This document shows, one piece after another, positions 1-64,000 of a stretch of 64,000 nucleotides of DNA. The notes below the pieces were generated by a model, which worked only from the letters and a program-made list of their open reading frames with translations, ran no database searches and had not been told where the DNA came from. This DNA is from Symbiotaphrina buchneri (lineage: Eukaryota > Ascomycota > Symbiotaphrinales > Symbiotaphrinaceae), in the NCBI GenBank assembly GCA_001599915.1, contig BCIG01000011.1:496001-560000 (forward strand). The letters run 5' to 3'. The position numbers and the translations under genes are program-made. Each line of letters starts with the position of its first letter. Within the stretch, counting starts at the first letter, position 1.

Positions 1-35
1 ATCCAGGTACCGATAAACGCTAACACCTGTCTTAG

Positions 36-262
36 CGACCTCTTGGAATGGCTACGGCATGTCCACCGGTACCTGTACTCTTCACGCATGGAACCAAGGC
101 GCGGAGGAAGACGAAGGCGATCCGGAGATGGGTCGACGCGTCAATGACAAGCTGGAATACGACGAGGACCTCTATGGTACGACACGTAGCATGGGCAGGG
201 CCGGTTATCGTACCAGACTGAGGACCAGAAGAACGGCAGCCGATGATTCTGATGATGAGTAA
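36..262 (+). CDS. 3' end of a WD-repeat-like protein (partial)
   Basis: This is the last exon of a gene that begins before the window. A branch-site-like CTAAC and the acceptor CTTAG end at base 35, and the reading frame runs from there to a TAA at 260-262. The start of the exon reads TSWNGYG...GTCTLHAWN, which resembles the closing blade of a beta-propeller (human DCAF11 ends with a similar SSSWDGNLRLWQ). An acidic stretch (EEDEGDPEMGRR) and an Arg-rich, Asp/Glu-ended tail (RTRRTAADDSDDE) follow. A DCAF11/LEC14B-like substrate receptor for CUL4 ligase is my best guess. Only about 75 residues are visible, so the assignment is weak; the coding nature of the exon is better supported than its name. 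Confidence 0.45.
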
Positions 263-565
263 CTATCACCGGGCATTGTCTGAGGTGATATATCCATTGC
301 ATTACTTGGAGTTCTGGGGACGAGCGGGCTTTATGAGGGGGCGTCACTAGGCTTTCATTGTTTTGCCAGCATATGGGACGATACATGACTAGAACGAACA
401 AAAGAGGCATATTCATCCAGATAGCATATTGATGTATTGTACAAGCGGACAAGCTGTCTTGGGCAGCCGCTTAGCATCTGAAATATGCCGGTGATGCATA
501 CCGCCCCACTATAGGAAATTCCCCCCCAGCTCCTCACATGCTTGTATTGACACATGGACCGTCGA

Positions 566-925
566 TCATGCTCCTCCCACTAATATGTTGTTGACCGGTA
601 TGTGAACTGCCCCACTGGTTAGTACTCGTTCACTCACGGTAGCTCAGCAGAGCTATCTGCCACGACGAATGTGACGTGCGGGTACAGATCCAGGGAACGT
701 ACTCAGCTTGACGAAGTACCCAATGGTGCCCATGACCACGAAACCTACGCCCACTGCTTGAGAAATCTTGATAAACTCGCGCTTGTCGGCTGCCAGCAGT
801 CAGCAAACAAGGAATCAAAAGCTCGGCCATGGGGACGCACGCTTGGTGCATCGATTCAAGAACTGCATGCCATCCTTCAGAAAATCTCGTGGGATCTCCG
901 CAAGCTCCTTCAATTGTTCAGACAT
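566..925 (-). CDS. SSS1: Protein transport protein Sec61 gamma subunit (Sss1)
   Basis: This is a small tail-anchored subunit of the Sec61 translocon in the ER membrane, where it clamps SecY/Sec61 alpha. Three exons (925-841, 789-703, 606-566) with introns of 51 and 96 nt give 70 residues, the usual length. The product begins MSEQLKELAEIPREF, continues NRCTKPDKREF, then has one hydrophobic helix (about residues 36-56, VGVGFVVMGTIGYFVK) and ends with the invariant IHIPVNNILVGG plus A. Both introns have GT..AG ends and the joined frame is uninterrupted. The start is the first Met, which matches the family's N terminus. The gene is divergent from the RRM gene at 2050. Identification is very secure. 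Confidence 0.95.
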
Positions 926-2049
926 GTTGGCAGAAGACGTTGTTTGACTGATCTGACGAGGTCGATGACCAAGAAGGTGCGGTTGGCACAGGCACCGGCA
1001 ATGGGCCGTTAAACTTTGTGATCGTTAATATCAACGGAAAGGCAGGCGCTTGTTTCCCAGTCTGCCTATTTCTTTCTGAGGGCTGTGACAGGGTAGATGA
1101 GGTGAGTTAGTTTGCAGGGAGTGCTGGCGACTCACGAAGTGGAAGGTGTCCTCGCAGGTCCCGAAGTGGACTAGCCTCCATGGCTCTCCCTGTCGCTCTC
1201 CCTCCCTCCCTGCTCCTGAACTGCACAGCTCCTCCTCCCCAGCACTTCAATCTTGGCTTGCAACAACTTCTGTCGCATCACTTTGACTCTCTCCTTCATT
1301 TCTCACTTGGGCCCGAGCCTTTTCTAAAGATCAGGCGCCGTTCCGCCCCTCTCGGTTCACTTCGTTGCACTACAGAGTTGATCCGATAACTGTGTTAAGG
1401 TCTCGGTAGGAGTGTCGGTCGACGCAGTAAATTGGCCGCCGTCCTCTTGCCCGGCGTGAAGACTGGGAAAGTCTCTCCTTATCTTCTCTCAGGAAATTTG
1501 ACCTTACATTATGATCTGTGGGCGGACTGGATCAGGCTTCTGGTACTTCAGGATACAAATTTGAGCCTCCGCGAAACTTGTCTTTCAATCCTCCCGGGGA
1601 AGAAGCTGGGCACAGAGCTTGCTTTTTCCTCATCTTCATTCATCCTCCTCACATCTAAACATTTTGCGCCTGAAATACTGCTCAAACTATCAAGTCATAC
1701 AACTGTGTCTTAGAAGCTTGGTTCATCTTTGGGGTTTGCTCTGCTGTTGAGCTGCGACAGGGATTGTACGTATTGCCGATTCTCACCTGACTTTTTCAAC
1801 AATCATACTGCGAAAGGAGCTTGAATATGCTTCCTCTCAGAGCATGTGCTGGCTCAGCGTTTGGCTCAAAGCTCGGCAGCTGTCCAGTTGATCATTCAAT
1901 ATGTCTTCTTTTCATAGGCTGATCCGAGTTTCGTGTTATATAGTGTTGTACATTGGCTTCACCTGTCGGAACAAGGCTTGTTTCTAAGGCAATCAAAAGA
2001 GACAGCAACTTCCAAAGTCTAGTCTTCTCACTCTCGCTGCTACTGAAAC
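926..2049. other. Intergenic region between two divergent genes
   Basis: This 1.1-kb stretch lies between the start codons of SSS1 and the CFIm68-like gene. It has CT-rich tracts (about 1180-1350) as often seen in fungal promoters and 5' leaders. The open frames here show no recognisable protein. It presumably holds both promoters and their untranslated leaders. Confidence 0.6.
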
Positions 2050-3471
2050 ATGGCTGAAGAAGATAATTTCGACATTGACATCTATGGTGATGGTGGAGAT
2101 GACTACACCGACGAGAAGCAAAGCAATTCAGAATCGAAGAAACCCGAGCAGACGGAATCGCCAACTCCCAATAATCACGAAGCCCAGCAAGCTAGCAACG
2201 GTAAAGCTGGCGGAGATGGTGCAGTGAAGCAGGAGGATGCGAGCTATGGCTCGTCAGAGATCAGTGGCGACGCCCAGCAGAAGATCTCTACCACTGATGG
2301 TGCAGCCCATGAACCATTCCAGATACCCAAGCAGGCGCCCATTAAACAAGGCACGAAGCGTAAAGACGGTCCAGACGATAGACCGATCGATCAGGGAGCG
2401 ACGACGGCACTGTTCATCTCGGACCTTCACTGGTGGACCAATGACGACGACATTCGTGGTTGGATCAACCAGAGTGGCTGCGAAGATGAGCTCAAAGATA
2501 TCACTTTTAGTGAACACAAAGTCAACGGAAAGAGTAAAGGGTATCTTGCTGCGCCGACCCCTATCTCTTTTTGCGGGAGTCGCTAATCACGTGCCCCCGG
2601 GCCTTGCAGTCAAGCATTTGTCGAGTTCATGTCACCTCAAGCAGCAACGGCTGTGAAACAGAAGATTGAATCCTTTAACAAAGATCAACAGTACGCCAAG
2701 AGATACTCAGTCACCTACACATCTCCAACCACGAATCCTTTCCGGACTCTCCCGAAAGATGCTCCTACTCGAGGCAAAGATGGACCAGGCCAAAATCGAT
2801 CTGGATCCGGCGGTTTTGGCGGAGGCTCAGGAGGCGGGCCCCATAATTATGGTGCAAATAATATGGGCGGCGGCTTTCGGGGTGGACGAGGAGGCTTCAA
2901 TAGGGGAGGAGCCATGAACAACATGGGCGGCTATAATCGCAACTTCTCCGGACCAATGGGCGGAATGCAACCTGGAGGATTTCAAGGTCCCATGGGCGGC
3001 TTCCAGGGTGGGCCCATGGCCGGGATGCAGCCTTTCAATAACTTCCAACCCCGAGGGGGGATGATGGGCGGCATGCGCGGAGGGATGGGGCCCGCTCGCG
3101 GTGGCCGCGGTGGAATGGGCATGATGGGAGGCATGCCTAACATGGGCGGCATGGGGATGGGAGGAATGGGTGGTCCTATGGGTGGTATGGGAGGAAACAT
3201 GAATATGGGCCAGTTCGGTGGGGGAATGCAAGGTATGAATACTTGACTCCGTCGCAGCGTTCGCTCCAGGGCTCTCATGATGAGCCAGATAATTCACGAT
3301 TCAATCTAACACTGTCGTCCCTTGCTAACGTGTGCCCACATCTTAGGTCAAACTGGATTCCAAGGGCCATCACCGCACTTCAACCCTGCCTTCTTCGGTC
3401 AGAATCAGAGTCCGAACGGAGGAGATGGAAACTGGAATCCTCATGGAGCCAAGAGACTGAGGCCAGAATAG
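2050..3471 (+). CDS. CPSF6/CFIm68-like RRM protein with Gly-Met-rich tail
   Basis: Probable large subunit of cleavage factor Im, or a related nuclear RNA-binding protein of mRNA 3'-end processing. Three exons (2050-2540, 2610-3232, 3347-3471) join in frame to 412 residues. The N terminus is acidic ([15 protein letters not shown]), as in CPSF6. One RRM follows at about residues 118-195: RNP2 is [15 protein letters not shown], and RNP1 (KSKGQAFVEF) is split by the first intron. The WWT signature in RNP2 is typical of the CPSF6/7 family. The remainder is a low-complexity GGM/GGF/RGG region of about 170 residues ending in [14 protein letters not shown], a conserved fungal terminus. Without the last intron the frame would stop early at 3246. 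Family assignment is good; the exact role is inferred. Confidence 0.85.
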
Positions 3472-3853
3472 CTGGAGTGACCTCTCCATGTCCGTTGCTG
3501 GCGAGGTGCCTGTGCGACGGTGCAGTCCTTTCTGGGCGTTGATTTGCGTAACGTCATTGAGAAATTCATAGTTGCGGAGCTTTAGGGCTATGAAATCTGT
3601 CTTGCGGTTCGGATACTGGCGGTACGATCTGGCGCTGGGCGTTCCTTCCCGCTTGGGTACAAAACAGCGAATCGTGGTTTCCTGGATGGGATTTGGCATG
3701 CGGTTTGTGGGTCGATTTACCATTTCCTTCCCATCTGCCTTCAGCTTTCCACCATCACAACAAACTATCGTACCCTTTGTACAATACGACATAATCACTG
3801 CATCAGCTTTCTAACTGCCTCTGTCATCATTCTTGTCTGTTTCCAAAACTGCG
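3472..3853. other. Intergenic region
   Basis: This 380-bp gap holds the 3' end of the RRM gene and the promoter of the DUF21 gene. I see no gene in it. The final 100 bases are pyrimidine-rich just before the ATG at 3854. Confidence 0.5.
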
Positions 3854-6318
3854 ATGGCGATCAGATTATACCACGTTCTGCCATTTCTCCTCCTTGCCCT
3901 CTGTATACCTCTCACAAGTTCTCCGGACTCGCGTCTCGGTCATGCTTTGCCTATCGGTCAGCGCTATTCTACCGCCTTTGCGAACGACGCGCAGGATTCC
4001 CAGATAGACCTCAGTAGTGTTCAGCTCAGCAAGGGCCGGGAATGGTGGGGACTCTTGGTGATGGTGATGTGCTTGGTCGCGTTCACTGGCTTGTTGAATG
4101 GATTGATACTGGGAATCACCAGCATTGACTTGTGAGACCAGGCTTTCTTCTTGCCCGCCGCCGGATGGCGGACAGAGCTGCAAATGTGGATGGACTGACG
4201 GGTGAGATAGGATCTATCTCAATGTCATGGCAGCTACAGGTTCTGAAATCGACAAGTAAGCGGTCCCTCACACGCGGACGTGTCGCGACCATGCTGACCA
4301 GATCATGAAGAAAACGCGCGGACAAGCTGCGCTGGGTTAGAGAGCGCCCAAACTGGTTTCTATGTAGGTGGCATCCGCTTCAATCATGGATCATTTCTAT
4401 TGATACGGCGTCGCTTTCTCATTCAGGTTCCCTCATCCTGGCCACAATTACAATCAACGAGATCATTCCAAAATTGGTCCAGAATCTATTTCCGCGCAGT
4501 AGCTACTGGTCCGCTCCGCTCATCCTCTCGACTCTGTTTGTTGCACTCTTTGGGGAACTGATACCCCAGACGACCATTTTCCCTTACATTCTACCGATAT
4601 CGTACTACTGCCTCCCTCTCATGCAGCTCATCATGGTGATCCTGGCCCCTGTGGTGTGGCTTCCAGTTGTTGCTCTTCAATTGTGGCAACGCCATCATGG
4701 AGAAGGCCCGTTGAGCAAAGGCATCCTTCAGAATGATGCTTTACAGGCCTACGTGAAGTTCCATACAAAGGATGCGGGCATGGGGGGCTACCTGGAGCAT
4801 GATACTGGCATCGTGATGGCGAATTCGATTTCCCTGCAAGACAAGGCCCTATCTTCTATGGGGAAAAGTTGGAATGAAGCCAACACTGTCTGTTGGGACG
4901 ATGAAATAACGCAGAAATTCATAGCCCGATTCATAGCCCGGCGTTGTAGTACTGTCGTTGTAGTCAGGCAACCCCAGGGTCCCGTGGCCGAGGGCAGAGA
5001 TGCGGAGAAAGAGCTGGAAGAACCATGTGTTCTAGGCGCTCTCCATATCAGCGTAAGTTGCAACAGCTCAGCAATGCCCGATAGCTAACTCGAGCTTGAC
5101 AGCACGCCCTCAGTGCCAACATCAACGCTGAATCCCCGGTATTCGTCAAAGACCTGCGCCTTCAGCCTCTTGCTCTAGTACAAGAAGGATGCGCCCCTCT
5201 GCGTCTACTACGACATCTTCGATCACGGCGAGCACAGTATGTACACAGTTGAATCCTTGCTTAGCCTGCAATTGACGTCGTGCAGCATCGCAGTCGTACT
5301 TTCGAAGTATCCACCGGCACCTCGTTTATCACCAGACGATCTTATACTTCTGTCCCCGCGGCCCACAGAGTCGGAGATCTCGATCACCCCAGAAAGTCCG
5401 TCAAGAAAATCATATATTGACTGGACAGACGGTTTTCAGAAGCCGACACCGGACCCTGCCGAAGGTGAGCAATGTGGTCCGGGAATTCGGCGTGCGACGG
5501 GAATGCCAATCCGTGTCGTGACATATGAAGATATTTTTGCTGTTCTTTTGAAGGACGGAAAATGCAAGCAAAAAAGCCCTAGGAATTCTAAGAGCTCCGG
5601 CGAGCTCAGCCAAACCGTCGATAAAGAACCTAGCTGCTCTGATCAGGAGCAGCCAAAAAGTGAAAGAGAAACAGGGAGATCGGAGATGGATGGTGCCTTG
5701 TCAGAAACGCCTTTGACTAGCTCGCACGTTCCCGACCTAGATGTTAAGGTTCCTGCTCAACATCAAGCGCCGACTCAACGCCATGATCAGAAAGCCATAG
5801 GCTGTAGCATTCACACAGGCCGCCGACGGACGATCTCCTTGAGCGAGCCTATCGTACCCCATCTCCATACCGTCCACAAGCCCCGAGACAGAAGCGGCGC
5901 TCGCGATGCGTCCGGTGGTGGGCGTAGACGGAGCAACAGCACCCGCTCCTCTGGTGCTTCTTCTAAAAGCTCGAAAGCGTCATCATCCGGCAAGGGCACC
6001 AAAGGAAATATCGTCTCTTCGATCCGCCGGAAGTTGTCAGGCAGCAGTAGCAGGAGCAGCAGCCAGGGCACCGAAGGAAATATCGTCTCTTCGATCCGCC
6101 GGAAGTTGTCAGGCAGCAGTAGCAGGAGCAGCCACCACAGCAGCAGCAGCGGCTCAGGGAAGGACAAGAAACACCATCGCGCCATGCGGGTGGACTTGTC
6201 GGAGATCTCCTGGGGACGCGTCGCCTCAGGTCTCTTGCGGCCGTTCCAGCGTAACGTTAGCCACAACGCTCCGTCCCGCGGGCCTTCGCAGGGGCGGCGA
6301 GCAGAAATCAGTGTTTAG
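3854..6318 (+). CDS. DUF21/CNNM-family membrane protein (Mam3-like) with degenerate CBS region
   Basis: This is an integral membrane protein of the CNNM/Mam3/CorC group, which in yeast affects vacuolar or plasma-membrane metal and Mg2+ homeostasis. Six exons (3854-4131, 4211-4255, 4311-4363, 4427-5052, 5103-5236, 5286-6318) join to 722 residues. A signal-like hydrophobic start is followed by the DUF21 core: GLLNGLILGITSIDLIYLNVMAATGSEIDKKRADK, RERPNWFLC, SLILATITINEIIPK, ELIPQTTIFPY (strings written in pieces). The region expected to hold the paired CBS domains (about residues 230-360) is poorly conserved; only FVKDL-like and VTYEDIFAVLL pieces are visible. The tail is a Ser/Arg-rich disordered region with two copies of a 24-residue unit. 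The genomic neighbour is convergent. The family call is firm; ion specificity is unknown. Confidence 0.85.
5992..6135 (+). repeat. 72-bp direct tandem duplication inside a coding exon
   Basis: Two almost identical 72-bp units (5992-6063 and 6064-6135) encode the motif GNIVSSIRRKLSGSSSRSS twice in a row. The period is a multiple of three, so the frame is kept. The near identity, including at synonymous sites, points to a recent duplication. Confidence 0.9.
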
Positions 6319-6590
6319 GCTACAGACGCCTACCAATAGAACGCAGGTTCCAGATCGGTATTTTGGATATTCAGCCCAGTGCTAACTTTTATCCTTATTC
6401 GATTATACTTTATTCAAGGAGCGTCAGGAGTGAGATGATGAAAACCCTAGATTGTATTCATGCTATTGTCGCCTTGGGAGGCGATGCTTTGCTACTTTTT
6501 TGGAGCTTTGAGCGTTTCTGAGTCTTCGACTTCAGTGTATTTGCGCAGTTGGGTATCAATAGAGTAGGAAGTTCAAGTAAAAGACAACAA

Positions 6591-8592
6591 TCATTTGGCC
6601 GCCGTCTCCTCATCCATGTCGAAGATCGAGTGCGTAGCCATATCCTCCCATAACAACGGCAGTGTCGACTGCCCATCCAAAGCAGCCGCAGCACCTGTAA
6701 CCATTGACGGTAAGCCACCCGCCTCCCGAGCCACACCCCTTTTCTCCGCCATGTCGCCAGCGGCCAGACCATACTTGGAGAGATCGATGGCTTTCAGATT
6801 GAATTGGAAAGGCGGAAGCGTGTCGAAATCCAGAGGAAGCAGGTCCGTCGGCGGCGGTAGAGTCAAGGGCGGTTTGTGCACATTTGATGAGGATAAGCTC
6901 GCCGGTGCTGCCGTCAGAGAAGAAATCGACGCCGCCTGGGCTCCTTGCTTCCACATCTGGGTCGAGTTACCGGTGGTACGTTTGGAGACGGGTCGAAGTG
7001 GGCTCTCAGCTGTGGATGCCTTTGTCAGCTCCTGCAGCGAAGGGATCTTTGTGTGGGAGGATGAAGCGGTGGGGACATCGTCGTTCAGGCTCGTGAAGGC
7101 GGTGATGTTGTTGTCGCCCCAGTCAAAGATGTGGTTCAGTGACATCGGGTTGTCGTCCTCGTTCCCACTCCCAGATCCATCCAAAGGCAGACTGCTGTCA
7201 GTCGGTACTTTGCGCTTCGAAGCTGGTGCAGTTGCCTCGCCCACTGGCAAGTCAGGAGCGCTCGGTTTCTTTCTTCCCTTGAAGCCAGCCTGCGCATACT
7301 TTTCTGGATAACGTATTCTGAAGCGATCACGCAAATCGGTCGGTTTCCTACTTTCGAGCCTTAAGGACTTATCACCTTGGATTTTGCTCCAGTGAGGCCC
7401 ATGCACATTGTAGCCGTTCAAGAGGTCGACATCCTCTTCTTCCGTAAAGGGGCGTCGATCGCGCCGTCGTGCCTTAGGAAACGAGCCCTCTATCCCTAAG
7501 CGTAATAAATCTTCTTCATTCCTGTAATGCCGACGAGAATTCTTTGCTATAGAAGGATCTGGAGAAGAGGGCGACGCTTGGCCCTCTGGAGCATTTCTGG
7601 ATGCCAGCTGCGTGTCTGAAGAGATACTGGTAAGGCTTCCGCTTGCCTCGTATTGTCTGTTTTCACCAGTTTGTTCCTTTGGTCCTGCTGAATCCTTGCA
7701 ATAATCCTCAGGCCTACAAGTTCTGAAGCTATGAGGTCGTCAATACCTTCTGCGACTGTAATAAATCAGAGCAGTCAAACATTATACATACCGGTCTTTT
7801 AAATCTACTGCCGTTCTTCCATGGAAATTGAAGGTCGGGTGGGAGAGAATCTTCTTCCAGCTTCCCACTCCATATATTGCCACGCCCTGAAACAAATCGT
7901 TCGTCTCTTCTTCGCTCCAACGTCTTCGGGCCCTATGCGGGGTTTTGGGTCTGGGCTTGACAAGCAAATGAGATCCAGTATTTTTGCTTTCTAGGTTCAA
8001 CTCCAGATTCTTGGCCATGGGTGTCCTGTCAGCGGATTCCTTGAGTCTCTGCAAGACCCCATCAGCTGTTGCAATTGGAGGGAAGAGAGCTGCATTAGGC
8101 GGCGGTTCATGTAGGCCGATGAGTATCGGAGGCGTGAACTGCGGCGGGTCGCTTCGTTTTTGAGGCGGCTTGGGAAGCTGGAGGAACTGATTCGGTCCTC
8201 CCGCTGAGCCCAGCCTGCGGCGTTTGGTCGAAGCCAGGATCTGCCATTGTTCCCTGCCTGTTTCGGGCCGCTTGATGGAGGAGGTCGAGTGCTCGGCGGT
8301 ATCGGGAGATGTCTCGATGGGAACTTCGCCCTTTCTCGACGCAAATCTCTCGCCCTTTTCTGATTTTTTTGGGCGTCTCTGGTTTTTTGGATGTTATTCC
8401 ATGGTGGGGGAGCTTCGAGACATCGGTATGGGCGTTGCTCGTCGAACTGGCACTCGGCTCAAGTGGCAGAGGACGACTCGCATGAATCAGGTCCTGCAGA
8501 GGCGGGAGTTGTAAAGCGTTTGGTTTCTTGGGATTCGGGAGGCGGACAAGAGGTTCCTCAAGGAGCCTCGTAAGGCTCGCCTCCGAAGACAT
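6591..8592 (-). CDS. Double-Myb telobox protein (Tay1/Teb1-like)
   Basis: A nuclear DNA-binding protein with two Myb-like domains of the telobox class. In Yarrowia (Tay1) and fission yeast (Teb1) such proteins bind TTAGGG-type repeats at telomeres and/or in promoters. Two exons, 8592-7792 and 7728-6591. Domain 1 (RRRWSEEETNDLFQGVAIYG.. to VDLKDRFRTC) is split by the 63-nt intron exactly at the telobox VDLKDRFR. Domain 2 reads RRPFTEEEDVDLLNGYNVHG.. to PTDLRDRFRIRYP. A long disordered tail ends with MDEETAAK. The protein would be about 645 residues. The first exon changes frame at the A7 run at 8364-8370: with six A the whole exon reads through and the joined length becomes a multiple of three. 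This is either an assembly indel or a damaged allele. The start is the first Met (MSSEASLTRLLEEP). Confidence 0.82.
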
Positions 8593-8936
8593 GATATCGG
8601 CTCAGGCATCATCTGCTCTCGTCGTCGTTATCAGAGGTGTCGGACAGAATATATGAAGCCGGGTATTCAATTAATACACTCCGTATCGTACCAGGTAGGT
8701 GTAATAGGTTTGTTCCCCCGGGTAAAGAACCGCCGCGCCGTTGTGCAATAATGACGGGGGCGGAAGTTGCCGGTCAACTCTTTCAGTGAAATGATTGTAC
8801 GGGGGTGCATAGGTACTCCTATTTCGTACTTCATCCGGGACTCTTCCCACTCAATGACAGCTTCATATCAATGATTATACCAATTGCCGAGCATCCTACC
8901 TAGACGAGTCCCTTGTAGCTCGAAGTGATCAGCGCA
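8593..8936. other. Divergent promoter region
   Basis: This 344-bp region separates the telobox gene (minus) and the DUF7704 gene (plus). It includes a CCAGGTAGGTG element near 8690 similar to other CCTA/TAGG-rich motifs in the window. No gene is seen. Confidence 0.5.
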
Positions 8937-9598
8937 ATGTCTGCGATCCTGCCTCCCATCCCTCGCCTGATCTTCTGCGTCTTGGAACCACTGTCACTGT
9001 AACATTGCCTGCTCTCCCGCTGGTTTCTGCTTTTGCTATGCTCTGCTGACGGTGGCTGTCCTCTCACCTCAGTGTCGCCGGATTCATAGCCCCCGTCGTC
9101 GCTCCAGAGTATTTCGTCAGAGATCAAATTCCAAATGCACCGCCGCACCCACATACGCCTAATGAGCACGTCATTGCTCTTCAATTGGGAAACCTCTATC
9201 TCCTCATGGCCTTCTTAGGGATTGGTAAGAAAGATACAGCTCAAAGGGCGCATGCAAGGCTCCGCTCAATGCTCCAGGAATTCTCTCTGCTACCACCGAT
9301 CCGAAAGTTGTACGTAACTACTTGATCGCCCTGTGGTTAGGAGATATCGGGCATTTAGCCGTCACCTACTATGTGATGGGCCATCAAAGTTTCATAGACG
9401 TGCGAAGCTGGAACCAACTTGCTTGGGGCAATCTTGGGGCAACGGTAAGCAGACACATCAATGCTTCCCAAGAAGGCTTGACGTGACCTTCCAATGTAGG
9501 CCTTTCTCTTCATAACTCGCACGGCATATTTACTTGGCTGGCTTGGCAAAGCTTTGCCAGCCGCACCCGTATTTGGAGTCCCCAAGAAGAGAATCTGA
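8937..9598 (+). CDS. DUF7704-like small integral membrane protein
   Basis: Four exons (8937-8998, 9073-9224, 9278-9444, 9500-9598) join in frame to 159 residues. The product starts MSAILPPIPRLIFCVLEPLS and has about four hydrophobic segments: the N-terminal helix, GNLYLLMAFLGIGILSA, YLIALWLGDIGHLAVTYYVM, and AFLFITRTAYLLGWLG. It ends PVFGVPKKRI. The order (IPR.. N terminus, a proline-rich loop, WLGDIGH, RTAYL) is that of a fungal family often annotated DUF7704. The biochemical role is not known to me. The gene lies back to back with the telobox gene and converges on ribosomal protein S4. Intron borders are all GT..AG. Confidence 0.75.
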
Positions 9599-9783
9599 AA
9601 CGGGACATCACAAGACACATAAGACTGGAATTCGGGCTTGTAGCGAAGATTTTTGACTTGTAAACTTGTAACCTTGTTATGCAGCTCCAGCATCTCATAC
9701 CGTTACAAGCTGACCGGCGTTTTAAAACCACCGGGAAAATGCGACCATGATCCCATCCTCAGCACCAACTACCAAACCACCCT

Positions 9784-10870
9784 CTAGTGGCCAGCAATGG
9801 CATAAGCCCGGCGACGATCCCTCTCCTCAGCGATAGAAAGCTGAAAATAAGATGTCAGCTGAAGCAGATATTTGACAAAATCGGACAACGTACCTTGACA
9901 CCCTTGCCCTTGGGCAGGCTGATCCATGGCTTCTCCTGGCCGATGACGAAAACGTTGCTCTCACGGGTAGCGAAGGTGTTGTCCAGAGCGTCCTTGATGT
10001 GGACGATGTTGAAACCACCGTCGTGACGTTCTCTGTGTGTGATGACACCGACACGGCCCATGTTACGACCACCCGTAGCCATGGCGATCACTCCAGTGTC
10101 GAAGCGGATGAAGTCGATGATCTTGCCGGTGGCAAGGTCGATCTTGACTGTGTCGTTGACCTTGATGGCAGGGTCAGGGTAGCGAATTCTAATAGAAACC
10201 CCATCAGCATTTCCTCATCTCCAAACCTTGGCCAACGACTGAATGATGCAAACATACGTTCTGGCATCGTGCGTAACCAAGAATGGGATTCCACCCTTGC
10301 CCAACTGCACCCTCTTGACCTTTCCGAGCTTGTATTCTGCCTCTTCCGCCGTGATACGGTGGACAGTGAAACGACCCTTGGTGTCGTACACAAGGCGGAA
10401 GTTCTCTCCGGTCTTCTCGATGCTGATAACGTCCATGAAACCAGCGGGGTACGTTGCGTCGGTCCGGACCTTGTGGTCGACCTTCACCAACCGCTGCATC
10501 ACAATCGCCTTGGTTTCCCGGGCATTGAGGGCATACTTGAGACGGTTTCGGATGAAGACGATGAGAGGCATGCAGTCGCGCAGCTTGTGAGGACCGGGAG
10601 ATGGACGGGGCGCATAGGCACCGGACAGTTTGTCCAGGAGCCAGTGCGATGGCGCACTAAGGCGCTTCTGGTGCTTCTTTCTACAAATCAGGAGGTCAGC
10701 ATCAGTCTCAGAATTCAGGATACTTCAACTCAAAGCTGCCAGTTGTGGAGCTGAGAATCCTGGTAATGTGCGCTGAAGCACAGAACTCCACACGATCCTG
10801 CAGTCCCAGCTCCTACCAACCGAGCAATCTGGAAGTAAAGCATAGATTAGACTTACGGTCCACGAGGCAT
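9784..10870 (-). CDS. RPS4: 40S ribosomal protein S4 (eS4)
   Basis: Small-subunit ribosomal protein with an S4-like RNA-binding domain followed by a KOW segment. Four exons (10870-10857, 10680-10258, 10188-9894, 9840-9784) give 262 residues, the normal length. The protein starts [15 protein letters not shown], contains [53 protein letters not shown] and ends [10 protein letters not shown]. The first exon holds only 14 coding bases, a layout common among fungal ribosomal protein genes. A HomolE/HomolD-like pair lies about 130-150 bp upstream of the start codon. Identification is certain. Confidence 0.97.
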
Positions 10871-10999
10871 GATGAACTTTCCGCCGAATTGCTGCCTCGA
10901 AAGAAGTTCCCGGGTCTCTCAAGTAGTCGATGGAGGTTGGCTTATTCTCGTTGCTGTGGATTTCCCACGCACAAAGTTTAGCGAGACTCATACAACGCT

Positions 11000-11022
11000 T
11001 AGTCACCAAGCCCTAGCCCTAA
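11000..11022 (-). promoter_or_regulatory. HomolE/HomolD-like (telobox-type) promoter elements of RPS4
   Basis: Read toward RPS4, the sequence is TTAGGGCTAGGGCTTGG followed directly by TGACTA. The first part resembles the HomolE box (AGGGTAGGGT) and the TTAGGG telobox; the GTGACT core resembles HomolD (TGTGACTG). In fission yeast these boxes, in this order, drive ribosomal protein genes. The site sits 130-152 bp before the start codon. The function is inferred from motif, order and position. Confidence 0.5.
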
Positions 11023-11167
11023 GCCAAGCGTTCTACGATAAGCGCGATAAGGGCATTGCGCCGGTTCGGCTTCACGTTGGAATTCCGAAAGGAGGCATCA
11101 GCTGTTTCGGAGACGCCCTGATAGTCTCATTGGAGATAATCCTGACCCTACTTTCATACAAGACTTC

Positions 11168-12420
11168 TTACGCCAAACCCTTCAACACCGCAGCTTCGGC
11201 ATTTAATATAGATGACCCCGCAGCACCAATGACCGCTGTTTAATCGTTAGCAAGGTTGGCTCAGCCAGCAGCATAATTGTGCAACTCACTGTTGTGGCTC
11301 AATGCAACAAATTTGATGTCAAAGATACCGCTGTCATCCTTCCTGACCCGCCCGACACTGACAGTGTAACCCCCTTGAAGATCCCTATCCAGACGCGGTT
11401 GCGGCCGGTCATCTTCTTCCATGACCACAATCGCGTTTTCAGGCGCTGATGGACATCCCAGCTTCTGTGCTTCTGATATGTATTCTCGCATAGCCTGCTT
11501 AACGCTTTCTGCATCCGGAGGTGGGCGCTTCGCGAAGTGCAGTGAGACGCAAGCCATATGCCCATCCAACACAGCTACCCTATTGCAAGCTGCCGAGATG
11601 AGCAGGCTCTTCTGATATTCCACAGTAGTGGCATCTGCCGTGACCGAACCCAAGATCTTCTGCGCCTCGGTCTCTACCTTGTCCTCTTCCCCTGATATGT
11701 ATGGCACAACGTTGTCGAGAATATCCATACTGCTGACCCCCGGGTAGCCTGCTCCGCTGACAGCCTGCATCGTCACCACGCTGACCTGATCAACAGGGCC
11801 GAATTTTTGCTGCAAAGCCGCCAGCGGTATAACCAAACCAATAACCGAGCAATTGGAGTTGCACACTAAGAAACCCTTATCCACCCCGTTTAATTGACGT
11901 TGGTGTGGTATGATGTCGAAGTGGGAAAGATTGATCGTTGGCACCACCAAGGGTACATTAGCATGTCGTCGATAGTTCTTCGCATTTGAGAATACAGGCA
12001 GATTAGCCTTTAAGAATGCCATCTCTGCTTCACTTAGCAACCATTCCCCCCGAACAAGTAGGAAGACTCCCTTACCAACATCGCCAGCAACATCACTGTC
12101 CAAGCCGGAGAAGACGAGATCGCAGTCTGCGAACTCTTCCGGCTTGCACTCCTTTACCACCAGCTCGCCCACATCTCCTGACATGGGCGTGGACTGCTTC
12201 CACCTGACCGCATCCTTATATTTCTTGCCGGCTGATCGGGCAGAGGCGCCAACTGCATGTAGGACGAAGGCCGGGTGCAGGGCCAGAAGCAGGACGAAGC
12301 GCTGGCCGACAGAGCCGGTGGCCCCCAGGACGGCTATGATGGAGATGTTAAGACTATTTCACTCCACTTGAAAGGGCATATCCACTTACCGCATTTCTTC
12401 TTTGGAAATTGAGGTGCCAT
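11168..12420 (-). CDS. HOM2: Aspartate-semialdehyde dehydrogenase
   Basis: Converts aspartyl-4-phosphate to aspartate semialdehyde with NADPH, the branch step to threonine, methionine and isoleucine. Four exons (12420-12390, 12333-12076, 12024-11290, 11235-11168) join to 363 residues. The Rossmann start reads [15 protein letters not shown], the active-site region is [17 protein letters not shown] with the catalytic Cys, and [20 protein letters not shown] and [16 protein letters not shown] follow. The end is [21 protein letters not shown]. The third intron (12025-12075) is 51 nt with no stop, so retention would insert 17 residues in frame. The last intron is needed to reach the conserved C terminus. 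Very secure. Confidence 0.95.
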
Positions 12421-12901
12421 TGCTGCTCCGTTTGCTGTTCCGAGACAGAAAGGGTGGACCTTGAGTGCTTCAAGAGCTGGTCCAATGGTTATTACTCATT
12501 AATTAAGGTATTTTCACGACAGGGACTGTGTCACTAGTGCTGTGGCGCGCCCCCGCCGCAAGATGGGTTCTAGGTAGCGCCGGAAAAGTCCCTCGCTAGG
12601 AAGGCCCCCGCCGATGATCGGCTCTTCAGCCTTGCGCAATTCCAGATGATCCTCAGCCTTTTGGTTCCTCTCGACGCATGGGCGGGGTGAGCACTTGACA
12701 TATCTCAACCACAGTTCCACCCAAACTACTTTGCGACTTATACAGAGATTTTGGACCGTGTGAAGATTGGCTGAAGAGGGACACGAGTGATAATTGGTGG
12801 GATTTCATTTCGTCTGAGACATCGGCCACTGTCGTTCTACGGTATAGACCTACCTTACTTCTACCCCTTGAGCCCCAGAATGTGCTGAAATGCGGTACAA
12901 T
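12421..12901. other. Intergenic region
   Basis: This 480-bp stretch lies between the D-lactate dehydrogenase stop and the ASADH start, both on the minus strand. It should contain the ASADH promoter. No gene is visible. Confidence 0.5.
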
Positions 12902-15298
12902 CTATTCTGGGATGTCTATTATCTTCCCAGGATTCAATAGCCAGTGGGGATCAACGGCAGCCTTGATGCTCTTCATGAAAGCAATCGTTTCAGCGCCCAG
13001 CTCTTTAACAAGATACTTCTTCTTGCCTAGCCCAACTCCATGCTCTCCCTGTGCCGATCATTCGTAAATCATTCCACCGAAAGCTGACAGTAGCAAGAGG
13101 AGCACATACCGTACATGTGCCATCCATTTCTAAGGCCCGATCGACCATCTTACTGACGCATGCTTCTACCGCTTCGCGCTCAGCTGGATTATTCCTGTCA
13201 TACATGATCGATTCATGGAAGTTTCCATCGCCAACGTGACCCAAGATGCTAGCAAAAAGTCCCAAGTCATCCATTTCTTTCTTGGAGATTTCTAGGCCGG
13301 TTGTCAGTCACAATCCTGCAGGACGGCTTCCCCAAGACCGACCGATTATATCTGCGAGCCGCGAGATAGGCACGGCAACGTCTGTGGACCACACCTCGGA
13401 GCCTTTCGTCCGAAGTGCAAGCATGCTCCACAACGATTGCTTGCGAGCTGACCACAGCTTGTGGGCCTCCCTTTCGTCCTTGGCAAATTCAAAGCCTTGG
13501 GCGCTGTTGTTGTTGGAAATTGCCTTCACGGTGCCTATGTTCTCTCGTACCTACAACAGGTGAGCCAGATCTCGTACACGCTCAAGAGTCCGGTGACAAC
13601 TTACCCCTGCTTTCGTACCGGAGAACCTACAAACTCAAGATCAGTATATTTGGCCCCTCGGCAGTTTCCCGGGTTCTTTAACAGCGGTGTGATATTCGTT
13701 GAAGACATCAGAATGCTTACTTGAAGAATATCGACGGAACCTCTTTCCAAGTGCGCCCAGTACCGCCGGCCTTATTAATGACGGCCATCTGCACTTCATC
13801 CATTATCTCGACACAAGCTATCGGTACACCTGCACGTATAACCTGGGAGGCCGCACGTGCGGCATCCCTAATAGTAGGGAATGTAACGACGCCGACGCTG
13901 GTTTCCTGAGGGATCACAGCTAGCTTCAGGGTGATCTCTGTGACTATGCCGAGAGTGCCTTCTGAACCAACAAAAAGACCTGTAAGATTATACCCTGCGG
14001 AGGATTTCCTAGAGGACTTTTTAGGGCTGTGGGTAGGCATGTTATGACTTTACCGCTTACCTCGGACGCCGCTTTGTCTTGATGATGGTCTACTAGACTC
14101 AGAAACCGCCCAATTGCTTTAGCTCACATGACTTACACCATCAGCCAGAACCACTGTCAGGTTGATAACCCATTCCTTGTATCATCAGTGACCAGTAAAC
14201 ACACCAGAAAAGGAGCATGCCCATGCTTACCTTCATGGTCCCGTAGCGTACAGCGTTGGTCCCACTGAACCCGGTCAGCCTCTCTATAACCCCTGGCCGT
14301 ATATACTGCTTTGCAACATGGATCCGTACCTGCAACTGGTACCAACCATTCCTCCTATATGGGCCTGCTCATATTAGATATGCTAGGCCAAATGAGGAGT
14401 TAGTTGACATACCGTTGGGCCCGGATCTACGGGTAACCACAATCCGGAGTCTTTGATACGCTCGTTCAGGTCCATCCACGGCACAGAAGGTTGGACAACA
14501 ATATCCATACTGAAAATTCATCAGCACGGCTCAACCTCGATGCAGGGGGCCAATTGACAAGTATGGCCTCTCAAAATTGTGACTTACTCCTCGGGGTGAA
14601 AGGCAACGATTTGGTCCATGAATGCAAAGTCGATTGACACGCCTCCATAAGGATGGCTGAAGTTCCCCTCGAGACTGGTGCCGCCGGAGTAAGGAACTGC
14701 GGAGGCCCTGAGCATTCAGGACATTCTAGGGCGGATTCCATCAAGCCTACCCATAGGTACACGGTATTTGTTGCAGATCTTCGCTATCTTGGATACGTCT
14801 TGAGTATTCCTGGGATAGACGACTGCAACGGGAAGCTCGTTGATGTTAATGCTCGACCATTCCGAGAAGCCATGAGCATGTAAGATCTCATCATCGGTGG
14901 ACACGCCTTCCTCTCCGAGTATGCCGCGGAACTCCTCGATAGCCTAGTTCCATGTTCATCAACCGGTCTGTATGCTCCGACAGTTGGAACCTTACCTTGA
15001 GCATCTCCGTCTTAGCGGCATATTTTGGGGGAGCAAGCTTGTTGCCCGGGTTTGATGCGTGGGAGGTAGCATCGCTAACACCATACAGGTAGGTCAGGGA
15101 AGCCGTGAAGCCAGCAAGGAGCAGTGAGCGGGTGGTGTTCCAGAAGGGCTTCGATGGGCGCGCTCCACCGACAGGAGCAGTCGAATTGCATCTTGCGAAG
15201 GTCAGGCACGTGCTACGAGACGGCCTTGCAGCAGCTCTTCGCGACGATGCCAACAAGGACCGGGAGATGGTCCTCCAATAAGCTGCATTCTGCGCCAT
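12902..15298 (-). CDS. DLD1: D-lactate dehydrogenase (cytochrome), mitochondrial
   Basis: An FAD flavoprotein that oxidises D-lactate to pyruvate and passes electrons to cytochrome c at the inner mitochondrial membrane. I resolve 13 exons separated by 12 short introns, giving roughly 570 residues. The N terminus is a basic, Ser/Arg-rich presequence (MAQNAAYWRTISRSLLASSR) followed by one hydrophobic segment (SLLLAGFTASLTYLYGV). The FAD-binding PCMH domain carries ELPVAVVYPRNTQDVSKIA, PYSGGTSLEGNFS and VGTSCSGTNAVRYGTMK, then KSSAGYNLTGLFVGSEGTLG. The FAD-oxidase C domain has ILGHVGDGNFHESI and ends GEHGVGLGKKKYLVKELG..LLNPGKIIDIPE. An in-frame Met six codons upstream (15316) is possible. All splice joins restore conserved motifs. 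Confidence 0.93.
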
Positions 15299-16278
15299 GG
15301 TGTTTTGAGCGCCCACTTTGTCCTATCTCAGCACCTCTTCTCCCTGATCAATGTCGGCAGCACCATTCGACGCCGACAGTGTATCCGAGGTGGATTCAGT
15401 GCAGTCCTCTCTGGCAGTATCGCGTGCGAGAATCATAATCGGACGTCTTTCGCCCGGGGCACAAAACCCCCACGCCAGCGATGCTCGATTGAAGCGTACC
15501 TGACCTTGGCAATTTCGGGCCGCCCAGCCAATCAGCGCCCCTGACTGACCAGGACTCCAATGACCTGAACAATGGGTTCCGCCCCCGTCTTCTGTGCTAT
15601 TCCGAGGGTAAGTTTCACAGTACAGCACCTCATACCTTAGCACCTAATTACCATGTACGAAGTACCATACTGCCTTGCTTCGCATCGGAAGTGAGCTGAT
15701 AAGATAAGGTAAGATACCTTAGAACAGATGAGATGAAGGTTTGGCACGTGCGTTCGTCGGAAGAAGGTCGGTATTCAGAGCTCCGTGATTCCGACCGCAA
15801 CTCTAACCCCTCTGGGCTCTAGCGCATATCGTTCGGCCCTCGCTTGGCCAGGTGTGGAAGAGCATGCGAACGATGACGGGCGGATCTGACATCTACCTGG
15901 TACGATGCTCGTCGGATCTGACAGCGCCGGGGAATCTTAGGAGTCGCTACCTACATTGACATTGCTCTCCTCCTTACTCGGGGTTGATGCAGCCTTGCAG
16001 TGAGCACAAATCTGCCCACCATGCACGCCTCCGCCATGCCTTCGTTCCCGTTACCTAAAGGAGCATCCCTGTACACACACTCTTGTGTGGCCGGCCATGC
16101 CGAGCGTTCTGTGTTGGATGATATAAGATGAACCGACTCATCTTCAGTCCGCTACATCTTGACAGGAATTTCTCTTCAATCAATGCCCGAAGACTTACCA
16201 ACAAGCTATTCGATCCGCTAGCCACTCCCACAAGGAAAGGGTTCCCTCCAAACACTCCCAACTCTTCAACATCAGATC
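15299..16278. other. Divergent intergenic region
   Basis: About 980 bp lie between DLD1 (minus) and the MFS gene (plus), so both promoters lie here. Around 15690-15730 there is a run of AAGGTA/TACCTTA words. No gene is visible. Confidence 0.5.
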
Positions 16279-18146
16279 ATGACCGAAAAGCCCAAAAGCG
16301 GTAGGGGCGCGGACAAGGACCATCCAGGTTCTAATTCCGCGTCTCCATCTGAGGCCTCCATGGAACCGCCAATAAGACCAAATCAGCCTCAACGCAGTGC
16401 ATCTGAGCCAGGGCCTAAAGCCACCTCTGAGCTTAACCTGGATGTCATGGGCTCTCAATCCACAATCGCAGTCAATTTGCCCGGGGAGCTCCTTGCGAAA
16501 GTTGAAGCGCACGTCGAAGAAACCTCTTCTGGGTCTGGAAGTGATATTGCAAATCTGCGGGATGTGGAAGCTGGACATACTCCTCCGCCGGAGAAACCGA
16601 AGAAGCCCAAGGATCTAAACCTAGTATGATTCTCCGACGCCATGGTGTCGCCCTTGGCGCCATTATACGCCGTAATAGCCATGCTAACTTGGATTATCTT
16701 AGGTAACGTGGGCGGGTCCGGACGATCCTGACAACCCCAAGAACTGGAGCCTGAGGCGCAAGTGGGCGGCTACCACTATCGTCTCCTGCTTCACGTTCAT
16801 CACGCCAGTCACTTCGACCATGATTGCTCCCGCTCTCCCAATCATAGCAAAGGACTTCGGGATCGTCAGCCAGGTTGAAAGCCAGCTGACCCTGTCAATA
16901 TTCGTGCTTGCTTTTGCAATTGGCCCGTTGCTCTTGGGCCCGCTTTCCGAAGTTTATGGACGAGTAATAATATTGCAATTGGCTAATCTCTTCTACCTTG
17001 TCTTCAACATCGGCTGTGGATTCTCCAACACGAAGGGGCAGATGATCGCTTGCCGTTTCTTTGCCGGATTAGGAGGCAGCGCACCGCTTGCTGTAAGGCC
17101 GCGCCTTTGCCTTGTATTCAGAGCAAGTCACACTAATGTTAATCCAGATCGCTGGCGGTGTCTTGAGCGATATCTGGAAGTCTGACGAGAGAGGCAGAGC
17201 AGTCTCTATCTATAGCTTGGCGCCCCTTCTTGGGCCGGCTGTAGGCCCGATTGCCGGTGGGTTCATCACGGAGCATACGACTTGGCGCTGGGTGTTCTAT
17301 TCCACCAGTATTGCCGATGCCTGCATCCAGTGCTTCGGTCTTCGTTTTCTTATGGAGACATATCCTGCAAAGCTGTTGCAGACACGGGCTGCCCAGCTGC
17401 GCAAGGAGACCGGCAATGGTGCTCTGTACACGGAGTACGACGAGTCCAAAACCCCTAGTAAGGTGTTGAGGGTAGCCCTTGTCCGGCCGTTCCGCCTGTT
17501 GGGGACCCAGCCTATCGTCCAGATACTCTCCCTGTACACTGCATATCTTTACGGTCTCATGTATCTCGTCCTCACTACTTTCGCCAGTCTTTGGGAGAGA
17601 CGCTACCACGAAAAGGTCAGCATCGGAGGGCTTAACTACCTCTCGCTAGGGATCGGTTTCGCGCTGGGCGCCCAGCTCGTTGCTCCACTCAATGATAAAA
17701 TATACAAAGGCTTCAGGGCCCGCAACAAGGGCGTGGGGATGCCAGAGTTCCGGATACCGATGATGGCTTGTACGGCGGTGCTCACACCCGTTGGCTTGTT
17801 CTGGTACGGTTGGTCGGCACAAGCTGGTGTCCATTGGATCATGCCTGACATTGGTGCTGCGATACTTTGTGCGGGCGTGGTGATCGGCATTCAGTGCATA
17901 CAAACGTACATTGTTGATTCATATCAACGGTACGCCGCATCTGCAGTGAGCGCAGCGGTGGTCCTCCGGTCACTCTGTGGGTTCGGGTTTCCATTGTTCG
18001 CACCGTACATGTACGAAGGGTTGGGTTTTGGCTGGGGAAACAGCCTTCTCGCGTTCCTCTCGATTGGAGTCGGTATCCCAGCACCATTCTTGCTCTGGAA
18101 ATACGGCGCGGCGCTGAGGAAGAAGAGTACTTTTGCAGCTGGTTGA
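16279..18146 (+). CDS. MFS transporter, DHA1 drug:H+ antiporter-like
   Basis: Plasma-membrane major facilitator of the 12-spanner polyamine/multidrug group (FLU1/TPO-like). Three exons (16279-16623, 16703-17092, 17148-18146) give 577 residues. About 115 hydrophilic N-terminal residues precede the family entry motif VTWAGPDDPDNPKNWSLRRK. TM1 starts at WAATTIVSCFTFITPV; loop 2-3 carries GPLSEVYGRV (motif A), and the TM5 motif C region reads LAPLLGPAVGPIAGGFI. The central loop includes LRVALVRPFRLLGTQPIVQ, and the late signature YIVDSYQRYAASAVSA is typical of DHA1 pumps. The C-terminal tail is short and basic. The substrate cannot be told. The Met at 16279 is the first in frame. Confidence 0.9.
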
Positions 18147-18852
18147 TGCCATCGCAAGGGCAGAGACTGGTGGCATGCTCAATTTTGCGGTCTACGCAAA
18201 GATCTGGACTTCTAGTGTGGGGTGTATTTTGACATATAGATTTCAGAGTTGGTGGCGTTAGAGCCACGTATATACCAATGAACCCCTTGCATACTCGGTG
18301 TGAGCTGAGTTGTTTGTTTGAAGATACAAATCTCGTTACATACCTCGTAGAAGAGATGTTGAACGGCCTCGACATTCCTGCTACAGTCGATAGTTCCGAC
18401 AGTACCTTATGTGATATGCTTATTGATGATTGTCCCCCAGTCCGGTATTGGGTTAGCGGATGATGTCGGTGGCCGTTGGTTGGCTGGCTGCACCCCACAA
18501 GCCATGCAGATCTGTGCGGAGATGCCGGTCGATCACCAGATGCATTCATTCCCACTTCTGCCGCGTCTGCCGTCTGCCGTCTGACAACTTCTTACCTCGC
18601 CAGCCCACGGAGCGAACCCGGAGTCAGAAGACTAATACCACATCACTCATGGCTCACGGCTCCGGCCCTTAAGGCCTTTTGTTTTTCGCTCATTTACCAG
18701 CAAACCCTTCGACATCCTTCATCATCTTCGTCGTGCCTGGCCATAGGGCCTGACAACACATTCGCTGTAGAGGCCGCCGTTCTCGCTGGCCTTCGTCCAA
18801 TGCATGCCACCACCTCTGTTTCTTTGCTGTGCTCGCTCGATCGCCCCAGAAC
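18147..18852. other. Intergenic region
   Basis: This 700-bp gap lies between the MFS stop and the first Met of the TOK1 gene. It includes a pyrimidine-rich stretch before 18853. No gene is recognised. Confidence 0.5.
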
Positions 18853-21172
18853 ATGAACGACCCGGGTCTGGATGCGCCCATTAGCGATGGAGCGAATCAA
18901 GTGGAGAGTGAGGGCGAGGAGGAAGAGGAGCATGATTTTCTCGACCCAAGTTATGCCTGACCATCACCCTCCCCACCTGTAAACAAGTCTGACGTGGTCG
19001 GTGTACAGTCGATGGTGGTTCGCTTCCACCGCTTTCCCCCTCATAGCCGGTACTTTTGGGCCCATGGCAAGTGCCTTCAGTATATGCGCCCTTGTCCAGA
19101 ACTGGAGGACAGAGATCCCGCCTGGTGGCACCGAGGAGCATGGGAAGGATATCCATGATCCGACCTGGTAAGGATAACAGCGCTGCTCCTAGTCCCCCCT
19201 GTTGCTGAGGACATATCAGGCTCATTGGGATCAACGCCGTACAACTCGCCCTCGCCCTCATAGCCAATCTTGCGCTCCTCCTCAACATGGCTCGCCGAAT
19301 CCCTTTCTCAATAGCACAGCCTATCACGATCCTCGGCTGGTACATATCCTCTTTCCTCTTGATCGGCCTGGTGTCAGCTGCTTCGACGCGTCTTCGGTTG
19401 CCTTCTCCTCCCGAACATGCTCTCACACAAGCATTTTATTACGCAATCATGGCTGCGGGCTTGTACTTTATAGTATCTTCTCTGATGGTGGTCACTTTCT
19501 GGGGAGCTTTGAAGGGCCACTACAGTCGGGAGTTCAAATTAACAACCTCTCAAAGGACGCTGATGTTGCAGACAATTGCCTTCCTTGTATATATGCTTGC
19601 TGGAGCCGCTGTGTATTCACATATTGAAGGCTGGGTATATTTGGATGCCGTATACTGGTCGGATTTCACCTTGTTGACCATAGGCATTGGCGACTACGCT
19701 CCCATGACTCACTTGGGCCGAAGTCTGCTCTTCCCCTACTCGATCGGGGGTATCGTAATACTGGGTCTTGTCATCGGGTCCATTCGTGCTCTCATTCTGG
19801 AGCGAGGGAAGAACAAACTAGATGCAAGAATGTTGGAAAAGAAGAGGGTCAGAGCCTTAGCAAAGACGGCAAAGACTAGACGATTCAGTCTGGAGCCGTT
19901 GAAGGAGCAAGAAATGCAAAACGGGGAGGAGGAAATGGACCGGAGACGCAAAGAGTTCAAACTTATGCGCAAATTACAGGACAAGACGCACGAATCCCGC
20001 AGATGGATGGCCCTGGGAGTGTCCACTACCTTGTGGTTTGGTTTATGGTTCATAGGAGCGTTAGTCTTCTGGAAATCGGAACGGAACCAGGATTGGACAT
20101 ATTTCGAAGCATTGTACTTTTCGGTAAGCAGATGAATCAATACCACTAAGCATTCACTGATAGACTACAGTACGTCAGTCTGCTCACTATAGGATATGGC
20201 GACTTCTATCCGATGAGCAATTCCGGCAAACCATTCTTCGTCTTCTGGACACTGCTTGCGGTGCCGACAATGACTGTCCTGATCAGTAACATGGGTGATA
20301 CTGTAGTAAAGATGATCAAGGACGTCACTCTATGGGTGGGCGAGTGGACTTTACTCCCGGAAGATGGGTTCAGACATACGCTAGGAAAAGGGTTGCAATC
20401 TATCGTTTCTCATGATCTGTTCGGCGGTGGGACCGAGCGCGCCACTGAGCCCACACCGGGGATCTCGGGTGAGAAGCGAATGAGGGAGAACGATCAAGAC
20501 AATGCCCCACAGCATCACCTGCAAGAGGATGCATCAGGTGCCATTGCAAGCGAGGCGGAAGAAGAAGAGTTGTCGGAGACAGAGGACGCCCGGAGACGCG
20601 GTGACGACGTTCAGGAGGACGTCCACTACTACCACTATCTGTTGATCAGGGAGATCCGGAAGGTCATGAAAGACCTCAATGTCATGCCACCGAAAAAGTA
20701 CACTTTTGATCAGTGGGCTTGGTTCCTCCGGCTGTGCGGCGAAGACGAGGCGAACCCCGACGGGCATCAGGCCCCCGCTGGTCGGACTCTCCACAAGCGT
20801 CAGTATGACAGCGAAGCCCGCAAGGATGAGACGACCATGATCGATGACGACGGGAACATGAAGCCATGGAGTTGGCTGGGTCATCGGTCACCGCTCATGG
20901 ATAACAAGACCGAGCCGGAATGGGTGCTCGAGAAGCTGACCATGACGCTCGAAAGGGAGATGAAGCGGCAGCGCGAGGCCAATGCGGAGCATATGAAGAG
21001 AGGGCGCAGCGAGGTGCCGGTGACGAGGCACAAGAGCGGCGCCAAGGAACGACACCAGCGGGTTGTCGACGGTGATGGCAAGGAGATCGGAGATGGGAAG
21101 ACGAAGGGAGACCAGGATGAGAATGACGAGGGCGAGGAGGAGGAGGAGCTGACTGGCCACAGGAGCGGCTGA
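18853..21172 (+). CDS. TOK1: TOK1-type outward-rectifier potassium channel
   Basis: A two-pore, eight-spanner K+ channel of the fungal plasma membrane. Exons: 18853-about 18950, 19009-19167, 19220-20123, 20171-21172; about 720 residues. Recognised parts are RWWFASTAFPLIAGTFGPMA near the N terminus, ARRIPFSIAQPITILGWYIS, pore 1 with filter TIGIGDYAP, and pore 2 with filter TIGYGDFYP, preceded by NQDWTYFEALYFS. The tail holds YHYLLIREIRKVMKDLNV and YTFDQWAWFLRLCGE, conserved in filamentous fungi, then an acidic and basic low-complexity end. Exon 1 (MNDPGLDAPISDGANQVESE..) is acidic as in homologues, but its junction to exon 2 is out of phase by one base at every GT donor I can find. That first join is therefore unresolved. 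Confidence 0.9.
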
Positions 21173-22109
21173 TAAGAAGGCGGTAATGCATAATCGGTGT
21201 CTGTCTGTGTTAGCATAGCATTTTCTAGGAGCTTGGTGATTCGTATATATATTGGTCGTTATATAGTTCGTACAGCTGTGGGCAGTTGGTTGCGGGAACC
21301 ACGACTAGCAAATGCTGACTGGGTGACCGAGCGACGGGCCTACTTTAATGCGGGCTGCGTATTGGCTAACCCCTGAATATATTCTTTCAAGAAAACTTAC
21401 CCCACCACAACGTCAAGATCTTAGACTATCGATGTATCTATCCATGACAGGGAGCACGTTTGTACGATGGTGATCCAGTAAAGGATGATGGGCTTGAAGA
21501 TCACGAAAAAGTTTCTAGATGAGAGGCACATCTATCATTTGTGTTGAGGATCGCTCAGATCTACCACTTGGCATATGCAAAAGTCGTATACGTTAATCAA
21601 CAGGCCTTCTGAATGTTCCATGCGCCACCTCAATTCAAGGGGAGCGGACACATGTCGAGAAGTAAGAAATAAAAGCGCGGCGAGCGCTGAGGAGCGAGCA
21701 GCGAGCAAGCCAGGCAGCGAGCGTTAAGGCCACCCAAACACACAAGAACCACCGATGGAGGCGTGCACGTGGTCGGATGGACGAGCTTCTTGTTTTTAAA
21801 AACTGCTCTCGATTGAGAACGCCGACGGCGCCCGCACTCTGCGTGGAGTCGCGAGCGAAAGAGCAGGCTAACTAAGGCGCCGCGGAATAATTGCGACGAA
21901 CACCCTGCCTGATACCACCCGTCTATCAACGGCTCTAATCCAGCAGTCCTGAACTCTGTACTGTGCTGCTGCATGATCCAACAAATAAGGTATCATTAAG
22001 GTAGATATGAAAAGTGTGACCCAAGAAGGAGATATACACCACGCCCGCTTGCGTTTTGTGACTGCCCATGAAAGGCTAAAAAAATTAAAGAACATCATAG
22101 AGAAAAACT
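21173..22109. other. Convergent intergenic region
   Basis: About 940 bp between the stop codons of TOK1 (plus) and the GPI protein (minus). Around 21660-21730 there are repeated GAGCGA/GCGAGC words. I see no gene. Confidence 0.5.
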
Positions 22110-25100
22110 TCAAATCATCAAAAGCCCAGCTGCCACCATGGCTCCGAAGCCCCAGGCGCCCATGGAGACCTTGTTCGCAGCACCGGTAAAGGTGGCCTTG
22201 CTCGAAGACGTAGTGGACGTCTTTGTGAAGGCACCGGTCTTCGCACCAGTTCCAGTCGCGGCGATGGTGGAGTTGCCGAAGAAGGGACCCACTGACTTGG
22301 TGCTGGGAGCGACCGGTGAGACGACCTCGGTGATGACGGAGGTAATGATCTTGCTTGGTGCAGCGCCCGCAGCGCCCGCAGCGGCCGAGGTAGCGACCTT
22401 GACGGCAGCCGAGGTAGCGGCCTCGACAGCAGGCGTGGCAGTGGCAGCAGCTGAAGAGACGGGAATGGTAAGGGTGACAGTAGTAGGGGTGGCGGCACAG
22501 ACAGTGCAGACCGTGACCGTTGTTGTGAAGCCAGCCGGGACACCGGTAGTCTGTGCAGGGGCGGCACCGGGACCGTATGTGGATGTGACGGTGGTGCTCA
22601 GGGTGGTGAAACCAGTTGAGCAGACTGACACGTACTCCGCTATTAATGTGTTAGCAACAGAAACTCGTAGGAAGGGGGGAGCTTAGGTAAGACTTACTGA
22701 TATAAACGGTGGTGTAAACGGCAGGGACGGTCAAGGTTACGGTAGTCGGGGCTGCCTCACAGTTCTCGCAGACTGTCACCGTGGTAGTGAAGCCAGCCGG
22801 GACACCAGTGGTAGGGGCACCACCAGCGGGAACGGTAGCCGTGATAGTCGCGGTCGCGGTCGAGTATCCAGTCTCGCAAACGGTGACATAGGTAGTAGTG
22901 TAGACAGTAACAGTCATCGGGCCGGAAGGAGGTGCAGTTGCGGCTGCGGCGGCAGTAACAGTCTCGGTGATGGGAACGGTCAAGGTGACAGTGGTAGGAG
23001 TAGGACCGCACACTTCACACACAGTAACCGTGGTAGTGAAGCCAGGGGCAGGGGCACCGCTTGTCATGCTCGCAGGACAGACTGTGGTAGTATAGGTTGT
23101 GGTCAGGGTAGTGTAACCCGTAGAGCAAATCTCCGTGTAAGTGGTCGTAATGACTGTGGTGATTGTCTCCGTTGAGCCACCAGCAGCGGACGTGGTCGAC
23201 TGAGCGGGACCCACGGTAATGGTGCCAGTGGTTGAAGGCTCACCAGTAGTAGAGCCGGAGCCAGAGCCAGAGCCGGAGCCGGAGGTAGTCGTCGATGGCT
23301 CGATGCTTGCGGAGCCAGTTGAGCTAGAGCCGGAGCCAGAACCAGAGCCAGAAGCAGTCGTCGATGGCTCGAGGCTGGCGGAGCCGGAGCCAGAAACAGA
23401 GCCAGTCGTTGATGGGTTAATGCTTGCTGAGCCAGTCGCCGAGCCGGAGCCAGAGGCGGTGGTAGATGGCTCAATGCTTGCTGTGCCAGAGATGCTGCTT
23501 GACGGGACCGAGATAGTGGACTTGACGGAAGCACTGCCGGAGCCGCTGACTGATCCGCTGACTGATCCGCTGATTGACCCGCTGGGGAGACCAGACGAGG
23601 CACCGGTGCTGGTGCTGCTAGTACCCACGCCTGTCCCGGTGCCGGTGGGTCCAACACTGGATGTCGAGTTGCTCATTGGGAAAGGTGTCGAAGAGCTGCT
23701 TGCCTTGCTTGAAGCAGGACCGCTTGATGCAGCACCAGTTGACAGGGAACCCACGGAGGAACCGGCTGAGCTGCTCTTGGAGGACGGAACACCCGTGACG
23801 CTGCTGATCTTGCTCGTGCCAGTGGGGCCAACAGAGCTCGTAGAGTTGCTCTGAGGGAAGGGCACCGAAGAGCTGATCGCAGATGAAGAGACCGAACCAG
23901 AGGCTGGTCCAGTCGAGAGCGGACCAGTCGAGAGCGGACCGGTGCTAAGAGGCGCGGTCTTACTACCACTGACGGTGGCATTGGTCTTGGTTGAAGGGTT
24001 GATCGAGATAGGCGCAGACCCAGTCGAGAAAGGTACGCTGGTCGGCTTGGAGCTCGTAGTGTTGAACTTGCCAGTAGAGATAGAAGCCGAAGGGGAGCCG
24101 GATGCTTTGCCAGTGCTGAGGCTAACGCCCGTGCTAAGCTTGACGGAGCTGCTGCTGGTAGAGTTCAATGTCTTGCTGGAGCTGGGACCAGTGCTCAGAG
24201 GAACAGATTTGATTGAGCTTGGACCAGTGCTCAGAGGAACAGATGGCTTAATTGAGCTTGGACCAGTGCTAAGATTGATGGCGGAGCTGCTCGTTGAGTT
24301 GAACTTTCCAGTAGCCACAGAGAGAGTGGGCGAGCCAGAAGGCTTTCCTGTGCTCAGGCTGACACCAGTGCTGAGTTTGATGGTGGAGCTGGTCGAGTTC
24401 AATGGCTTGCTTGAGCTAAGACCAGTGCTCAAGGGGATCGACTTGGAAACACCAGAGCTGAGCGGGATGGAAGGCTTGCTCAATGGACCGGTGCTCAGAG
24501 GGATTGACTTGGAAACACCAGAGCTGAGCGGGATCGAAGGCTTGCTTGAAGGGCCGGTGCTCAAGGGGATGGACTTGGCGGAGACACCTGAGCTAAGCGG
24601 GATCGAAGGNNNNNNNNNNNNNNNNNNNNNNNNNNNNNNNNNNNNNNNNNNNNNNNNNNNNNNNNNNNNNNNNNNNNNNNNNNNNNNNNNNNNNNNNNNN
24701 NNNNNNNNNAAGGGGATGGACTTGGCGGAGACACCTGAGCTAAGCGGGATCGAAGGCTTGCTTGAAGGACCAGTGCTCAAGGGGATGGTCTTGCTCGATA
24801 CACCCGAGCTAAGCGGGATGGAAGGCTTGCTGGATGGGCCAGTGCTCAAGGGGATCGATTTGCTGGAAGAGACACCGGAGCTAAGCGGGATCGAGGGCTT
24901 GCTTGATGGGCCAGTGCTCAAGGGGATCGATTTGCTCGATGAAACACCGGAGCTAAGCGGGATCGAAGGCTTGCTTGATGGGCCAGTGCTGAGAGCAACC
25001 GACTTGCTTGAAGACGGTCCAGAGCTCAACGGAATTGAGGGCTTGCTTGATGGGCCAGTGCTCAAGGGGATCGACTTGCTTGAAGATGGTCCAGAGCTGA

Positions 25101-27048
25101 GCGGGATCGAAGGCTTGCTGGATGGACCAGTGCTCAACGGGACGGATTTGCTTGAAGACGGTCCAGAGCTCAATGGGATTGAAGGCTTGCTCGACGACAC
25201 ACCAGAGCTGAGCGGGATTGAGGGCTTGCTCGAAGGGCCTGTGCTCAAGGGGATCGACTGGCTGGAAGAGGGTCCAGAGCTCAACGGAATTGAAGGCTTG
25301 CTGGACGAGACGCCAGAGCTCAATGGGATAGAAGGCTTGCTGGACGGGCCGGTGCTCAAGGGGATCGACTGGCTGGAAGAGGGTCCAGAGCTCAACGGAA
25401 TTGAAGGCTTGCTGGACGAGACGCCAGAGCTCAATGGGATAGAAGGCTTGCTGGACGGGCCGGTGCTCAAAGGAACAGACTGGCTGGATGAGGCTCCAGA
25501 GCTCAATGGGACTGAGGGCTTGCTTGAAGGCCCAGTGCTCAGCGGGACGGAGCTTCCCGTGCTTAGAGGGACCGATGAAGCTTTGCTAGATCCGCCGGTG
25601 CTCAAGATCACGCTAGCCTTTGACGAAGGACCGGTCGTCTTAGTTTGGGGGTTAATTGAGCAACTGCAAGCGCTCTTGACTTGTGCATCATCAAAGCCGA
25701 GATCCGTAAGAATTTTGTCAATGATGACCTCACCCTCGAGGTACAGCTTGCAGAAGTCTTCGGCAACCCAATCCAACGCCTTGAAGCAGAAGTCAGGGGT
25801 GCAAGTTGAAGCAATCGCGGAGCTGGTCTTGGAGCCAGAGCTCGTAACCAGGGATGGCTTGCTAGACACCGGCCCGGTGCTCAAAGGCACCGAAACAGAA
25901 CTGGAGGAAGCGCCAGTGCTGAGAGGGACCGACACAGAGCTCAGGCTAGAGCTTGCAGGCTTGCTCGAAGAGCTTGATGACGCTGGGCCAGTGCTGAGAG
26001 GAACCGAGACTGGGATCGAGCTGCTGGAGCTTGCAGGCGAGCTTGAAGAGCTGGACGAAGCTGGACCAGTGCTGAGAGGGACAGGCACAGAGCTGGAGCT
26101 GGAGCTTGCAGGCTTGCTTGAGAAGCTTGACGATGCCGGGCCACTGCTAGCCGCGCTTGACACGGGGCTGGAGCTGGCTGGGGCGCTGGATGTGATCGAG
26201 GAGCTAGGGACCGAGCTGGAAGCAGAGCTAGATACTGGCCCAACCGATGGGGAAGCGGAGCTCGAAGGACCACTTGTGCTCAGAGGAATTGACGATGAGC
26301 TGGAAGCCTTGCTCGACGAGGGGCTCGAAGACGCAGCACTGCTACTCGGCGAAGAGGTCGCAGCAGGCGAGCTCGAACCTTGAGTGGTGGTCACGGGCAC
26401 TGCAGTTGGCGAAGACAACTTAGCCGTCGACGTCGGGTGGACAATGCAAGAACAGGCACTGGAAACCTGCTCCTCCCCAAATCCTTGGTTGATGAATGTG
26501 TCCAAGCATGGGACGATGTTGTTCAAATATAGCCAACAGAATCCCTCCGCGAAAGGCTCAACAACCTCGAAGCATTTGTCGACAACGCAGGTGGGAGCGA
26601 CTGATGCAGACAGCGTTGATGAGGCTTTAACTGTGGTGGTCGGGATGCTAGACGAGGACGCGGGAATCGAGGAGCTGGACGCCGGGGCCGACGAAGCGAC
26701 GGATGAGGAGGGCTGGACCGTGGATGTAGGTTGTGCTGACGAGGAAGCTGGAACGCTGGATGAAGTTTGGGCGGCGGATGATGAAGTCGGGACGGAGGTG
26801 GTCGAGCATGAACAAGCGCTCGAGACTTGTTGCTCGTTGTGACCCTTATCCTTCAGCTCTTGTGGACATGAAGTCTTCCCAGTCAGGTACGTGGGACAGA
26901 AATTCTGATTCTGATCTTTCGAGCAGTATGACTTCACGTCGCTGTAGACAGTATCCTCCACACAAGAATCGCCCCCATTGTGAGCATTGACACCTGCAAT
27001 CAAGGACACGACGGCGAGCAACGCCGGGAGTGTCGTCTTGAAATGCAT
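22110..27048 (-). CDS. Giant Ser/Thr-rich GPI-anchored cell-wall protein with tandem repeats
   Basis: Predicted secreted, GPI-anchored surface protein. Two exons (27048-22698 and 22639-22110) give about 1626 residues, counting the N gap. A signal peptide (MHFKTTLPALLAVVSLIAGV..NA) is followed by three Cys modules of about 50 residues, each ending in a V(S/K)SACSC motif and separated by Ser-rich linkers. The centre is a long tandem repeat of PLSTGPSSKPSIPLSSG-type units. The C-terminal part has three related modules, each with a GFTTTVTVC core, a second Cys pair and TPTTVTLT(V/I)P. The end (NKVSMGAWGFGAMVAAGLLM) is a GPI signal. The repeats and Ser/Thr content suggest heavy O-glycosylation and an adhesin or wall-structural role. 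True length is unknown because 100 N lie inside the repeat. An 813-residue antisense frame here is a by-product of the biased codons. Confidence 0.88.
24430..25560 (-). repeat. Coding tandem repeat (PLSTGPSSKPSIPLSSG units)
   Basis: A repeat in the GPI protein gene made of alternating half-units PLSTGPSSKPSI and PLSSGVSSSKSI of about 13-14 codons, with small changes (SKSI, SQSI, SAKSI, SKTI). Neighbouring units are often identical over 60 bp or more, for example around 25270-25360 and 25360-25450. Such arrays vary in copy number between strains. Confidence 0.9.
24610..24709. other. Assembly gap (100 N)
   Basis: Exactly 100 undetermined bases, flanked on both sides by the same repeat unit. 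This is most likely a fixed-size placeholder for repeat copies that could not be assembled. Confidence 0.95.
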
Positions 27049-29991
27049 GATGACAATAATACTATTAAATTAACACTCTCCTCAAGCGAACGTATATGAG
27101 AGGTCGTGAAAACGAAAGGACGCAAACCGAACGGTCTGCAAAGCTCACGAAGACGGAGCGATGGGTGGAAAGGAAGAAGACAAGAGGAGAGAAAGAGGGT
27201 GTGTAGGATGGGAAAAGGAAAAGGAAAAGCGGAGAGGAGGAGGAAGTCCCATCAGGACAGGCGGTCGAGCTGCTGAGCAAGCTCGTCGAGCTGTGGCACG
27301 GGAGAATCATGAGCGGATCAGCCTTGTAGCGGCGCTGGCCCCCTGTCGACTCGGCCATAGCGTTTGATGAGAGCTTCCCAAACAAGACATGGAAGGAAAG
27401 TTACAGAGGCACCGTCTGTCCACATTTGGGAGCATTGACGGTGCCGGAGCGGCCATCAGGGGCGATGAGCCATGATCATTGGCCGAGGTTTGCTGGATGA
27501 GTCCATGTTCCCGCATGATGGCGGCAGCGCCGAGGGAAATAGCAGGAGCAACAACAGGGAAGAGCCCAAGGTGGATGCACGCTAGGGCTGCCGGGATCAA
27601 TGCATCTCAAAGCGCTCTCTCCGGTGGTACTCTAGGTACGAGTACGGAGCGGTGGATGTGGAGGGAAGTTCGGCATCGAGACGTTTGGGGGGTGGTGACA
27701 CCCGCAGCATGGGAAATGGCAGTCTTGGCGACAACCGCGTGCTAGGCTAGCGCCGTGCGTCCAAGCCTCTTTGGGCGCTAGAGGGCCGACCACAAAACTG
27801 TCAACTCACTGGCGCCTCGTGGTGGCCTGAAAAGGAAAAGAGGGAAATCGTGACGCTGCAGGGGAAAGGGGGACAGGCGGAAAAGGCGAAGAGCGAAAAG
27901 GGGGCTCAACTCTCTCGCTTAGGGGGCCTTGTGCAAACAAAGCAACAAACCCGTACCAACAAAGCAAGCAGCTCCGTGACCGCTCGCTCAGGCCCCAGCA
28001 CCGAGCGCATTATCGCCCCAAGAAACTGTCAATGCCCACGTTTTTTTTATTTTTTCATACCTTATGCTTCTTGCCCGCTCTCGCCTACGGTATTGCGCAA
28101 CAACACACAGACACGCGTTCAGACGAGAGCAGTCCGATCATCGCATAGCATCGCATGGCAGCGCCCGTTCACCCTGGTGGTAGGACCCGGCTTTCGGAGA
28201 AAATCAGAGTCTGCACAATTTTGCAGCTGTGGTTGTGTGGTCATGGCCGTGCTCTGTCTGCACCTGCCCCCTGTAGTATTCCTCTCCGAGCTGTGTCAGC
28301 GACAGACCCAGCATCACCACGCGTCTTCCGAAGTTGCCTCCTCGTAGCGTGCGTGCGCGCATGAATGACGAAATAAACGAATTTCGTTTATAAGAGCTTC
28401 CTATGATCCTATCGGAACAGTGGGCAAAAACTGGAGCAGGTACAGGATGCATCGGTGTGATAAGCCTCCTTGGGCCCGCATCAACATCGAGAGCTCTGTC
28501 GCTTTGCATGGATGAGACGTGGATGCCAGCCACAAAACTCGGTGCCAGAATTCTGCCGTGCCTGTTCCTGACCTTTTCAGCATTAGCAGGAGTTAGCGAG
28601 CACTGGGAAGTATTCTGATAGGTCGGACGGTGAACAAGAACGGTAAAAGCATAATGAGACATGCAGGGCGGTGGGAAGGTGGGAGATGAGAGATGAAGAT
28701 CAGGGCGAGGGCGGCTGGTTCGTCGCTACGTGTGTGTACCTACCTAGGTAGATTGGATGATGGATTAGGGTAGCGTTTCCTTCGGCACGGATGGGCCTAA
28801 AAACCTTGAAAGCTCTTCTCCCACGCTAACGCAGGTACGAGCACATCGACCTTAGACCAGAGAAGGCTAAAGTCGGCGTCTTAGTGCGCTCAGGGCATCT
28901 AAGAAAAGATCACAAAAAGGCGCTACGTCAGGAAGACAGTAACGCAGGTACAGCTACCTACTCCACCATCGAGGTCAGCTGGACCGATGAGGTACCTGTA
29001 CAGGAGTAGCGGCCGCATCGACTGCTTTTAAATGGTGAAGTCGGCCCTCGATGAAAAAGTGATCATGTCCAGCCTCTCGGAAATGTTCATGGCACTAGAT
29101 GAACTGTAGCGGCTTAGGCACACTCCTAGCGCTTCCATGACAGCAATCACAATAAACCCAAACTGAGGCACCTGTAACCTGTTGCTAGCAGCTACTCGCA
29201 CTCGTACCGGTACGAAATACCGTACCAACATCCCGTCCCTCCTTCTCATCTCGCTTCAAAGATTGACCTCACCGGGGTCGTTGACAAATTTAGCACAGAC
29301 ACTCACAGACTCCGGAGCATCAGCCTTCGCGCAATTTACCCATTGTCATCCTGCCCGATGAAACCGGTCGAACATCGAGTTCGAAACTTTCGAATGAGTA
29401 CATGAAGTCGCTCAATATTCGCTCTTAGTCGTACAAGTACTCTACTCTTACCTTGCTCGTAGATCAATCAATAGTTGTGGACAGAGTAGGAACAGGTCCG
29501 TGACACCGCCTTCTTTTGGCTCTGTGCCTTTGCTGTGTGGCCCCTCTTCCTGGCAGCGCAGCAAGATACTTTTCGAGCTCTCCGCGCCAACTGCTGGGCT
29601 TGCATGATTCTCCAAACCATAATCTTGTTGTCTTAATTCCTATAGCGGCTAAATATCCATCGGACGCACAGGAAGGATAGGACAGCCACCGCCGGACACT
29701 CCAGGCAGATACGAATAGACCGGAGCTCTTGGACCCACCTCGCACCTGCAGCCACATTTGAGCGAACCCAGATCAGTATAGTAACCATGACCAGCGTCCA
29801 ACCAGGCAGCATAAAGCTCGGCGGCCTGAGGTATTTAGTCTGTTGGGCTGCCAGACGAGCGATGCTCTGATTGATCATCACCAGGGCAAGGCTTATGGAC
29901 CGCTCTCCACCTCTTGTACGAGTACGGCGGACATCCGACTTAGCGGGCAGTCAGCCAGCCACTGTTGGGCGGTGAGCCCTGCATTGCAAGC
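27049..29991. other. Long intergenic region
   Basis: About 2.9 kb without a convincing gene, between the GPI protein start (promoter side) and the stop of the DOPA dioxygenase. It contains purine-rich GGAAAAGG-type runs (27170-27250), a T-run at 28039-28053, and a TACCTAGGTA palindrome at 28741-28750. Open frames (for example minus 28204-28662 and minus 29633-29881, the latter with one hydrophobic stretch) show no known domain. Confidence 0.5.
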
Positions 29992-30718
29992 TCAGGATTG
30001 CTGTCGCTCCTTTCGTCTTCTCCATAAGCTCAGATCCAGTGGGATGCGCTCACCCATCCATGTTGCCCGCTGCGTGTGATCTCGCTCGTCGTCGTTCGTA
30101 TTTGGATGCACTAGGGCGCTCAACGGGCCTCGATTGATCACTAGCCAAGGTATGAAAGCGCCAAATTGGGCCGGCGTAAAGAGGTTGACCTCGAACATGG
30201 CTACCGGGTGAGGGCCGACGGGCTTATCCCAAACCCTGTAGATGCGTAGTTCTGGGACTGCATGCCGTGAACTGGTAAGCTCTCACTGGGAAGATCGACT
30301 GATGGAAGCGAGAACCGCTTACATTGGCGCCGGATCCGCTCCCACAGTTCCCGGGCAAACTTTGTTTGTTCTGCGTTGCCCTGCTACCCAATCAGCCTGG
30401 ACGTGGGATACCCGTGAGCCTCTTCGATCATGCCTGGAAATGATATATATGCACATCAAAGCCTCCTCTTCGCCCATTTGTGATCGGATCTACGAAATGA
30501 TCGTATGCCTGACTGAGGACGCCTGTCTGGGGGTTAACGTAGCTCTTCCCGTCTTCCGTCTTGTCCCTAGGGATAAGCGCATGAGCATCAGCTTTTCGAA
30601 GCTTGGCGCATACTGAAAGGAGTTGGAGGGTCCGTGAGTGTTCTTACTCTGGAAGAGGTGGCAGGCCCTCGTATCCTGCCAGAGGAGAAGGATATTGATA
30701 GGAGAAAGAGTCCGGCAT
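29992..30718 (-). CDS. DOPA 4,5-dioxygenase family protein
   Basis: Small extradiol-type dioxygenase; plant-pathway and mushroom relatives open the ring of DOPA, but fungal substrates are mostly unknown. Four exons (30718-30648, 30566-30434, 30380-30323, 30257-29992) join in frame to 175 residues, the usual size. Conserved blocks are YPSPLAGYEGLPPLPED, GGFDVHIYHFQ with its His pair, FARELWERIRRQFPELRIY, DKPVGPHPVAMFEVNLFTPA, FGAFIPWLVINRGPLSALVH, and HTQRATWMGERIPLDLSLW. The second intron (30381-30433) begins with GC rather than GT; no alternative donor keeps the conserved frame. The start MPDSFSYQYPSP matches family members; an upstream in-frame Met at 30913 would add a hydrophobic extension but is less likely. 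Confidence 0.9.
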
Positions 30719-32685
30719 CCTCAGATCTAGTCTGGATCGAAACTCGCGAGGTAGTATCTTATGATCTTGCTTGCACGATCGGCCGGAGGATTCTCTCTTG
30801 CGATACGTAGGCAGAAGCCAACAGAACGATCCGCTTCCTTGATATACCAGAGCGAGTAAAAGAGCGTATGCAATGACAGTCCCAATAGCAAGCCCGTTTG
30901 TCAGCCCACACAAATCATCTGTAAAGGTACAGTGATGCTTTGAAATCCGGAAGGTGACCCAACAGAGCGTCCGACGACGACTGGCATTGGTGTGTGGTGT
31001 GCGATAAGATAAACTATCCGATCCGAGCTATTATTGCGTGCTTAATACAGCGGCCCCCACGGGTGGGGTAGCTACCGGCCGGTAGTTTCACATCCCAACC
31101 CATCCAAGCTGGGCCTCACAACTTTGTCTCAAGGAAATGGTTGAAAAGACCAAGCTTATCCAAGTAGAGCAATGATCATACTCCATATGGTCGCTATTGA
31201 AATGCTTGGAGATGGTAAGAACCTTCCTAATTCTTTGCTCAGTGAGTGTACCACATGCATTGCTGTGAACAACGGTTGGACCAACCGGCTTGTAAAGGCA
31301 CCGCCCTGCTCAGAGCTCGTATACATACCCCGCCTATGTTGTTGTGCAACACAAACTTTGAGGGTGGCCTTAAATGGCGTGAACATAAACCACTGAGCCT
31401 GTATGATTTCTTGTCTGTTCGCTGCTGGCTCTGTGAGTCGCGAGCGACTGAGCTTGACGACACCGGCAGAGCCATAGCGATAGTACGGATAGTCCGAGCG
31501 GCTCCCCTTGCGTCGGCCGAAGAAAGGCAGAGAGGTCCCGGTCCCGCTGTCGCAGGATCGATGATCAACGATTAGTTTGCCGTCACCTAGCGTCATCCAC
31601 ACAGATGTGTTTGGCAGAGCGCAAAGTGATTGTTCTACAGGCGTCGGACAGTTACCTGTGCGCTGTGGTTTGAATCTGAAGCAGTTGAAGCGGAAATACG
31701 GCACGTCCTAGAGCTTCACCTCGGTTAGGTGTTATTTGTGGAGTAGGTGATGGCTCAAGTCATCCAAGATCGTCATGCGGTATATCAGCGTATCGCTGCG
31801 TCGCCTGTTTGTGCCTGGCGAGGAACATCATATCGATGGCTCAGCTCATCTCTGGAGGAAGATTGTAAGGGAGTGCTGCAGAAATGGCGCGCACAGACAC
31901 AGAGGGCATCTGTACTCGAGGAAATGCTATCGTTCAGATGGTCTTGGATCGGATCCTCAATTGGTATGGGAGTTTACCGTAGGGATTTGACCCCACTGGT
32001 AGCAGGTGCCCACATTTATTTGTAGGTCGAGAATGCACATTGATGCTAAGGTTGAGATGTAGAACACACAACAAGAGATGCTTGTGATCTCTCACCGATC
32101 TATTCCACTGGTGTAGAATAGGAGGCGTAAAAAAAGTAACTTCGTGTCCAAAAAGCGGTTTATATGAACAGAGTTCTTGTTTTCGAAACAATTTCGTGGT
32201 AAGCATGAGAGACAAAGTCAAGACTCTGATTTATCAAACGAAGAGAAAAATTCCGTAACACCACTTCCACTCACTAATCGTTATATCTTTGCCTGTCCTC
32301 CAGTCAGGACTGCCAGCGATCAAATATGATATATGTTTATTGGTCGATAACTTTCTTGCACCGTTCACTCAATCTGATGATATGTTGAGGAGGGAATAGT
32401 TGATTATTTGCGTCTTTGCCTATCTCAAAAAGACTGATATTATTATCAGAGACCGGAGCTCCGTTTTTCCAACCCACGCCCTCACAGCCCCGGACACCAA
32501 CATAAGCACCTCTATTCGTAACCGAGAGCTTGTTAGATCACAGAAAAATGATAACAAAAACTAAGAACACAAGGCAGTCTGAAATGGGGGTGGAAGGAGG
32601 TAAAAAAAAAAAAAAAAAAAGCAGCATGAAATAGAAGGATCAAACATCAAAAAAACAAAAAAAAGTGAGGACATAGAATCAACTG
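30719..32685. other. Intergenic region with low-confidence open frames
   Basis: Nearly 2 kb upstream of the dioxygenase. A minus-strand open frame at 31156-31704 (GTG-initiated, about 180 codons, with GTGTSLPFFGRRKGSRSD) could be part of an unrecognised gene, but I find no domain and no good start. From about 32030 the sequence becomes AT-rich. A run of 19 A lies at 32602-32620. Confidence 0.4.
32657..32664 (-). terminator. RNA polymerase III terminator of the tRNA gene
   Basis: Read on the minus strand this is a run of eight T beginning 22 bases beyond the tRNA 3' end. A second run of seven T follows one base later. This is the expected signal for polymerase III to stop. Confidence 0.75.
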
Positions 32686-32831
32686 GGGTTGATCCGGGGA
32701 TCGAACCTGAACGATATTAGACAAATTGTCATGTTTTATGTGCTTGCAAATGTGTGCGCTTACCCGGGACCTCTCGCATTTGAGCATAGGGTGAACCCTA
32801 AGCGAGAATCATACCACTAGACCAATCAACC
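32686..32831 (-). tRNA. tRNA-Pro(AGG) with a canonical intron and an extra spliceosome-like intron
   Basis: Read on the minus strand, all parts of a tRNA are present: acceptor stem GGTTGAT/ATCAACC with discriminator C, D arm GTC TAGTGGTAT GAT, anticodon stem CTCGC/GCGAG, loop TTAGGGT with anticodon AGG, variable AGGTC, and T arm CCGGG TTCGATC CCCGG. The mature length is 72. A 17-nt intron (TTCACCCTATGCTCAAA) sits between positions 37 and 38, where nuclear tRNA introns belong, and its ACCCTA can pair with the anticodon. A second, 57-nt insert (32707-32763) splits the 5' strand of the T stem. The A box (TGGTCTAGTGG) and B box (GGTTCGATCC) are both intact, and a T8 terminator follows. Identity as tRNA-Pro is firm. 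Whether the gene is expressed and spliced is unknown. Confidence 0.85.
32707..32763 (-). other. 57-nt spliceosomal-type intron inside the tRNA T stem
   Basis: The insert starts GTAAGC, has CTAAT about a dozen bases before its end, and finishes TTCAG, matching the donor, branch site and acceptor of the protein-gene introns in this window in both sequence and size. Removal joins CCGG to GTTCGATCCCCGG and gives a perfect five-pair T stem. The last G of the insert plus the next bases make a full B-box consensus. Confidence 0.75.
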
Positions 32832-33582
32832 AGATGGTTTGTTGAAGAAAACGCTCGTTAATTCAATTTTTAAACAAAAGGACGTTCTAGCCCTAATTAA
32901 TTCACTAAATCTGTGATTCACTGGTGGGGGTGTCATCTTTTGAAGCTCCATCAACGGCCCTCCATACGGGTGGAAGTAGAATCTAGTCTAGCATTACAGT
33001 GCAGAGAATAGTATGCATCAAATTATAAAAATAGGGTATTGGTCAAGTGCTCAGAATGAACTAAACATTTTTGAGCCAGAGCTTTCCTTATGGCTCATTT
33101 CTGGTTCTTGGTACGTACGGTATATCAAAAATTGTGATATGGAAGCACGTAGGAGGTCAACTTCACTATTGCCTGGAACAAGTTGGAGCGATATTTAAAG
33201 AATTCGATCTAGGTCTAGCTAGCTGTCCCTTAGGATCATTCTGACCTGCACAGCGTTGTTTATCTTCAGCTCTTCAATTTAACGCCTATGGAGGATCAAT
33301 TTCTTCCATGGCGCTGAGCCAAATATTCTTCGCTGGTGGACTGGGATTTATTCATAACGTCGTAGTATTCGCATTGAAGATTTCTGCTGTTGCACCTTTT
33401 CATTTTTGATCACTAGATGTTTATTGGCCGGGTGACCAACACTTCACTATGAGCTGCTAATCTCAGATTGCGCATGATCAGATCTTGCAAGTGAAGTGAT
33501 CCGTCTTATCACCGGTCATGCAAGCTTGAAGATCTGTGACTATCTACGCCAAGCCGTCCAAAGGATGACAATGCAAAACTGA
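32832..33582. other. AT-rich intergenic region
   Basis: This 750-bp stretch upstream of the tRNA and downstream of the RBM5-like gene is markedly AT-rich compared with the rest of the window. I find no gene. Confidence 0.5.
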
Positions 33583-36274
33583 TCAACTGAGGCTTTCATA
33601 CCTCTCCTTGGCCTTATCTTTTGCTTTCTCCACAAAGTCCGTGTAGCTGCTCTTGGTACTCCTGTTCGCCTCTTCCACTGCATCCCCGACTTTCCCCCCT
33701 TGAGCCCCCAAACCAACACCCTGCACGTACAACTCCGTGGCGACGGGTGCGACCATGCCTGTGCCCTGTGCACCGAGCCCTTGCCCAGCGGACCAGCCCA
33801 TCTTCCCAAGTAACGCAGCGCCTTTTGAAGGTGCCGGGGCTTCCTCTTCCTCTACTTTCTTTTGAGCCTTCTCTGCTCGCTGCTCGGCAGTCTTCCGTAC
33901 TGGTGCATTAGGTTGGTTATAGACCTGGCGCCTTTCTTTGGCACGATCGCGGTATTCCGCCGTGGCCGTGGCCGAAGCCGAAGCTTTCGCAAGTTTTGCC
34001 GCAGCCTTTGCCTTCAGGTCCTCATTCTTGAGGTTATCACGGTGTAGCTGGCTCAAGCGTTCGTGCTTGTTTACTTCTGCAGAGCTCTTGAATTGTCTGG
34101 AGCACAAGTAGCAGCAGTTGCGATTGAGGTCGGCGAAAGACTGGGCAGGAGGTGCTCCACTGTCGGATTCGGGTGCCTTCTTCTGGTTCGGACCGTCCTC
34201 TGCAGATTCATTATCCGAACTGGTGGCAGGCTTGATGCCATGGAGTTCGGCATGCCTATTACGCCAGAATTCCAAGTGCCCTGGAACAGTCTAATTGGAT
34301 TAACCAAAGGAGAGGAAAAAGGACATTGAACAATACCTTCTTGGGAGCACCACCTCCTGGTCCCTCGGCTTTTCGCTTCTTTGACTTTTGCGCGTCCTTG
34401 GCTAGACCTTCCTTCTCAGCGAGTGAGGCTTCATTTTGGTCAGCCTTCGGCGGCCCGGCCGGCTCTAGAGGTTCGGTGTTGACCATGAACTCGCTGGCGT
34501 AGGCTCCTTCGTCCCAGTACGAGAGCTTCATCGCTGGGTTATTCAGGGCACTGAATGTGACTGCCTCCAACTGAGGATCGTAGTTGAAAACAGGAACGAA
34601 AACACCAGCGTGGATGTAGTTCACTAGCACAGGCTTGGACGAGATAGTAAACTTCTCAACCGAGTTGAACTTTGCCATAGCAGCTTGCGCGTCCTACCCC
34701 GATGTCAATACGGTATGCACCACCCGAGCAAATCTCGACAGACCTCAACACCAGTAAACTCAGCGAATCCGTACCGCCAGCTTTCGTTGGTCTGCCGGTC
34801 TCGTACCAGCAGAACCCTTCTTAAGCTTCCCTCTCTAGCACCCACGTTTGCATCGCTCGTAGTTGAGGCTACTTTAGCCCCAGACTTCTTGGACCCAGAG
34901 GCTGATGGTGGTGAGGATGCACCTGAGGCTCGGTAGAGCTTCTCTACGCCTTTGGCCAAGAGCTGCTCGGTCACGCCGGCCTCCAGGTTGCGGACGATTA
35001 GGTACTGTGAGGGAGTCCCGTCAGGGCTCACGTCGCTATCCCCGGTGTTCTTATAAGGTACTGGACCCGGAGCTTGCAATACTGTGAAGTCTTTAATTTA
35101 TTAGTACCATAATAGATCTGTGAAATGCATGGAAGACCTACCGGGCTTAGGTGTCTGGCATCGAAAGCATTCCATGCGTCTAGGAAAGTTCATAGTGGAG
35201 CACTTGAAGAGCGTAAGTAGACGAAGACGGAGATCTAAAAGAGGGCCACTCACATTATGACACTCCCATTGGCTCTCGACCTGCTTTACGGGTGCGCGGT
35301 CATCACGTTCACGAGTATATGAAATGCGAACTTTGGCGCCTTGTTCTTCTCCCGAAGTACTATTCCCGTACAGGTAGATTGTAGGGAAATTTCGTTCGAC
35401 AAAGTCCCGGGCCAGGGCAGTCGCAGAGAAGCGAATGAACCCAAATCCCCTCGAGGTCCCTTGTATCTTGTTAGTCCTCGAAGTATAACACGATCCGTAG
35501 CCTTGATACCAGTTTGACGATCCCGGATGACTCTCAGATTTTCCAATCCTTCAACTTTGTAGTACTGTTTGAGCTCTGCTGAGATCTGTAATATCTGGAC
35601 AGCCGGAGATCCGGCCATTGTCCTACGTCTTAGCCAGAGCTCTACCCACGTTTGAAGATACCACTTAGGCTAGTGTGTTGCACGAAAAAGCAGGTATGAT
35701 CGTGAAAGCAAAGGCGGGGGAGTGGAGTCCAACGTCTTCTTCACCCATATCCAAAGGTAATGCCTCCAAAATGACTTCTTTGCTTGGTGGGCCACCATAG
35801 TAAGGGGACCGGCCACGGCGAGGGGACCTGCTGCGGCTCCTGCTTCTATCATAGCTGGACGATCTGTAGTTTTCCCGATCTCTGTCACGGTATCGACCTC
35901 GTCCGCCCCCTACTGGGGAGTAAGATTTGTCTTTCATACGCTCATCCCGATCACGATCGATGTCCCGACCGCGTCGAGAAGCCCACTCAGTTCTACCTCT
36001 GTCTGCGGCCGGTCCTCTAGGTGGAGAGCGAGAGTAATCTTCCGAGACGACAATATTAGCAAACGGTCATGCTTCTCAACAGCAGTAGCCCCATTAATCT
36101 TTTACCATGTGGCGGAGAGTGTCGTCTCGGAGATGGTGAGCGGCGGTAGCGGTCTCTTGAAGCTGGGTATCCATCATCGTACATCCTGCCGTCCCGATCA
36201 CCTCTCATATTTGCAGGCATTGGCCTAAAGTTGCCCCCGCGCCGATCATCTAGCGGAGGTCTGTGTGATGACAT
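33583..36274 (-). CDS. RBM5/RBM10-like splicing factor (RS, RRM, RanBP2 zinc finger, RRM, C2H2, G-patch)
   Basis: Nuclear RNA-binding protein related to the splicing regulators RBM5/6/10. Eight exons (36274-36106, 36038-35734, 35585-35510, 35459-35254, 35202-35142, 35081-34744, 34693-34337, 34290-33583) join in frame to 739 residues. In order: an Arg/Asp/Ser-rich N terminus (RSRSRSPRRGRSPYYGG), RRM1 (KEVILEALPLDMGEED to GTSRGFGFIRFSATALARDF), a RanBP2-type finger (WECHNCSTMNFPRRMECFRC), RRM2 (SQYLIVRNLEAGVTEQLLAK), a long charged linker (HLEFWRNRHAELHGIK), a C2H2 finger (CYLCSRQFKSSAEVNKHERL), and a G-patch (KGAALLGKMGWSAGQGLG). This domain order is that of the RBM5 family. It is divergent from the MoaE-type gene with only 293 bp between start codons. 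Confidence 0.92.
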
Positions 36275-36567
36275 CGCAAAGGAAAAGAGGGTAGACGATG
36301 AAGGTTTGTAAATCAAATCACTAGTCGCGAGCACGAAACTGGTTGGCCAAAGGGAAGGATCACAGGGAGGTTTCACGCACATCAGCCTCGTCAGTCGGAG
36401 AATCCCATTCACGTGATCCTTATCGATAAGCTCCATTTTCATGAGCTCAACCTTTTGTTATTTGATCACTTCAAAAGGAGATATTGCCCCACGGTCATGC
36501 ATGGACTATACGATTCAAGGTTTACTCAATTCAAATAGTTCATTACTGTTGCTTCATATGCCTTGTG
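36275..36567. promoter_or_regulatory. Short bidirectional promoter
   Basis: The start codons of the RBM5-like gene (minus) and the molybdopterin synthase gene (plus) face away from each other across 293 bp, so both promoters must share or abut in this interval. No TATA-like element stands out. Confidence 0.5.
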
Positions 36568-37115
36568 ATGGACCGACAGGACCTCAATCCAATGCTGATG
36601 GAAGAGGAGAATGTTCACGTTGAACTTACCCATGACCATCTCAATGTCATCTCAATCATCAACAGGGTCAAGAGCCCCAAGGCTGGTGCTGTGGTACTGT
36701 TCGCAGGTGAGGCCGCAAGCATCCGCCATTGTTGATCTCTTCTCATATTTTTCTGCGTGCAGGTACCACTCGCGACAATTTCCAAGGCAAGCCTGTCAAG
36801 GAGTTGGAGTATACGTCCTACCCCCCGCGGGCGCTCTCGACATTGTTGGCAATCGCCAAAGAAGTAAAGCAAAAGCACTCTTTAACGGCTATATCTATGA
36901 TCCATCGGCTCGGTGTGGTACCCATCGGTGAAGAAAGCATCCTAATCGCGGTCTCGTCACCCCATCGACAGGCGGCCTGGAAAGGCGGAGAGGAAGCGCT
37001 CGAGCTATGTAAAGAAAAAACGGAAATTTGGAAACTCGAGCAGTTCGGGGGTGAAGACGGTGGTGTCTGGCGAGCAAACAGAGACGGCGCCGCTGGGGTG
37101 AAGATTGATGCATGA
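36568..37115 (+). CDS. cnxH: Molybdopterin synthase catalytic (large) subunit, MoaE/MOCS2B
   Basis: Transfers sulfur to precursor Z (cPMP) to form molybdopterin, needed for nitrate reductase and xanthine dehydrogenase. In Aspergillus the gene is cnxH. Two exons (36568-36706 and 36763-37115) give 163 residues. Typical blocks: SPKAGAVVLFAGTTRDNFQG, VKELEYTSYPPRALSTLLAI, ISMIHRLGVVPIGEESILIA, VSSPHRQAAWKGGEEALEL and the catalytic Lys region KEKTEIWKLEQF. The intron is 56 nt, and splicing is required to form the AGTTRDNF core. Start Met chosen because it lies closest to the domain; upstream in-frame Mets would add residues without family support. Confidence 0.93.
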
Positions 37116-38072
37116 GACGGAGACAAGATATACCTCATGAATCATCTGCGTCATACACCTTGCAAATACTCGGGCAGATACGAATTGGCTCTACCGCCTG
37201 TCTGATATTTCGGCGCGACTTGGACTGAATAATATCGCAGTTGGCAGATCTTAAACTGCTGCATCCTAATAAAGCCTGCGCATAAGCAATTACAGGTGCT
37301 TCGGTGAGAAGGTCAGGGAGCAGTAAGCTTAGAGCCAGTGCGCTCAGAATCCGCGGCACAGTAGCCACAGGGCATGTATTTCGTCGGTAGTTTTCTGGCG
37401 GCAGGACTGTACATTATTTCATCGGAATAATTTAAGAATCCAGGATTCCTCCCTCGCAAGAGTGATGTCCGCCTTATATTCCATCTTTCGGAAGATGCGC
37501 TGCGGGTATGTGTTATGACGTCCGTGGGTGATTGCATTGTTTGCACTGTTTGCTTTAACCTAAATTTAGTGTGAAGTTGACGTTTGACAGCAACGAAATG
37601 TCAGTCTGTGCGAGTGCCTCTCCCCACGAAAACAAAAAAAAAGACGAATTGTTCTCGCTCAAATGCAGATCCAATTGATTTCCTCTATGGACACCATGAC
37701 CATATTAATCCATTCCGGGATCTGGGTAAGGGAAGGGGCAGGCTCGACGGGATGACAGGGATGTTGGCAGTGGAGCTGTGCCGTCCCGTACGTGGCTGGG
37801 CCAGCCACCCAGCAGCACCGACGACATCATGCACCAGCCCCGCATAATAACTAAGACCTGCGGTAATCCTGCTGGCTCGCACCCACCCAACCCAGCCTGA
37901 TAAGAAAACCCGCGTGCGCATTCTTTGTCCCTTTCCCGGTTTCTTGCAGCATGAATGTCTCTGTGTGTCTAAGTGCGACGGGTATGCGTCCGACTAGAAT
38001 CAGCCTGCTTCTGCTTCATTCGCACCTCGGCGCCCCCATGAACGAAGGCTTCATCACAACGCAACGCGCACA
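37116..38072. other. Convergent intergenic region
   Basis: About 950 bp between two stop codons. A minus-strand frame at 37135-37368 begins with a hydrophobic, signal-like segment but has no recognised domain. I record no gene. Confidence 0.5.
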
Positions 38073-40044
38073 TTAGAACATATCTGACCGCTGCAGACCA
38101 ACATAGCCATACCGCGGTGCACCATACCCAGGGCCGTACGTGTGGTCAACGACGAGAGGACGAGTCTGATACCGTACCCTAGCGCGCCATTGCCAACCTC
38201 CTTGGGCCATCTCCTCAGCTGCTGCACGGACACGAGCTTCGGCCGCGCTTTGGGCCGTTGGTTTGTTCAGTTTGGCGCCCATGGATTCCCAAGCAAGACG
38301 ATCTTCGCCGACTGCTTTCCCTGCCAGATGACACCAGTTAGCTACGCAAAGCCACACCCGATGCTCTGCCTGGCAATGACCGGGAAAGGCTTTGGATGGT
38401 CACTTACCAGTAGGTGGCAGCGGAGTAAGCACACAAGGTCGTTGGCGAGGCAAGCGCAGGTAGTGCACCGCAAGCCCGTAGAGTCGGAACAGCCAGAGCA
38501 CGATGCGCCTAGTGACGATGGATTGCTGTCCAGAAAGGCTGTGAGGCCTGTTAGGGACAATATCTTGCATACCAGAGACACAAAAACATACCCATTTGCC
38601 CAGATACAGTCCTTGTCCAAGATAGAGATGAGTACCCGCCGACCAAGGGGCTTCAAGAACGTCGGAAGATTATACAGAAACATATCAATGATGGAGTCGC
38701 TCATGGTTGTGTTCCATGGGTCTGGAAAGACTTGTTTCCGTCGATATTCCTGATTATTCGTTAGCTTGCTCCCGAACGTGAGTTCAATGGATCTCACCTC
38801 TGCGAAATGAAGCATCTCTTCACGAGTGGTCGGAACCCATTTGCAGCCGAGGCGGAGGGAAAGCTCTCGCCAGAAAATCCACAAAGCCTCTTTCTCAAAT
38901 TCCTCGAGAGGCCGCCAACCTGCGCGCTCGATCCACTGAATAGGACTCTATGAAGGAGTCAGCTAATTGCTACGACGCACGGCCCTCAAAAGGAAATGAA
39001 GGGGTCATGTATGAGCATCTTCACGATGAAGAAGCATGGAGGCCCGAGCGGTCGGTTATCTTCATCTGAGATCGTCGTAGCTTTCGCTAATCTGATCTGA
39101 GACAAAAGATCTCCACAAAGATCGGACGACCATGTGGATCAGAGATTGACTTCAGGCACCTCCTTGAATATCTTGTGAAAGGATTCATCGCTCAAACAAC
39201 TTACCAACATCCACATTGCAGCTGCAAATCAGTAAGGATCAGTGTGTGTTCATCCTGAGGACTCTTCCAGACTTACAAAGGTACAAGGCGGTATCACTGT
39301 TAATCTTTGAACCGTGCCGGTCGTGGTGCTCATTGATACGCGCAAGCGCAAGACAGCTGTACTCAGAGTTGAGCGGCTGTGCCATCATCGCTTTCATTAA
39401 GTAGCTGGTGTCTTGAACACGCTTCCATCGCACGTTTTCGTCGGCGTGAGTGAAATGTCCAGTTTTGCAAATAAGACTGGAGAGAACAGGGGTGGTGCAT
39501 GTCTGGACGGTAGTCAGCCTCGGCAGATAATGCAACATCCCACATTGACAGTATGATGTCTAGTGACCTGAATGATGGGTGGCTGTAGCTTCTGGAAAAG
39601 ATCTGCAGCTGTGTGCAGTAGGGTATTGACAGGAAGCAGCTCGTCGTTGGACGTGATCGACGTGTAACAAAAGCGACGATAAGAGATGATAAAGACACGT
39701 ACCTTCAGGAACCCTATGTTCCACCCGAACTCAAAGACCCAGGGAAACTCTATCTCAGAAATTGCCCGCTTGATATCCTCGGCTTGTTCAATGGTCATGG
39801 CCGCGAAGGATTTGGGATCATTGGTGAATCCGTATTTCTTCCTGATGCTGTTCAGGTTTTGGTAGCGGTATCGGTAGACTGTCGCAAGGTACGACAAGCA
39901 AAGGATAACAGCGACAAGAAGGCAGTATTGGACGTCGACGCAGTACATCTTCTCTTTCAGCGTGCCACACACGTACATAAGCTCATGGATTGCTCCAAAC
40001 AAGAGGGGCAGGAGTGCTTGGATGATTCCAATGACAATACCCAT
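38073..40044 (-). CDS. mpaB-type (DUF2236) ER-bound oxygenase-like protein
   Basis: Related to the mpaB/rubber-oxygenase catalytic domain; MpaB of the mycophenolic acid pathway is an ER-bound haem oxygenase that cleaves a prenyl side chain. Eight exons give about 434 residues. Two N-terminal hydrophobic segments (IIQALLPLLFGAIHELMYVC and VQYCLLVAVILCLSYLATVY) suit membrane anchoring. Then come RKKYGFTNDPKSFAAMTIEQ, WVFEFGWNIGFLK, TGHFTHADENVRWKRVQDTS, the His/Arg motif LARINEHHDRHGSKI, PIQWIERAGWRPLEEFEKEA and ALWIFWRELSLRLGC. The C terminus is a Tyr/Gly-rich tail. One intron of about 260 nt (after WML) is longer than the others. The substrate is unknown. It is divergent from the aquaporin gene. 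Confidence 0.8.
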
Positions 40045-41802
40045 GACGACGCTAGCAGTAAGCTACAGGGCAAGCAAAGTTGCGACGAAAACTGAGCCTG
40101 ATGATCACGGGGGCGCACGTGCGGATCACAAGTAGAGGTGTAAGAGGAAGGAAGGATCGAGGCGCCTTCCGTAAACGCCAAATATTTATAGTTCACCGGA
40201 AACCGTGATTTTCACACCCATGGTGACCTCGGCGCCGACTAAGCAGCAAACTGCACAAGTTGATTTGCGCGTCGCCATATATGCGTCGAGCGTCCCTTGG
40301 TGAATGGGCTAGGTTGAGAGATTCTGCAGCTGGAGCCAGCAAGTTATATGCTCTTTCATTACCTTGAATTGCATTGTACTCTTTCGCCATGCAAGACTCC
40401 TAAGCACATATAAAGAAACCATCTCCGGCATGCTCCTGTCCGGCATGCTGCCCTCTCAGAAAGAATGGGCCAACAGGAAACAGTGTTAACGACCTGCGAC
40501 GATAGAAAGACATCTGCTAAGTTGCAGATATGATACGCCATGAATAGGTCTGCCAGAACATGTCCAGGTCCGCAGATCGAGCCTGCAGAAGCAAGGGCCC
40601 CGCCTCCAAGAGTGCAACTGCCACCGCACATGTCTGAAGGACTGGATACGGGGCCAGCACACGGATATGAAATGGAAACAGAGAAGATGTTTTGAGGATG
40701 AATGTTGGAATGGGGCCAAGGAACTGGAGAAGTTGAAGCATATTCCGTATGTCTATGATTGTTTGGTCCAACGAGAGGAGCACCTTCGTGTCATGACTGA
40801 CGCGAAGCTTCAACAGAGATACCGAAATGAAACTGCTCACGATCGTGTCGAAGTGAGCTGTCGCAGGGTGCTTGACAACACCGTCGCGAAACTGAATGGG
40901 ATGGTCGACAATGATGATAATCTCACGATACAGATGCAGTGGACAAGGTGAGGTCAATACCTTCCGAAAATGGGATGGCGCCAAGGTGTTTCAGCCCCTC
41001 AAATCAGCCCCGGATTTTCCTTATTCCTTTGCTGATAACAGTGAAAGACAGGATATCCCGCCATGACAATATCATCATGGTATCTATCTTTCCCGCAATC
41101 CTAAGCTGCTCGGGCTGGCTCACTGTCTTACGGTGCAGTCTCTGGAGCAAGCACAGATACATAGCAGAAATATCAGCCAGCTGCAACCATGGCGTGCGCT
41201 TGGCTCAAAACAGCTGCTCCTCCGCGCCGACCACTCCGCACCCCGCATTCTGTCTATTCCTCCCGCCTCCGCAGTCATTGGCTCCCGTGGACTAAAAAGC
41301 ATCCTTGGCGTGCAATTGGCTGAGATTCTGAGCAAGGCCTTCTTCCCTGCAGATCTCCGAGCATGTTGGCACAGCGTCGCTCGCTCGTCGGATGCTGCAC
41401 CTTTTGGAACAGCAGTCTCACAGGACGCACTTGGCTCGTTTGCCGGATTCTCTGCCGCTCTTGGCTTCTATGATGCGGGCCGGTTTGTCGCGGTATCTCA
41501 TGCAACATCCCCTCCTCGCTGATTCCCAATGGTGCAAACGCCCCGGCACGACATGGGACGCTCGCTCCCAGCCGCACATCATGTAATGCCGCCAGATCTA
41601 TGAGCCGAGGTATAATTGTTGTGTTGCGATGCCCCAGGCTGTCCCTTTGCTCAAATGCAGGGCATCCGCCGCTTCCGTGTCACCTTGATCCTGGATCAAG
41701 AGAGTGTTCTCAATTACTGCTTTTCTTTTCTCCATAACTTGTGTCTTCCGTCTCTGAATCTCAATCCAAATTTCCTGTCTTATTTGGTCCTCAATTTGAA
41801 TA
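40045..41802. other. Intergenic region between divergent genes
   Basis: About 1.75 kb upstream of both the mpaB-like gene and the aquaporin gene. Plus-strand frames at 40667-40951 and 41133-41522 have protein-like stretches but no recognised domain, and no supporting splice structure was found. I leave them unannotated. Confidence 0.45.
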
Positions 41803-43046
41803 ATGGCTGCTACCGACCGCCTCGAGCGGCTTCACACCCATGACCTTGAATTGGGGGCTACGGAGGCTGTGCAAAGACACATCTCTCGTACCATTGTTCA
41901 ACCTAGGCCAGTCAGTCAAAGAAAATTGAATTTCGAGCGCTCCCGTCCAAGATGGTTGCGGGAAATGGCCGCCGAGGCAACTGGGGTCTTCTTCTATGTG
42001 TGAGTGACATTCTTAATCCTGTTGACGTTGGACGACCCCACCTGGTCCCAGTGACTGATCCTTGTTGCAGCTACCCTGGCATAGCTTCCACCGCGGCATT
42101 TTTCACCAACGGTGGTTCAACAGCGTTTGGGTCGCTCTTTCAAATTGGCTGGGCCTATGCCGTTGGAATTGCATTTGCTATTATTACCTGTGCGCCCACG
42201 TCTGGCGGCCACTTCAATCCGGCTATTACCATCTGCTTCGCCATCTGGCAAGGCTTCCCCTGGAGGAAAGTCCCCTACTATATCTTCGCCCAGATCTTTG
42301 GCGCCTTTATGGCCGGTATGATCCTGATGGGCCAGTACTGGGAGGAAATGCAGCTGTTCAAGGCAGAGAGCCTCGCCAAGGGTATCCCACTCGTCAGCAA
42401 TGGAGGGCCGGCAAGTGTCCTCGTTACGCTGCCGAATGCGAACCAGAACAACCTAGGATATCTCTTCATGATCGAATTCTTCGTTGACAGCTTTATCGTA
42501 AGATTCTCCTCGTCGTCCCGCTTCCTCCGGCTCGTGCTCATACCACCTGTGCAGGGCATAGTTATTTGGGCCTGCCTTGACCCGGCGAACCCCTTTGTTA
42601 CTCCTGCTGGCGTCCCATTCGTCATCGGTCTTGCCTACGCGTATGTTCAGCAAACACATCCACTCACTGCAAGTGTCTAGTCTGCTAACCTCCAGAAAAG
42701 CAATATGGTATGGGGTTTTGCCAACATCTCCATCGCCACGAACCTCGCTCGTGATCTCGGCACGCGGATCGTGGCCGCCATCTTCTACGGCGGGGAAGTC
42801 TTCAGCTACAAGCACTATAGCTGGATCGGCATCCTCGTGAACGTCCCCGCGACCATTTTCGCGACGGCGTACTACGAGATGCTGATGCGCGATAGCCTGC
42901 AGAAGATCGGCAAGGGCCATGCGGTCCACGAGGACGGCGACGAGGGCCTGTATCGGCATCTGAGTAACATTGGCCTGATGGAGCAGGGAACCACGAATAG
43001 TACGGTCGGAAGCGGAAGTGGTTTTGGAAATAGGGAGAAGGCGTAG
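41803..43046 (+). CDS. Aquaporin/MIP-family channel
   Basis: Six-spanner major intrinsic protein of a membrane. Four exons (41803-41999, 42071-42497, 42555-42640, 42701-43046) join in frame to 351 residues. The first half-helix is SGGHFNPAITICFAIWQG with a normal NPA box. The second half is WGFANISIATNLARDLGTR, where the expected NPARD reads NLARD, so the central Pro of the second NPA box is replaced by Leu. Other helices are AFGSLFQIGWAYAVGIAFAI, VPYYIFAQIFGAFMAGMILM and PAGVPFVIGLAYANMVWGFA. The C-terminal tail is hydrophilic (SNIGLMEQGTTNSTVGSGSG). Such second-box variants occur in fungal aquaporin-like subgroups, so water, glycerol or another small solute are all possible. It converges on the monooxygenase gene. 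Confidence 0.88.
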
Positions 43047-43591
43047 GTTGGATCTGTACCATTCAAGGCAGGGCCTGATGGTCCCGAGAGAAGTGGGTTG
43101 ACATATGCAAATGGAGGTCAAGCAGCAAGTGAATCAGGAGAAAGCTGGGAAAGTCAGCTGAAGAGCGGTTCAACTTCTCTCAAGTATTTATACGAAATGA
43201 CGAATTCGTGAAATTGACCGAGCCATGTTAATAATACTATTTCCCCGCACATTACTGCTCAAATGTCACAGCGGGCGTTGTGCTTGCTTTGGAGCGGGGG
43301 ATGAACCTCGGCTGTTTTCTGCAAGATTAGAGTAATCACGAAGAGGTAATCAGAACGCACTCTCGGTCCTGCTCTGGATTGAAGATTTATAACGTATTCA
43401 CATCGGAACCGCAGCACAGTAGGGGAAACATCTCCTGGCAGAAAGAAAGTGTTGCTGGTGCATGGCATGCGCATCATACAGAGTTCTCTGCTTTTTTTTC
43501 TGTAGCTAAGGCCTCTCAAATGCTCTTTTAGCAGCCTGTGAAATGACCGACATAAGCTTAGTCTATTCACGCGCAGCGGAGCGGCTCCAGC
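43047..43591. other. Convergent intergenic region
   Basis: This 545-bp stretch lies between the stop codons of the aquaporin and the flavin monooxygenase. It is slightly AT-rich; nothing else is seen. Confidence 0.5.
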
Positions 43592-45485
43592 TCAACCAGC
43601 CGTCAAATATGCCATCGGATTTTCACCCATGAGATCAGGCCTCCGACAGGCAGCGTAGAGAAACGACCTCATGCGACGTACGTCTTGAAGAGTGGTCTTG
43701 AATGCCAAATAGCCATCCGGTCGGATTAGCATCAGTGCTCCTTCACTCGGGTCGACCCGATAAAAGCGGTGCGCTTCTTCGTTTCGGTCGAGGTAGATTT
43801 GGGGATTAAGCAGTGCACTCAACTCGTTGAGCATGCAATAATCGACCCTCGTATGACCCACAATGACAAAATAGATGTTTGACGCTGTGAGCGCTGCTGG
43901 AAAGTTCTTCTCACGAGATAATGGAAGGAGGAGCGGGCTTAAATGTGCAACGAAGGTCTTTGGGGTAAAGCGTCTCCCAAAGTGGTACATGTCCCCGCTC
44001 AAGACCAACAGATGGAAACGGGGATCAGGCCGGAGTTCGTCCATGAGGTTCACTCGGAACTCGTATAGGCGCCGGTCGGTTCTGTTTCTCTGCGTCAGTA
44101 GTACGTATCGGAACAGGTGCACACTTGGGAGCTTGTGCCCATAGGCCACCGAGTTCCGTAGTGGATGACGATCAGAGGTCATTGAGGCTTGATACATGAA
44201 TGGGGGATATGCTTCGTTGAGACCAACTGATTGCCAAAATTCCTCAGATGCTGCTTGGATAGATTCTTGGGAAAGAGCCCATTGTAACTCTTCCCGGAAG
44301 GTTAATGCTTCCACGGCCATTTGCTGCTCGGTATTGTATGTTTCGAGTAATTTGGGGCCAGCTACGTCGAGATGTACCAGAGCCAGTTTCCAACAGAGAT
44401 TGCACACATCCAAGAGAGCCATGTTCATGCCTAGAGAGGTGGTATGGCCGTGGCCAGCACTGCCCACCAGGAAGATACGTCTTCCATCTGTGAAAGTCGG
44501 TGCTCGCCAGGAATATGTTGAAAAGACGTGCGTATGCGTCAATTTCATCTTCACTCTGTAAGGATGCATGATTTTCCCAATTAACTCGATGGCATGTTGA
44601 TTATCTATGCCTCGCAGTTCTTCACTCTGGTTGATGAGGTCTCTTTCTCCCCAAATTGAGCGTGCATCCTCATTACTGTCAGGTTTCAACTCGATCATCG
44701 CTTGGAAACCTGGATTGTTCTGCACGATGCCCGGCAAGCGGCCAACGGTATAGGTTCGGGAGAACAAGGCGGCACCAGTGATGCTCGATATCATACTGCA
44801 GGCCCCAATATCTGGAAAGTCGGAGAGAGGGAGCACGTGGGCAAGGAGCCAATGCCGATGAGGGTCACCCCGAGACAGCAACATCCCGCAGAGACGCGCG
44901 ACAGTACTCTCGCCGCCATCTGCGCCAATCAAGAACCGTGATCGACAGATGTATTGGTATCCTGAGAACTCATCGGTAATTGAACCATTGACACAGGCAA
45001 AGTCGGCCGAGTAGGATATGTGCCTCAGCCTGTTGTACCAGGAGACGAATATTCCTTGTTCCTCTAGTTGATCACTCAAGATTGTTATCAAGTCACTCTC
45101 CGTGGTGACACAAGCTCGTCCGGCTAGATTCGGATATTCAGGATTTGTCTGAACCTTGGAGAGAAGCTCATTTTGAGACTCCCACCATGTGATCTCGTTC
45201 AAAGGCTTAGATCGTTGAAGGAGTGATTTTTCGAGGCCCAATTGTGCGAACATCTCCACGGTGCGCTCCTGCAGAACTAGGAAGTCCATTCAGCCCTTGT
45301 GCCATCATAGCGTGAGAGAGAATGGAACATTTACCGACTGGGCGTCCATATTTCTTGCGAGAGGGTCTTTGATCGATCAAAAGGAATCCTATGTTGTATT
45401 TGGCAAGCAATGCTGCCGCCATATACCCAGCTAGAGTAGCACCGACTATGAGGACCGGCTCATTGGGCTTATTGGTTGCAGCCAT
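43592..45485 (-). CDS. FAD-dependent monooxygenase-like protein (phenol hydroxylase group) with altered motifs
   Basis: Member of the class A flavoprotein aromatic hydroxylases (PheA/TfdB-like). Two exons (45485-45335 and 45276-43592) give 611 residues. The N terminus reads EPVLIVGATLAGYMAAALLA, where GxGxxG should be GAGPAGL, so the dinucleotide motif is weakened. The DG motif is FLIGADGGESTVAR (usual GADGARSxVR). The third motif reads RRIFLVGSAGHGHTTSLGMN, where the normal GDAAH-HPP-GGQGMN has lost Asp, both Pro and part of the Gly-Gln pair. The C-terminal thioredoxin-like domain is present (RPDPRFHLLVLSGD, VDPSEGALMLIRPDGYLAFK). The frame is intact with no stop, so the gene is under some constraint; it may be a diverged or non-catalytic member. 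It converges with the aquaporin and diverges from the SDR. Confidence 0.82.
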
Positions 45486-46643
45486 ATTAGTGTCTAGTTG
45501 AAGTGGAGAATAATCATGTCATTCGTCGTTGATACGGAGAATAAGACTCATATCACTGGTGTTGGACCGGTTGCCGTGCTGATAGCTAAGGAAACGTAAA
45601 AAGAGTGGTGATGAGAAAAGCAGACAAAGAAGCTGGCAGGACAAAGGAAATATCGGACATAAGAGGAATCATGGAGAAGATGTGGAAGTGATGATCTGAC
45701 CGGGGAAGCCAGGGTTCTTTCCTCGAGAGGAAAGCAATGCTTGACTTTCTGGGGCCGCAGGAGCAGGAGGGACGCGATCTTGATTGGCCAATGGACCGTT
45801 ACGACGACCTCGTCTACGCACATATAAATATCAAAACAAGACATTCTTTTCCAACAAGTAGGGCGTCCTAGCCGAGTCAGTGAGAAATTTCCCCTTCTAC
45901 ACCCCAGTATCACCTGATAGCTAGGACTTAATCTTGCCTGAAACGGAGAGAAGAGTTCGAACCGCGACCCCAACGACTTATTGTGGCTAATCGTAGGGTC
46001 CTTGCTAACGCGAGGACCTTTGAGTTGGCCTTCTCTCCAACTGCAAAATGCCCGCCTTCAGGGTGTTTTCATAGGGTCCCAGGATCTGGATACTAGTAAT
46101 TCCGGATCGGGGGCCTGAACTTTTTGCATCATGCTCAAGTGGTGTTCTCCATTCTGTTTTTGTGCAAGTCCATTTCAGGATGACCAAAACGATCGAGTCG
46201 AGCTTTCCTCGGACGGAAGCCCTGGGGTGAATGTGAATGGAAGATACCCGTCTCTTCACCACCAAACGCCTTTTTAAACCGTCTGAATAATTCCTACAAA
46301 GCATCAACACAGATGCTGCAGTGCTTAGTAGCAATTCTACGATTCTCTCATCGTCTTGGTGTTCTCATATAATAAGGGCAGGTCCATAATTTGGAGACGA
46401 GGTTAGTCAACTGGTATGGATGTGGTGGCTCGAACCTCTGAAGCTACCCCTGTCTCGCGAATTTTAGCTCCGCTCTCCGCATGGTCCGTGCGTTTATGGC
46501 ATCATTGCTCGCCCGACTGCTTGATCAATAATCCCCGCCATGGCTTAGAAATGCAGTTCGAATCACGATACAAATACAGCTGCAAAGCCCAGCCTCGGTC
46601 CATACTCAAGCTGAACTGATCTGATAGATTCCATAATCAAACC
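45486..46643. other. Divergent intergenic region
   Basis: About 1.16 kb holding the promoters of the monooxygenase and the SDR. I see no gene. Confidence 0.5.
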
Positions 46644-47576
46644 ATGGCATCCATTAAACCCCTCGCAATAGTCGCCGGTGTCGGCGCCGGCACAGGGGCC
46701 TCCGTGGCCCGCAGGTTCGCGCAGGCATACAACGTTGTGCTGCTCGCGCGTAGCCCCGCCAACTACGAGCCACTCGAGCAGGAGATCAACTCCAAGGGAG
46801 CCGGTAGGGCCTTGGGCATCAGCACTGATGTGGGCGATGAGAAGAGCGTTGCAGATGCGTTCAAGAAGATTGAGCAGGAGTTCTTCTCCAAGGGCGCCGG
46901 GCTCGCGGCCGCCGTTTACAATGTCGGCGGCGGGTTTGTGAGGAAGCCCTTCTTGGAGCTGACGGGTGGACAATTTCGATGCTGGATACAACTCCAATGT
47001 GTACGTGGTGGATGCTTGCATAAGCCTCTTGCTCATCCTACTTCATGGAGGTTATGGCTAACGTCGCTCTGCTGTACAGTCGAGGAGCTGTCCTCTTCTC
47101 TCAAGCCGTGCTGCCACACCTCCTTGCCAGCGTCGGCAAGTACGAGTATCCACCCACATTGATCTTCACCGGTGCGACAGCCTCCGTCAAGGGCAGTGCG
47201 AACTGTGCCTCCTTTGCGACGGGCAAGTGGGGCAAGCGTGCCTTGTCACAGTCTTTGGCGAGGGAGTTTGGACCCAAGGGAGTGCACGTATCTCATGCCA
47301 TCATCGACGGCGTGATTGATATCCCACGGACGCGCGAATGGAAAATCTCAGACTTCCCTGATGCCAAGATCAGCAGCGAAGCGGTGCGCATTGCCCTCTT
47401 CCACCCTTCGTCTATTCTTCAAGCCCTGCTTGCTCAGATTCGAATATATCTTTCCGTCGACTCACCCCTAACATTGACATCAATAGATCGCCGATTCATA
47501 CTGGCACCTCCACACTCAGCCTCGCTCGACTTTCACCTGGGAGATTGACATCCGGCCGTATGTGGAGAAATGGTAG
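46644..47576 (+). CDS. Short-chain dehydrogenase/reductase with one apparent frame break
   Basis: Rossmann-fold oxidoreductase of a fungal SDR subgroup. Three exons (46644-47000, 47080-47383, 47487-47576). The N terminus has the cofactor motif AIVAGVGAGTGASVARRFAQ, then ISTDVGDEKSVADAF and AAAVYNVGGGFVRKPFLELT. After the break come VDNFDAGYNSNVRGAVLFSQ, LIFTGATASVKGSANCASFA, TGKWGKRALSQSLAREFGPK and GVHVSHAIIDGVIDIPRTRE; the end is FTWEIDIRPYVEKW. The GGG at 46964-46966 must lose one G for the frames to join; the joined length (250 codons) is then exact. The usual catalytic YxxxK reads FATGK here, as in some related fungal proteins, so classical activity is doubtful. Confidence 0.78.
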
Positions 47577-50500
47577 CTGACGGAAAGCATCATGCTGAGT
47601 GATCGAAAAGGCTTCCCGACCTGGCTGTCCACGGCAACAGGCCTCTGTAGCGATGCTATAGGAGGATTTGTATGTAGGCCATAGTTATGAAATGACTCAT
47701 GAATTTAAGCGACAGGCATGTGCTGTTACTGGCGTCGGACATGGTCTCCATCTGCCGAGCGACTCTACCAACCATCTCTCGAGGGCTCAATAAAGGAGCA
47801 CCCATCTGGCGGAAAAACTCAGCCTCCGCCGTACAGACACGAGGTATTTGTGATTGCGATGGTGTACGATATGTGTCACAGCCGCGAGAACCAGACGTCG
47901 ATCCACAGACACCCTACCAACCTACGCAGATATGGCTACGTACACTCACCTTCATTCGCAACTACGGCGTCGGCAAGCTTGCGCCTTGTCCGTGTCCGCC
48001 AACAGCCTAGACGTCCGTATTGCCATTCTGCTCGGTACTTGGTGTTTCAACTCCTCTCTTCTCTTGTAGGACCAAACAGGATACGTCTCCGAGATGGGCA
48101 TACTGTTCGTCGACCTTGCTCCAATCACATGGAATCGCTCACTGGAAAACTTGTCCATCATTTCGGGCTAGGCAAGCTTTGAAGATGAATATCCTGCTGC
48201 CTAGAGGGTCCTCCAACCCCTAGGGAGCAATCCAAATCTCCTCGCAAGTTATTCGACACCTCTCTTTCAGATCTCCGATGCTCTGATGAGAATGACTCAC
48301 CCTTGCTCATGACCACAAGCAAGCCACGCGTCTTCGAATAATCTGAGACGATATGCTGCGCCGACGTGAAGACCTGAGTTGCGAAACGGCTTCCGTGTGT
48401 GAATAGAGCACACACGGGATAGAGCTGAGGACAGGAAAAAGGTCGAGCAAGGAATGAAGATGAGAGGGAGCAAGAAAGTGAAGAAGCAAAGCTGCACAGC
48501 GACGCATCTGGAGATGGTAAAGAAGGAAGAGGCAGAACTTTGCATGCCACGTTTGACACTCAGGCTTCCCGCACGATGCGAGATAACCGCGCTGCTACTC
48601 TGACTGAAGCGTGGTCATATTCAGACGATGCGAGATAAGAAGAGATATGCAGTACTCCGGCAGTGTTCTGCACACCGGGCATGTGGTAGCGCTTCGTCGA
48701 GGTAAGTTGCCGTGGATAGGAATACATGTGATGCCCACTCAGGTTCAAAGTCGCGGTCATTCAAAAACTGATAGTGTCGCCAAGGTGTGATCGAGGGGTC
48801 GGTCCATTCTGAAACGGCCAGCACAGGACATTGTTGAGCCACATGCCACTAAGTTTGACACGCCCGCGATTACCAGGAGCATTTTGACTCGTAGAAAGAG
48901 CTGAAATGGAACAAACACATTCTAACAACGGACCAGTAAACGCAGAAAGAATCGGGAAATAGGCGAGCGCACCGCTTGCAGCGGTTTTGCAGAAAATATC
49001 GCACGGGCCATTCGGCACTCTCGGTTGGAGAAAGTTGCAGGAGTAGTAGTCAAAGACCAAAGTCCGCTCCGAACATGGCGACGGCCGTTTGACTGGTGTT
49101 GAGCTTGTGAAGCGCATCGACTTATCCGGCTGCAGCGGCCTAAGTTTATCATCCGACGTCCGGACCAGTGGGTTGGGACCAGTCAGGGACCGTCGATTGG
49201 ACAAGGGTGCTTTGGCCAGAGCAGTCACGGCAGTGCCTCGTTTAGTCATTTTAGCTGAGGTGGGAAAGCAGCTCAGGATCAGATCACAACCGTGGGAAAC
49301 GGGGAACAGGGATCCTTCAAGGATTCCAGGCACTAGCGTGGTGCAACGTGAGGTGGCCCTCCAAGCGCCGGCCCGTAGTGTGACGGCCACTGCATGAACC
49401 GCAGTCTTTTTGACACAAGTTGAGTGAGAGCAGGAAAGAAAAGCCTGGGATAGATCATCCCGCGCACACGAATACTTCGGACGAAAGCACGACAGTATCC
49501 AGTCAAAGGGGTTGAGATGGAACAGAAGAGAGACGGGATGAAAGAAGGACAAGGCAGCAAGCGTTGCTAGGCCCAAAGAACAAGGCATCCAGAGCCTGAT
49601 GGGCCCCGTCGGGTATGTAGGAAGGAGTACAAGAGGTTCTCAGCCTCTGAGTCTGTACTACGCTGGCTGCCTGAAGTGGAAGACAGCAGCGAATAGAGAA
49701 TTGGTTGGGTTGGCTGTAGCTTCTTCCCTCCTCCATCATCCCTGTCACCATATGCAAGCCCAAGCCTACTTTTTGAGCGTTGCCCAACGCACTGCACCCA
49801 CCGCACTGGCCGTCCACGACATGCGATTCGCCGACAGACTGCCATCGGGTTTGACTGCTGCTGGGATCCCGGCACGGCTGCTTGCATGATCATGGTCCAG
49901 GTGAGATCCGACATGCGCCGGTGATGTGCCATCTCTTCATGTGTGTGACGGTTGATGTTATTATTGTTTCTTCTTTTCTGGGACCTTTACGTTGTACAAC
50001 GCACGTCCGACTGGGGATGCACGGCGCCAGGACCGGTGCAAGGGCGTTTGTCTTCCGTAGCATCAATAACATGACGAGCATCTAAGAAGTAGTAGGGGTT
50101 GCAGCGTTTGCAGTACAGGGGAAAGCGAGTCAGCGCACAATAATGCTTATGTTGCGAATTGCTGACAATTATGGCATGGTGGGATACACTGGAAGCTACG
50201 GGAAGGTGCCAGCTGCGGCAGGACGCAAGCTGTCGTCTGGATGCGCCTCAAGCTGTCGTTGCCGAATCAGAAAATAGAATCGTCCTCCCATACCCCTCTC
50301 AGCAGTGATGAAGGCGCATTGTTGTACGCTTCTCGAATCTCAGGTAGGGAGTGGAAGGAAAAGAAAGGTGCAGAGGCTCAGATGTTCGTATTCATAAGAA
50401 GGCTACTGTCTCTCCTCCCCAGTGGCCGGGCGCACTGTTATTTCCTGTTGATGTCTCTCCATAGCGGAACCGATCTTATTCGGGTTCCCATCCGTCTGGG

Positions 50501-51103
50501 ACTTCATTTCGCTTGTGACAAGCCTCCCCCCGAGAATTTGCCCACAAATCTGAATTATTATTATTGTTTTGATGTGATCGAGAGAGAGAAAAAATTTTCC
50601 AAATTACGACGACGAACGGCGAGGAAGCTTACCCCTTTATCCTTGTCTCCTTTCTATGACTCTTCTTCTCATCGCCTTGTTATTCCTTGGCTTTGGGCAA
50701 CGACCCGATCGGTTCTTACTATTTTACTGCGTCCAAGCCTGAAAGCGGGCGCCCCTTACCGAGTGATATAAGATCGCCCCACCCTAGCTGTTCCAGCCTC
50801 CTCCCTTTCCAAAACCAACCTCACCGCTACCAATACTACGAAATCTGGACGGACGATAGACGTCTAGTCTGGAAATCCAAGCAAACGATCGAGATATCAC
50901 CCTGTTTCCTGACCCTTTGATCCGGAAACCGACCATATGTTCGTGGAACAGAGACAGAGCTTCCTCTCATCCCTCTCCTCTCGACGCGACTACAGGCCAC
51001 CGCCACCGGCCTGTCTGGACTGAATCTCTTTACTGCTGGATCTTGGTTGATAATCGGTTTCTTTTCTGCTTGAATCTACGGAGCGTGGCGACTCGGCTTG
51101 ACC
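47577..51103. other. Long intergenic region
   Basis: About 3.5 kb with no recognisable gene. The longest open frame is on the minus strand, 48761-49588 (275 codons), Cys/Ser/Leu-rich, without domain or splice support. The part from about 50200 to 51100 is pyrimidine-rich and probably contains the promoter and a long 5' leader of the gene at 51104-52271. Confidence 0.45.
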
Positions 51104-52271
51104 ATGTACTCTCCGAATTACTTACTACTCAACTCCTCCCCAGGGATATCGTCCCTACGAATACACCTCGCCTCCTCATTCACCTTCTTATGGTCCGCAG
51201 ACCTATTTCTCTCCGCGATATTCCAGCAGGCCCGCGTCCACCATGGATCCTTCGACCCCCAGGAAGCATACTAGGAGGACAAGCCTGGATCCGTCTAGTC
51301 ACAGGTACTCTTCTCCGAGGCATACCACAGTATATCAGAGTTCGCCTCCTTGGGAAAGCGGATACACGGTGCCGGAGTACGCGTCGAGAGAAAAGGATGC
51401 CGATTATGTGAGTGGTGAAAGACTCCGAACCTACCACGGTCGGACGAGGGGGCCAAGTCGACGCGCGACGACCGTACGATACGTCGACTACGACGATTAC
51501 GACGGCAGTAGCGACTCGGAAGCCTTTGAGTCTTTTGATCATAGGCCTCGTCAGTGGAGTCGCAGAGCTGACGTGTATCAACAGCGTGAACAGGTTCCTG
51601 TCTACGTACAGACCGATCCTAGTCCACGCCGTTCAAGAGCACGTCGATCAACAGGCGCCGGTCGAGCACCGCCGCAGCCAAAGGCGGCCACGAACCCGCC
51701 ACCTCCGCAAGCGACCGAAGAGGATGCGCGTCGAGCGAACATACCTGCCGGGTACTCGTTGAAGAACTGGGATCCAACTGAAGAGCCCATCATCTTGCTT
51801 GGCAGCGTGTTCGATGCCTATTCTCTTGGGAAATGGATCTACGACTGGACCGTGTTCCGTCACGGCCCGGCCACCCCGCTGTCGGAGATGGCTGGTGAGC
51901 TCTGGTTGCTCCTCATTCAACTTGCTGGCAAGGTGAAGAGGACCGAGGAATGCCTGCCTCGCATCCGGGACACAGCGGTCAGAGATATGTTGAACGATTT
52001 CCTTATTAGCGGAGACCGCTTGTGGAGTCGCTTCCGCAAGCTTCTCAAGGCCTGCGAGGACTACATGTGGAAGGCTGCCAGGCGGGAAGGCAGCAAGGAG
52101 AAGTCGGTCAGCATGGGCAAGAACGCCGGCCTGGAGTTTGTCGATAGCATGTTCGGCCGGGACCGTGAGTTGGAGAAGACGGAGTCGTTGATGCATGGGA
52201 TGAGGCTTTGGAGTATGCGGTTCGACGCCAACTGCGAGGGCATCCTCAAAGGCCCTCGCTCTCGGCGGTAG
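51104..52271 (+). CDS. Conserved fungal protein of unknown function (gp1-like annotation)
   Basis: The uninterrupted reading frame begins at Met 51243 and gives 342 residues. The first half is disordered, rich in Arg, Ser, Tyr and Pro; the second half is an ordered, conserved fungal region starting IPAGYSLKNWDPTEEPIILL, then GSVFDAYSLGKWIYDWTVFR, EMAGELWLLLIQLAGKVK, GDRLWSRFRKLLKACEDYMW, VSMGKNAGLEFVDSMFGRDR and ending MRFDANCEGILKGPRSRR. I know no function for it. Upstream of 51243 the same frame reads QGYRPYEYTSPPHSPSYGP and is clearly protein-like, and an ACCATG at 51102-51107 begins MYSPNY one base out of frame. If one T near 51121 is extra, the protein would start there and gain 46 residues. 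I therefore set the start at 51104 with reservation. Confidence 0.7.
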
Positions 52272-55200
52272 ACAATTTTCACAATATCGTTGCGGGTCGG
52301 GTCGGGTCATTCCATCATGGCATTGCAACGGCGCGCAATCGTTCTGCTTCTTATGATACCACTTAAGCGCTTGCTTTTCGGGCAGTCGGATCTACGCGTC
52401 TCTGGGTTGGCAAATTGTAACAATACACCATTTTGATCTTTTTATTTCAGCGAGTCTGCCTGGTGTTGGCGGGAATAATCTCATTTGGATGCTGGGCGGC
52501 CGGCAGTGAATGGCGGAACGGCATATCAAATCTTTCTAACATTCTTGTTGATCTTCTTTTGATAATGTTTTATAGATACCATCTATTGCAATTGGTTATT
52601 GGAGTTTAATCAAACAGCTTCTACAATTTCAAGTCTACTGTTTCCGACCCATTTGTGATATTCCCGTCTTGCTGCCTCCTTTCCTCGCGGTCTACGACTT
52701 ACCTACCTTACCCCTCAAATTGGCTGCCCCGCACCATCGCGTCGCATAGTTGGATACATAAGGTACCTTACCTAGGTGTACATACATACCTACCTTACCT
52801 GAGCCTCAGCTCGCCGTGACACACAACTGCCGTGACGCGGGCCATCTTACATCATCCGATGATGCACGCAAACCCCGTCAGCCGGACCGAAGCTGGCATG
52901 AACCTGAACCTACACTTGCAAGACATCTGTCCTGGTAGCCCCGTCTCACCCTTATGGTACTCCGTAAGATAGCTAAGGCAAGTAATCCACAAAAAGTCAA
53001 AGGATACCCTGCTGCCGCTTCCGCCGCCAGAAGCGAGGGACAGAACCCCGCTCGTGAACCCCACGTGAGTGAACGAAGCGATTGGTCCATCCCATTCAGC
53101 TCTGCAGACTTTTTACACGGAGCTGAGGCAGCTGGACTTGGATTAGCAGCAGCACGACAGGGCTGCATCATCATCCAGATTGTGCTACGAATAAAGTGCA
53201 GTCGTTCATTACTTCCTCGCTTCTCTTGCTTGCTTGCAAAGCGCCTTGAGGGGATCAGCTGGACGCACCGGCGCGGGATCGGGATCGGATCGGAAATAAT
53301 GGGATCGGGGTGTGGTCCGAACGGGAACGGGACGCACGGTGGATCGGCGGGCGCTTAGCTGTATATTTCCTGCATGCATGTTCATTTTCTTGTGTCCGCG
53401 TACGGCGTAACGAGACGAATCGATGTAGGTGCGCTGGAGGCTGTAAGAGCTATCACAGAGACGTCACGAACACCACAGCAGGGTAGGTAAGGTGCGGACG
53501 ACCCTACGCGCCCTGAAACGAATGACCAAAGGCCGGGGAACGTAGGATTCCGGGCACAGAATCCGAGGGGTTTCATGTCACTTGCGGCCCCGCAAATCCA
53601 GTTCTTAGGTTGTGCTCATGCTGGTGCTTGTGCTTGTGCTTCTCGAAGGGATATCGCAGAACCCCTTCCAAAGTTGAGGGCGGGGGAGGGGCACGGCTGC
53701 AGACGCAAATGCAGACACAGATCGTGCAGGTGTCCACCGCCACTGCGACGTACCGTTCTTCCTTCGACCCTCGCTGGAGGTTGTTGGGTTCAGTAAGAGG
53801 TCCGGTGGTTCGTGTTCCCCCAATTGAGTGGGTTTTGGGTGGTTTGGCTGTCTCAGTCGTCATCACTGGGTGAGACAGGATGCGGTGAGACGAAAGAAGG
53901 CAAGCAAACACAGGTGAGAGGCCTGGGTCTGGTGGGTCCAATGCCACTGACTGGGACAGTCCTGTGGGCGATTGTGTTGTGTGCCATGAAGATGACGGTG
54001 ATGGTGATATCTGCCTTGACCCCAGATTGGCACTGGGACAAGGCAGCCGTCTCCTTGAGCTTTGGATTGGTCCCAAAAACTGATCGTTCCCATGCTGCGC
54101 CAACTGTGTATCGGCGCTGTGCACGATCTCTGATGCACGTGAACCATGACGGCGGTAGGAGGCCCAAATCGTTGTCTTGATTGGTTCTAGCGAAGTTTTG
54201 GGGCGTGAGATGTGCGGATTGGGTGTGCTAAGAAAGCGTCAGAGACAAGGAAGAATACGACGTAGCTCGCGGGCCAATCTACGGCCCGTCCGCCCGTCCG
54301 GCTGCTCGCCTAAAGCTAACTTACCGAAGGAAGCCTTAGCCCCTACCAAGACCACCACAGCCGTCCGATCTACCGTGCCCTTCCCCTCACCTCCACCGTA
54401 TGTACGAGTACTTCACTCAGGTGCAAGAATGTTGTGTGCGAACTGCAGCGTGTAACCGCCCGATGTGACTGTGACCGGGAGCAAGAGAGAATGCGATGGC
54501 AGAGCTGAAAATCGGCCTTGCAGCCACAGCCGCAGGGGCACTGGCATAATCACAATTGATCAGATGAGTCGAGGCACGCTCGGCGCTTGGGGCCCCGGGG
54601 AAGCTTGTGATCAGGATCGTCATGGAGATCGTGATGGTGGTTGATGCAGGCAATTGATTGCAAGCGAATTGCAACGCAACAGATTGTGTGAGCTCGGCTC
54701 CGATCTCTTGGGGACGAAATCGAAATATTGGCCGTCACGGCCGGCCCGGCCGAAGTCTATCGTCAACCAAAAGAAACGTAAGTCAAGATAAGGATTTGCT
54801 ATCGCTTAGCTGCAACTTCTTATCATCGAACGATCATCTCGTGGAAAAGAGGGACGCAGGAGCAGCCATGCTGTACCTGATTTTCCTCGGCGCTGCCCGT
54901 CTATCGCCGTTCATCGTGCTGTGCTCCTCGCGAAATATCTATCCCACGGCAGCAACGGCGTGATTGTGCGCTGTGGGCGTGCATGCATGCTGTGCGGGTG
55001 CCTGCCGGGCTGCGTATTGTCGAGTAAGATGCACGTGCAAGGTGTATTGTTGTAGCAGTAGGAGTAGCAGAAGCTTCACCGGCAGACGCGCCCAGGGCCA
55101 GGGCTGGGCTGCTGAGATGGGCTGAGATGTCAGGCACGGCTGAAAGATTGAGAACATGACTGACATGCGGCCGTAAGATACGGTAGAGTGGAGAGGATAC

Positions 55201-56639
55201 TGCACGCGAATGCTGCCAGTGGACTTGGGATTTTGGAAAGAGCGATGCTATGCCGCCAATTCTTCTAGAAAAGTACAGGGAAGAAACTCCATGACCTGGA
55301 ATACGTACACTTCCATATAGATTCCTAAGGCAGAATACATACATCACCACCAGGATCTGTGTTCACAAAAACCGCCGCTTGTCAGAAACACCATCATCAC
55401 GACCATGCCCCATTCCCTCTCCCATCTTTCCAGAACCTCACCGCTCTTCCTTCCAAACCCCCAACGCGAGCCAGCAACCTGAAGTGCTTCGGTGCCTAAA
55501 AATAGCCAATTCCACCCAGATTGACACCTGCAACGTTATCCCTGCCAGGCGCTGTTCTGTACTGCACTGCAGCGCGCTGCGCCATGCGTCTGGACCGGCC
55601 CCTTTGCGTGGGGGATGGGCGGTCGTTTTTGCCTCAAGAAGTTGTGTTTGTGCAGGGGTTCTTCTTCATGGATAAGGCAACGTGGGATGGCATGGGTGAC
55701 TGATAGTGACGAGGTGGGGCAGGGGATAGTACTTCGTAGAGTGAAAGTGGCACGGTTACGGTCAGCCGGTGCCGTCGCTACGGGTACGATACGGCGTACT
55801 TTGGTATGAGAAAGGCATGAGCGTTGAGCACTTCAGCTGAAGGAGTCGAGATGGCGTGGGTGTCGGTATCAGGTACGACCGTACGATGCCCACCTGGGCG
55901 CGGATGTGTGCAGGGGTATGGCAGCAGATAAGGCAAAGCAAGCAAGCAGCAAGCAAGGGCGGAGTTTCCTCGTCCATGTCCGCATGGGCCCGACGCGAAT
56001 ACGAGATACATCCCTAATGTAAGGTCCGTGGTACGCGGATGCGGGTGCGTAGATGTTGAGCAAGGACTGAGTGGGGCGCTGGCAAGGATGATGATGATGA
56101 GGGTCCACCTCTCTTCCCCTCTCGTATCAGGGGTCAAGCTTCACGAGACGGTAAGATGCGATATGGGTGCGATTCGGAATGAGTATAGTCATCGGACGCG
56201 AGTCCATCAATTGTATGCTAGGCTATCGGGAAATGAAATGTTTTCCCCCTCTTGCATCAACCCATTCCTGGGTTGGGTCGGAGTTTCTTGTTCATCCTTT
56301 CCGCCATGACCAAGTAAATGAAAAAGTCCGCCGTAGATGTACACGTGTATCCAATTAATTTTGCACCCGGGGTATAGGTTCTCATCCGTATCAAGAAATC
56401 CTTTAACAATGCACACGAAGGGCCAGATAAGATATCTCCCCTCACCGGCCAGCAATTGCTTGAAACGACCTGGACGAGATGCGGCGCTGCAAAGGTCAAT
56501 TGCAGTAGCACCACTCCACTGGAACCCGTTCTCAGGAGTCCCGAAGCAGAATAGATCCGTCCTGAAAAGTCTCTTATGTTTCGAGACGTGAGCGCCTCGT
56601 ATACTTGCACAGTCGATGATCCTCCATTGAAGCTCGTCT
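52272..56639. other. Gene-poor region
   Basis: About 4.4 kb with only short or low-complexity open frames on both strands, none with a recognised domain or coherent introns. It includes overlapping GGTACC/ACCTAGGT/ACCTTACC words at 52760-52800. It may contain the extended 3' side of the regulator at 56640 and untranslated or regulatory DNA. Confidence 0.45.
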
Positions 56640-57614
56640 TCAAGGGGTGTGACGGCCGTCACTATGAGCGGCAATTGAGTGAACAGAAGCCTCCGACGGG
56701 GCCAAAGTTCCATAGTTTCGTAGACTGGGGTCATAGCAATTCTGATCGTAAGATACCGCAGGATAAAATCCAGGGGAAGGAAGATCCTGGAAAGGGCATG
56801 AAGTAGGGAACCGCCCAGTGAAGGGACTGGTCCCCGCCGGGAAGAAGTGTGAGGTCGGAGGCGGGTATAGATCGGTGTATGAGGAAAGTGGAGTGTCCAA
56901 CAAGAGCTCTTCTCCATGCTGAGAGAATTCGCTCGGGGAAGGAAAACCATGGTCACTGAACGCTCCCCACGATGTAGCAGAGCCAGGAGGGGGTTCCAAG
57001 TCATCCAAGGAGTATGCGAGAGGTATATTCAATGGCTGGACGGCTGGCCGATGCATGTCATGGTGAGGGCTGGTGCTGACGTAGGACGCATGTATACGCT
57101 CGGAGATGTGAAGCATAGGTTGAGCATGCGGCATTGACATGGAAGGGGCCGAGGATGGAAGTGAACCATCGGAGTGGTTGCTCTCGGTAGTGGAATGCAC
57201 GGAAGTATAGCTGCTGGGCGCCATGTCTGACCATTCTGAGATCGGGCTTCTAACATAAGAAGTTTGCCTGCGATGGGGCCGCTGGATGCGCTCAGGGCAG
57301 GATGAAGAGCCTTGAAGACGCGGGGTAGGCGGCGTGGAATCCTCTGTTTTCAGAACGGGCAAGGTCATTCCCCTGAGCTTGCCACGGCTTGCTACCCCAA
57401 CTCCCCAGGTCAGACGTGTCTTGTACCCCGAGCAGTCTTTCCCGGCGTCGAGGCATTGGGAACAATAAGGCCGCCGACGATCACATGTGGAATGATCTTT
57501 TTGGCAAGAGAAACAATCCTCCGCAGCAGTGGCCGTTGGCGCCCTTCGTCGACGCTTCCGCGGAACTGCAGCGGCAGCCGACTTCTCGGATGAAGGAGCC
57601 GTGGCCAATGTCAT
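56640..57614 (-). CDS. Zn2Cys6-type regulator, short form without visible middle homology region
   Basis: Single-exon frame of 324 residues. A basic stretch (PRKRRRRAP) precedes a six-Cys cluster CFSCQKDHSTCDRRRPYCSQ plus CLDAGKDC, with spacing C-x2-C-x6-C-x5-C-x2-C-x6-C, as in Gal4-type binuclear zinc fingers. The conserved segment GYKTRLTWGVGVASRGKLRG follows; I recall it from a fungal regulator family that is normally much longer. The residues between Cys 2 and 3 are QKDHST rather than the usual basic RxRKxK. The rest is Ser/Pro-rich and probably disordered. No PF04082-like or Fungal_trans_2-like region is visible before the stop. It may be a truncated paralogue or use an intron that I could not find near its 3' end. 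Confidence 0.7.
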   Translation of the reverse strand: MTLATAPSSEKSAAAAVPRKRRRRAPTATAAEDCFSCQKDHSTCDRRRPYCSQCLDAGKDCSGYKTRLTWGVGVASRGKLRGMTLPVLKTEDSTPPTPRLQGSSSCPERIQRPHRRQTSYVRSPISEWSDMAPSSYTSVHSTTESNHSDGSLPSSAPSMSMPHAQPMLHISERIHASYVSTSPHHDMHRPAVQPLNIPLAYSLDDLEPPPGSATSWGAFSDHGFPSPSEFSQHGEELLLDTPLSSYTDLYPPPTSHFFPAGTSPFTGRFPTSCPFQDLPSPGFYPAVSYDQNCYDPSLRNYGTLAPSEASVHSIAAHSDGRHTP

Positions 57615-60600
57615 TGTTGTGGGATCAGAAGGAGAATGAATCGAAACTGGAAGTCGCTCGAGGACAATGGATGGTCAATGTAGAGCATGTGTATCTACGG
57701 GACCCTTTCGAATATAAAGACGTAGATGGAGGCACAGCTTCGGCTCAAAGCCCATAGATAAGATGAACAAGGATGAGTGCTAAATGAAGGATCCCTGGCA
57801 CAAGAATGCAGATAAGTGTGTTCGCTAGTCTGCCCAAATTAACAGGACGCAGGAATAATGCGATCTCACTCCAATTGGACGATAGGGAGCGGAACAGACC
57901 AGTGGTGTGCCAATAAGCTCCAGCACCGTTTAAAGGACGACGCCCATGATGCCAACTTGCAGGGGCCCTAACGGGATGGTAGCCCGCTACCAAACATAGC
58001 GTCTGAACCACCGGAGGCGATGGCATCACACTGGCAATCTGGCGGTCAGATCTGACGCGCCTCTCCCTGCCTACTACATGTGGGAACCGTCCTGTCTCCG
58101 TCCGCCAGGGGACCTCGTATCGCTTGCAGCGAAAAGGCAAAAGATAGGACGACATGGGCTGTTGTACAGCCACAAAACCCTTGTGACAATGGCGAGGTAA
58201 GACCCATCTGGTTTAGTTGCAGCCGCTGAGGCAAAAGACGGTGATGCGGCGGGCTAACTGGGTGTGGTTCAGTTGGTGGCATCCACATCCTGAGCTCGTC
58301 ACGCTCTGTCATGGCAAAAACGGGAAGGGAGCGAGGGAGAGGTGCTTGCGTGAGTTGGTGGGCCCCAGTTTAGCCTCTTGCCGGTTCCGTGGGGGTTGTT
58401 GGACTTGCCCTCTATCTTTGCCTTGCTCAGGGGTGAATCAGGACGCTAGTGATGCATGGAAGGTGGACAGAAAATTCTTTCCTGCCGTCCTAGCCATGTT
58501 TAGAGTGGCGGAGGATGGACAGCTCGGGGCCGATTGGTCGAAACAGTCGAAGCGGGCGAGCTAGTCTGGGAACTTCGTCCGGTCGCTGTGTGCGTCGTGC
58601 GATAGGTACGGAGCTAAGGGTACTGTACCCTCTTTTATCCCAGCCACACCCGTCGTGCGCCTGTACGGTTTTAACTTCCTGTGCGCTTAACGCCGGCATC
58701 TTGCGGGGAGAGAGTTGTTCGACGGTGGTTCCACACCAGCTCTAGGAAGCCTTCTTGCAGCTGACGAGTAAACTCTCGACGATATGGAGGTACGTCGAAG
58801 GCTTCGAGTGGCCCACCCCGCTAGTTGACGCCTCACGCTAGTCGGAGATTGAAGACAAAACCGTTCAGGCCGTTCTCCACAAAAGCGGTAGGGAGAGGTA
58901 GCGTACAAAAGTACCGTAGAGAGCTTGCGAAGACACGAGTACCGACCGTGTCTGTATCTGTGAAGGAGTACATTACCTCTGCCTCAGTCGGTTGCATGAT
59001 CACGCGATAAGCGTACAAAGTACGAGTACATCAGGTACTGTGCACATCATTTCGTCTGTTGTTCTCCCCACAGCACATAAGACACGGCGAAGCTCCGGTG
59101 ACAGCATTAGCACGGAACGCACTGGTATCAAGCGCATTTCTGCCGGCTCGGAAGTTGTGAGTGAAACGTCCGCGTCAGCAGTGTGAAGATCCCACACTCG
59201 TGATTGGAGTCGTCCTCGGTTGCTGGGCATACCTTTCCCGTACTGGGCATAGTACCGACGGCCACTCTACCGGCAATTGTGTGGAGGGCAAGTCGCTGAT
59301 AGGCCAAGTGTGACACGGCAAGCAGTTAAGATTTGGATTGGCGCCGGGGCATACTCCAGAAACGAAGCTAGGGTCCTTCCACTAATGCTTTTACCCTCGC
59401 GACGCTTCTCTCTTCCAAGGTGTTGTGGTTGGCTAAAGGCAAAGGGCAAATGTCAAAACGCATCCTCCTTCTCTGCCCTTGCCGAAGGCCGTCAGAACGG
59501 CTTTTGGGATCGTGATCGCATGGCTTTTGGCGGCTACCGGATGCATGCCGCGCGTGTGCACCTGCGATCATTGCTGTTTGCGGGTCTCATCAAGTGGAGT
59601 TGCCAAGGGTTCCTGTCCGGCACTTGCGGCGGGTATCTGTCCCTTCCACTGCATGTGAAGCTGTGTCTGTCGATGATTGACGCGGCGTACAGCGTCTCGT
59701 GTGCTGGCACCTGAGATGCGCAACCAGGGAGGAGATCTCAGATCGCGGGCAGGTCCGGTGAAGATGTAACGTTGCTTCTCGAGTCTTGCCTTACCTAGGT
59801 ACCTAGCGACAGACGGTACTAGCTTCACACCCTCCCTCGAGTCTCCCCTTGGACCATGCTGTGCATCAACCCAACGACTAACAGTTAGCGTCCACGGCTA
59901 ATTATGTGGAAAAATTCGGCCAATTCGTCGGCATTATCTTTGTGTTTAGGAGCGATCCCTTAATCGCTGTAGACCCGGCCCGGGTCCGAATCCGAAGGTG
60001 CAATAATCTGCAGCTACGATATCGATATGACGGCCACTTGGGGGTCGAGTAATCTCGTGGCCGTTGCTCGCCGCTGCCCGCTCTTGAACTCGCATAATAT
60101 GGGGTATCTTTGTTGTGACTAATTATCATTCAGACTGTTAGATATAGAAATGACTTTGGGTGTGACTGCCCGTGCCGGATCTGAGTGCAGTACCAGCAAA
60201 CCTACCTTACTAGTCTATGGAGCGATCACCAGCGACCCTATCAAGCCAGTGGCTGTGCCTTGAGGCTGGAGAAGCAATATCATTCATCGGCGGCAGATCT
60301 CCGGTGTGCCCTCAGCCCAATTTCTCACGATGCATGCGACTCAAGCCTCGTCTTCGTACTTTCAAGCCTTTGACCGCTCACAAGCATCGGCCAAGTCAGG
60401 GCCCCTTAAAGCCAAGAGTATGAGATAAACAGTCAAGCATGCCCAGAAAGCTTGATCACCTTTGGCGTGGTCAAAGCGATCGCAGCTTGCAACGCATTAT
60501 ATATTGTGCAATCTTTGCTTCAAATTCGACATTACTTGACAGTCAATTCAATGATATCAATCCGTGGGATGTCCAATGTGTGAGTAAATAAGCACGGCTG

Positions 60601-61159
60601 TTCTAGGCTATTAGTCAGTCCAAAAAGTCAGGACGAAGCAAAGCCAGGTTGCTGGACACTGTCCTCTTTGGCATCACAGCTTACCTGGAAAACAATTCCG
60701 TTAATGATGGAGTGATGTCGTACTGAATGCGGGCATGCGTTTTGGATGGCTTATTATTAGCTGGCTGCGGGCATCTCATTCCAGCCCATTTGAGTTTGCC
60801 CTTGAGCAACGGATTCGCTGCCCCGTCGACGGCAAGCCTCTTAAGTACAGTGACTATCTCCACTTGCGAGGATCCGTGTGGGACTACTCCCAAAGTAAGA
60901 TAACTCGATGTCCTACCTGATAGATCCTTTTTTTAACACAGCACCGTTCCATTGTTATCGCCGGAGACTTTTGACTGTCGAGCCCACCTCTGGATTCCCG
61001 AGGCTTGGCATAAGGTTCTGTCAAGGCTGGAAGTTCTCTCACATGCCGGGAAAAGCTTCCTGCGAGACCTCAAGGTAGTCCTCTGTGTTGCCTGTCTGAT
61101 CGATAAAATCCCAATTAACCTACATTGTCTGGTTCAGCGCGGATCGATGCACAAAAGCT
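57615..61159. other. Gene-poor region upstream of the short regulator
   Basis: About 3.5 kb with no convincing gene. It contains CTTACCTAGGTACCTAGC near 59790-59806. The open frames (for example plus 59277-59714) show no domain. A long upstream region is common for regulatory genes, but nothing here proves that. Confidence 0.45.
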
Positions 61160-63645
61160 TCAGACAGTGCTCACGAGATCGAACGAGTCACCGGAGGAGT
61201 CGGTAGTAGTTTCAGTGCTCGGTGGGTAAGGTCGGAATCGGTTCGTTTCTCCAGCCATCAGATACGCGGGATCTGAGGTGGTGAGTCGGGGCCACCGCAA
61301 TCTAGAAAGACAAGGGGGTAGAAATACGTACCTATTGAGGGCTCGATATCTGCGGGCGCCGCAGGTCTGCTTGCAAAGTTATTTCCTGGCTCTAGTGATC
61401 CTCCCGTATTAATGAGTTGCGCTTTGCTCAGTACGATCCGGAGAACCTCGGCTGCCTTTTGAGCTTCTCTAGAGGTGTCACTCGATCGAAGCCAAATCGA
61501 ATATGTGTCCTTCAAGGTTTGTAGGACAACATCTAGTATGTGGTCCGGAGTGTTCCTCTGTGATGTATCGGAGAGATTCGCCGCTACAGTCCGATCAACG
61601 TCAAGGCATAAAATTGTAGCTGCGAAGAAGAAAGCAGGTTTGACAAGTGACGTTATCTTCCATCGTTCTTCAAACAATCGGCCGCCTGGCTGTGTTTCTT
61701 GATATATAGTATGCTGGTACTGCAGAAGCTTCAAAGCAGCCTCAATACACGATGTGCGAGAGTATGTGAATCGTTTGTTCGTCCTAGCAGGAAGCAAGTA
61801 TTTTCGGTGCAAGACGCATCTGGATTTTTCGAACAGAATTGCAACATACAGACGTCGCATGATGAGCTCGGGAGGATCCATAATGGACTTGGTCATGGGC
61901 CGCATGACTGTGTTAGAGGGAAGGTTGTTGTAGACATCGTGAAGTGCCCTGTCTAGCTTCATCACTTCGGCGTAAGGTGGTGGATGTATCGACTCTGTGA
62001 GGTCGGATATCTGGCCATAGACGGAAACAAGTCGATTCTTCGCGTTTAGATATTGGACACTTGTTGAAACCCTGTCGGGTCTTTCTGGAGGCAGCTCGGT
62101 CATTGTCGCGTAGAGGTCCTCATCAAGCAGACTGCGAGGTTCTGCTGTATCCGTGGGTAGGTCTCGGATCATTCTCGGGAGACCAACCTGGCCGGAGCCC
62201 ATAGTGTCGAGCATCTTGATGAGTCCCCAAGATCTCCGCCGCATCTCTGCTTGAAAAGGTGAGATTCGAGGAAAGTGAGATGCGTCTCGGTGGTAACCCA
62301 TGCGTAGAGCTAGCCTTACGACCACCCCGAGGAGGATCCAAAGTTCAACTTGAGCATCCTCACTACGGAACATCTCGACATGCAGATATAAGAGAAGAGC
62401 CTCGATCGTGTAAGGACCAGCCTTAGTATAGTTACCGAGGACGAGACACTGAGCGATTTTCTCACTGTATGTATGCAGACGCTGCTTTGGATTTGGAGAC
62501 TGTTGCAGGTAGAGGTATGGGCCGGCTTCCAATGGAGAAAATTGCTGGAACATGCCTCCCAAACACAGTATTGAGAATAAGATGGCAATCCACATCATTG
62601 ATGTATCGTCTGGGTTCGCCCAGAATTGTTCGTACTTTATCAGTATCAGTCCCAAGAGTAGAAACATAGCAAAACTATGAGGATCAGTCTGGGGGACCGC
62701 TTGCGTACCTCTTTTAAGAACGTTGGGGCGTGGATAATCACTGTTGGCCTTAGCCACAAGCGTGAATCATGTTGAGAGATTTTGCGTACCTGGCACTATT
62801 TCAATGCTACTGAAGCACTTGGCTATAAGCCTGTCAAGGATTGGACGAGGCGGAATAGCAACCAGTATCTCTTCCCTTCTCACGGATTTGTAACGTCCAC
62901 AAAGAAGTTCAGGTCCGTTGCATTCTGGAAGAGGAGTCGGCAATGGCTGATGGCTAGGATCATCATCGAAATAATCCTTAAGCTCCGATATCTACAGAGC
63001 GTATCAATCACCTGAAGTAGTTGGTATGAGCTGCAAATATCACCAAGGACTCACCCCGTCCAGCACTGCAGTCCAATGTACGCCCTCAACATAGCTTGTC
63101 TCAGCATTCTCCAGACTGATGCGTCCGAAGCTATTCTCGAGCTGGACCGTCTCACTAGGCTGCGGATCACTGTCTGCTGGACGGTCAATGGTTGAAGTGC
63201 TCGTCTCGAAAGACGCAAGCGTCTCTGGCGTCGATTGGGCATTGGAGCCTGCTGAATTGTGGTTGCCCATCAATGAGATAACCAGCTTCTCCAGTTGCCC
63301 TATTCTGTCCTGTATGGTGGTGGAGGGTGGACGTAGTTGGGGTTGTTCCATCCGTTCCGCTGCCTTATTATGGGCATATGTGCACGACAGAGAAAGCCCA
63401 CGATGAATGCAAGTCTGGCAAGGCAGATCTCGGTCGCATCTACCCATCAGGTCTGACAGGAGCAGTACCGCCAAGACACAATTGCAGTCAGTGACAGTGG
63501 AAGTAGATATCAATGATCTGCAGGGTACTATGGAAAGATGAAAGACAATCTCGGAAGTAGCATTCATTGCAGTATCGGACGACAATGGTACCTGACATAA
63601 AAGTATATAGGTAAGTATCACCGTGCGGCCATACTTCTCACACAT
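61160..63645 (-). CDS. Fungal-specific transcription factor (PF04082 type) with partial zinc cluster
   Basis: Five exons are resolved (to 63055, 62991-62790, 62740-62709, 62634-61332, 61272-61160); with the Met at 63645 it is about 746 residues. The second half of a Zn2Cys6 cluster is clear (CDRDLPCQTCIHRGLSLSC), followed by a short coiled-coil-like segment IQDRIGQLEKLVISLMGNH. The first Cys pair is not at the normal spacing: the frame just upstream reads DCNCVLAVLLLSDLMGR. The middle homology region includes IIHAPTFLKEYEQFWANPDD, MMWIAILFSILCLGG, VELWILLGVVVRLALRMGYH, RDASHFPRISPFQAEMRRRS and WGLIKMLD. The last intron (61273-61331) is needed to reach the Ser/Thr-rich end ..DSFDLVSTV. The start and first exon are uncertain; the target genes are unknown. 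Confidence 0.8.
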
Positions 63646-64000
63646 CAAAATCCAAAGGCCGATCTCAACTTCGTCCGATGAGGACGCATTACATCCCCAC
63701 CATCACAGCAATGATGGCTTCACGCTGCTTCTTCCTTCCGACCCTCCGCGTTTTCAGCCGACCCTCCGCCGAGACCAGCCAATCAACACGGAGCATCGGA
63801 GGGATTATTGGGCCGGCTTGGACGCGACAGCCTTGTGCTTATTCCAATTCATCCAATCAGCGTGGAGCCCACTATTCAGCACAGGGCTGTGCCAAGCATC
63901 GAACACGAGTGATGGAATAGCTTCAAATCACAGTACCCGAACCGTGGAATAGCTCAAAAGCATCATGACGAACTCAGGTATAGCATCAAATACCTGTTGC
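63646..64000. other. Upstream region of the last regulator, to window end
   Basis: This 355-bp stretch has the duplicated word CCGACCCTCCGC (63739-63775 area) and a CCAATCA box. No gene is visible; a first exon of the regulator could lie here but I could not find one. Confidence 0.4.

Follow-up and report, generated by a model that had tools for sequence, protein, structure and literature searches.

The tRNA-Pro(AGG) gene at this locus raises the question of whether a nuclear tRNA gene can be interrupted by an intron of the mRNA type and, if so, which machinery would remove it. In the textbook view, spliceosomal splicing is coupled to RNA polymerase II (Pol II) and tRNA introns are tied to the tRNA endonuclease. 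We analyzed the window, a 64-kb stretch on contig 11 of an assembly of 82 contigs (23.4 Mb), together with the tRNA genes of the whole assembly. Judged from sequence, U2-type spliceosomal introns very probably interrupt many tRNA genes of this ascomycete; the precursors would be made by RNA polymerase III (Pol III) and processed by both the spliceosome and the tRNA endonuclease.

A preliminary description had reported a complete tRNA-Pro(AGG) gene on the minus strand in which a 17-nt intron follows position 37 and the T arm holds a 57-nt insert, and this architecture is exact to the base (Table 1). The letters given for the insert, GTAAGC at the start, CTAAT near the end and TTCAG at the finish, also match together with their coordinates. 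Removal of the insert predicts an exon join at 32764/32706 and raises the cloverleaf score from 50.8 to 70.8 (an in-house score based on stems, T8, A14, GG, T33 and T loop), in agreement with the claim that exact removal restores a perfect T stem. Four cuts are equally good for this insert and GT...AG is among them; one of 60 shuffled inserts allows a GT...AG cut. The A box (consensus TRGYNNARNGG), the B box and an oligo-T terminator are all present, and the B box is contiguous in the DNA because the last base of the intron is its first G. In the intact 64-kb window, neither ARAGORN nor Rfam (gathering thresholds) called a tRNA. When the spliced sequence was supplied, ARAGORN called a tRNA, misplaced the 37/38 intron and read the anticodon as CAA; the anticodon AGG was taken from the cloverleaf fit, not from ARAGORN.

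Table 1. Features of the window and mRNA-type inserts in tRNA genes elsewhere in the genome. Insert positions in tRNA numbering are our reading of the spliced sequences.
Feature	Coordinates	Strand	Intron or insert site	Remarks
tRNA-Pro(AGG) gene, unspliced	32686..32831	(-)	insert 52/53	146 nt with discriminator base; sequence and cloverleaf score
Exon 1 (positions 1-37)	32796..32831	(-)		
A box TGGTCTAGTGG	32814..32824	(-)		0 mismatches against TRGYNNARNGG
Canonical intron	32779..32795	(-)	37/38	17 nt
Exon 2 (positions 38-52)	32764..32778	(-)		
mRNA-type intron	32707..32763	(-)	52/53, T stem	57 nt; GTAAGC...TTCAG; same interval recovered by excision on structure alone (4 ties)
Putative branch site CTAAT	32716..32720	(-)		putative branch A at 32717; 10 nt to 3' splice site
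B box GGTTCGATCCC	32697..32707	(-)		
Exon 3 (positions 53-73)	32686..32706	(-)		
T8 run, probable Pol III terminator	32657..32664	(-)		21 nt downstream
T7 run	32649..32655	(-)		after the T8 run of tRNA-Pro(AGG)
Aspartate-semialdehyde dehydrogenase (ASADH) gene	11264-12358	(-)		in-frame intron of ~51 nt
L026 Arg(CCG)			19/20	
L027 Ile(AAT)			53/54	
L028 Trp(CCA)			51/52	
L035 Thr(TGT)			32/33	
L075 Ala(AGC)			13/14	
L076 Gly(GCC)			11/12	
L093 Gly(GCC)			11/12	
L079 Pro(TGG)			23/24	
L089 Arg(TCT)			52/53	
L120 Gln(TTG)			52/53	
L122 Val(AAC)	G000:C20:406340-406860		15/16, D loop	GC-AG intron GCAAGT...CTAAC...ACAG
L123 Ser(AGA)	G000:C22:360630-361150		15/16 and variable arm	two inserts
L130 Asp(GTC)			30/31	
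L163 Ala(AGC)			51/52	
L195 initiator Met(CAT)	G000:C11:679930-680125		24/25 and 52/53	two inserts

The preliminary description had also likened the insert to mRNA introns. The lengths are indeed similar, on the basis of four homology-anchored introns: two in the uL11 gene (44 and 58 nt), one in the SRP54 gene (46 nt) and one in the ASADH gene within the window (about 51 nt, limits read by eye). If the ASADH intron is read through, it appears as a 17-residue insertion relative to 5jw6. The best PDB matches of ASADH were 5jw6 (504 bits), 4zhs (471 bits) and 6c85 (461 bits), which we take to be Aspergillus, Trichophyton and Blastomyces chains; 3hsk (402 bits) and 5cef (398 bits), presumably Candida and Cryptococcus chains, scored lower. 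The best match of uL11 was 7olc, presumably a Chaetomium chain, with 229 bits (next match, 215 bits). By these matches the genome resembles that of a filamentous ascomycete. Zn2Cys6 and Fungal_trans domains were detected in the window with Pfam. Two long open frames overlap on opposite strands, 22651-27069 (minus strand, 1472 aa) and 23855-26383 (plus strand, 842 aa); Pfam gave no match for the frame on the minus strand.

The preliminary description had placed the insert in the window gene alone, but the trait extends across the genome. As shown in Table 1, 18 mRNA-type inserts are present in 16 of the 43 classified nuclear tRNA genes, and the other 27 genes are uninterrupted by such inserts. 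Eight inserts lie in the D arm, seven in the T stem, two in the anticodon arm and one in the variable arm. None of the 18 sits at 37/38. Canonical 37/38 introns of 9-62 nt, separate from the inserts, were found in 37 of the 43 classified genes by in-house scoring, which is a high share. The two genes with two inserts, for tRNA-Ser(AGA) and initiator tRNA-Met, are both without a 37/38 intron.

These numbers depend on how the inventory was made. An Rfam tRNA search of the genome gave 27 matches among the best 62 of 613 candidates. A B-box scan with GGTTCRANYCC gave 172 matches; 171 were screened for a matching 5' end, and the remaining one is on C78. Together the two scans yielded 47 tRNA-like loci including the window gene, and a D-arm pattern added the initiator to make 48; five one-mismatch matches to this pattern lie outside the count. 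A further scan with AGTTCRANYCC gave 153 matches, mostly outside the inventory. Subtraction of two loci of the mitochondrial type (L008 and L015) and three unclassed loci (L019, L033 and L127) left 43. Another mitochondrial-type locus, L073, is a weak Rfam match outside the scored set. The assignment of L008 (C3), L015 (C1) and L073 (C9) to the mitochondrial type is by judgement; all three lie in large contigs and are perhaps nuclear pieces of mitochondrial DNA or assembly joins. The unclassed loci are tRNA-like, and no simple excision accounts for any of them: L019 has a C-rich anticodon loop without T33, L033 has an odd 78-nt form and the anticodon arm of L127 is unreadable. Inserts in the T loop or the acceptor stem would escape the search, which depended on acceptor ends that pair and, for most loci, on a B box. 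Genes for tRNA-Phe, elongator tRNA-Met and tRNA-Ser(GCT) were not found in the inventory, which is incomplete, and similarity searches of the genome with yeast-like Phe, initiator Met and elongator Met queries gave no matches.

All 18 inserts are 49-69 nt long. As called, 17 start with GT and one with GC, and every one ends with AG. The lone GC intron, in the tRNA-Val(AAC) gene, has the strong form GCAAGT. Position +5 is G throughout (18/18), with a G content of 0.155 in the inserts; +4 is A in 14, +6 is T in 13, and C or T precedes the final AG in 17. We searched for CTRAY in the region 8-35 nt from the end of each insert and found it in 16 of the 18, at a distance of 10-18 nt (5000 shuffles: mean 3.1, maximum 9); within this region it is absent from the inserts of the tRNA-Thr(TGT) and tRNA-Pro(TGG) genes. 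In their ends, 5' splice-site consensus, branch-site motif and host-like length, the inserts thus appear to be introns of the U2 type. Local alignments between inserts were short, and no convincing introner family emerged: among 153 pairs, the top two scored 12 (the window insert with that of L163) and 11, and the maximum in 300 shuffled pairs was 10. Candidate origins of the inserts are reverse splicing, as the preliminary description had suggested, an introner or repair.

The limits of the inserts were examined by two excision tests. In the unrestricted test, every cut of 25-135 nt was evaluated by cloverleaf fit alone, blind to splice sites, in 15 genes (without the initiator), and the called cut was among the best-scoring cuts in 14 of them. 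The controlled test varied the length by ±6 and the start by ±8 around the called limits, with 60 shuffles per insert. Here, a GT/GC...AG cut was among the equal-best cuts in 16 of the 18 inserts, against 0.87 expected. For the insert of L075 and the second insert of the initiator gene, a cut other than GT-AG was best, by margins of 2.1 and 3.5 points, respectively. Tied best cuts were few for most inserts, but L026 had 26 and the insert in the variable arm of L123 had 111. In L035, L123 and L195, splice signals may have steered the choice of limits, which were initially set by visual inspection.

One rival reading is that the interrupted genes are inactive pseudogenes or insertion-damaged copies. 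Short insertions in the D and T arms of eukaryotic tRNA genes have been described as mostly hitting one of many synonymous genes and as supposed marks of pseudogenes (PMC4090602, excerpt). Against this idea, the spliced cloverleaf scores of all 16 interrupted genes are 65-75 (initiator, 69.4), in the range of intact genes (66-75 for the 27 nuclear genes without an insert), and the stem mismatches of a decayed pseudogene were looked for in the window gene and not seen. Run on the 16 genes in unspliced form, ARAGORN found nothing in nine and assigned a wrong anticodon to seven; from the spliced forms it called a tRNA in all 16, with the expected anticodon in 12 (the second cut of the initiator was one base off). 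It misplaced the 37/38 intron in the remaining four, one of which is the window gene. The two tRNA-Gly(GCC) genes, L076 and L093, have identical mature sequences (71/71) and 37/38 introns that differ at 3 of 28 positions. In contrast, their mRNA-type introns agree in only 30 columns out of 56, although GTGAGT, TCTAAT and ACAG are preserved. This comparison indicates that exons and splice signals are conserved and that the remaining intron sequence drifts. One tRNA-Ile(AAT) gene (L027) carries an insert and another (L007) does not, and the mature forms differ at 2 of 73 positions. Moreover, several essential isoacceptors are known here by interrupted genes alone. A genome scan for an uninterrupted initiator (junction pattern, up to three mismatches) gave no match; the window gene is the sole tRNA-Pro(AGG) copy found in the genome by a search that was not exhaustive, and no uninterrupted copy was found; a similarity search that overlooked the Ala paralogue L075 found no uninterrupted gene for tRNA-Trp(CCA), tRNA-Gly(GCC), tRNA-Val(AAC) or tRNA-Pro(TGG). 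Since the inventory is incomplete, it may have overlooked uninterrupted genes for some isoacceptors, and this argument is strong, not complete. We consider pseudogenes highly improbable; the spliced products are presumably functional tRNAs. Another variant keeps the spliceosome and replaces the polymerase: if Pol II transcribed the interrupted genes, their introns would be ordinary. The A box is broken in three genes (L075, L076 and L093, with three mismatches in place; in the latter two, a match with one mismatch lies further along), and the intron of L028 contains T5, a possible Pol III stop. However, with three spacings allowed, the A box has no mismatch in 11 of the 16 interrupted genes and one mismatch in two, and a run of at least five T lies in the downstream stretch examined (60 nt or fewer) of all 16, as it does for all 27 other genes. 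The B box, mostly a search criterion, is present, and the T-stem inserts adjoin it on its upstream side. Runs of at least four T could end Pol III transcription; one of the 18 inserts contains such a run, where 4.2 would be expected (as few in about 5% of shuffles), a weak sign of Pol III read-through. Because of the B box, the oligo-T end and, in 13 of 16 genes, an A box with no more than one mismatch, the interrupted genes are probably transcribed by Pol III, and transcription by Pol II is very unlikely.

A different enzyme might also remove the inserts. Ectopic introns cut by the tRNA endonuclease at bulge-helix-bulge (BHB) motifs are described for Cyanidioschyzon merolae, where the introns of tRNA-Ile(UAU) at 12/13 and 53/54 fall in the same two arms (PMC9602550, excerpt). 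When a shift of one base from register was allowed, 4 of the 18 inserts and 15 of the 37 canonical introns had a 4-bp central helix; in exact register the figures were 0 of 18 and 3 of 37, by a test too crude to recognize most canonical introns. Yet endonuclease introns would have no reason to carry GT/GC-AG ends, G at +5 in 18 of 18 and CTRAY in 16 of 18, and the yeast endonuclease is said in a review to cut strictly at 37/38 (PMC4033280, excerpt). We give the endonuclease very little probability as the enzyme for these inserts. Self-splicing introns, such as degenerate group I introns, are disfavoured as well. Group I introns follow a U, but T precedes the insert in 3 of 18 cases and G in 12, and no Rfam family was reported in the 64-kb window, to which that scan was confined. 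On the other side, all 18 inserts end in G, and putative small group I introns of 56-81 nt are described in fungal rRNA genes (PMC3160393, excerpt). Self-splicing seems to us extremely improbable. The reading of a spliceosome-type intron within an otherwise good tRNA gene, which the preliminary description had offered for one gene, is strengthened by the 15 further genes with the same signature and by the paralogue comparisons.

We propose that spliceosomal introns of the interrupted genes would be removed as follows. Pol III would make an interrupted tRNA precursor. The GT/GC, CTRAY and AG signals would direct the spliceosome to excise its one or two mRNA-type introns, and the tRNA endonuclease and ligase would take out the separate 37/38 intron. 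Spliceosomal removal presumably comes first, because inserts in the D and T arms would block folding of the tRNA body. More than one third of the classified tRNA genes, the initiator included, carry mRNA-type introns, and therefore the cell probably splices tRNAs with its mRNA machinery. With such introns spread through the nuclear tRNA set and two splicing machines per precursor, it is likely that translation in this filamentous ascomycete depends on the spliceosome.

If this is true, the genes would represent a class of split tRNA gene not previously described and a new category among tRNA gene architectures, although the intron type itself is already known. The spliceosome would then be able to process short, folded Pol III transcripts, and tRNA supply and translation initiation would be tied to spliceosome capacity. 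As short and structured Pol III genes, they would also serve as a natural experiment on how introns are gained. Reading frame and codons are irrelevant in tRNA genes, so mechanisms of intron gain could be tested on such gains. In practice, tRNA finders can fail on genomes with inserts of this kind, as the ARAGORN results illustrate.

Published work is considered here from excerpts of the cited papers. Eukaryotic tRNA introns are described there as endonuclease introns, mostly at 37/38 (PMC4090602, PMC4033280, PMC8450103), with nucleomorphs and C. merolae named as exceptions (PMC4090602), and the tRNAscan-SE 2.0 paper limits eukaryotic tRNA genes to one intron (PMC8450103). Excerpts of three papers (PMC11782384, PMC9602550, PMC8216456) contain no case of a spliceosomal tRNA intron. 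Likewise, a literature search with coverage of few subscription journals and preprints showed no precedent for spliceosomal introns in tRNA genes among the matches listed, as judged by titles and the beginnings of abstracts. In Pezizomycotina, intron evolution is biased towards loss according to a survey across fungi (PMC8476143, excerpt), which makes gains here more surprising.

Among known systems, archaeal multi-intron tRNA genes resemble the present genes in that introns occupy many cloverleaf positions, several per gene (PMC8450103, PMC4090602); they differ in that the archaeal introns are described with a BHB motif and removal by the endonuclease. The tRNA genes of C. merolae and of nucleomorphs have extra introns in the D and T arms beside 37/38, up to three per gene (PMC9602550, PMC4090602). 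In C. merolae, however, removal is ascribed to the endonuclease and BHB motifs, whereas the inserts described here have GT/GC-AG ends, G at +5, CTRAY and lengths of 49-69 nt. The introns of the Guillardia nucleomorph are 3-24 nt long and their removal is called unknown in the excerpt, in contrast to the longer inserts with splice signals in this genome. The nearest known cases are the mRNA-type introns of U6 and rRNA genes. The rDNA of lichen fungi has spliceosomal introns, U2-type and in structural RNA genes as here, and yeast spliceosomes remove them from Pol I rRNA (PMC8527467, excerpt); their host is rRNA, and they are not joined with endonuclease introns in one transcript. In fission yeast, the spliceosome removes a U2-type, mRNA-type intron from U6, a structural RNA transcribed by Pol III (PMC10484740, excerpt), and the same is predicted here for tRNA. 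Because U6 snRNA meets the spliceosome anyway, reverse splicing is a natural origin for the U6 intron. In the present genome, the U6 snRNA gene (L189, G000:C13:78988-79086), the only match over the cut-off among the best 47 of 1458 candidates, is uninterrupted, a point that counts against the proposal. Fission yeast has one such intron in an snRNA, whereas in this ascomycete 18 introns of this kind interrupt 16 tRNA genes.
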